A DNA stretch of 35,751 nt. It comes from Anaerolineae bacterium (GTDB taxonomy: Bacteria > Desulfobacterota > Desulfobacteria > Desulfobacterales > ETH-SRB1). The stretch covers positions 1 to 35,751 of the forward strand of contig DATKWZ010000050.1 in NCBI GenBank assembly GCA_035529315.1, read 5' to 3'. The notes beneath the pieces are model-generated. The model did not search any database. It worked only from the letters and a program-made list of their open reading frames with translations, and had not been told where the DNA came from. A program made the translations under genes and the position numbers. Below, one piece after another: positions 1-35,751 of this stretch. The number at the start of each line of letters is the position of its first letter. Position 1 is the first letter of the stretch.

Positions 1-844
1 TATGCGGCAAAATCATCTTTGCGATGTAGCTTATATATGAAACCAGGGCATTGGAAATCCGAACAGTTATTGGAAATGCCTCCAAAGAACCTACAGCTCT
101 TTGCTGGGCAAACAAGGTCACAACACTTGATGCTGCCGCAAGAACAAATAAGGGGATTTTCTCCCGTATAAGTTGGAGCGCAGATGACCACTGATAATTA
201 AATCGGCCAAGAGGCCAGTAATCCAAAAGAAGCAGCACAAAAGGCAGGGTTATCAGCATGGGCTTGGCCATAAGACCAAGAGCAAAGAACAAAAGAACCA
301 GCAAATATCTGTTTGTCCCAGGATGCTCAACATACCAGACGTAACTTCCCATAGTCAGCATCCAGAAAAATGTACTTAAAACATCCTTGCGTTCCGCTAC
401 CCAGGCAACCGACTCCACATGAAGGGGATGAAGAGCAAAAAGCGCCGCGACAAAGGCGCTTTTCCAGAAAGCCCCTGTCATTTTCTTAAAAACCAGAAAA
501 AGCAGGATGGCATTTAAGATATGAAAAAATACACTGGTGAAATGATGACCACCGGGTTTTAATCCAAAAAGCTGACAATCCAGCATGTGAGACAGCCAGG
601 TTAATGGATGCCAGTTGCTGGCATCTGTGGATGTAAAAGCCCAGGCAATGCTCTTTAAAGTCAGCCCTGCCTGAACATGTTGATTCTCTGTGATATATTT
701 TTTGTCATCGTAGTTAACAAATTCATGGCTGCCGACCTGCCAGTAAACAGCAAGTACAGCTATGACAAGAAACAGGCAGACCGCGCCTTCTCGGCGTAAG
801 GTAAAAAAGGGGGATTTTTGCGTCTCATTATTACTCATTAACAT
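1..844 (-). CDS. Multi-pass membrane protein, TPR/GT-C (TMTC-like) type, N-terminal part only
   Basis: The reading frame is open from an ATG at 844 down to the window edge, giving 281 residues with no stop, so the C-terminus lies outside. The N-terminus is short and polar, followed by a membrane segment at about residues 17-35. Then comes a periplasm-like stretch with FVNYDD and NWHPLTWLSHMLD, and several more hydrophobic segments. The motifs HPLHVESVAWVAERKDVLS and LLLDYWPLGR are typical of bacterial membrane proteins whose C-terminal half is a run of TPRs and whose membrane half resembles GT-C/TMTC glycosyltransferases. The TPR half is expected from the family but not seen here. AGGA lies 4 bases before the ATG at 844 and 10 bases before a second in-frame ATG at 838, so either could be used. 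The substrate is unknown. Confidence 0.8.
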   Translation of the reverse strand, partial: MLMSNNETQKSPFFTLRREGAVCLFLVIAVLAVYWQVGSHEFVNYDDKKYITENQHVQAGLTLKSIAWAFTSTDASNWHPLTWLSHMLDCQLFGLKPGGHHFTSVFFHILNAILLFLVFKKMTGAFWKSAFVAALFALHPLHVESVAWVAERKDVLSTFFWMLTMGSYVWYVEHPGTNRYLLVLLFFALGLMAKPMLITLPFVLLLLDYWPLGRFNYQWSSALQLIREKIPLFVLAAASSVVTLFAQQRAVGSLEAFPITVRISNALVSYISYIAKMILPH

Positions 845-892
845 AATTTCCTGAGCATATTAATACACTTCGACATTATGCAGTTCCTTGTT

Positions 893-948
893 TTGCGGTT
901 CTGCGGTTCAAAGCCCCTTAACACCTGACACTTAAGACCCCTTAAGAC
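893..948. repeat. Short tandem-like repeats in the mutL/membrane-protein gap
   Basis: TGCGGTTC occurs twice in a row (about 894-909). It is followed by repeated CTTAA blocks: CCCCTTAACACC, ACACTTAAGACC, CCCTTAAGAC. No ORF or hairpin terminator is evident. This looks like degenerate intergenic repeat filler rather than a regulatory site. Confidence 0.4.
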
Positions 949-958
949 ATAATAACAT

Positions 959-2710
959 CTACCTTCCAAACATCCTCTCGACCTCTCCCTTGCTCCACTT
1001 TATCCACGTGGGCCGGCCGTGCGGGCAGTTGGATGGGTTCTCGCATTGGTCGAGCTGGTCGAGAAGCCTCTTTATCTCCGCGTCTGTAAGGGCCTGGTTC
1101 GCCCTGATCGCCCCGTGACAGGCCATTGTAATCAGACAGTTGTCAATCCCCTTTTCCAGGTCCGGCCCAAAACCTGTTTTTGCGATTTTCTCCACCATCT
1201 CGATAATAAGCGGCCTTATCTCCCTGCCTGAAAGGATGGCCGGCGCAGACTTTATCGCGAAGGTGTCGCCTCCGAACCGCTCTATTTCAAACCCAAACCT
1301 GAAAAACTCCGGAATCATCTTTTCAAGTATCTCTGCCTCCCTGTAGCCGAGATCAACTGTTTCAGGAATAAGCAGGCTCTGGTCAGGCCCTTTTGAGCCT
1401 TTATACCGGGTTTTCATTTGCTCATAAACAACCCGTTCATGTGCTGCATGCTGATCAATAAGCACAAGCTCATGTTCCGACTCGCAGACAATATATGTAT
1501 TATAAAACCGGCCTATTACCTGTAAATCCGCGAAACAGGTCTTTTTATCCCAGAGCGGGTCCTGGATTTCAGGAAACGGCTCGGTCTCTGGCGCATGGCC
1601 CTGGCCGGAAATAAATGATCTGCGTTCAGACCTTGTATAAGCAGCGGCAGGCTCTGAAACAGAAAAATTATTACGCGTTTCAGCTGGTTTCCATTTATCC
1701 TTTTCAACCCATTTATGTGTTTCAAATTGACAAAGCGCCTTTGACACAGCATCTTTTACAGCTTCATGGACATCCTTCTGCCTGGCAAACCTTACCTCCT
1801 GTTTTGCGGGGTGAACATTTACATCCACCTGCTCAAAAGGAACATTAACAAAAAGAACAGCCGCGGGAAACCGCCCTTTCATCAATCTTTGCCTGTATCC
1901 TTCAAGCAGGGCATGCTGAATGACCCTGTCACGCACAAACCTGTTATTCACATATATATAGATGCCGCGGGAGGTGCTGCGAAAAATTTTCGGAGATAAT
2001 ATCCAGCCTGCAATTGAAACAAATTTTTCATTAAATTCAAGCTTGCAAAAATCGCTTTTCAGGCTGTTTCCCGTAACATCCATTACCCTGTCAAACGGAT
2101 CAGATGCCGGAAGCCAGTTCTTTACAATTTTCCGGTTATGCTCAAGCCTGAATCCGGCGTTCGGGTTTCCCAGCGCAATACTTGAAATAGTATCGGCAAT
2201 ATGGCCCATCTCCGTGGAGGCGCTTTTTAAGAACTTGCGCCTGGCCGGAATGTTATAAAAAAGCCGGCTGACGGTTACCATTGTGCCTTGGGGAGCCCCT
2301 GTTTGAGAGACCTTTTTAATTCTGCCGCCTTCAACGATTATTTCAGCAGCGGTTTTAGATGCCTCATCCTTTGTAACAAGAGAAAATCCGGAAACAGAAG
2401 CAATGCTTGGAAGAGCCTCCCCCCTGAAACCAAGAGTCTTAATGGAAAACAGATCGCTGTCCTTATATATCTTGCTGGTTGCATACCGCTCCAGGGCAAG
2501 AAGGGCGTCATCTCCGTTCATTCCCATGCCGTTATCCGACACGCGTATCAGGGATTTCCCACCGTTTTCGACTTCGATTATGATGCGGCCGGCCTGTGCA
2601 TCAAGAGCGTTCTCAACAAGCTCCTTGACAACCGAACATGGCCGCTCCACAACCTCGCCCGCAGCTATCTTATTGGAAAGGTTCTCGGGAAGTATTCTTA
2701 TCTTTGGCAT
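959..2710 (-). CDS. mutL: DNA mismatch repair protein MutL (endonuclease type)
   Basis: MutL is the ATP-driven matchmaker of mismatch repair that couples MutS to strand incision. The N-terminal GHKL ATPase shows E30 and N34 in ELVENALDA, DNGMGM at 59-64 and the lid motif GFRGEAL at 94-100. The C-terminal domain has DQHAAHERVVYE, which fits the metal-binding endonuclease motif DQHA-x2-E-x4-E, plus an AC(H)GAIRA element and CPHGRPT near the end (C562). This predicts intrinsic nicking activity, as in bacteria without MutH. The length of 583 residues is normal. The start MPKIRILPENLSNKIAAGEV is the family start, but no clear Shine-Dalgarno sequence precedes it. Instead a repeat hairpin lies 15 bases upstream. 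No mutS is in the window. Confidence 0.96.
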   Translation of the reverse strand: MPKIRILPENLSNKIAAGEVVERPCSVVKELVENALDAQAGRIIIEVENGGKSLIRVSDNGMGMNGDDALLALERYATSKIYKDSDLFSIKTLGFRGEALPSIASVSGFSLVTKDEASKTAAEIIVEGGRIKKVSQTGAPQGTMVTVSRLFYNIPARRKFLKSASTEMGHIADTISSIALGNPNAGFRLEHNRKIVKNWLPASDPFDRVMDVTGNSLKSDFCKLEFNEKFVSIAGWILSPKIFRSTSRGIYIYVNNRFVRDRVIQHALLEGYRQRLMKGRFPAAVLFVNVPFEQVDVNVHPAKQEVRFARQKDVHEAVKDAVSKALCQFETHKWVEKDKWKPAETRNNFSVSEPAAAYTRSERRSFISGQGHAPETEPFPEIQDPLWDKKTCFADLQVIGRFYNTYIVCESEHELVLIDQHAAHERVVYEQMKTRYKGSKGPDQSLLIPETVDLGYREAEILEKMIPEFFRFGFEIERFGGDTFAIKSAPAILSGREIRPLIIEMVEKIAKTGFGPDLEKGIDNCLITMACHGAIRANQALTDAEIKRLLDQLDQCENPSNCPHGRPTWIKWSKGEVERMFGR

Positions 2711-2725
2711 GGTAATAATGATAAA

Positions 2726-2783
2726 CCACGAAGCACACGAAGGTTATTAAGATCGATTTTTTTATTCTTCGTGGTCTTCGTGG
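2726..2783. repeat. CCACGAAG-type inverted repeat upstream of mutL
   Basis: CCACGAAGCACACGAAG (2726-2742) is mirrored by CTTCGTGGTCTTCGTGG (2767-2783), with two mismatches and a 24-base spacer. It would fold into a hairpin in the mutL leader, about 15 bases from the ATG. The motif resembles a short repeat common between genes in many bacteria (recalled, not searched). Confidence 0.6.
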
Positions 2784-2812
2784 TAGAATGACAATATTTT
2801 ATACCCTAATTT

Positions 2813-2839
2813 CTCTGTGGCCTCTGAGTGCTCTGTGGT
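2813..2839. repeat. CTCTGTGG-type dispersed repeat
   Basis: CTCTGTGGCCTCTGAGTG followed by CTCTGTGGT is a tandem of the CTCTGTGG unit. It lies between the 59-residue gene and the hairpin upstream of mutL, and probably belongs to the same class of intergenic filler repeats. Confidence 0.45.
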
Positions 2840-2852
2840 AAATAGTTCGCGA

Positions 2853-3032
2853 TTATACTGGATTTTCAACAACAAAGCGGGATAAAAATTCCGCATCCTT
2901 GGGAGACAGGTTGAATTTATGACCGGCATCAGCCACAAGCTTCTTTAAATCCTTTACATGCTCATGCTTCCGTTTTTCTGAAACCCACTTTACCGCCTTT
3001 CTCAAATCTTCGCCTTTTGGTTGAACAGTCAT
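2853..3032 (-). CDS. Small conserved-looking hypothetical protein, 59 aa
   Basis: An intact 59-residue frame starts MTVQPKGEDLRKAVKWVSEK and ends FLSRFVVENPV. The start ATG at 3032 has AAAGGAA about 9 bases upstream, a proper ribosome site. The protein is charged and basic, probably helical, with no signal peptide, cysteine pair or nucleotide motif. It follows dapA by 39 bases on the same strand, so it is likely read from the dapA promoter. The function is not recognised. Similar tiny proteins with a KAVKW(I/V)SE-like core seem familiar from sulfate-reducer genomes, but that is from memory. Confidence 0.65.
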   Translation of the reverse strand: MTVQPKGEDLRKAVKWVSEKRKHEHVKDLKKLVADAGHKFNLSPKDAEFLSRFVVENPV

Positions 3033-3071
3033 AGACTAAATTCCTTTTGTTGACGATTTTTTACAAGGCCG

Positions 3072-4106
3072 TTAATATTCCTGATAACAAAGCTCTTCTA
3101 TTCTTGAAAGGCTGTTTAAACGGTCAGTTATATCAACAGCAAAAAAATCGGATACAGGTTTAAATATTTCCGGATTATCAGATTGCACTTTCCGGGCCGC
3201 TTCCAATACCTTTCCCAGTCCATTTTTTGTCATTTTACCCAATGGCTGCCTGCACCCTCCGGAAGGCATGCCAAGAACCGCCATAAGGGTCTTGATGCCC
3301 AGCGGATTCCTTGCCCTGCATACAACCTCTCCATAAGGTGTTGTCTCTATGGTTTTAATTGTTACAAGCCCGAAAAGAGGTTCAAGGGCGGATAATATCT
3401 TTTTGGCTTCAGCCTGATTCCCCTGCGCAAGCAGTCTGACCATTTCAGTAACAGGTCCTGGAGCAACATTTGAAGCAACAGAGATGACGCCCGATGCCAT
3501 TATTTCCGGGTCTGTCATCATTTCAAATGTCAGTCCGTCATCACCGGAAAATACGGTAAAATCCGCTCCGCAACAGGCTCTTGTGTGTTTCATGTTTTGA
3601 ATGTTTCCGGTAGCCTCTTTTACCATGTTGACATTATCAAAATCCCTGTTAAGAATTGCAATATCTTCCGGGAGTAACTGCGCGCCGGTCCTGCCGGGAA
3701 TTACATAAGGGATAATCTGCACGTCAGGGAAGGCTCTGGCAACAGGCGCGACATATTCTCGCCGTATTTCAAGAGAGCTTGGCCCATTATAATATGGATC
3801 TACAAGCAATAAAGCTTCAACCCCGGCATCAACAGCATGCCTTGATGATTCAAGTGTCTCCGCTGTATTATTGCTTCCGGTTCCAGCTATGCAGATACAT
3901 TTTCCCCGTGTTTTTTTCGCCACATCTTCAATAACCTTGTTATGTTCATCCCATGTCAAAGTCGGGCTTTCACCTGTAGTTCCGACAGCCAGAATCCCGG
4001 TTATTCCGTTTTTTATCTGGAAATCCACAAGTTGTCTCATGCCTTCATAATCAACAGTCTTATCATTAAATGGTGTAACAAGCGCTGTAAAACATCCTTT
4101 AAACAT
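3072..4106 (-). CDS. dapA: 4-hydroxy-tetrahydrodipicolinate synthase (DapA family)
   Basis: DapA condenses pyruvate with aspartate semialdehyde, the first committed step to diaminopimelate and lysine. The family motifs are in order: GTTGESPTL with T43/T44, tyrosines in PYYNGPS (about 105-106), Y134 and R139 in PYVIPGRTG, and the Schiff-base lysine K163 in VKEATGNIQ. The usual YNVPGRTG reads YVIPGRTG here, a small deviation. At 344 residues it is about 50 longer than common DapA, with the extra part mostly a C-terminal tail after PLGKM. I start at 4106 because GGGGAGGG sits just before it and a longer frame would cross the promoter at 4222-4250. A related aldolase of the same superfamily is possible but less likely. 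Confidence 0.88.
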   Translation of the reverse strand: MFKGCFTALVTPFNDKTVDYEGMRQLVDFQIKNGITGILAVGTTGESPTLTWDEHNKVIEDVAKKTRGKCICIAGTGSNNTAETLESSRHAVDAGVEALLLVDPYYNGPSSLEIRREYVAPVARAFPDVQIIPYVIPGRTGAQLLPEDIAILNRDFDNVNMVKEATGNIQNMKHTRACCGADFTVFSGDDGLTFEMMTDPEIMASGVISVASNVAPGPVTEMVRLLAQGNQAEAKKILSALEPLFGLVTIKTIETTPYGEVVCRARNPLGIKTLMAVLGMPSGGCRQPLGKMTKNGLGKVLEAARKVQSDNPEIFKPVSDFFAVDITDRLNSLSRIEELCYQEY

Positions 4107-4142
4107 AATACCCTCCCCTGAAATTAATATGATATTAGTTAA

Positions 4143-4170
4143 GTGGTCGAGTGGGAAATTGGTCGAGTGG
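4143..4170. repeat. GGTCGAGTGG direct repeats
   Basis: GTGGTCGAGTGG (4143-4154) and TTGGTCGAGTGG (4159-4170) are 16 bases apart in the dapA leader, followed by TTGACTACTTGACTA. Related units occur at 5080-5109, on the other side of the TPR gene. Confidence 0.55.
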
Positions 4171-4221
4171 TTGACTACTTGACTATTTACAGGCCTTAGT
4201 GGCTGAACTGTTACCATGATT

Positions 4222-4250
4222 TTTATATTAAGAATTTTAATTACTGTCAA
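4222..4250 (-). promoter_or_regulatory. Sigma70-type promoter for dapA
   Basis: On the minus strand, TTGACA (4250-4245) and TATAAA (4227-4222) are separated by exactly 17 bases. Transcription would start near 4215, giving a leader of about 110 bases that includes the GGTCGAGTGG repeats. The rest of the 325-bp gap 4107-4431 has no gene. It holds this promoter, the repeats, and a TTGACA at 4327-4332 on the plus strand without a convincing -10 box. Confidence 0.7.
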
Positions 4251-4431
4251 GCAACTTCTCCCTGCTTCTTCTCCCCAAAATCGGGTTGCGAATAAAGGCG
4301 TGTCTCTACGGTCGTCTTGATTTTTCTTGACAATAAAATGACGCCATACTACCCATGAAATTATCTCAACATAAAGATCGGACCGAATCAGTAGAAATTT
4401 ATTACCCTGCTTTATTTATAAGGATACTATT

Positions 4432-5052
4432 ATGCCAACAGCAAAAAACGCGGAAGAATATATCGCCTGGCAACAGGCTGCTATAGCCTCAAACCCTGAG
4501 TGTGGAACATCACATTACAACCTTGCTGTCGCTTTGTTGGGTCAGGGAAAATATGATGAGGCTGAAAAGGAACTTTGTGCTGCTCTTGATTGCAGCTCAA
4601 ATCTTGCTGAAGCCTATGTGCAGCTTGGAGGGCTTTGTCTGCGTCGAGGCGATCTTGATGGCTGCCTTTTATATAACAAGCAGGCGATCAAAGCAAGGGC
4701 CGGATTTCCTGAGGGTCATGGGAATATAGGTTTTGTGCATTTACAGATGGGAAATGTTGATGAAGCCATTAAATCGCTTCAAAAGGCCATTCTATATAAT
4801 TCCAAATTCCTGCAGGCTTATGCTACTCTGGCAAATGCTTATTTAATGAAGGGCCTGGTTGAAGAAAGCATTGCAACCAGCCTGAAGGCCCTGGAGCTGG
4901 AACCCTCTTTTGCGGTTTCACACAACAATCTGGCAATAGCATATATCGAAAATGGCCGGTATGACAAGGCCATTGAGCACTGTGACAGGGCAATTGACCT
5001 TGGTTATGAAGTAGCCCCGGAAATTTTGAACGAGCTGGAAAAGCACCGTTAA
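4432..5052 (+). CDS. Soluble TPR protein, five tandem repeats
   Basis: The 206-residue protein is almost entirely TPRs in strict 34-residue register: about 25-58, 59-92, 93-126, 127-160 and 161-194. Each has the usual W/L-G-Y-A-P pattern, for example NLAVALLGQGKYDEA and NLAIAYIENGRYDKA. There is no signal peptide or membrane segment, so it should be a cytoplasmic scaffold for protein contacts. AAGGA lies 8 bases before the ATG. It precedes the unrecognised 394-residue gene by 84 bases on the same strand, separated by repeats, and both lie upstream of dsrAB. Its partner cannot be read from sequence. Confidence 0.85.
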   Translation: MPTAKNAEEYIAWQQAAIASNPECGTSHYNLAVALLGQGKYDEAEKELCAALDCSSNLAEAYVQLGGLCLRRGDLDGCLLYNKQAIKARAGFPEGHGNIGFVHLQMGNVDEAIKSLQKAILYNSKFLQAYATLANAYLMKGLVEESIATSLKALELEPSFAVSHNNLAIAYIENGRYDKAIEHCDRAIDLGYEVAPEILNELEKHR

Positions 5053-5079
5053 TGAACCTGGCTCCGACCCGATCCATAA

Positions 5080-5109
5080 TTGGTCGAGCAGTTGAGTAGT
5101 CGAGCAGAG
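5080..5109. repeat. GGTCGAGCAG direct repeats
   Basis: TTGGTCGAGCAG (5080-5091) and TAGTCGAGCAGA (5098-5109) repeat 18 bases apart, with GTTGAGTAG between them. They match the units at 4143-4170 in the GTCGAG core. They lie just before the start of the 394-residue gene, and that start lacks a clear ribosome site. Confidence 0.5.
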
Positions 5110-5136
5110 AAATGCTTGACCAGCAACGAGTAACCA

Positions 5137-6321
5137 ATGCCCAATAAACCGCAATTTAACTATTTCCTGTCTGATACAAAAAATTCAGTGCAAAAAAACA
5201 GTGAAATATGGTCTATTCCCCTCCCAACAACAAGAAAACAGCCACAGAAAGCAACCGGCATTTCTGTCACCTATGGAGACTACTTTAGCGCAGTTCGGTC
5301 ATTTCTGGAACAAAACAAATTTGAAATTCTAATTTCCGCCCTTTCTAAAAGCATAAATCGTCATACAATCCCTGAAGAAATCAAAGAAATCCGGGTTTGC
5401 CTGGTAAAACACGGGGAATTTTATCATCCGTCCATGGTTGAAGCTGTTTTGAATAAACATAGTTATAAATTCGTTGTAAATGTTGCAATATCCGCTGCGG
5501 GCACAGATTGTATCGAAAGAGAATACAGCTGCCTTAAAAGACTGAGTAATGATTTTTCATTTTCATATATTCCAGAGGTTTATAGCTACGGGAAAGCCCG
5601 TGTAAAAAAAAACGGGCATATGATCAGCATGTTCCTGGGCGAATGGCTTGACGGCTTTAACGAATTCCATATTTCCCGTGACAGAACGGATAATAAATAC
5701 AAAATATTGATCTGGGATTCTGAGAGGGGCAACTATTTTCTTTCTCCTGATAATACCCTGGAACTTTACAGACAGGCAGCCATGATCCTGACCGGTTATT
5801 ATAATATTGAAACCTTTGAACAGATATTTCCATGGCATCATGCTGCCGGAGACTTTGTTATAAGGCTGCAAAATAACAGGGCCGCACTAAAGCTTATAAC
5901 AGTCAGGCAATATGCGCCCATGTTTGCGAAAAAAGAAAAGCATGAAGATACAGACAGGGATGCTGAAATGGTACTGGAGGCGATGCTGTTATTTTTATTA
6001 AACCTTTCAATCAGGATGCGGCTCGACAGGCTAAATGGAGTAGGTGATATTGTGTGGTCTGATGACATTGCTGTTCAAGGAACCCTGGAAGGTTTTTTCC
6101 AGGGTTTGCGCCGGAAAGATTCAACCGGTTTGTCCTCTGATTTTCTTGATGTTTATTTCCATGATTACCTGTTATCATCCTGCACTGAGAAGGATTTATA
6201 TGATTTATCTTTAGCTGTTATTAATTCATACAATCCATTAGCGCCGGAGATCCCTGTGATAAAACAGAATATAAAGAAGCATTCAGAGGTTCTTTTTGAT
6301 GCCATAAACAGGCAGTTATAA
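5137..6321 (+). CDS. Unrecognised 394-aa protein upstream of dsrAB, possibly kinase-like fold
   Basis: I do not recognise this family with confidence. It has no signal peptide or membrane segment. Residues 86-260 have a layout that faintly recalls APH/protein-kinase folds. A beta-rich start (RVCLVKHGEFYHPSM) is followed by a helix with REYSCLKRL (128-136), IPEVYSYGKA, a hinge-like MISMFLGEWLDGFNEFH (162-178), and FPWHHAAGDFVIR (231-243) where an HxD-type catalytic loop would fall. The canonical beta3 lysine and a clear DFG are not seen, so a pseudokinase is equally possible. The C-terminal third is helical with a long hydrophobic helix (LEAMLLFLLNLSIRMRL). It is intact, ends at a terminator, and lies 315 bases before dsrA. 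The start lacks an obvious Shine-Dalgarno sequence. Confidence 0.75.
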   Translation: MPNKPQFNYFLSDTKNSVQKNSEIWSIPLPTTRKQPQKATGISVTYGDYFSAVRSFLEQNKFEILISALSKSINRHTIPEEIKEIRVCLVKHGEFYHPSMVEAVLNKHSYKFVVNVAISAAGTDCIEREYSCLKRLSNDFSFSYIPEVYSYGKARVKKNGHMISMFLGEWLDGFNEFHISRDRTDNKYKILIWDSERGNYFLSPDNTLELYRQAAMILTGYYNIETFEQIFPWHHAAGDFVIRLQNNRAALKLITVRQYAPMFAKKEKHEDTDRDAEMVLEAMLLFLLNLSIRMRLDRLNGVGDIVWSDDIAVQGTLEGFFQGLRRKDSTGLSSDFLDVYFHDYLLSSCTEKDLYDLSLAVINSYNPLAPEIPVIKQNIKKHSEVLFDAINRQL

Positions 6322-6375
6322 TCAGCACACAATATATGGAACATTTTGCCGGTCAATCCTCAAGATAAAGTGCTG

Positions 6376-6429
6376 GAACCGGAAATGAATATTTTATTGT
6401 TCATAACCTTATGAAGCCGGTCTTTTTTT
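6376..6429 (+). terminator. Rho-independent terminator before the dsr promoter
   Basis: ACCGG (6378-6382) pairs with CCGGT (6417-6421). An inner ATGAA/TTCAT pair extends the structure, and CTTTTTTT follows at once. It closes the 394-residue gene and sits directly against the TTGACA of the dsr promoter, insulating the dsr operon from upstream transcription. Confidence 0.55.
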
Positions 6430-6430
6430 A

Positions 6431-6473
6431 TTGACAAAAAACAAGATTAACTTTATGAATTTCGAGATATAAT
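6431..6473 (+). promoter_or_regulatory. Candidate dsrABD promoter region
   Basis: TTGACA (6431-6436) is followed 17 bases later by TATGAA (6454-6459), a 4/6 match to the -10 consensus. A perfect TATAAT lies at 6468-6473, but its -35 region at 6445-6450 (GATTAA) is poor. Either box could serve, perhaps with an activator. The leader to dsrA would be about 160-170 bases long. Confidence 0.55.
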
Positions 6474-6478
6474 ATATT

Positions 6479-6508
6479 ATTAATGTACTATTAATGTAGC
6501 ATTAATTT
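6479..6508 (+). promoter_or_regulatory. Three helically phased ATTAATGTA direct repeats
   Basis: ATTAATGTA at 6479-6487 and again at 6490-6498, then ATTAATTTG at 6501-6509, recur every 11 bases, placing each on the same DNA face. They lie just downstream of the candidate -10 boxes. This is a typical layout for a multimeric regulator site, but no cognate regulator is identified. Confidence 0.5.
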
Positions 6509-6542
6509 GCCAAGATAAAATTGAAAAAAATATAACTGGAAA

Positions 6543-6609
6543 GTGAGAGGAGGTGACCGGAAAAGCCCGAAAGGGTAAGTTTAGATGTCTTTGTAGTCAA
6601 AACGGCTAA
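6543..6609 (+). promoter_or_regulatory. dsr leader: orphan Shine-Dalgarno, GAAA-loop hairpin and mini-ORF
   Basis: AGGAGGTGA (6548-6556) is a near-complete anti-16S match, but no start codon follows at normal distance and dsrA begins 80 bases later. CCC-GAAA-GGG (6566-6575) makes a small tetraloop hairpin next to it. A GTG at 6553 inside the motif opens an 18-codon frame (VTGKARKGKFRCLCSQNG) ending at 6609 with two Cys codons. dsrA has its own GGAGG at 9 bases, so this element is extra. Confidence 0.4.
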
Positions 6610-6636
6610 TTTTCAAAACAATGGAGGTAATAAACA

Positions 6637-7950
6637 ATGGCAAAACATAAAACCCCTTTGATCGACCAGCTTGAATCCGGACCATGGCCAAGTTTTGTGT
6701 CCGATATTAAGTGGGAAGCTGAATCAAGGGCAAAGAATGAGAAAGGCATAGACTACCAGGTTCCGGTGGATGTTTGTGATGATCTTCTTGGCGTCCTTGA
6801 ACTCTCCTACAAGCACGGCAGGACCCACTGGAAACACGGCGGAATCGTAGGTGTATTTGGCTATGGCGGTGGTGTTATAGGAAGATATTGCGACCAGCCG
6901 GAAATGTTCCCCGGTGTTGCACATTTTCACACAGTTCGTGTAAACCAGCCTTCAGGCAAATACTATACAACAAAATTCTTAAATGATCTCATGAATATTT
7001 GGGAACTGCGCGGCAGCGGTATGACCAACATGCACGGAGCAACCGGAGATATCGTTCTTATCGGAACTACAACGCCTCAATTGGAAGAGATCTTTTTTGA
7101 TCTGACCCATAATATGGGCACGGATCTGGGCGGTTCAGGCGGAAATCTGCGGACCCCTTCCTGCTGTCTCGGCACGTCTCGCTGTGAATACGCGTGTTAC
7201 GATACTCAAGAGCTTTGTCACCATATGACAATGGAATATCAGGATGAGCTCCATCGCCCTGCTTTTCCCTATAAATTTAAATTCAAGTTTGACGGATGCC
7301 CCAACTGCTGCGTGGCATCTATTGCAAGATCAGATCTGGCCTTTATCGGAACATGGCGTGATGATATCCGCATTGATCAGAAAGTGGTCAAAGCGTATGT
7401 GGGCGGAGAGGTTCCGCCTAACGCCGGCGCTCATGCGGGCCGTGACTGGGGCGCGTTTGATATCCAGAAAGAGGTTGTCGACCTTTGCCCAACAGGCTGC
7501 ATGCGGTATGAAGGTGGAAAGCTTGCGATAAACAACCGTGAATGCACCAGATGTATGCACTGCATCAATGTTATGCCAAAAGCCTTGAGGGTAGGTTTAG
7601 ACAAGGGCATTTCTATCCTTTGTGGCGCTAAAGCTCCAATTCTCGATGGCCCACAGATTGCCACTCTTCTTGTTCCTTTTATGAAGGTAGAAGAGCCTTA
7701 CGATGAAATCAAGGGGTTGATTGAGAAGGTTTGGGATTACTGGATGGAAGAGGGAAAGAACCGAGAGCGTGTCGGTGAGCTGATCAAGCGTAATGGTTTG
7801 CAGATGATGCTTGACAAATGCGATTTAAAAGCACTTCCCCAGCATGTTGTGGAACCGCGGTCTAACCCGTACGTCTTCTGGAAAGAAGAAGAGGTTCCGG
7901 GCGGATTTACGCGTGACATCAATGAATTTAGAAAATATCATAAGAGATAG
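6637..7950 (+). CDS. dsrA: Dissimilatory (bi)sulfite reductase subunit alpha, DsrA
   Basis: DsrA pairs with DsrB in the cytoplasmic alpha2beta2 enzyme that reduces sulfite with electrons delivered through DsrC and the membrane complex. At 437 residues it is full length. The siroheme-[4Fe-4S] cysteines appear as C177-x5-C183 (CLGTSRC) and C221-x3-C225 (CPNCC). The inserted ferredoxin domain has CPTGC (C284) and C303-x2-C306-x2-C309. GGAGG lies 9 bases before the ATG. The very short 13-base gap to dsrB indicates co-translation. The sequence is of the reductive (sulfate-reducer) type, supported by the neighbouring dsrD, which sulfur oxidisers generally lack. Confidence 0.98.
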
Positions 7951-7963
7951 GAGGGGAATAATC

Positions 7964-9109
7964 ATGGCATTTATATCTTCAGGCTATAATCCTGACAAAC
8001 CGATGGAAAACAGAATAACCGATATCGGTCCAAAAAAATATGATAATTTTTACCCTCCGGTTATTGCAAAAAACAAGGGTAAGTGGCAATATCATGAGAT
8101 TCTGGCACCGGGTGTTCTGGTCCATGTTTCGGAAACAGGCGACAAAGTTTTCACTGTAAGGGTTGGCGCGGCTCGTCTCATGAGCATAAGTCTTCTTCGC
8201 GAAGCATGTGAAATAGCAGATAAGCATTGTGGCGGATATTTAAGATTTACCACCAGAAACAATATCGAATTCATGGTGGACAGCAAAGACAAGGTAGAGC
8301 CTCTGAAGAAGGATCTTGCAAGCAGAAAGTTTGCTGCAGGGAGCAACAAGTTCCCGATCGGCGGCACAGGCGCTGGAATTACAAATATTGTGCATACCCA
8401 GGGCTGGGTCCACTGTCACACACCTGCCACTGATGCATCAGGTACTGTAAAGGCGACCATGGATGAGATTTTTAATGATTTCCAAAACATGAGGCTGCCT
8501 GCAAAGCTTCGCGTTTCCATGGCCTGTTGTCTGAACATGTGCGGCGCTGTTCACTGCTCTGATATTGCAATTCTTGGATATCACCGCAAACCGCCTATGG
8601 TCGATCATGAATATCTGGACAAGATGTGCGAAGTTCCTCTGGCCATTGCCGCGTGTCCAACAGCTGCTATTAAACCGACCAAAATCAATATAGGGGGCAA
8701 GGAACTGAAAACTGTTTCCGTGCAGGCAGAAAAATGCATGTACTGCGGAAACTGCTACACAATGTGTCCTTCCATGCCGCTTGCAGACACGGAAGGTGAC
8801 GGAATCGTACTTATGGCCGGCGGCAAGATATCCAACAGGATCAGCATGCCTAAGTTTTCCAAGGTAGTTGTGGCCTTTATCCCGAACGAACAGCCGCGCT
8901 GGCCGACCATGACTAAGACAATAAAGAAAATGGTTGAGGCATACTCAAAGGATGCCAATAAATACGAACGTCTTGGTGACTGGGCAGCAAGAATTGGATG
9001 GGAAAGATTCTTTGATAAATGTGAACTTAATTTTACACATCATCTTATTGATGATTTCCGTGACGCTGCATATTACACATGGCGTCATACAACTCAATTC
9101 AAGTTCTAA
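7964..9109 (+). CDS. dsrB: Dissimilatory (bi)sulfite reductase subunit beta, DsrB
   Basis: DsrB carries the catalytically active siroheme of DsrAB. The 381-residue protein starts [10 protein letters not shown] behind AGGAGGGG. A longer upstream frame would overlap dsrA and is rejected. Cluster cysteines are C151 (WVHCHTP), C188/C189 and C193 in MACCLNMC. The ferredoxin domain has C231 (AACPTAA) and C258-x2-C261-x2-C264. All cluster ligands are intact, so the protein should be functional. The C-terminal arm ([16 protein letters not shown]) is of the family type. A stable hairpin lies between dsrB and dsrD. Confidence 0.98.
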
Positions 9110-9129
9110 CTGTGTAAAGTAAAAACAAT

Positions 9130-9171
9130 AAGCTGGGGCGCATGGCGCATAAGACTTATGCGCTCCGGCTT
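9130..9171 (+). other. Two-tier hairpin between dsrB and dsrD
   Basis: The inner stem GCGCATAA-GAC-TTATGCGC (9145-9163) is a perfect 8-bp stem, and the outer arms AAGCTGG (9130-9136) and CCGGCTT (9165-9171) pair around it with one weak pair. No T-run follows. It could stabilise the dsrAB part of the message, act as a processing site, or partly terminate, setting DsrAB above DsrD. Confidence 0.6.
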
Positions 9172-9198
9172 AATTAATAAAATATAAGAGGCATAATA

Positions 9199-9450
9199 AT
9201 GGGCTTATCAATAGATGAACAAACAGCAAAAGATACTATTATAGAAACACTTACGAAAAAAAAAGATAAAACAAAATTTTATCTGAAAGATTTCTATAAG
9301 ATGTTCCCTGATGAAAATATGAGAGACGTAAAGAAGATTGTAAACCAGATGGTCAGGGAAGAGCTTCTTGAGTACTGGTCAAGCGGAAGCACTACGCTGA
9401 TAGGGCTTAAAGGTCTCGGAAAGCAACATTCTACCGAAGAAGACGAATAA
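9199..9450 (+). CDS. dsrD: DsrD, winged-helix activator of DsrAB
   Basis: This 83-residue protein (MGLSIDEQTAKDTIIETLTK) matches the small DsrD family, which forms a winged-helix fold without DNA-binding behaviour and has been shown to act as an allosteric activator of DsrAB. It shows the core KTKFYLKDFYKMFP, DVKKIVNQMVREELLEYWSSGSTTLIGLKG, and a short acidic tail. The ribosome site AAGAGG is about 8 bases before the ATG. It is the third gene of the dsr operon and is followed by a strong terminator. Its presence supports a sulfite-reducing rather than sulfur-oxidising lifestyle. Confidence 0.95.
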   Translation: MGLSIDEQTAKDTIIETLTKKKDKTKFYLKDFYKMFPDENMRDVKKIVNQMVREELLEYWSSGSTTLIGLKGLGKQHSTEEDE

Positions 9451-9507
9451 TCAAACGATTGCTGATTTGACCTTTTGAGGTACAACAAAAAATAGATTTT
9501 ATTGTAT

Positions 9508-9579
9508 GGCATAAGGCTTAAGGCTTTTTGCATTATTTTTTTTATTGCTAAGCCTGTTTAGCCTTATGCCGTTTTTTTT
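9508..9579 (+). terminator. Terminator after dsrD
   Basis: GGCATAAGGC (9508-9517) pairs perfectly with GCCTTATGCC (9561-9570) and is followed by GTTTTTTTT. Inner AAGGCTTA/TAAGCCT arms add stability. It marks the end of dsrABD, so dsrN is transcribed separately or by read-through. Confidence 0.75.
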
Positions 9580-9580
9580 C

Positions 9581-9644
9581 AGGCACAGGCAGAAAAATCT
9601 ACCTGCCCGCTTGTGCCTCGCAGTTGCAGGCGTAACCTGCCCGC
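9581..9644. repeat. GC-rich hairpin and direct repeat between dsrD and dsrN
   Basis: AGGCACAGGCAG (9581-9592) pairs with CTGCC and TGTGCCT (9603-9618). A second stem is GCAGG/CCTGC (9626-9640). ACCTGCCCGC occurs twice (9601-9610, 9635-9644), each followed by a TGCCT. It is more GC-rich than its surroundings and looks like a dispersed repeat relic. I see no cobalamin riboswitch elements in it. Confidence 0.5.
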
Positions 9645-9720
9645 AATGCCTTTGTATGGATTTGTCGAAGTCTCATAATCAGGTGCCTATAAACGTGCTT
9701 TTACTGTCAATGTAATTATA

Positions 9721-11157
9721 ATGAGGCGGGTCTGCGAATTAAAATATATGGATATCCCCAGGATTATTATTGCGGCTTTGCGGGGAGGAGCGGGAAAAAC
9801 CATACTGTCGATCGGGATTATTGCCGCATGGACTAATCTTGGGAAAAGAGTGGCTCCTTTCAAAAAAGGTCCTGATTATATTGATGCCGGCTGGCTCGCA
9901 CTGGCAGCGGACAGACCCTGCTATAATCTGGACACCTTCATGATAAAAGAAGAGCAAGTCCTTAATTCATTTCTTTCACATTCCATAAACAGAGATATCG
10001 CGGTTATAGAAGGCAACAGAGGGCTTTATGACGGCTTAGATGTTGAGGGGAGCACCAGCACTGCCGAGCTCGCGAAGCTGCTTAAAGCTCCTGTTATTTT
10101 GTGTATTGACTGCACAAAAACCACAAGAACTATGGCTGCGGTTGTCTCCGGCTGCATGCAGTTTGATCCTGATGTTAAGATAAGCGGAGTTATATTAAAC
10201 CGTATTGCCGGGCCAAGACATGAAAATATAATTCGCAAAAGCATAGAACAGCACTGTGGTGTGCCTGTATTAGGCGCTGTACCGAACCTGGGCAAGCAGA
10301 ATTTTCCGGAACGCCACATGGGTCTCGTGCCGATGTCTGAACACGGGTGGGCAAAAGATTCGATTGCCGCTGCTTCTCAAACAGCATCTGCCTATCTTGA
10401 CCTGACCGCGATAGAGAAAATCGCGGATCAAGCCGCCAAATCATCCATCATTCAACATTCAGCAACAAGCAACCAGTCCAGCGTTCCGCGGGACATTCGG
10501 CAGCCGGCGCCAAGGATCGGCATAGTCAGGGATTCGGCATTCCAGTTCTACTATCCGGAAAATATTGAGGCTCTTGTTTCATTAGGCGCCGAGGCTGTAT
10601 TTATCAGCCCTTTTTCCGACAGCATAATTCCGCCTGTAGATGCCATGTATATTGGAGGCGGATTCCCTGAAACCCATGCAAAAGAGCTGGCTGAAAAGGT
10701 TGCGTTCAAACACCAATTAAAATCATTGGCTGAAGATGGACTTCCCATATATGCTGAATGCGGTGGTTTGATGTATCTTGGAAAGGAGCTTGTTCTTGAC
10801 GGAAAATCATATCCAATGGCAGATGTTTTACCGGTTGTTTTCGGATTTTCCAAAAAGCCTCAGGGGCATGGATATACAATTATAAAAGTGGAAAGGGAAA
10901 ACCCTTATTTTAAAGTAGGCGCTGAAATCAGAGGACATGAATTTCATTATTCCCGGGTTTTAAAATGGATGGGGACTGACAATGACCTGGTTTTTTGCAT
11001 GAAAAGGGGGGCAGGCTTTATTAATAAAAAAGACGGTGTTTGTTATAAAAATGTGCTGGCAACATATACGCATATACATGCGTTGGGCACACCTTCCTGG
11101 GCCGATGCCCTGGTTCAGAATGCTATTTCCTATAGAAACAAATCAAAAACAACTTGA
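9721..11157 (+). CDS. dsrN: DsrN/CbiA-type glutamine-dependent amidase (siroheme or cobyrinate a,c-diamide synthase)
   Basis: The protein has the CbiA/CobB architecture. An N-terminal P-loop synthetase domain with ALRGGAGKT (about residues 19-27) and KKGPDYIDAGW is followed by a C-terminal class I-like glutamine amidotransferase domain. That domain has YIGGGFPE, the nucleophile C347 in AECGGLMYLG, and the late THIHALGTPSW histidine region. Cobyrinate a,c-diamide synthase amidates two carboxylates in B12 synthesis. Homologues next to dsr genes are called DsrN and are proposed to amidate siroheme to the siroamide found in DsrAB. The position after dsrABD favours that role, and no other B12 gene is present. 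The length of 478 is normal. The start is uncertain: 9721 and 9748 (MDIPRI) both lack a good ribosome site. Confidence 0.88.
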   Translation: MRRVCELKYMDIPRIIIAALRGGAGKTILSIGIIAAWTNLGKRVAPFKKGPDYIDAGWLALAADRPCYNLDTFMIKEEQVLNSFLSHSINRDIAVIEGNRGLYDGLDVEGSTSTAELAKLLKAPVILCIDCTKTTRTMAAVVSGCMQFDPDVKISGVILNRIAGPRHENIIRKSIEQHCGVPVLGAVPNLGKQNFPERHMGLVPMSEHGWAKDSIAAASQTASAYLDLTAIEKIADQAAKSSIIQHSATSNQSSVPRDIRQPAPRIGIVRDSAFQFYYPENIEALVSLGAEAVFISPFSDSIIPPVDAMYIGGGFPETHAKELAEKVAFKHQLKSLAEDGLPIYAECGGLMYLGKELVLDGKSYPMADVLPVVFGFSKKPQGHGYTIIKVERENPYFKVGAEIRGHEFHYSRVLKWMGTDNDLVFCMKRGAGFINKKDGVCYKNVLATYTHIHALGTPSWADALVQNAISYRNKSKTT

Positions 11158-11632
11158 CGTTTAAAAGCACGGATTCCGCCACGCTCCTGCTCTGCTAATA
11201 TCCACTGCTCATACTTTCTCTAATATTTTGAAACGCAAAAGCGAGCGCATTCCCCGTAGCTTGTCGGAGCAAAGCAGAGATCCCGTTTCAGCGGGGCGGC
11301 GGAGCATTAATTCTCACTTGTTTTTCCCTATATAAGGACGGTGTTCATCAGGATTGATTGACAAAGGAAAATATTGGAATATATTATAGTACGTTATCTT
11401 GCAAATAGCCGGAAAGAGAGGGATATTCTTAACACAGAAAACGCCGTTTTGATTATACCTGACCTTTTTTGCATGATTATGATCCAAGAATGTCCTTTCT
11501 TTTCCATGCCTTAGAGATTGGTTCGTCTTGCTCGCAATAACAATATGGATATTTTGCAAAGCTCTTGAGATCAGACTGCATGTTTTGTTGAGTTAAGGCA
11601 CACTTCCAACATTTAATAAAAGGAATAAATGA
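11158..11632. other. 475-bp gene-free region between dsrN and typA
   Basis: No supported gene is seen. An 81-codon minus frame at 11314-11559 runs across a REP-like element and is not believed. The first part (11165-11310) is GC-rich and resembles a decayed repeat. CCCCG near 11252-11256 mirrors CGGGG near 11293-11297, and CGGAGCAAAGCAGAG (11265-11279) recurs inverted at 31435-31449 before ftsY. AT-rich sequence with a REP-like relic follows. No clear typA promoter was found. Confidence 0.5.
11514..11543. repeat. REP-like relic (AGATTG...CTCGCAATAACA)
   Basis: The stretch AGATTGGTTCGTCTTGCTCGCAATAACAAT, read in two halves (AGATTGGTTCGTC and TTGCTCGCAATAACA), resembles a degenerate copy of the short intergenic element whose consensus recalls AGATTGCTTCG...CTCGCAATGACA. 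The resemblance is from memory, and no transposase is nearby. Confidence 0.5.
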
Positions 11633-13456
11633 ATGAGTAGTATTGTAAGAAATGAAAAAATCAGGAATATCGCCATCATATCTCATGTTGATCATGGTAA
11701 GACCACGCTTGTTGATGGCATGTTAAAAGAAAGCGGATTGTTCAGGACCGGGCAGGAAGTAGATGAAAGGATAATGGACAGAATGGATCTGGAGCGCGAA
11801 AGAGGGATCACTATTGCCGCCAAGAACTGTTCCGTGGTCTGGAAAGGGGTAAAGATAAATATCATAGATACTCCCGGCCATGCCGATTTTGGCGGTGAGG
11901 TGGAAAGGGCGCTTTCCATGACGGATGGCGCGCTCCTTTTGGTGGATGCTTCGGAAGGCCCCCTGCCCCAAACCCGTTTTGTATTAAAAAAGGCCCTCAG
12001 CGCCGGACTTACAATTATAGTGGTAATAAACAAGATCGATCGAAATGACGCCCGTCCCAATGAGGTTCTGGACGAAATATATGATCTCTTTATAGACCTT
12101 GATGCCACGGAAAACCAGCTTGAATTCCCTTTGCTCTATGCCATAGGACGAGACAGAATTGTCAAAGAGTCATTAGATGATAAGGGTGAAAATCTTGGCC
12201 TCCTTTTTGATATAATATTGAAGAATATCCCTGCTCCTTATTATAATTCCGGAGAACCTTTTCAGATGCTGGTATCTGACCTTGATTATTCGGACTATCT
12301 GGGAAGACTTGCCATAGGCAGAATATCTAACGGCCAGGTAAAATTCAACGACAATCTTGTCTGCATTAATGAAAACAACGAGCATGTCCCACTTAAAATC
12401 TCAAAACTTAAAGTATATAACGGCCTGGATCTTAAAGAGGTTGAAAAAGTTGAAGCTGGTGATATTGTTATACTTTCAGGAATAGAAAATGTCAAAATCG
12501 GAGATACTGTCTGTACAAAGGAAGAATCAAAGGCCCTGAAAAGGATAAAGGTCGATGACCCTACCATATCAATGAGATTTACCATAAACAATTCCCCCTT
12601 TACCGGAAAGGAAGGGAAATTTGTCCAATCGAGCAAGATATACGAACGCCTTGTAAAGGAGACCTTAAGGAATGTGGCCATAAGGGTTGAAGAAACAGAT
12701 GACAGGGAGAGCTTTCTTGTCAAGGGAAGAGGCGAATTCCAGATGGCTATCCTGATCGAAACCATGAGAAGAGAAGGGTTTGAACTTTGTGTAGGCCGTC
12801 CCGAAGTAATCTATAAATACGAAAACAGCAAGAAACTTGAACCCATAGAACAGCTCCTTATTGATTGTGATGAAAATTTTATCGGTATTGTTACGGAAAA
12901 ACTTTCCATAAGAAAAGGGAAGCTGACCAATCTTGTCAATGATGGAAAAGGAAGGACCAGGATGGAATTCAATACCCCTTCCAGGGCGCTTATAGGTTAC
13001 AGGGATGAATTTTTGACAGATACCAGGGGCACCGGGATCATGAATTCCATCTTTGCCGGTTATGATGAATACAGGGGCGATTTCAAATCAAGGGTTACCG
13101 GTTCCATAGTCGCAGACAGAGAAGGAAAGGCGGTGGCCTATGCCCTTTTTAACCTTGAACCAAGGGGGCGGATATTTATTGTCCCTGGAAATCCTGTTTA
13201 CGAAGGCATGGTGATAGGAGAACACAACAGGGAAAATGATATTAATGTTAACGCCTGCAAGGAGAAAAAGCTTTCTAACATGCGCGCCTCAGGAAAGGAT
13301 GAACATATAATCCTTTCTCCTGTAAGGCCTCTAACGCTTGAGAGCGCAATAAATTTTATAGGTAGCGATGAGATGGTCGAGGTTACGCCTAAATCGATAC
13401 GCATCAGGAAAAACTTCCTCTCCGCACATCAAAGGCATGCAATAAGAGGATTATAA
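11633..13456 (+). CDS. typA: Translational GTPase TypA/BipA
   Basis: TypA/BipA is a ribosome-associated GTPase of the EF-G family that helps 50S assembly and growth under stress. The GTPase domain shows G1 SHVDHGKTT (residues 16-24), G2 RERGITIAA, G3 DTPGHADFGGEVER and G4 NKIDR. The later domains include the BipA-specific segments RGELQMA-like (RGEFQMAIL) and the C-terminal LEPRGRIFIVPG and NMRASGKDEHIIL. At 607 residues it is full length. AAGGA lies about 9 bases before the ATG, and an ATG four bases upstream is out of frame and stops at once. It is flanked by the gene-free region and a pseudogene, so it is probably monocistronic. Confidence 0.97.
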   Translation: MSSIVRNEKIRNIAIISHVDHGKTTLVDGMLKESGLFRTGQEVDERIMDRMDLERERGITIAAKNCSVVWKGVKINIIDTPGHADFGGEVERALSMTDGALLLVDASEGPLPQTRFVLKKALSAGLTIIVVINKIDRNDARPNEVLDEIYDLFIDLDATENQLEFPLLYAIGRDRIVKESLDDKGENLGLLFDIILKNIPAPYYNSGEPFQMLVSDLDYSDYLGRLAIGRISNGQVKFNDNLVCINENNEHVPLKISKLKVYNGLDLKEVEKVEAGDIVILSGIENVKIGDTVCTKEESKALKRIKVDDPTISMRFTINNSPFTGKEGKFVQSSKIYERLVKETLRNVAIRVEETDDRESFLVKGRGEFQMAILIETMRREGFELCVGRPEVIYKYENSKKLEPIEQLLIDCDENFIGIVTEKLSIRKGKLTNLVNDGKGRTRMEFNTPSRALIGYRDEFLTDTRGTGIMNSIFAGYDEYRGDFKSRVTGSIVADREGKAVAYALFNLEPRGRIFIVPGNPVYEGMVIGEHNRENDINVNACKEKKLSNMRASGKDEHIILSPVRPLTLESAINFIGSDEMVEVTPKSIRIRKNFLSAHQRHAIRGL

Positions 13457-13476
13457 AAAGCCAAAAAGAGAGATCT

Positions 13477-13773
13477 ATGCTTAATACGAAACACACTGTT
13501 TTAATTATAATCGATGTTCAGGGCAAATTGGCTGATGTTATGCATAAGATAAAGTATGCTGTTCGACAACCTTAGGATTTATTGAATTTGCGCTATGAAA
13601 TTCAGATTGTTACTGATGCTGTTTCTTCAAGGACCAGGGAGAATTTTAAGATCGGTCTGGAGAGAATCAAAGATTCAGGGGCTGCGCTGACAAGTACTGA
13701 AACAGTATTATTTGAATTATTAAAGAAGGCTGCGGGAGAAAGATTTAAGGAGATTCTCAAGATAGTTAAGTAG
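13477..13773 (+). pseudogene. Isochorismatase-family hydrolase pseudogene with internal deletion
   Basis: The start MLNTKHTVLIIIDVQGKLAD is the typical N-terminus of small isochorismatase-like hydrolases, including the IDVQ aspartate. After about residue 25 the sequence jumps to a remnant (AVRQP, stop at 13573-13575). In the same frame it then continues DLLNLRYEIQIVTDAVSSRT through to a normal C-terminus KFKEILKIVK-like end at 13773. About 85-90 residues of a roughly 180-residue protein are missing, apparently including the lysine and the region of the catalytic cysteine. A TTG at 13582 could start a 63-residue fragment but has no ribosome site. It begins 20 bases after typA. Confidence 0.8.
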
Positions 13774-13777
13774 AAAA

Positions 13778-13791
13778 GACCTTTGCAAAAT
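13778..13791. repeat. GACCTTTGCAAAAT dispersed motif
   Basis: GACCTTTGCAAAAT occurs here just after the pseudogene. A near copy, GGCCTTTGCAAAAT, is at 35254-35267, and a variant GACCTTTGAAAA is at 23894-23905. All three lie between genes, so it looks like the edge of a dispersed element. Confidence 0.45.
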
Positions 13792-13809
13792 TGAGTTGCC
13801 TTAAACACC

Positions 13810-13838
13810 TTGACATCAATAAAAATTGAAAATAATAT
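13810..13838 (+). promoter_or_regulatory. Sigma70-type promoter for hisC-cmk(-rpsA)
   Basis: TTGACA (13810-13815), 17 bases, then TAATAT (13833-13838). It is the best promoter in the gap before hisC and leaves a leader of about 145 bases. Confidence 0.6.
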
Positions 13839-13988
13839 TTAATATTTTAACAGGCTGATATTTGGAAATATCACCCATATTGAGCCAAAGGTTTCAATAT
13901 GGAGGCTATAGAACAGGGTAAAAGGGCGGCAGAAAAAAGTGGCTAAATCATATTAGCTTTACAGGCAAAAGAGGAACTTTCTATAATT

Positions 13989-15071
13989 ATGAACTTATCG
14001 GTCCCCGATTATATACTATCAATAAAGCCGTATTCTGCGGGCAAGCCTCTTAAAGAGCTTGAAAGGGAATACGGCATTAGTGATTCCATAAAACTTGCTT
14101 CAAATGAAAACCCTCTGGGGCCGTCTCCCAAGGCGGTTGAGGCTATTAAGGGAGCAATGGAAAACCTTAATCGGTATCCTGATGCCAGAGGTTATGATTT
14201 AACAAAAAAAATCTCTGAAAGTCTGGGAATCAGACAGGGAAATATTGTTTTAGGAAACGGTTCTGATGAGATTATAGGCATGCTTACCAGAGCATTAATT
14301 CAGGCCGGCGATGAGGTGATTATGCCGTGGCCTTCATTCCTTATCTACGATATAATGGCCCGTAGCGTCGGAGCTATTCCTGTATATGTGCCGTTGAATT
14401 CACTTTCAATCGACTTAAACAGCATACAAAGCAGAATTACCCCCAAAACCCGCATGATTTTTTTATGCAATCCCAATAATCCAACTGGAACCGTTTTCTC
14501 AAAAACCGATTTTGAAACCTTTTTGGGGAAAATTCCCGAAGTGGTTGTTGTGGTAGACGAGGCATATATCGAATTTGTTCAAGATAAAAAATGCGCGAGA
14601 AGCATTGATTATCTTAATACAGATTCAGCAATAGTTACGCTTCGCACCTTTTCCAAGGCATACGGGCTGGCAGGGCTTAGAATCGGCTATGGAATAATGC
14701 CCCAGGAAATAGCGGATCTGATAAACAGGATAAGGCTGCCCTTTAATGCAAATTCGCTGGCCCAGGTAGCCGCTATTGCGGCTCTTGATGATAAAGATTT
14801 TTTGCAAAAGACTGTAGCTCTTGTTCAAGAAGGTTTAGATTTCTTATATGATTCCCTTGAAAAGATTGGAATTAAATATTTCCCTTCCCAGGCAAATTTT
14901 TTTCTGATCGATGTTAAGAAAGATGCTGATGAGATTTTTGAAAACATGCTCAGGCAGGGAGTTATTATCAGGTCCATGACATCTTATGGTTATCCTAACT
15001 ATATTAGAATTAATGTAGGGCTTCATAATGAGAATGTTCGTTTTATTAACGCGCTTGGAAAAGTATTATGA
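13989..15071 (+). CDS. hisC: Histidinol-phosphate aminotransferase
   Basis: HisC is a PLP fold-type I aminotransferase that converts imidazole-acetol phosphate to histidinol phosphate in histidine synthesis. Family marks are SIKLASNENPLGPSP (33-47), GNGSDEII (89-96), NPNNPTGT (161-168), VVDEAYIEF, and the PLP lysine K223 in TFSKAYGLAGLRIGYG. The length of 360 is standard. AGAGGA lies rather far (13 bases) from the ATG. Its stop overlaps the cmk start by four bases (ATGA), showing translational coupling. Pairing hisC with cmk and rpsA rather than other his genes suggests a stray his gene. Aromatic aminotransferase activity is a known side role in the family. Confidence 0.93.
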   Translation: MNLSVPDYILSIKPYSAGKPLKELEREYGISDSIKLASNENPLGPSPKAVEAIKGAMENLNRYPDARGYDLTKKISESLGIRQGNIVLGNGSDEIIGMLTRALIQAGDEVIMPWPSFLIYDIMARSVGAIPVYVPLNSLSIDLNSIQSRITPKTRMIFLCNPNNPTGTVFSKTDFETFLGKIPEVVVVVDEAYIEFVQDKKCARSIDYLNTDSAIVTLRTFSKAYGLAGLRIGYGIMPQEIADLINRIRLPFNANSLAQVAAIAALDDKDFLQKTVALVQEGLDFLYDSLEKIGIKYFPSQANFFLIDVKKDADEIFENMLRQGVIIRSMTSYGYPNYIRINVGLHNENVRFINALGKVL

Positions 15072-15736
15072 AGCCGATCCTTATCACAATAGACGGCCCT
15101 GCAGGGGCGGGTAAAACCACTGTAAGCCGGAGCCTGGCAAAAAGGCTTGGCTACAGATACATTGACACAGGAGCTCTTTACAGGGGGGTTGCATTTGAAG
15201 CAAAATCCAAGGGATTGAGCCATGATGACGATGTTGGACTTGAAAATTTATGCATGTCTATGGACTTGAAATTTATATTCGCGGAACAAGGGCTACGTCT
15301 ATTTTCAAATAATAAAGACATCACAGATCAAATAAGAAGTCCTGAAATTTCGATGCTTGCCTCGGCTGTTTCCGCAAGGTCGGTTATAAGGAGATATCTT
15401 CTGGATTTGCAAAGGGATATAGGGGCCGGAAAAGGCGTTGTGTTTGAGGGGCGCGATATGGGCACTGTCGTGTTTCCAGCCGCCAACATAAAATTTTTTT
15501 TAGACGCATCCCCCAGAACAAGGGCATTAAGACGTTATAAGGAATTGTCATCAAACACCTCCCTGACAATAGAACAGATCGAACAGGATATCAATCAACG
15601 GGATAAAAATGACAGTACCAGGTCTCTGTCCCCATTAAAACCGGCTGAAGATGCTATAATAGTGGATTCAACCAATCTTTCCGCAGATGAAGTGGTCGAG
15701 CTTATGCTTTCATATATAGGCAAATGCATGTGTTAG
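15068..15736 (+). CDS. cmk: Cytidylate kinase
   Basis: Cmk phosphorylates CMP and dCMP to diphosphates with ATP in the cytoplasm. The 222-residue protein shows the P-loop GPAGAGKTT (residues 10-18), YIDTGALYRGVAF, the CMP-binding EGRDMGTVVFP with RDMGT, and the lid-region RRYKEL / NQRDKNDSTRSLSPL. The start overlaps the end of hisC by ATGA, with no separate ribosome site, so translation is likely coupled. It is followed by the rpsA leader; cmk-rpsA adjacency is common across bacteria and supports both names. Confidence 0.95.
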   Translation: MKPILITIDGPAGAGKTTVSRSLAKRLGYRYIDTGALYRGVAFEAKSKGLSHDDDVGLENLCMSMDLKFIFAEQGLRLFSNNKDITDQIRSPEISMLASAVSARSVIRRYLLDLQRDIGAGKGVVFEGRDMGTVVFPAANIKFFLDASPRTRALRRYKELSSNTSLTIEQIEQDINQRDKNDSTRSLSPLKPAEDAIIVDSTNLSADEVVELMLSYIGKCMC

Positions 15737-15792
15737 GTGTTCAGGGGGCAGAGGTATATCAAGAACTGCTTTTTTGCGCATATGTTCCGGAA

Positions 15793-15872
15793 CAGCTTAA
15801 ATAAATATTAGGTTGTTTTTTTAATATTAAGCTGTTATAAAAATAAAATTACGCAACCTCTTATTGGTTGCG
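15793..15872 (+). promoter_or_regulatory. Structured rpsA leader: two hairpins
   Basis: CAGCTTAA...ATATTA (15793-15810) pairs with TTAATATTAAGCTG (15821-15834), flanking a T-run, which may attenuate read-through from cmk. A second perfect stem, CGCAACC/GGTTGCG (15852-15858, 15866-15872), has a 7-base loop and ends 34 bases before rpsA. S1 is known to control its own translation in other bacteria, so an autoregulatory leader is plausible but not shown. Confidence 0.5.
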
Positions 15873-15906
15873 ACATTAAATACAGGTTAAGGGGGAATAT
15901 TGGTTA

Positions 15907-17691
15907 ATGGATAATTTTACAGAAAACAATTCAACAGACAAAAACGATTGGGTGGACCAGGCTGGTACGGAACAGCCTGTTGATGATAAGCTGCCAAAAG
16001 ATGTTCAAGGCTCCGGCGACAGCGAGAAAAATTATGAGGATATGTACGCTGAAAGCTTTAAGCGTTTCGAAGAAGGGGAACTTGTTGTCGGCAAGATAAT
16101 TGCGGTTGACAAGGATTATGTGCTTGTTGACATCGGCTATAAATCAGAGGGGCAAATACGGATTCAGGAATTTAAGGATGATCACGGTAATATTAACGCC
16201 ACCTTAGGGGACAATGTTGAGGTAATGGTTGAATACTGGGATGAAGAGGAAGAACGTGTTGTCCTTTCAAAAGAAAAGGCGGCAAAGGTAAAAATATGGG
16301 ATGACATTAAGAACTCTTTCGATAAGAACGAAACCATCGAAGGAGTTATTTTAGCCCGTGTAAAGGGCGGCTTTTCCGTAGATATCGGAGTGCAGGCCTT
16401 TTTGCCGGGATCACAGGCTGATTTGCGTCCCATCCGAAATCTCGACGAGATGGTAGGGAAAACTTTTGCATTTAAAATTTTAAAATATAATCGAAAGCGC
16501 AGCAATATAGTTTTATCCAGACGGGCTATTCTTGAACTGCAACGCGAATCTAAAAGATCTGCAACTCTTGAATTCATGAATGAAGGCAAGGTTGTTGAAG
16601 GTATTGTAAAGAATATTACCGAGTATGGTGTATTCGTTGATCTTGGCGGTGTTGATGGTCTGCTGCATATTACGGACATTTCGTGGGGGCGCGTCAAACA
16701 TCCTTCGGAACTTTTTTCAGTCGGCGATAAGATAACAGTCAAGATATTGAGCTTTGATCTTGAAAAAGAAAGGGTTTCATTAGGCCTGAGACAACTTACC
16801 GAAGACCCCTGGGCAAGTGTTACAGAAAAATATCCGGTTGGTTCCCATATTAACGGCAAGGTTGTCAGCCTGACGGATTATGGCGCATTTATAGAATTAG
16901 AGGAGGGCATTGAGGGGCTGATTCATGTTTCTGAGATGTCATGGACCAGAAAGATTCGCCATCCTTCCAAGGTCGTATCTATTGGAGATAATGTTGAGGC
17001 TATAGTGCTTGATATAAAACCTGAGAACAGACGTATTTCACTCGGGATAAAACAGGTTGTTCCAAATCCATGGAATGTAATTAGTGAAAAGTATCCTATC
17101 GGGACAACCATTGAGGGAAAAGTCAAAAATATAACCGATTTTGGCCTTTTTATAGGCATAGATGAAGGAATCGACGGCCTTGTTCACATCTCGGATATTT
17201 CCTGGACCAAGCGGATAAAACATCCGTCCGAGCTTTATAATAAAGGGGATGTAATTCAGGCTATAGTTCTTGATATTGAAAAGGAAAACGAAAGGTTTTC
17301 TCTTGGGATCAAACAGCTGGAAACAGATCCCTGGACAACTGTGGCAGAGCGCTATAACGTTGGAAAAGAGATTACTGGTACGGTTACAAATATAACCGAT
17401 TTTGGGGTTTTTGTGGAATTGGAAGAAGGGATTGAAGGTCTTGTGCATGTATCTGAGATCAGCGCTGAAAAAATAAAAACTCCTGTTGGAAAATTCAATA
17501 TCGGAGATGTCATAACTGCAAAGGTTATGAATATTAACGGCGAGGAAAGAAGAATCGGTCTTTCAATCAAGCAGCTTGATATCGAGGATGACAAAGCACT
17601 TTTAGGTGAATATATTGATAATATGAGTCCTAAGACATCTACCTTTGGAGATATCCTGCGTGAAAATCTTCAGAATGAATTAAATAAGTAG
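15907..17691 (+). CDS. rpsA: 30S ribosomal protein S1
   Basis: S1 binds mRNA on the 30S subunit and helps initiation. The 594-residue protein has an acidic N-terminal extension of about 55 residues and six S1 (OB-fold) domains at roughly 56-125, 141-207, 227-296, 312-382, 399-469 and 486-555. The last four carry the classic pattern, for example ITEYGVFVDLGGVDGLLHITDISWGRVKHPSE and TDFGVFVELEEGIEGLVHVSEIS. The first two are more diverged, as usual for ribosome-binding domains. GGGGG lies about 11 bases before the ATG. The gene is downstream of cmk, with a structured leader of 170 bases between them. Confidence 0.96.
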   Translation: MDNFTENNSTDKNDWVDQAGTEQPVDDKLPKDVQGSGDSEKNYEDMYAESFKRFEEGELVVGKIIAVDKDYVLVDIGYKSEGQIRIQEFKDDHGNINATLGDNVEVMVEYWDEEEERVVLSKEKAAKVKIWDDIKNSFDKNETIEGVILARVKGGFSVDIGVQAFLPGSQADLRPIRNLDEMVGKTFAFKILKYNRKRSNIVLSRRAILELQRESKRSATLEFMNEGKVVEGIVKNITEYGVFVDLGGVDGLLHITDISWGRVKHPSELFSVGDKITVKILSFDLEKERVSLGLRQLTEDPWASVTEKYPVGSHINGKVVSLTDYGAFIELEEGIEGLIHVSEMSWTRKIRHPSKVVSIGDNVEAIVLDIKPENRRISLGIKQVVPNPWNVISEKYPIGTTIEGKVKNITDFGLFIGIDEGIDGLVHISDISWTKRIKHPSELYNKGDVIQAIVLDIEKENERFSLGIKQLETDPWTTVAERYNVGKEITGTVTNITDFGVFVELEEGIEGLVHVSEISAEKIKTPVGKFNIGDVITAKVMNINGEERRIGLSIKQLDIEDDKALLGEYIDNMSPKTSTFGDILRENLQNELNK

Positions 17692-17703
17692 TAAAGTATA
17701 ACG

Positions 17704-17835
17704 ATTTTAGTAGCCGTTCACGGCTTGAAACCTGAAATTGGAAAGAGATGAAACGAGTTTACGAAAACAGCACAAAAGCATGAAGGCCAATTTTCCAATT
17801 TCTAATTCCAACGTTCCGTGAACGCTTACTAATTT
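17704..17835. repeat. MITE-like imperfect inverted repeat between rpsA and sppA
   Basis: The left arm contains TTTTAGTAGCCGTTCACGG (17705-17723) and GAAATTGGAAA (17734-17744). The right arm mirrors it with TTTTCCAATTTC (17791-17802) and CCGTGAACGCTTACTAATTTT (17816-17836, first 20 shown by position). The arms match over about 40 bases and flank about 46 bases without an ORF. This fits a short non-autonomous element or REP-type repeat. Confidence 0.6.
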
Positions 17836-17855
17836 TATTTGTCAGGATTAATTTC

Positions 17856-18764
17856 ATGTTTTCCAGGCGCCATCCATATCTTTTTTTTATTCTGATTTTT
17901 TCATCAATAATGGTTACGGCTTTTATCGGCTTATCTCTGGTCTTTATGCTTGCTGCAATGGATGCTGATTTTGACGATCTTTTAAAACCAGGAGGAGAAA
18001 AGGTTGGAATAGTTGAGTTGACCGGAAATATTACTTCTTCCAGGGATATAATTCATAGCCTTAAATATTTTCGTGAAAACAGTTCCATCAAAGCTATAGT
18101 AATTCGCATTGATTCTCCTGGCGGCGCTGTCGGTCCTGCGCAGGAAATTTTCAGAGAAATCAGAAAAACAGTCAAAACAAAGAAGGTTATAGCGTCTATG
18201 GGCACTGTTGCCGCATCAGGGGGTTATTATGTGGCTGCAGGCGCTGACGGCATTGTTGCGAATCCAGGCACTATAACAGGCAGCATAGGCGTTATCATGA
18301 GTTTTGCAAATTTCCAGGAGCTTTTCCGTAAAATAGGCCTGGTTCCCGTTGTCGTCAAAAGCGGCCTGTACAAGGATATCGGGTCTCCGGTTCGTGAGAT
18401 GACAAAAGATGAAGAAAATATTCTCCAGAATTTATCCGACCAGATTCACAAACAATTTATTGTGGATATTGCTAATGGAAGAAGCATGGATTTATCTATA
18501 GTGGAAGGGCTTGCCGACGGACGTATTTTTACCGGAGAGGAGGCAAAAAATCTTGGGCTGATTGACCGTCTTGGGAATCTCGAAGACGCAATAGAATGGG
18601 CCGGCCGCATGGGCGGGATTAAGGAAAAAATTTCTGCTGTTTATGCGCCGAAAAAGAAGTTTTCCATCCTGAAGTTTATTGCAGAGTCATCCGTTAAAGA
18701 GATTGCAAACATGATATCTAATCCATCATTGTATACAGGCTATCTTTATTCCCCTTCAAATTAA
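17856..18764 (+). CDS. sppA: Signal peptide peptidase SppA, short (S49) form
   Basis: SppA is a membrane-anchored serine protease that degrades cleaved signal peptides. The 302-residue protein has one N-terminal membrane segment (about residues 8-34) and a single S49 domain. It has SPGGAVGPAQEI (87-98), the nucleophile S121 in TVAASGGYYVAAGAD, and the general-base lysine K173 in KSGLYKDIGSP. The spacing of 52 residues matches the Bacillus-type short SppA. AGGA is about 8 bases before the ATG. It overlaps the end of ahbD on the opposite strand by four bases, so the two operons converge with no room for a separate terminator. Confidence 0.95.
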   Translation: MFSRRHPYLFFILIFSSIMVTAFIGLSLVFMLAAMDADFDDLLKPGGEKVGIVELTGNITSSRDIIHSLKYFRENSSIKAIVIRIDSPGGAVGPAQEIFREIRKTVKTKKVIASMGTVAASGGYYVAAGADGIVANPGTITGSIGVIMSFANFQELFRKIGLVPVVVKSGLYKDIGSPVREMTKDEENILQNLSDQIHKQFIVDIANGRSMDLSIVEGLADGRIFTGEEAKNLGLIDRLGNLEDAIEWAGRMGGIKEKISAVYAPKKKFSILKFIAESSVKEIANMISNPSLYTGYLYSPSN

Positions 18765-19861
18765 ATGCCCGGCTGGTAACTGCAAAGCGGTTCTTCAGCC
18801 AGAAAGTCGTTGGTTGCTTCATAAGCTCTTGCTCTGCAACCTCCGCATACCTTTTTGAATTCACATTTTCCGCATTTGCCCTTCAAGTTATTAGCATCAC
18901 GCAATAATTTAAAGGGTTCTGAATTCTTCCAGATATCTGCAAACGATGTTTTTGTAATATCTCCGCAATTAAGCTGGAGAAAACCGCACGGCTGCACAAT
19001 CCCTTTGTGCGAAATAAAACAAAAGCCTGTACCCCCAAGACACCCCCTGGTAACGGCATCCAGGCCGTGAGTTTTTAATGTGACTGTCTTCCCCTCTTTT
19101 TTTGCCCTTTGCCTGAGTATGCGGTAATAATGGGGGGCGCATGTGGCTTTCAGTTGCAGAGGAGTTTTCTCCCTTTGATCATAAAACCAGTTCAGGGTGT
19201 GTTCATATTCTTTAGCGGTTATTTCCTGATCTATAATATATTTGCCGCGGCCTGTTGGAACCAGAAGAAAAATATGGTGGGCAACCGCGCCAAGGTTTAC
19301 GGCAAGCTCCTGTATCCTGGCGATCTGGTCAAGGTTGGTTTTTGTAATAGTGGTGTTTATCTGAAACTCCACCCCTGCTTCCTTGATCAGCTCTATGCCG
19401 TTGAGAGATCCTTCAAATGCTCCGTTTACTCCCCTGAAGCTGTCATGACTTTCTTTTGTAGCGCCGTCTATGCTGATGCTTACCCGTTTAATGCCTGAAT
19501 CGGCCATCTGTTTTGCATTGGATTTTGTTACCAGGGTTCCATTCGGGGCCATAACCATCCTGAGCCCTTTATCCGTACCGTAACTTGCAAGTTCAAATAT
19601 ATCGGGACGTAAAAGAGGTTCTCCGCCGGTAAGAATAACTATCGGCTCCCCAAGCAAGGCTATTTGATCCAGAAGCCGGATAGAAGCCTGGGTATCAAGT
19701 TCTCCGGTATACGGGCCTTTAGTTGCAGATGCGCGGCAGTGCTTGCAGGAGAGGTTGCAGTTGCGCGTAGTTTCCCATGCGACAAGACGCAAAACAGCCT
19801 CTTTGTTTTCAGCGTGTTGATGAGGCTTTGGGATCGATGTATGATTTAATTTTTTTGTCAT
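18761..19861 (-). CDS. ahbD: AhbD, radical SAM heme synthase (Fe-coproporphyrin III decarboxylase)
   Basis: AhbD carries out the last step of the siroheme-dependent heme route, oxidatively decarboxylating two propionates of iron-coproporphyrin III to the vinyl groups of heme b. The 366-residue protein shows the radical SAM cluster C35-x3-C39-x2-C42 (RNCNLSCKHCRA), the GGEPLL motif, and a SPASM-like C-terminal cysteine set (CGKCEFKKVCGGCRARAYEATND and a late C). AhbC and AhbD are similar, and the N-terminal LRLVAWETTRNCNLSCKHCRA fits AhbD. It lies 13 bases after hemB. No strong ribosome site precedes the ATG, so coupling to hemB is likely. A related radical SAM role cannot be fully excluded. 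Confidence 0.88.
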   Translation of the reverse strand: MTKKLNHTSIPKPHQHAENKEAVLRLVAWETTRNCNLSCKHCRASATKGPYTGELDTQASIRLLDQIALLGEPIVILTGGEPLLRPDIFELASYGTDKGLRMVMAPNGTLVTKSNAKQMADSGIKRVSISIDGATKESHDSFRGVNGAFEGSLNGIELIKEAGVEFQINTTITKTNLDQIARIQELAVNLGAVAHHIFLLVPTGRGKYIIDQEITAKEYEHTLNWFYDQREKTPLQLKATCAPHYYRILRQRAKKEGKTVTLKTHGLDAVTRGCLGGTGFCFISHKGIVQPCGFLQLNCGDITKTSFADIWKNSEPFKLLRDANNLKGKCGKCEFKKVCGGCRARAYEATNDFLAEEPLCSYQPGI

Positions 19862-19874
19862 GATAAGTTATTTT

Positions 19875-20849
19875 TTATCTATTCAGCTCCTCTGCAGCTT
19901 CAATGGCAAAATAGGTCACTATCATGTCGGCACCGGCTCTCTTTATTGATGTGAGTGTCTCCATCATAACTTTTTTGCCGTCCAGCCATCCCATTTTATC
20001 GGCAGCCTTTATCATTGCATATTCGCCACTGACACTATATGCGGCAACAGGCAGATCAATTTCATCCCGAATGCGGCAGATAATATCCAGATAAGAAAGG
20101 GCCGGCTTTATCATTATTATATCCGCCCCTTCTTCAATATCCATTGTAACTTCCCTGATAGCTTCAATAGCATTTGCAGGATCCATCTGATATGTTCTGC
20201 GATCCCCGAATTTAGGGGCTGAGTCGGCTGCGTGACGAAACGGCCCGTAGTAAGCCGAGCAATACTTGGCTGAGTATGACATTATCGGGATATTGCTGAA
20301 ACTGTTTTCATCCAGGATATCGCGGATTTCAGCAACTCGGCCGTCCATCATGTCTGAAGGAGCCACCATGTCGGCTCCTGCCTTTGCATGGGACAGGGCT
20401 GTTCGGGCAAGAAGATCCAGTGTGGCATCATTATCTATTACCTGACCGTTCACAATGCCGCAGTGACCATGATCTGTGTATTGGCAGAGACAGACATCGG
20501 TTATTACAACAAGCTCCGGTATTTTGTTTTTTAGCGTTTTTATTGCTTTCTGGATGATTCCGTTTTTTGCATAAGCGCTTGTTGCAAGAGGGTCTTTGCT
20601 TTCAGGGATTCCAAAAAGCATAATAGCAGGTATGCCTAGCTTATATGCCGTATCGGCGGTTTTGACCAGATTGTCTATGGACAACTGATAATGACCGGGC
20701 ATTGATTGTATGGGGTTTTTAACTCCTGTGCCGTCAATAACAAAGAGCGGAAAGATAAGGTCATCTACTGAAAGGGCGGTTTCGCGCACCATTCGGCGAA
20801 ACGCCTCATTTTGCCGCAAACGTCTTGGTCTGTATTCAGGGAATATCAT
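19875..20849 (-). CDS. hemB: Porphobilinogen synthase (ALA dehydratase), zinc type
   Basis: HemB joins two 5-aminolevulinates to porphobilinogen, upstream of siroheme, heme and B12. The 324-residue protein has [18 protein letters not shown] at the start. The cysteine triad C120, C122 and C130 ([14 protein letters not shown]) marks the zinc-dependent form. The Schiff-base lysines are K195 ([15 protein letters not shown]) and K248 ([12 protein letters not shown]). AAGGA sits 7-8 bases before the ATG. It lies between ahbC (17-base gap) and ahbD (13-base gap), so an early and two late steps of heme synthesis are co-expressed. Confidence 0.97.
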
Positions 20850-20866
20850 ATGTCATTCCTTTTTAT

Positions 20867-22042
20867 TTAGGAGATTTCTTCATCTCTAAGATAGCATGCA
20901 GGATCAGGCGACCAGAGATCGCCTGTGGCTTCGGCGCGAACCCTGAAATTTCCGGCGCAAATATCCAGCCAGCGGCAGGTTGCGCATCTGCCTGTTACAT
21001 GTTTTTTCTTTTCTTTAAGCTTTTTCATAAGCGGTTCCGAGGTATCTGTCCATATTTTTGAAAAAGGACGATCCTTGACATTTCCGAAACTGTGATGACG
21101 CCAGAATTGATCGGCATGAACTTTCCCATCCCAGCTGATACAGCCGATTCCTATGCCTGAGCTGTTTCCTTGATTCATTTTGAGAAGTTCAAGGACATCC
21201 TCGGCCCGCCTGGGATTTTCTTTAAGAAGCCTTAAATACAGGTATGGACCATCAGCATGATTGTCAACGGTTAATATTTCTTTTGGCTTTCCACCGTCAT
21301 GTAGTTTTTTTGTAAGATCCATTATTAAATCAACAGTTGACCTAGTTTCATCATGGGATAGATCATCTTTAATAAGATCTGTTCCACGTCCCGCATAAAC
21401 CAGATGATAAAAGCAAGCCCTTGGAATCTCCATATCCTCAAGCAGCTTGAATATCCTTGGAATTTCATCTGCATTAAACTTGTTAATTGTAAAACGGAGC
21501 CCTACCTTAATTCCAGCATCCTTACAATTTTTAATTCCTTCTAAAGCCGCATTGAAAGCGCCTTTAACTCCTCTAAAACGGTCGTTAATCTCTTCCATTC
21601 CGTCAATACTGATGCCTACGTATGAAAGACCGATATCCTTTAGTATGCGCGCCATTTTCTGCGTTATAAGAGTTCCGTTTGTGGATATTACGGCCCGCAT
21701 CCCTTTGCTGACAGCATAGGCTGCAAGCTCAGGCAGATCCTTTCTGATCGTCGGTTCTCCGCCTGAAAATAAGATTACAGGCACGCCGAATTGCGCAAGA
21801 TCATCCAGCAGGATTTTCCCATCTTTTGTGGAAAGTTCGTTCTTAAAGGAGAGATCCTTTGCGTGCGCATAGCAGTGCACACATTTTAAATTGCATCGCC
21901 TTGTAATGTTCCATACAACTACCGGTTTTTTATCCTTGGAAAATTGCAGGAGATGGGAAGGTAATTTCGACGACATACGTCCATAACGAAGTGCGTCCGA
22001 CGGTTCAACTGTTCCGCAGTAAAGTTTTGATATTCCAATCAT
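20867..22042 (-). CDS. ahbC: AhbC, radical SAM 12,18-didecarboxysiroheme deacetylase
   Basis: AhbC removes the two acetate side chains from didecarboxysiroheme to give iron-coproporphyrin III, the substrate of AhbD. The 391-residue protein begins MIGISKLYCGTVEPSDALRY, a signature of this family. It has C50-x3-C54-x2-C57 (RRCNLKCVHCYA), SGGEPTIR, and C-terminal cluster cysteines in CATCRWLDICAGNFRVRAEATGD plus a late C. The N-terminal Y8/C9 stretch is also conserved in the family. The start is 8 bases from the stop of the ClpX-like gene, so both lie in one operon. AhbA and AhbB, which make the substrate, are not in the window. Confidence 0.92.
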   Translation of the reverse strand: MIGISKLYCGTVEPSDALRYGRMSSKLPSHLLQFSKDKKPVVVWNITRRCNLKCVHCYAHAKDLSFKNELSTKDGKILLDDLAQFGVPVILFSGGEPTIRKDLPELAAYAVSKGMRAVISTNGTLITQKMARILKDIGLSYVGISIDGMEEINDRFRGVKGAFNAALEGIKNCKDAGIKVGLRFTINKFNADEIPRIFKLLEDMEIPRACFYHLVYAGRGTDLIKDDLSHDETRSTVDLIMDLTKKLHDGGKPKEILTVDNHADGPYLYLRLLKENPRRAEDVLELLKMNQGNSSGIGIGCISWDGKVHADQFWRHHSFGNVKDRPFSKIWTDTSEPLMKKLKEKKKHVTGRCATCRWLDICAGNFRVRAEATGDLWSPDPACYLRDEEIS

Positions 22043-22050
22043 AAAATTTC

Positions 22051-23817
22051 TTAGGCCTTTCCTGGTGTATTGTTGTTTTTAAGTTCATTTTTAATGAGAT
22101 TGCTTATAAAAGATTCCGGCCCTAAAAGCGCCTGTTTTGTAATAAAGAAACGGTTTTTCCCTGTTTTTTCTTTAATGAGTTTAAACCCTAATTCAAAATC
22201 GATTATTAGCTGTTGGTAGAATTCTTCAAGTTTAATGCCGGAATCAATAAACTGTTTAATAATAAAATCAACGGCTTGTTCTTCCATAATTATATTAATA
22301 TCATGATTTTGGAAAAAGAATAGTTCTATTTTTTTAATTTCATCATAAAAGGTTTTTATTTTTTCAACGCTGCGCTCAATTTCCATTATATACTTGCAGT
22401 AAAAAGATGCAACAATATCTATGCGTGACTGGGTCATGGTCAGATTGTATCTTTCACTTAACCTCTTACTGTTTTTTTGCAAATATTCCTTAATAAACTC
22501 TTTTTCCTTGCTTGCCAGTTCGTTAAAGCTTGCGGTTAACTTTTCTTCGTTTAAAGGTGATAAAAGAGTTTCAAGAGCTTTTTCAGGTTCATTAACAACA
22601 AAAGCGGTTACAGGAAATTTTTTAATATCGGTTGACGGCAATTTCTTTTCAAACAAAAGCAGGGCCATTTCAAAGACGCTTACCAGGCCTCTTGCACCTG
22701 TGTTTTCATTAAAGGCCTGTTTTGATAATATGCGGAGCGCTTCATCTTCGAACTTAACCTTGATGCCATATGCTGCAAAATCAAGTTTTTTTCCAAGAAT
22801 TATGGGGTTGTTGGGGTTTTTTAAAATTTCATAAAGGTCTTTTTCGGTTAATCTTTCAAAAACAGCCTTTACAGGCAGACGTCCAACGAATTCGGACTCA
22901 AACCCGTATGTTGTCAGATCTTCAGGCATTACCTGCTGCAGAATTTCGGTTTGTTCCCTGGGGCTTGTAATATGAGCGCCAAAACCGATGCCATACTCAG
23001 CCACACGTTTTTTAATTATTTTGGTTAGATCGCTGAATGCCCCGCTCATGATAAAAAGAATATTTTTGGTGTTTACAGTACGCTTATTACGTTTGCCTGT
23101 TTTACGATACCGTTCGATTTCCTGAAGCATCGAAATAGGATCGTGCGGAACCTTTAAATCTATATCGGTTTCTTCCATTGGTTTTAGCAGAGCACGCTGC
23201 ACGCCTGTTCGTGACACATCAGCCCCTATCAGGTTGCGGCTTGACGCAATTTTATCGACTTCATCTATATATATGATGCCATATTGAGCAAGTTCAATAT
23301 CATCGTTAGTCTCTCTGACAAGATCTCGAACCAGATCCTCTACATCCCCTCCAACATAACCTGTTTCGCTGAATTTTGTTGCATCCCCTTTGACAAACGG
23401 AACGCCGATTTTTTTTGCGATAAGTTTAATCAGATATGTCTTGCCGACACCGGTAGGCCCGATCATTAGGACATTGTTCTTGATGCTGCCGACTATTTCA
23501 TTGACGCTTTCCGGAAAATCTTGTGCATGTTTGATGCGATTGAAGTGGGTGCAAATTTTTGTAGATAGAATGGCCTTGGCCATATCCTGCTTAACGATAT
23601 ATTGGTCAAGGTAGGAGATAAGATCTTCGGGTTTTAAGTTAAAAAACAGCTTTTTTTTCTTTTTCGGCTCTTTCCCTTCCTTCTCCAGCGTTACTGCCTG
23701 AGGAACAACCATTGGAGATACAATTTTAACATTATCTCCGAACTTTTTAGCCAGAAATTCACTTATTTCTTTTTCAAGCTCTTTGGGATTTGGTATTTTT
23801 TCATTATTTTCCTTCAT
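22051..23817 (-). CDS. ClpX-like AAA+ unfoldase without zinc domain, with C-terminal extension
   Basis: The AAA+ core resembles ClpX. It has Walker A GPTGVGKT (120-127), pore loop GYVG (153-156), Walker B IIYIDEVDKI (181-190), VQRALLKPMEET, an IGFG tripeptide-type loop (277-280) that in ClpX docks onto ClpP, and sensor 2 TGARGL. It differs from housekeeping ClpX in lacking the N-terminal four-cysteine zinc domain. It has instead a 110-residue lead-in with a lysine run (KKKKK), and it carries about 170 extra C-terminal residues that are helical and charged. At 588 residues it is far longer than ClpX (about 420). It leads the ahbC-hemB-ahbD operon. Its substrate is unknown; a specialised ClpP partner is plausible. 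The start has no clear Shine-Dalgarno sequence. Confidence 0.82.
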   Translation of the reverse strand: MKENNEKIPNPKELEKEISEFLAKKFGDNVKIVSPMVVPQAVTLEKEGKEPKKKKKLFFNLKPEDLISYLDQYIVKQDMAKAILSTKICTHFNRIKHAQDFPESVNEIVGSIKNNVLMIGPTGVGKTYLIKLIAKKIGVPFVKGDATKFSETGYVGGDVEDLVRDLVRETNDDIELAQYGIIYIDEVDKIASSRNLIGADVSRTGVQRALLKPMEETDIDLKVPHDPISMLQEIERYRKTGKRNKRTVNTKNILFIMSGAFSDLTKIIKKRVAEYGIGFGAHITSPREQTEILQQVMPEDLTTYGFESEFVGRLPVKAVFERLTEKDLYEILKNPNNPIILGKKLDFAAYGIKVKFEDEALRILSKQAFNENTGARGLVSVFEMALLLFEKKLPSTDIKKFPVTAFVVNEPEKALETLLSPLNEEKLTASFNELASKEKEFIKEYLQKNSKRLSERYNLTMTQSRIDIVASFYCKYIMEIERSVEKIKTFYDEIKKIELFFFQNHDINIIMEEQAVDFIIKQFIDSGIKLEEFYQQLIIDFELGFKLIKEKTGKNRFFITKQALLGPESFISNLIKNELKNNNTPGKA

Positions 23818-23825
23818 AATTTGAG

Positions 23826-23854
23826 ACTATAATCATATATTATATAAAAAGCAA
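23826..23854 (-). promoter_or_regulatory. Candidate promoter of the clpX-like/ahb operon
   Basis: On the minus strand, TTGCTT (23854-23849), 17 bases, then TATAGT (23831-23826) would start transcription about 2 bases before the ATG, giving a nearly leaderless message. A perfect TATAAT (23844-23839) is an alternative -10 with a poorer -35, giving a leader of about 15 bases. Confidence 0.35.
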
Positions 23855-23891
23855 GTTGGTAGAGCTAAATCCGCCGGGTAAGGTGTAGCCT

Positions 23892-23960
23892 GAGACCTTT
23901 GAAAAGAGAAATCATCTGCAAGACTTAGATACCATTTACATGCTTTTTTTCAAAGATCTC
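23892..23960. repeat. Inverted repeat GAGACCTTTGAAAA ... TTTTCAAAGATCTC
   Basis: Arms 23892-23905 and 23947-23960 match with one mismatch around a 41-base spacer. The right arm overlaps the stop codon of the CBS gene. Without a T-run on the minus strand it is not a clean terminator. The arm resembles the CCTTTGCAAAA motif found elsewhere in the window. Confidence 0.55.
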
Positions 23961-24423
23961 AGTGGCTTTCAGTGGCGGATATAAGGGTGCGAAGAACATC
24001 CGCCTTGCCGATGATTCCCACCAGACAAGAGTCTTCGACCACCGGCAGGGTATGAAAATTGCTGTCTACCATCAGGGCCGCAACGGTTTCGAGTCCGGTG
24101 TCCGGCCGGACCGTGACCGGCTTAGGCGTCATTGCTTCCAAAACCGTGAGGGCGGCGATTTTACGGACCTGCTTTTCGATCTGTTTCACAGATGTCAGCC
24201 GGATGAGGCCGTCAAGGAAAGTAAAAATAGTGGGGATCGGCAGCTTTTTCTGCTGGGTAATAAGATCGCTTTGGCACAGAATGCCCACCAAACCTCCGTT
24301 ATCGTCCACTACCGGTACGCCGTTAATCCGGTTATCAAAAAGGATTTTGGCTGCCCTGGAAATATCCATATCAGGGGTGACGGTAATCAGGTTGGTGTTC
24401 ATGATGTCTCTGGCAATAATCAT
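23959..24423 (-). CDS. Tandem CBS-domain protein
   Basis: The 154-residue protein consists of two CBS domains (about 1-58 and 95-154), with ARDIMNTNLITVTPDMDISRAAKIL and VLEAMTPKPVTVRPDTGLETVAALMV at their starts. GVPVVDDNGGLVGILCQSDL and TLPVVEDSCLVGIIGKADVL are the usual second halves. Such stand-alone pairs bind adenine nucleotides and act as energy sensors, but the partner is unknown. I start at 24423 because GGAGGAAACA immediately precedes that ATG. A start seven codons earlier would place the ribosome site inside the gene. Codon use looks more GC-rich than in its neighbours. It precedes the heme operon but reads into an inverted repeat. Confidence 0.85.
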   Translation of the reverse strand: MIIARDIMNTNLITVTPDMDISRAAKILFDNRINGVPVVDDNGGLVGILCQSDLITQQKKLPIPTIFTFLDGLIRLTSVKQIEKQVRKIAALTVLEAMTPKPVTVRPDTGLETVAALMVDSNFHTLPVVEDSCLVGIIGKADVLRTLISATESH

Positions 24424-24450
24424 TGTTTCCTCCTGTTTTAACACGTTAAG

Positions 24451-24481
24451 TCATTAAGGGTCTATATTTGCCTCTTAATGA
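24451..24481. promoter_or_regulatory. TCATTAAG/CTTAATGA inverted repeat upstream of the CBS gene
   Basis: Two perfect 8-base arms (24451-24458, 24474-24481) are 15 bases apart and lie about 30-60 bases before the start codon. They could be an operator dyad or leader hairpin. No regulator gene is adjacent. Confidence 0.4.
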
Positions 24482-24546
24482 TATTATCTTGATTGAACCG
24501 CGATAGCGAGCGAATCTAAAAATGGCTAACTTACTTACGGTCGAAG

Positions 24547-25023
24547 TTATTCGTCATTTTGTTTAAGAAACATGATCTTTTTAATGGGAACCGTTGGCGT
24601 ATGAACAACGATATGGTTATCCTTTTCAATCTTTACGATGGTGCTGTCCCATGCAGAATACCAGATTCCCACCTGTTTGCCTTCATGATCCAGGATTAAA
24701 GATCCATAAGGGCTGACAGGAAAATCATGAGTCTGGCGCATCCGGTCGATCCAGTTTTTCAGCTGTTTCTCGGTAAGATCAACATCTTTCCACAGTTTTG
24801 TTACAAGTATATAATCGTTCTTAATTCCAATTATGGCATTTGGCTCTGTTTCCGTTCCGCTGTAATAATATCTGTATTTATCAAGTGTCTTAAAGTGTTC
24901 AAAAAGCTTTGTGACATCCCGGCTTTGCTGAAGACATCCATAATTTGATGCGCAGCCTGTAAAAACAATAAGCGCTATAAGAACAGCAGCGCTTTTCCAT
25001 ACAATTAAATTAGTTATCTTCAT
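24547..25023 (-). CDS. Small putative lipoprotein, 158 aa
   Basis: The N-terminus has a positively charged start, a hydrophobic core (VLIALIVF) and a lipobox-like FTGC with C24 as the lipidation site. The mature part contains LFEHFKTLDKYRYYYSGTETEPNAIIGI, KLWKDVDLTEKQLKNWIDRM and a C-terminal beta-rich stretch with GIWYSAWDSTIVKIE. The pattern of an envelope lipoprotein is clear, but I do not recognise the family with a function. GGGAG lies 8 bases before the ATG. It follows the small membrane-protein gene by 68 bases on the same strand. Confidence 0.75.
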   Translation of the reverse strand: MKITNLIVWKSAAVLIALIVFTGCASNYGCLQQSRDVTKLFEHFKTLDKYRYYYSGTETEPNAIIGIKNDYILVTKLWKDVDLTEKQLKNWIDRMRQTHDFPVSPYGSLILDHEGKQVGIWYSAWDSTIVKIEKDNHIVVHTPTVPIKKIMFLKQNDE

Positions 25024-25054
25024 GCTTTATCTCCCTTCAAAAGATTAAAAGCTG

Positions 25055-25074
25055 TTTCAAAACCCATTTTGAAA
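25055..25074. repeat. TTTCAAAA-CCCA-TTTTGAAA palindrome
   Basis: A perfect 8-bp stem with a 4-base loop lies between the membrane-protein and lipoprotein genes. It is AT-rich, with no T-run, and may be a weak message boundary or regulator site. Confidence 0.45.
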
Positions 25075-25091
25075 GTCGATTTTGCCATCTT

Positions 25092-25364
25092 TCATAAATC
25101 ATACCTTTCTTTGGCCTGTTGTTTGCGGTATCTTTTTATCAGGCGTATTGACGTTGAAATTATTGTTACTCCGCTCAGTATGGCAAGAATGCCCGGAACC
25201 CAAACATGCTTATGATATTCAATTTTTTCATATGCTTCAGAAATACCGGTAATGCCGAACAAAAATACGATAAAAAAAAAGCCGATCATTATCAAACAGC
25301 TTGTATCTGAATCATACCATGGAGCGATTTCTTTTCTAAATAGCGGATTTTGCTGAAGGCGCAT
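25092..25364 (-). CDS. Small membrane protein with two predicted membrane helices
   Basis: Starting from MRLQQNPLFRKEIAPWYD the protein is 90 residues. Hydrophobic segments fall at about 26-42 (LIMIGFFFIVFLFGITGI) and 58-75 (PGILAILSGVTIISTSI), and the C-terminus is basic (IKRYRKQQAKERYDL). A start 18 codons earlier is possible in the same frame, but that part is made of the dispersed repeat CACAGATTCACACGGATGAAC and is unlikely to be coding. No clear ribosome site is visible at either start. The family is not recognised. It shares strand and proximity with the lipoprotein gene. Confidence 0.6.
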   Translation of the reverse strand: MRLQQNPLFRKEIAPWYDSDTSCLIMIGFFFIVFLFGITGISEAYEKIEYHKHVWVPGILAILSGVTIISTSIRLIKRYRKQQAKERYDL

Positions 25365-25380
25365 AATATAATTCTTGATG

Positions 25381-25433
25381 TTCTGTGTTTCTTTGTGTTT
25401 AAATCTATCTGCGTTCATCCGTGTGAATCTGTG
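25381..25433. repeat. CTGTGTTTCTTTGTG / GTTCATCCGTGTGAATCTGTGG dispersed repeat
   Basis: The segment holds two repeat-type blocks, CTGTGTTTCTTTGTG and GCGTTCATCCGTGTGAATCT (then GTGG). It resembles the ATC(T/C)GTGTGAATCTGTGG elements often seen between genes in many bacteria (recalled, not searched). It overlies the false N-terminal extension of the membrane-protein gene. Confidence 0.55.
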
Positions 25434-25527
25434 GCTGAATTATTATAATATTACAAATTTTCTACAAGTTCGTCAAATTATAAAAAGGGAATGCAAAGGA
25501 AGGGGTTTTTGAAGGCCTCGACATACA

Positions 25528-26502
25528 ATGAAGTTAAGCAGGAAAACAATATTTATACTTTTTTGTTTTATAGCCTTTATGAATTTTATATGGGGATGCG
25601 CAATGGCGCCAAAAAAACTTTTAATCGAGGATTTGTCGGTGTCGTTTAAAGAGGGGGATATAATCAACACCAAAACCGGCGCCCCTGTATCTTTTGAAGA
25701 GCTTATTGCCGACCTGAACATGGCTAAAGTAATTTATATTGGTGAAACACACACAGATTCAGCACATCATAAAATCCAGCTAAGGGTTATCAAAAGGCTT
25801 GTTGACACACATCCGGAACTTATAGTCGGCATGGAGGCATTTGATAGTTCATACCAGAAAATACTGGATATGTGGTCTGCCGGCAGGCTGGATGAAAAGG
25901 GGCTTCTGGAAAAGACGCACTGGTATGCGAACTGGAAATTTGACTTTGAATTATACAAAGACATACTTGCTTTTATCAAGGAAAGACATATAGCGCTTAT
26001 AGGCCTGAACATACCCTTCCATATTCCGCCCAAGATAGCTGTCGGCGGAATTGAGAGCTTATCAGGCGATGAAAAAAAACACCTCCCCAAAAGGATAGAT
26101 ACCACCAACGTTGATCACAGGGCCTATTTAGAAGAGATATTCAAACAACACAAAATAAAGGGAAGAGAAAGTTTTGAGCATTTTTATATGGTCCAGTGTG
26201 TGTGGGAAGAAACAATGGCCGAATCAATAGCGCTTTATCTAAAAAAAACGTCTATGATAGTTGTTTTGGCTGGAAATGGTCACATTATACGTAAATTCGG
26301 AATACCTGACCGGGCCTTTAGTCGTACCGGAGCCGGCTTTAAAACCCTTTTGTTGGCGCCGGCAGGAAGCAAGGCCGAACTTTCCTTTGCAGATTATATA
26401 TGGGTAACACCCTTGATAAAAAAGCATAATATGGGACATGTTGAGAGCGGAAACATGAAAGCTCAAAGCAATCATCCAGCACCCGGCACCGGCATGAAAT
26501 AA
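25528..26502 (+). CDS. ChaN-family (DUF399) lipoprotein, putative heme-binding
   Basis: The signal sequence ends in a lipobox-like IWGC (C24), so the protein should be lipid-anchored. The mature protein matches the ChaN-like fold. It has AKVIYIGETHTDSAHHKIQ (GETH 73-76, HH 81-82), VGMEAFDSSYQKILDMW, LIGLNIP, and a late VVLAGNGHIIRKFGIPDRAF. A ChaN from Campylobacter binds heme, and family members are often iron-regulated, so heme or iron handling at the envelope is the best guess. The length of 324 is usual. A weak GAAGG lies about 12 bases from the ATG. It is not in the heme operon, which lies about 3 kb away on the other strand. Confidence 0.82.
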   Translation: MKLSRKTIFILFCFIAFMNFIWGCAMAPKKLLIEDLSVSFKEGDIINTKTGAPVSFEELIADLNMAKVIYIGETHTDSAHHKIQLRVIKRLVDTHPELIVGMEAFDSSYQKILDMWSAGRLDEKGLLEKTHWYANWKFDFELYKDILAFIKERHIALIGLNIPFHIPPKIAVGGIESLSGDEKKHLPKRIDTTNVDHRAYLEEIFKQHKIKGRESFEHFYMVQCVWEETMAESIALYLKKTSMIVVLAGNGHIIRKFGIPDRAFSRTGAGFKTLLLAPAGSKAELSFADYIWVTPLIKKHNMGHVESGNMKAQSNHPAPGTGMK

Positions 26503-26607
26503 ATAAAAAATCCTGCAGAAAAAAGAAAAATATTCCTACTCTATTGTTATTCTTTGCAATTCACATTAGCGCCTTTTGATCCAAGGCACAATATGTTGAT
26601 TTAGTTG

Positions 26608-26635
26608 TTGACAGACATACAGCATGTTGTAGAAT
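26608..26635 (+). promoter_or_regulatory. Sigma70-type promoter for nrdDG
   Basis: TTGACA (26608-26613), 16 bases, then TAGAAT (26630-26635). It leaves a leader of about 45 bases to the GTG of nrdD. No repeated NrdR-box pair was recognised around it. Confidence 0.55.
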
Positions 26636-26686
26636 TGTAGTAATTTTGTTTGCAAAAGGCTTAACCTACCGGAAAGGAAAATAAAA

Positions 26687-28777
26687 GTGCTTGAAAAGAT
26701 AAAAAAACGGGACAAAAGGATAGTACCATTTGATTCGTCAAAGATTACAGCCGCGATTGCCAAGGCGGGTAAAGCAACAGAAGAATTCGGGGAAAAAGAG
26801 GCAAAAAAGCTGACCCTTCGAGTTCTGACCTTGGCTCATGAAATCCACCTTGATCCTGCTCCAGGAGTAGAAGAGATACAGGATGTTGTTGAAAGGGTGT
26901 TGCTTGATTCTCCATTTTATAAAACTGCAAAAGCTTATATTCTATACAGGGAACAGCATGCGCAGATAAGAAACATTGCAACAAAAGCAAATATTGATCT
27001 TGTTGATACCTATATCCAGAAATTAGACTGGAAAATTAAGGAAAACAGCAACATGTGCTATTCCCTTCAGGGGCTTAACAATTATATATCATCCGATATT
27101 ACAAAAGAATACTGGCTTAACCGCATCTATCCCCAGGAGTTCAGGCATGCCCATAAAAATGGGGATCTTCACATACACGACCTGAGCCTGCTTTCGATTT
27201 ATTGTGTTGGATGGGATCTGGAAGATATTCTAAAGCAGGGATTCAAGGGGGTTAAAGGCAAGGTGGAAAGCGCCGCGCCCAAACATCTTAGATCGGCTCT
27301 GGGGCAAATCGTAAACTTTTTCTATACATTGCAGGGTGAAGCAGCAGGCGCCCAGGCTATTTCAAGCTTTGACACCCTCTTAGCCCCTTTTATCCGGTAT
27401 GACAACCTGAATTATAAAGAGATAAAACAGTCTATGCAGGAGTTTGTTTTTAATATTAATATACCGACACGTGTAGGATTTCAAACTCCATTTACCAATA
27501 TTACCATGGATCTTCATGTGCCTTCTATTTTAAAAGATCATCCTGTAATCATAGGCGGAGTTGAAAAGGATGAGACATACTCGGACTTCCAGCCGGAAAT
27601 GGACATGTTAAACAAAGCCTTTGCCGAGGTAATGATGGAAGGGGATGCAAAGGGGAGGGTTTTTACATTTCCCATTCCGACTTATAACATCACAGCGGAT
27701 TTTGACTGGGATAATCCTAATTTTGAACCGATCTGGAAAATGACCGGCAAGTATGGAATCCCTTATTTTTCCAACTTTGTAAATTCAGACATGTCACCTG
27801 ATGATGCCAGGTCAATGTGTTGCCGTTTACGACTTGATAAGAGAGAGCTTTTAAAAAGAGGGGGTGGTCTGTTTGGAGCAAACCCCCTTACAGGATCGAT
27901 TGGGGTGGTAACCATAAACCTCCCGCGCATAGGATATTTGGCTCAAAACGAAAAGGACTTCTTTGCTCGTTTAACAAAGACAATACTTCTTGCAAAGGAC
28001 AGTCTGGCTATAAAAAGAAAGGTCCTTGAAAAATTTACAGAAAGAAACCTTTATCCTTACACAAAATTTTATTTAAGAGAAATTAAAAACAACACCGGTC
28101 TTTACTGGAAAAACCATTTTTCCACTATCGGAATTATCGGCATGAATGAAGCATGCTTAAACTTTTTAGGCGAAGATATTACCGGTAAAAATGGTCAGGA
28201 GTTTTCACTAAAGGTCATGGATTTTATCCGTGACATGATAGCACAGATACAGCAGGAAACAGGCGAGATGTTTAATCTGGAGGCAACGCCGGCAGAAGGC
28301 ACTTCATATCGCCTGGCGTTGCTTGATAAAAAAAGGTTCCCTGAAATTATTTGCGCCAATGAGAATAACTACCAGCAAGGGGGAGCCCCATACTATACAA
28401 ACTCTACCCAGCTTCCCGTCAACTATACGGATGATATCCTCAAAACCCTGATGCTCCAGGAAAGTCTCCAGGCAAAATATACTGGAGGCACTGTGCTGCA
28501 TATCTTCCTCGGAGAACTGGTAAGCGACACCATGGCTATTAAAAGTCTGATCAAAAAGGTATCAAATAATTTCCGGCTCCCATATTTCACCCTTACACCG
28601 ACCTTCAGCGTATGTCCGTCACACGGGTATTTGAATGGCGAGCAGGAAATATGTCCTGCCTGTAAACAGAAGACCGAAATCTATTCCAGGGTGGTAGGCT
28701 ATTTACGGCCAGTAACGCAGTGGAATGACGGCAAGCAGGCTGAGTTTAAGATGAGAAAAACGTTTAAGGTAGCATAA
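26687..28777 (+). CDS. nrdD: Anaerobic (class III) ribonucleoside-triphosphate reductase
   Basis: NrdD makes dNTPs without oxygen using a glycyl radical. The 696-residue protein has an N-terminal ATP-cone (about 1-90, KRDKRIVPFDSSKITAAI). It has the catalytic barrel with SMCCRLRLDKRELLKRGGGLFG, a zinc ribbon with paired cysteines (CPSHGYLNGEQEICPACK), and the glycyl-radical site G671 in SRVVGYLRPV close to the C-terminus. The start is GTG, preceded by GGAAAGGA at about 8 bases. nrdG follows after 3 bases. Intact cysteines and glycine indicate a working enzyme, as expected for a strict anaerobe. Confidence 0.96.
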   Translation: MLEKIKKRDKRIVPFDSSKITAAIAKAGKATEEFGEKEAKKLTLRVLTLAHEIHLDPAPGVEEIQDVVERVLLDSPFYKTAKAYILYREQHAQIRNIATKANIDLVDTYIQKLDWKIKENSNMCYSLQGLNNYISSDITKEYWLNRIYPQEFRHAHKNGDLHIHDLSLLSIYCVGWDLEDILKQGFKGVKGKVESAAPKHLRSALGQIVNFFYTLQGEAAGAQAISSFDTLLAPFIRYDNLNYKEIKQSMQEFVFNINIPTRVGFQTPFTNITMDLHVPSILKDHPVIIGGVEKDETYSDFQPEMDMLNKAFAEVMMEGDAKGRVFTFPIPTYNITADFDWDNPNFEPIWKMTGKYGIPYFSNFVNSDMSPDDARSMCCRLRLDKRELLKRGGGLFGANPLTGSIGVVTINLPRIGYLAQNEKDFFARLTKTILLAKDSLAIKRKVLEKFTERNLYPYTKFYLREIKNNTGLYWKNHFSTIGIIGMNEACLNFLGEDITGKNGQEFSLKVMDFIRDMIAQIQQETGEMFNLEATPAEGTSYRLALLDKKRFPEIICANENNYQQGGAPYYTNSTQLPVNYTDDILKTLMLQESLQAKYTGGTVLHIFLGELVSDTMAIKSLIKKVSNNFRLPYFTLTPTFSVCPSHGYLNGEQEICPACKQKTEIYSRVVGYLRPVTQWNDGKQAEFKMRKTFKVA

Positions 28778-28780
28778 GTT

Positions 28781-29473
28781 ATGGTTGTAGGTGGTTTGCA
28801 AAAAAATTCCCTTATCGATTATCCCGGCAAGATAAGTTGTGTGCTCTTTCTTTCAGGGTGTAATTTTACCTGCCCTTATTGCCACAATCCAGACCTTGCA
28901 AGAGGCTTTCTTGCTTCCGATATAACTGAAAACAGCATCTATGATTTTCTTGAAAACCGCAGAGAATTTTTAGACGGTGTGGTTATTTCCGGCGGGGAGC
29001 CCACCCTTCAAAAAGATCTTATCCGGCTTTGCAGAAAAACAAAACAAATGGGATATCCTGTAAAGATTGATACAAACGGAAGCCGGCCACTGGTTGTTCA
29101 GGCCCTTATAGACGAAGGTCTTGTTGATTATGTTGCAATGGATATTAAAACAGACCCTACTTGTTATTTCCCTCTGATAGAAAAAAAATACAGTCCGGAA
29201 AATATAATCGCAAGCATAAGGATCATTATGGAGTCAAAAATAGATTATGAATTCCGGACCACCTGTATAAAACCGTTTATAGATGCGAATGTTATTGAAA
29301 GTATTTCCAGGCTTATCAGCGGAGCAAAGCTATATGCCCTGCAGAAATTCCAAAACACAGGGGTATTGCAGCCTGAGTTTTTCCATGGGGATGAATGTAG
29401 TTTCAGCGACGATGAACTGATGCATCTAAAATCTATAGCAAAATCATGGGTAAAAAGGTGTATTGTCCGCTAA
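28781..29473 (+). CDS. nrdG: Anaerobic ribonucleotide reductase activating protein (radical SAM)
   Basis: NrdG uses a [4Fe-4S] cluster and S-adenosylmethionine to place the glycyl radical on NrdD. The 230-residue protein has the cluster motif C27-x3-C31-x2-C34 (GCNFTCPYCHNPDL), VISGGEPTLQ, KIDTNGSRP and DYVAMDIKTDP. It is longer than the short E. coli NrdG (about 155) and of the type often paired with ATP-cone NrdD. The start lies 3 bases after the nrdD stop, and the ribosome site AAGG is inside the nrdD end, so expression is coupled. A small UUCG hairpin follows it. Confidence 0.94.
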   Translation: MVVGGLQKNSLIDYPGKISCVLFLSGCNFTCPYCHNPDLARGFLASDITENSIYDFLENRREFLDGVVISGGEPTLQKDLIRLCRKTKQMGYPVKIDTNGSRPLVVQALIDEGLVDYVAMDIKTDPTCYFPLIEKKYSPENIIASIRIIMESKIDYEFRTTCIKPFIDANVIESISRLISGAKLYALQKFQNTGVLQPEFFHGDECSFSDDELMHLKSIAKSWVKRCIVR

Positions 29474-29524
29474 TCCGCCTCAGGTATAATTAAATTTAAA
29501 CCATAAAAAACTCACATCCCTGAG

Positions 29525-29540
29525 GCCGACTTCGGTCGGC
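29525..29540 (+). terminator. UUCG-loop hairpin after nrdG
   Basis: GCCGAC-TTCG-GTCGGC forms a very stable 6-bp tetraloop hairpin followed by TTATTT. The tail has few T residues, so termination may be partial and acylphosphatase may be read through. Confidence 0.55.
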
Positions 29541-29569
29541 TTATTTCATAAACCTAAAAGTTAAGAAAA

Positions 29570-29875
29570 ATGAATACTGAAAAGAAGATCAGTTCTGATA
29601 AAAAAATTAGAGCCCATACGGTAATTGCCGGCAGGGTGCAGGGTGTTTTTTTTAGAATGGAGACAAAACAGGCGGCTGATCATGCAGGGGTGTTTGGATG
29701 GGTGAGAAATAAAAGGGACGGAAATGTTGAAGCGCTGCTTGAAGGGGATGAAGAGAGTGTAAAATCGGTTCTTGAGTGGTGCAGAAAAGGCCCGCCGCTT
29801 GCCTGTGTAAAGAGTGTGAATGTAGAGTTTGAAGATTATAAAGGTGAGTTTAAGAAATTTGAAATTACTTATTAA
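29570..29875 (+). CDS. acyP: Acylphosphatase
   Basis: Acylphosphatase hydrolyses carboxyl-phosphate bonds in small cytoplasmic metabolites. The 101-residue protein has the phosphate-binding loop and catalytic arginine in GRVQGVFFRMETKQAADHAGV, followed by GWVRNKRDGNVEALLEGDEESV with the catalytic asparagine. A polar N-terminal extension of about 13 residues precedes the domain. No strong ribosome site is visible. It is separated from nrdG by a stable hairpin and is closed by a strong terminator shared with the converging HU gene. Confidence 0.92.
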   Translation: MNTEKKISSDKKIRAHTVIAGRVQGVFFRMETKQAADHAGVFGWVRNKRDGNVEALLEGDEESVKSVLEWCRKGPPLACVKSVNVEFEDYKGEFKKFEITY

Positions 29876-29877
29876 AA

Positions 29878-29935
29878 AATCAAGGCGGTTTATTTTTTGA
29901 TTAAGACATCCTCAATAAACCACCTTGATTTTTTT
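29878..29935. terminator. Bidirectional terminator between acylphosphatase and HU
   Basis: AATCAAGGCGGTTTATT (29878-29894) and AATAAACCACCTTGATT (29914-29930) pair over 17 bases with one mismatch. T-runs follow on both strands (TTTTT at 29931; AAAAAA before the left arm). It serves both converging genes. Confidence 0.85.
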
Positions 29936-29939
29936 GTGT

Positions 29940-30212
29940 TTAGATGGAGCTCTTTAGTTTTTTGCCGGGGCGAAATTTTACAACGTTGCAAGCTTTGATT
30001 TTGATGGGCGCTCCTGTTTGAGGGTTGCGTCCTTTGCGAGCCTTGCGACGGACTTTTGAAAAAGTTCCAAACCCTACCAGCGTAACCTTGCCGTCTTTTT
30101 TCTTAAGCGCCTTTGTTATACTATCCATAAAAGCATTTAGCGCTGTTGAAGCCGCGACTTTAGAAATGCCAGCATCTTTTGCCATATTTTCTACCAATTC
30201 AGCCTTTGTCAT
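29940..30212 (-). CDS. hup: HU-family DNA-binding protein
   Basis: HU is a small dimeric nucleoid protein that bends DNA. From MTKAELVENMAKDAGISK the protein is 90 residues, the family norm. It shows VTLVGFGTFSKVRRKARKGRNPQTGAPIKI, with the DNA-arm sequence GRNPQTG, and ends KFRPGKKLKSSI. The start at 30212 has GGAGG about 10 bases upstream. An earlier in-frame ATG at 30260 lies beyond the ribosome site and is rejected. It is transcribed alone, towards a strong bidirectional terminator. IHF would show subunit-specific tails not seen here. Confidence 0.94.
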   Translation of the reverse strand: MTKAELVENMAKDAGISKVAASTALNAFMDSITKALKKKDGKVTLVGFGTFSKVRRKARKGRNPQTGAPIKIKACNVVKFRPGKKLKSSI

Positions 30213-30286
30213 AGTAATCTTACCTCCTTTTTTTATGTTTATTAATACATGAGCAAGCACCTGATTTTTAGTCCACTACGGCAGGC

Positions 30287-30313
30287 AATATAGCAGGTTA
30301 TTATTAATGTCAA
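30287..30313 (-). promoter_or_regulatory. Candidate promoter for the HU gene
   Basis: On the minus strand, TTGACA (30313-30308) is followed 15 bases later by TATATT (30292-30287), or 17 bases later by TATTGC. The perfect -35 box and position about 70-100 bases before the start make it a fair candidate. Confidence 0.45.
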
Positions 30314-30429
30314 CACTTTTTTTGCATACAATGCTGTTAATATGCCTTGTGGCTGCATATGCGAACAGAGATAGCCCCCAAAAGCTGTATTATAAGGCCA
30401 TGCTATTCATCGCGATGAACAAATACCGG

Positions 30430-31428
30430 TTAAAACAAGGCGGCGACAAACTGCTCTGCATTAAACTCCCTGAGGTCGTCGATTTTTTCTCCGATTCCGA
30501 TATATTTTAGCTGAATTGGAAGAGAGCTGCTTATGCTGACGACCATGCCTCCTTTAGCTGTTCCGTCAAGTTTTGTAATAGCAATGCCGGTAACACCGAC
30601 CGCATCGTAGAACACTTTAGCCTGAGAAAGAGCATTCTGTCCGGTTGTTGCATCAAGTACCAGCAGGATTTCATGCGGCGCATCAGGAAGCTTTTTAGAA
30701 ATAGTCCGCTTAATCTTTTTAAGCTCTTCCATCAAGTTTATCTTTGTGTGAAGCCTTCCTGCGGTATCTACAAGCACAACATCAACCCCTCTGGCAATTG
30801 CTGCTTCTATACCATCATATGCAACAGCAGCAGGATCTGCATTATCCCTGTGTTTTACTATTTCTGCGCCTGCTCTATCAGCCCATATTGAAAGCTGTTC
30901 TATCGCCGCTGCCCTAAAGGTATCAGAAGCGACAATTAGAACCTTTTTCCCTTCGGCAGTATATTTTGCCGCCAGTTTCCCTATGGTAGTAGTTTTGCCG
31001 ACACCGTTAACACCTATTACCATTATAACGTGAGGTTTAGAGGTGGTCTTTCCAGATGACGGAAGCAGCGAATGCATATTAAGAATGGAGAATATTTCCT
31101 CTCGCAACGCATCTTTCATCTGGTCAGGACCAGATATTTTTGCAGTTTTTTTTGCAATCCTCTCTATAATGTCCATGCTTGTCTGAACTCCTATGTCGGA
31201 GGTAATCAGAATCTCTTCAAGCTCTTCCAACAAATTATCATCAACTTTTCTGTTGCCTGCAAAAAGCTGGTCAATATCTGTTGTAAGAATTTCGCGGGTC
31301 TTGGCCAGACCTTGTTTTAAGTGTTTTAAAAAACCGATGGACACTGCTGGATCGACTGCTTTAGCCTTTGTTTCCTGCTTTGGCAAAATATGATTATCTT
31401 TATTCTTTTTTAACCAGTTAAAAACCAT
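30430..31428 (-). CDS. ftsY: Signal recognition particle receptor FtsY
   Basis: FtsY is the SRP receptor GTPase that docks nascent membrane proteins at the inner membrane. From MVFNWLKKNKDNH the protein is 332 residues. A short basic N-terminus replaces the long acidic A domain of E. coli FtsY. It is followed by the helical N domain (LKHLKQGLAKTREIL) and the NG GTPase domain with G1 GVNGVGKTTTIGKLA, DTFRAAAIEQL, G3 DTAGRLHTK and G4 TKLDGTAKGG. The start at 31428 is chosen over an earlier ATG because it begins the conserved sequence. It follows smc by 65 bases, a common smc-ftsY pairing. Confidence 0.95.
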   Translation of the reverse strand: MVFNWLKKNKDNHILPKQETKAKAVDPAVSIGFLKHLKQGLAKTREILTTDIDQLFAGNRKVDDNLLEELEEILITSDIGVQTSMDIIERIAKKTAKISGPDQMKDALREEIFSILNMHSLLPSSGKTTSKPHVIMVIGVNGVGKTTTIGKLAAKYTAEGKKVLIVASDTFRAAAIEQLSIWADRAGAEIVKHRDNADPAAVAYDGIEAAIARGVDVVLVDTAGRLHTKINLMEELKKIKRTISKKLPDAPHEILLVLDATTGQNALSQAKVFYDAVGVTGIAITKLDGTAKGGMVVSISSSLPIQLKYIGIGEKIDDLREFNAEQFVAALF

Positions 31429-31493
31429 GATTAGCTCTGCTTTGCTCCGCAATTGGTTGAGCGATTAAGGATTAAGTAGGCGACTAATTTGGG

Positions 31494-34400
31494 CTACGCC
31501 AAATTTGCTGAAACAATCTTGGAAATACCCTGCTTTTCCATAGTGACGCCGAACAGCATATCAGCAAATTCCATAGTCTTTTTATTATGAGTGATCATAA
31601 TAATCTGAGATTTTGATCCAATAATTTTCAGCAGATCATTAAACCGGAAGATATTGGCGTCATCAAGCGGCGCATCGATTTCATCCATAAGGCAGAAGGA
31701 TGTGGGCTTAATTAAAAATATGGAAAAGATAAAGGCAATAGCACTAAGGGCTTTTTCTCCTCCGGACAGAAGGCTTATTCTGGTAAGTTTTTTCCCTCGT
31801 GGATGGACCATCAGCTCCACCCCTGTTTCCAGCAGATTGTTTGGATGTGTGAGGATAAGACTGGCCGAGCCGCCATCAAAAAGCTGTGGAAAAACCTCAC
31901 TTAATTTTGTATTAATCAGGTTGAAAGTATCAATAAAACGTTTTTGCGTAATTTTGTTTATTTTCTTAATCACATTTTGAAGATCTTCCAGCGCTTTAAC
32001 CAGATCGTTATACTGATTATTCATGAAATCAAAACGGGTTTCGAGTTGTTTATATTCCTTAATAGCTGCAAGATTAACATCGCCGATATTTGCAATCTTT
32101 TTTCTATACTCTGCGAGCTTATCTTCCATCTTATCTACAGGCATTTCCGGGATTTCAGATGCATTCGGCCTTAGTAGTGAAAGGGGTTTATGATAAAGTT
32201 CCGCCAAGCGGCCTGAAATGGCCTCCTGCTTTATATGACGCTGTGATTGCTCAAGTTCAAGCATTTGGATTTTTTGCAAGACATCTTTACGCTTGCTATG
32301 TATATCAGATACAATGCCGTCGTTTTCCTGGAGTTGGGCAGCTATGTTTTGATATTCAGCCTTATTGCTTTCAAGCGCCTGTTCAAGGGATTTCATATCA
32401 TTATACATGCTGGAAAGACTCTGTTCATATTCAACAACTTTTTGTTTTAAAGTCTCTCTCTTTTGATTTTTTTGTTTAATTTCCAGGGAAAGTTGCCCGA
32501 GCTGCTTTACTCCGTCATCAGAAAATTCTTCAAGCCGCCTTAAAGTATTATTGCTGTTTTCCAGTTTTGCATTTAAGGCGGTTAGCTCAAGATTGAGATC
32601 CATGATACGCTGATTAAAACCTTCCATTTCAGAAGATACAGAGTCGATTTTTTTTGATGTTTCCGCAACTTTGTCCTGAGCGGTTTTTACACTGTTTGTG
32701 ATTTCAAACAGCTCTTTGTTGTATTTGGCTATTTCTTTATCAATGTTGTTTTTTTCATCCAGAAGCTGATCCTGCTCAAAAGATACGATTTCAAGATGAT
32801 TGCCGGCATGCTTCAGATCCTCAGTTATCTTGTAAAGGAATTTTTCTGCTTCAATTTCATTTTGCCTGACAGCGCTTTTATGCTCTATCTCCCTTTGCAT
32901 GTTGCTTTCAATTTTGCGAACTTCGGCTTCCAGCTCTTTTTGGTCATTACGGGCGGCTATCAGCTGCTGCTCCAAGCTGTTAATAAGCAGTTCAAGCTCT
33001 TTGAGCTTTTGTTTTTTCGCAAGGATGCCGATTCCATTGTCTTTGCTTCCACCGATCATAATACCCTGATTGGAGACAATATCGCCGTTTTTGGTAACAA
33101 TGGTTTGCAATAGATCGTTGTTGTTATATTCTGTTATGGCTTCTTTGATATCAGAAGCAACAACTACATTCCCTAAAACAGCTTCAATTATTTTTTCAAA
33201 TCCCTGCTTTATGGAAACATGATTTATCAGCCTTTTTTGAACATCCGGCATTTTTTCATGGCTAAAATCTATTTGCTTGATGGATGAAACCGGAATAAAC
33301 CCGCTACGACCAGCACTTGTTGATTGAAGATAGTTTATAAAGCAAAGCGCTGCTTCTTGATCCTTTACAAGAATGTATTGAAGAGATTCTCCAAGAACGG
33401 CTTCTACCGCTGTTTCAAAGGAGGGTTCCGGCTCGATAATATCCGCTATCAGGCCGATGGCATCAGCAGCAAGTTTATGCTGGTTTTCCTGCGTGTTGCC
33501 GCTTTGACCCCCAGGGGTTTGATCTTGAGCTTTCATTATGGCCCTGACGCCATCTTTATACCACTCAAAGTTATCTTCCATTTTCTTTAAGGTTAAGTAT
33601 TGTGATCTGACCTTATTATGTTCAATATCCAGTGTCTGAACCAGTTTAACCTGTTTACCAAGCAGATTGTTTTTTTCAGCAAGTCGTTTCTGCATAGTAT
33701 CAATACGCCGGCCTATTTCTCCAGCTTCAGCTGTTAAAGAATTAAGTCGGCTTTTGGCTTTGGTTTCCAGGTGTTGTGTTGATATTATCTTACTGCTTGC
33801 GGCAGCCTTTTCCTCTTTGGTTCTTTTTAGACGCCCATTAAGGCTTTCCTTGTTATTCACGGCATTTTGATAAATATTTTTATATTGTGCCTCTCTTGCA
33901 ACAATGCCCATAAGGTTTGTTTTATAAGCTTCTATTTGCTGACCGAGTTCTGATAATTTATCTTTAATTTCTTTTGATGCAGACTGTTTAAGGCCCAACG
34001 TATATGTAGCATTTTTTATTTCTTCTTTCAGGCTTTTGTTCTGATTTTTAACCTTATCGATTTCAGATAAAATGTTTTGGTTTTTTTCTTCCAGGTTTTT
34101 ACGATTAATCTCAAATTCCCCGGCTTCATTGCCAAGCCTTTCAATGTCTCTGCGGAGATGGCCCAGATCATTTTCAATTTTGTCTATAGCGCGTTGGTGC
34201 TCAAATTTACGGGTTTTCTGATCCGAAATTTCCTGTACTTTCTGTAAGTGTTGAAATTTAATTTCTTCTACAGCAGCATCAAGTTTTTTTAGTTTTGATG
34301 TATGCCCAATATTTGTGTCATTAAGGCTTTTTAACAAAAGATCGGTTTTTTCTATCTGCATGGTGTAATCGTCATAATAATAAAGCCCGATGAGAATGTC

Positions 34401-35084
34401 TATCTGCATGATACTGTTCTGATAATTTTTGTAAATTTCCGCCTTTTTTGCCTGACGTTTCAGGGTGGCCATCTGGTGCTTTATTTCGGCAATTATATCT
34501 GCAACACGTAAAAGATTCTGGTTGGTACTGTATATTTTTCGAAGAGCTTCATTTTTCTGGTTCTTATAACGGGTAACTCCTGCCGCCTCCTCAATAAAAG
34601 CCCTTCTTTCTTCCGGCCCTGCTTCAGTAATTGCGCCTATATTCCCCTGTTGAATTACGGCGTACGATTTTGCCCCCATGCCGCTTCCCATAAATATATT
34701 ATGTATGTCTTTGAGGCGACAGGCCTGTTTATTTATCGAATAGACGCTTTCGCCTGACCGGTAAAGGCGTCTTGTTAACATAATTTCCGTAAAGTCCTTT
34801 AATTCTGCGGGAGAATCGCCATTGTCGTTGGAAATTGTTAAGGCAACCTCTGCCATATTCAATACAGGCTTTCCGTTTGAACCGGCGAATATGACATCTT
34901 CCATAGATTTTCCGCGGAGTTGTCTTACGCTTTGTTCTCCCATAACCCATCTTAGCGCATCAACTATATTGCTTTTGCCGCAACCATTTGGGCCGACGAT
35001 CGCTGAAATACCAGGATGAAATTCAATGGAGGTTTTATCGGAAAACGATTTAAATCCTGCTATTTCCAACTTTTTAAGTTTCAT
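31494..35084 (-). CDS. smc: Chromosome partition protein SMC
   Basis: SMC is the condensin ATPase that folds and separates chromosomes with ScpA and ScpB. The 1196-residue protein shows the N-terminal head with Walker A GPNGCGKSN (31-39) and a Q-loop region. Two long coiled coils surround a hinge at about 520-640 containing FIPVSSIKQI and GIMIGGSKDNG. The C-terminal head has the ABC signature LSGGEKAL (starting 1106) and Walker B CLMDEIDAPLDDAN with the catalytic glutamate at 1135. No frameshift or break is seen over the whole length. GGAG is about 11 bases before the ATG. Transcription continues into ftsY. Confidence 0.97.
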   Translation of the reverse strand: MKLKKLEIAGFKSFSDKTSIEFHPGISAIVGPNGCGKSNIVDALRWVMGEQSVRQLRGKSMEDVIFAGSNGKPVLNMAEVALTISNDNGDSPAELKDFTEIMLTRRLYRSGESVYSINKQACRLKDIHNIFMGSGMGAKSYAVIQQGNIGAITEAGPEERRAFIEEAAGVTRYKNQKNEALRKIYSTNQNLLRVADIIAEIKHQMATLKRQAKKAEIYKNYQNSIMQIDILIGLYYYDDYTMQIEKTDLLLKSLNDTNIGHTSKLKKLDAAVEEIKFQHLQKVQEISDQKTRKFEHQRAIDKIENDLGHLRRDIERLGNEAGEFEINRKNLEEKNQNILSEIDKVKNQNKSLKEEIKNATYTLGLKQSASKEIKDKLSELGQQIEAYKTNLMGIVAREAQYKNIYQNAVNNKESLNGRLKRTKEEKAAASSKIISTQHLETKAKSRLNSLTAEAGEIGRRIDTMQKRLAEKNNLLGKQVKLVQTLDIEHNKVRSQYLTLKKMEDNFEWYKDGVRAIMKAQDQTPGGQSGNTQENQHKLAADAIGLIADIIEPEPSFETAVEAVLGESLQYILVKDQEAALCFINYLQSTSAGRSGFIPVSSIKQIDFSHEKMPDVQKRLINHVSIKQGFEKIIEAVLGNVVVASDIKEAITEYNNNDLLQTIVTKNGDIVSNQGIMIGGSKDNGIGILAKKQKLKELELLINSLEQQLIAARNDQKELEAEVRKIESNMQREIEHKSAVRQNEIEAEKFLYKITEDLKHAGNHLEIVSFEQDQLLDEKNNIDKEIAKYNKELFEITNSVKTAQDKVAETSKKIDSVSSEMEGFNQRIMDLNLELTALNAKLENSNNTLRRLEEFSDDGVKQLGQLSLEIKQKNQKRETLKQKVVEYEQSLSSMYNDMKSLEQALESNKAEYQNIAAQLQENDGIVSDIHSKRKDVLQKIQMLELEQSQRHIKQEAISGRLAELYHKPLSLLRPNASEIPEMPVDKMEDKLAEYRKKIANIGDVNLAAIKEYKQLETRFDFMNNQYNDLVKALEDLQNVIKKINKITQKRFIDTFNLINTKLSEVFPQLFDGGSASLILTHPNNLLETGVELMVHPRGKKLTRISLLSGGEKALSAIAFIFSIFLIKPTSFCLMDEIDAPLDDANIFRFNDLLKIIGSKSQIIMITHNKKTMEFADMLFGVTMEKQGISKIVSANLA

Positions 35085-35251
35085 ACAGGGAAATCTCCTG
35101 TGTTATTGGTTTAAGGTCTCAAAAAGCATTTAAGTCTAAATTTAAAATAAATAACAAGAAACATTTGACTTGTAAAGCAAAAAGCACAAATTGCTGTATA
35201 ATTTTGTTGCATAAATACAATATATGGTATAGTGTATTTTAGTAAGAGTTT

Positions 35252-35267
35252 GAGGCCTTTGCAAAAT
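35252..35267. repeat. GAGGCCTTTGCAAAAT dispersed motif
   Basis: This is a near copy of the motif at 13778-13791 and is related to the inverted-repeat arm at 23892-23905. It lies in the gap before the small conserved-looking gene and downstream of AT-rich sequence with TATAAT and TATAGT boxes of uncertain use. Confidence 0.45.
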
Positions 35268-35322
35268 ACTCAATTTAACATTCGTCTTGCAGGTAAAAAT
35301 TAACTGTGATAGTTTTGTTATT

Positions 35323-35655
35323 ATGAAACAGTATGTAATCGATGAGTTGAGACCAGTGGATTATGAAAAAATCCGGGCTTATCTGGATAAGAATTTTGAC
35401 GCTGCCGGTATAGATGGTATTTACTGGCTACCACTTGACCGGGATATCCTTAGCAATGTCCAAACAGAGCATACCGAATGTCAGCCATTTTATTTTGCTG
35501 TTAATTTAGGACCAATGATTATGGCCTGCGAACTTCTGGTACGCAGTAAAAATATAATTAGATGCAACTGTGTCGGCTATGCAACAGAAAAACAGCGTAA
35601 CTGGTTTATTCAAACTATTGATGCTATATTCGAGAAGCTTGAGATCAAAACATGA
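35323..35655 (+). CDS. Conserved-looking hypothetical protein, 110 aa
   Basis: From MKQYVIDELRPVDYEKIRAY the protein is 110 residues, soluble, without signal peptide or metal motif. It contains GIDGIYWLPLDRDILSN, HTECQPFYFAVNLGPMIMACELLVRSK, RCNCVGYATEKQRNWFIQTIDAIFEKLEI. The four cysteines are not in a zinc-ribbon spacing. The frame could begin 12 codons earlier at a TTG, but that part has no sequence character and overlaps no ribosome site. I recall similar short proteins in sulfate reducers without an assigned function. It is followed 15 bases later by the partial membrane-protein gene on the same strand. Confidence 0.7.
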   Translation: MKQYVIDELRPVDYEKIRAYLDKNFDAAGIDGIYWLPLDRDILSNVQTEHTECQPFYFAVNLGPMIMACELLVRSKNIIRCNCVGYATEKQRNWFIQTIDAIFEKLEIKT

Positions 35656-35670
35656 TCAACTGATATCACT

Positions 35671-35751
35671 ATGATACGAACCCCGTTAATTGCTATATGG
35701 GTTGTGCTTGTAACAATTTTTTTCAGTATTTCGGCAATTATTGTTTCTTTT
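35671..35751 (+). CDS. Start of a membrane protein, cut by the window end
   Basis: An open frame of 27 codons begins MIRTPLIAIWVVLVTIFF and remains open to the window edge. It encodes a single hydrophobic N-terminal segment. This resembles the anchor of PlsC-type 1-acylglycerol-3-phosphate acyltransferases in related genomes, but no catalytic motif is within the window, so the name is not claimed. It starts 15 bases after the preceding stop, without a strong ribosome site. Confidence 0.5.
   Translation, partial: MIRTPLIAIWVVLVTIFFSISAIIVSF

Follow-up and report, generated by a model that had tools for sequence, protein, structure and literature searches.

The clpXL gene and the heme gene cluster

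The window analysed here, that is, the whole stretch of 35,751 nucleotides (GCA_035529315.1, contig DATKWZ010000050.1), carries a heme gene cluster on its minus strand, the first gene of which (22051-23817) was assigned by open reading frame, Pfam domains and structure match to a 588-residue ClpX-type AAA+ unfoldase, for which we use the working label ClpXL. In same-strand order, clpXL is followed by ahbC (20867-22042) for 12,18-didecarboxysiroheme deacetylase (TIGR04546, 759 bits, cut-off 650), hemB (19875-20849) for porphobilinogen synthase (PF00490, E 4.8e-154; NF006762, 519 bits), and ahbD (18761-19861) for heme b synthase (TIGR04545, 572 bits, cut-off 500). The last base of the clpXL stop codon is 22051 and the first base of ahbC is 22042, with the 8 bases gaaatttt separating both genes. 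Conservation of the N-terminus (MKENNEKIPNPKELEKEI..) across the family supports the start codon of clpXL, and the conservation of the protein, with 45-90% identity across many of the phylum's families, indicates that this is not a chance open reading frame. Among the matches listed, the nearest named records belong to Candidatus Desulfaltia and other Desulfobacterales. A two-CBS-domain protein is encoded on the same strand just upstream of clpXL (23959-24444, minus strand) and is not conserved there in relatives. At the other end of the cluster, the stop ends of the convergent genes sppA (plus strand) and ahbD (minus strand) share 4 bases (18761-18764).

Conserved motifs of the AAA+ core

ClpXL comprises the Pfam domains AAA_2 (PF07724) and ClpB_D2-small, and the conservation of its motifs, all encoded on the minus strand, was scored over 171 family members. 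Walker A (GPTGVGKT, residues 120-127; 23437-23460) is near-invariant, while the pore-1 loop GYVG (residues 153-156; 23350-23361), D185 and E186 of Walker B (IIYIDE, residues 181-186; 23260-23277), and G312, R313 and P315 of the arginine finger GRLP (residues 312-315; 22873-22884) are all found at 100%. The first AAA+ small domain (PF10431 and AlphaFold2 model; residues 347-419; 22561-22779) includes the sensor-2 motif GAR at residues 374-376, which, like the pore-1 loop, Walker A/B and the GR of the arginine finger, is essentially invariant. The predicted ClpP-docking tripeptide IGF (residues 277-279; 22981-22989) reads I/L/M-G-F in the family, with G and F in 100% of the 171 members, and the docking loop in the canonical ClpX of the same genomes is M/I-G-F. 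The top structural match of ClpXL is ClpX 4i4l (Z 32.4, 305 residues, rmsd 1.9), and the core is also related to that of HslU (ClpY), with a Z of about 26. Sequence and structure prediction show a ClpX-type fold with this motif set.

The regions around this core are different. No Cys is present in the N-terminal 60 residues of 167/171 ClpXL proteins, as opposed to five in each canonical ClpX compared, and the zinc domain, which in ClpX is used by adaptors, is absent; ClpXL has its own conserved N-terminal helix. According to an alignment with the canonical ClpX of the same genomes and PDB ClpX, the pore-2 region (residues 220-248; 23074-23160) is a longer loop containing VPHDPIS, which replaces the canonical RKH loop (GGRKHPQQ in six canonical ClpX proteins compared). 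Together with the C-terminal extension described below, these results bear out the initial annotation, made from the DNA sequence, of a ClpX-like ATPase with pore and IGF loops, no zinc domain and extra C-terminal residues, ending 8 bases before ahbC.

A duplicated small domain in the C-terminal extension

The C-terminal extension of ClpXL amounts to ~165 extra residues (median 164 in the 171 members), and it was predicted with a mean pLDDT of 92.5, compared with 80.2 for the whole AlphaFold2 model. Residues 421-505 (22303-22557, minus strand) are modelled as a helical linker with a pLDDT of about 90, and residues 506-582 (22072-22302, minus strand) as a degenerate repeat of the AAA+ small domain in which the sensor-2 motif GAR is missing. 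In the model, the succession of strand, helix, helix, strand, short helix and helix at residues 508-582 mirrors the small domain at 353-419. Aligned with copy 1 by hhalign, copy 2 scored a probability of 97.6% (E 4.5e-12, 70 columns); none of six control segments exceeded 10%. Foldseek with the C-terminal model alone returned no match with E below 0.001; VIA re-alignment of the same model placed ClpX/HslU small domains on top (best 6sfw, Z 7.9, 88 residues), and as structural Z values of up to 7.9 are weak alone, they were counted only jointly with the hhalign duplication test. The hhalign duplication, the repeated secondary structure and the structural matches together argue that the extension consists of a helical linker followed by another small domain that has lost GAR. 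No description of a duplicated AAA+ small domain was found for any ClpX-type ring, and it may be asked what such an extra lid-like domain would do around the hexamer.

ClpXL and the canonical ClpX of the same genome

We were curious to know how ClpXL relates to the housekeeping Clp proteins of its genome (2.23 Mb, 97.8% complete). The second, canonical clpX that the initial annotation had proposed to look for was indeed found: it encodes a 414-residue ClpX with zinc-type Cys residues (L192) and lies within tig-clpP-clpX-lon, beside the one true clpP of the genome, which also encodes HslU (in hslVU) and ClpB. This excludes ClpXL as the sole ClpX. Two clpX equivalog models do score ClpXL at 313.9 and 278.5 bits, as would suit the genome's normal ClpX or else a paralogue present by chance or in decay, yet both values fall short of the curated thresholds (359 and 370.75), a canonical clpX is present, and all catalytic motifs are conserved in 171 members. 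These results contradict such an origin, to which we assign next to no weight.

Comparison with bacterial ClpX as a whole gives the same picture, as the AAA+ core is ~42% identical over ClpXL residues 50-405 and shares GYVG, the GF loop, the arginine finger, sensor 2 and the fold, whereas the zinc domain and RKH loop are missing, the pore-2 segment is longer, and an own N-terminal helix, a linker and a second small domain are present in another gene neighbourhood. ClpXL is therefore not a member of canonical ClpX, judged by the zinc domain, the RKH loop and the clpX model score. It differs from HslU in its IGF-type loop and in a score of 170 bits with the hslU model (cut-off 362); clpXL is not located beside hslV, and a separate HslU exists. 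As no NCBIfam model claims ClpXL at its cut-off, databases probably contain hundreds of copies with no more than a generic annotation. Judged by sequence and model, ClpXL represents a ClpX variant that has no name so far and would work like a ClpX. Besides, some relatives have a third ClpX-like paralogue of 537-549 residues with N- and C-terminal extensions of its own (L198:1374-3023, minus strand; L199:2381-3994, plus strand), which is ~31-34% identical to ClpXL.

Conservation of the gene order in Desulfobacterales

A good ClpXL orthologue is present in 34 of the 38 genomes of the order, that of the window included, and ahbC adjoins it wherever the flank is available. The 80 best matches listed were named Desulfobacterales or deltaproteobacterial loci, 79 of them with room downstream, and 12 loci scored at first as lacking a downstream ahbC or a called clpXL were re-read by tblastn, most of them proving to be errors of ORF picking. 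Among the matches listed, ahbC lies directly downstream of clpXL in 75/79 Desulfobacterales loci, and hemB does so in the other four (L119, L122, L144, L176). The gene upstream of clpXL, which served as an internal control, is variable, the most frequent cluster accounting for 8/79. Of the 68 gene pairs measured, 15 show a 4-base overlap. A search of 160 loci found no hemA, on which heme feedback usually acts, near clpXL. At one locus (L032:916-3144, minus strand), an open frame runs from ClpXL (residues 1-548) into the C-terminal portion of AhbC, which is probably an assembly artefact of a genome that is 77% complete.

Distribution in the phylum and linkage to two heme pathways

The analysis was extended to a phylum sample of 345 genomes, with clpXL detected in 164 and ahbC in 189; 112 genomes carry both genes, 52 clpXL only and 77 ahbC only. 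In the 138 readable clpXL loci, the downstream gene is ahbC in 69 (24 family codes), hemB in 18 (11 family codes), DnaJ in 36 (11 family codes) and none of the three in 15. The place beside ahb/hem genes, which the initial annotation had suggested checking across Desulfobacterota, is thus kept in the order as well as in the phylum, and an unconserved neighbourhood is ruled out. With the neighbourhood conserved and with canonical tig-clpP-clpX-lon and hslVU present, neither finding that could have overturned the initial proposal was obtained.

All 16 hemB-linked genomes without ahbC carry ferrochelatase (E below 1e-94) and hence use the ferrochelatase-dependent route. Two heme genes therefore share clpXL as a neighbour under two pathways, suggesting that clpXL is linked to tetrapyrrole synthesis whichever pathway is used, and the data do not support a role confined to the alternative, siroheme-dependent one. 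In the phylum sample, ahbC and ferrochelatase hardly ever occur together, with both present in 5 of the 310 genomes with either.

The 77 ahbC-only and 52 clpXL-only genomes rule out that ClpXL is a strict partner of the siroheme-dependent pathway, and since many ahbC genomes are devoid of ClpXL, it cannot be a required pathway part, nor does AhbC need it in general. A further idea is that ClpXL acts without ClpP as a remodeller and, like mitochondrial ClpX with ALAS, partially unfolds AhbC or HemB to activate them. The direct adjacency, the 4-base overlaps in many genomes and the mitochondrial precedent (PMC7077987) are in its favour; set against it are the many ahbC genomes lacking ClpXL and the fully conserved GF of the ClpP-docking loop, which would be unneeded for a chaperone-only role. 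We consider this improbable.

Linkage to DnaJ, mostly in one clade

In 36 genomes, clpXL is followed by a DnaJ gene (J domain plus DnaJ_C), mostly at 9-55 bases, and 10 of the DnaJ-linked genomes, some of them incomplete, carry neither ahbC nor ferrochelatase. In family codes f35, f96 and f114 (L072, L073, L084, L090, L206, others), the order clpXL, dnaJ and Lon-like protease resembles a proteostasis cassette. Moreover, clpXL occurs in 151/310 genomes with a heme marker and in 13/35 without (Fisher p=0.21, uncorrected for phylogeny), which gives no association between the presence of ClpXL and heme synthesis in the 345 genomes.

The main rival explanation arises from these observations, namely that ClpXL is a general Clp-type quality-control unfoldase or protease acting with Hsp40 and ClpP, with no tetrapyrrole client, and that its heme position reflects old co-expression; gene order alone can indeed have such a cause. 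The DnaJ linkage, the third-placed Lon-like protease, the retention of clpXL in genomes without ahbC or ferrochelatase and its independence of heme synthesis all fit general quality control. However, on a tree of 97 members the DnaJ linkage is almost confined to one clade, while heme-linked clades cover the remaining tree, deep branches included; the changes needed are two for DnaJ, four for ahbC and three for hemB, far below shuffled labels. The heme linkage is thus likely older than the DnaJ linkage, as judged from a tree whose root and many of whose forks are unresolved. Outside the DnaJ clade, the sole constant neighbour of clpXL is ahbC or hemB, even across pathways, and canonical ClpXP, HslUV, Lon and ClpB are already present in the genome of the window. 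General quality control with DnaJ nevertheless ranks as nearly as likely as a role in tetrapyrrole synthesis, at somewhat below even odds.

A receiver domain without phospho-Asp beside clpXL

One clade, to which the window does not contribute a copy, encodes a single receiver domain (PF00072) of 121-135 residues between clpXL and hemB or ahbC (L079:7609-7980, minus strand; L225:5758-6138, plus strand; L106, L107, L108, others). The phospho-Asp is missing in 13/13 copies, most of which carry DAGCxxC. The single-domain response regulator CpdR of Caulobacter is an adaptor of ClpXP that is active in its unphosphorylated form (PMC11519897). The likeness to CpdR lies in the single receiver domain, here encoded beside a ClpX-type gene, while the clade's receivers differ in lacking the phospho-Asp and ClpXL in lacking the zinc domain. 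By this analogy, one may reasonably guess at an adaptor similar to CpdR that is always 'on', and more broadly the protein may be an adaptor or a redox/metal sensor.

Proposed function of ClpXL

We favour, at a probability of roughly 45%, that ClpXL is a ClpX-derived hexameric unfoldase docking on ClpP, whose clients in the heme-linked lineages include tetrapyrrole enzymes, usually for degradation, and which is paired with DnaJ in one clade. The hexamer would dock on the cell's single ClpP via the IGF loop and thread proteins through its GYVG-lined pore. Without zinc domain and RKH loop, and with a conserved helix at the N-terminus, a pore-2 loop of a new type, and a linker plus duplicated small domain instead, ClpXL would serve a client set different from that of the housekeeping ClpX, and its N-terminus, pore-2 loop and C-terminal domain would be what selects these clients. 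Where clpXL heads a hemB/ahbC operon, enzymes of the tetrapyrrole pathway are most likely among the main clients, as suggested by gene position, and ATP-driven unfolding may adjust their amount or folding state, usually ending in degradation by ClpP. In the one derived clade, ClpXL would be paired with a DnaJ-type chaperone. We infer the hexamer, the ClpP partnership, the clients and regulation by degradation, while sequences and models show the fold with its motifs, the duplicated domain, the linkage of the genes and the spread of the family over the phylogeny.

Against tetrapyrrole enzymes as clients stand the 77/189 ahbC genomes without ClpXL, the p=0.21, the DnaJ-linked loci, the 15 loci where neither ahbC, hemB nor DnaJ comes next, and the unlinked hemA. 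Of the initial idea of an unfoldase dedicated to tetrapyrrole enzymes, the heme-gene linkage is conserved, but exclusivity is not supported, given the 36 loci with DnaJ next and the 10 genomes without either marker.

The analogy with mitochondrial ClpX, which acts on ALAS (PMC7077987), likewise holds in part. In both cases a ClpX-type unfoldase is tied to heme synthesis, whereas the tie of ClpXL is positional only and its neighbours are HemB and AhbC, not ALAS; a glutamyl-tRNA reductase was found in the genome of the window, so the C5 route is available and the precedent may not carry over directly. In Salmonella, glutamyl-tRNA reductase undergoes heme-regulated proteolysis by ClpAP and Lon (PMC5801465), and ATP-dependent proteolysis in tetrapyrrole control is also what we propose for ClpXL, although the unfoldase is another one and hemA is unlinked to clpXL in the 160 loci. 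A 2004 survey of delta-proteobacterial regulons includes only canonical clp operons (PMC545781). In our literature search, no paper joining ahbC or ahbD with ClpX and no description of the ClpXL paralogue were found, which is weak evidence, as many journals lie outside the search.

In its fullest form, the proposal would be that a second bacterial class of ClpX, marked by the duplication of its small domain and in one clade possibly served by a built-in adaptor, the receiver that cannot be phosphorylated, sets the level of tetrapyrrole enzymes together with ClpP under either pathway, which we advance as a speculative and, taken as a whole, rather doubtful statement. If true, a ClpXL-ClpP protease would do in bacteria what ClpX does for heme control in mitochondria. 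ClpXL bears on the questions of how heme is controlled post-translationally in anaerobes and whether bacteria, like mitochondria, have an unfoldase devoted to heme, and with one conserved gene, one operon and one ClpP, it is a directly testable candidate.
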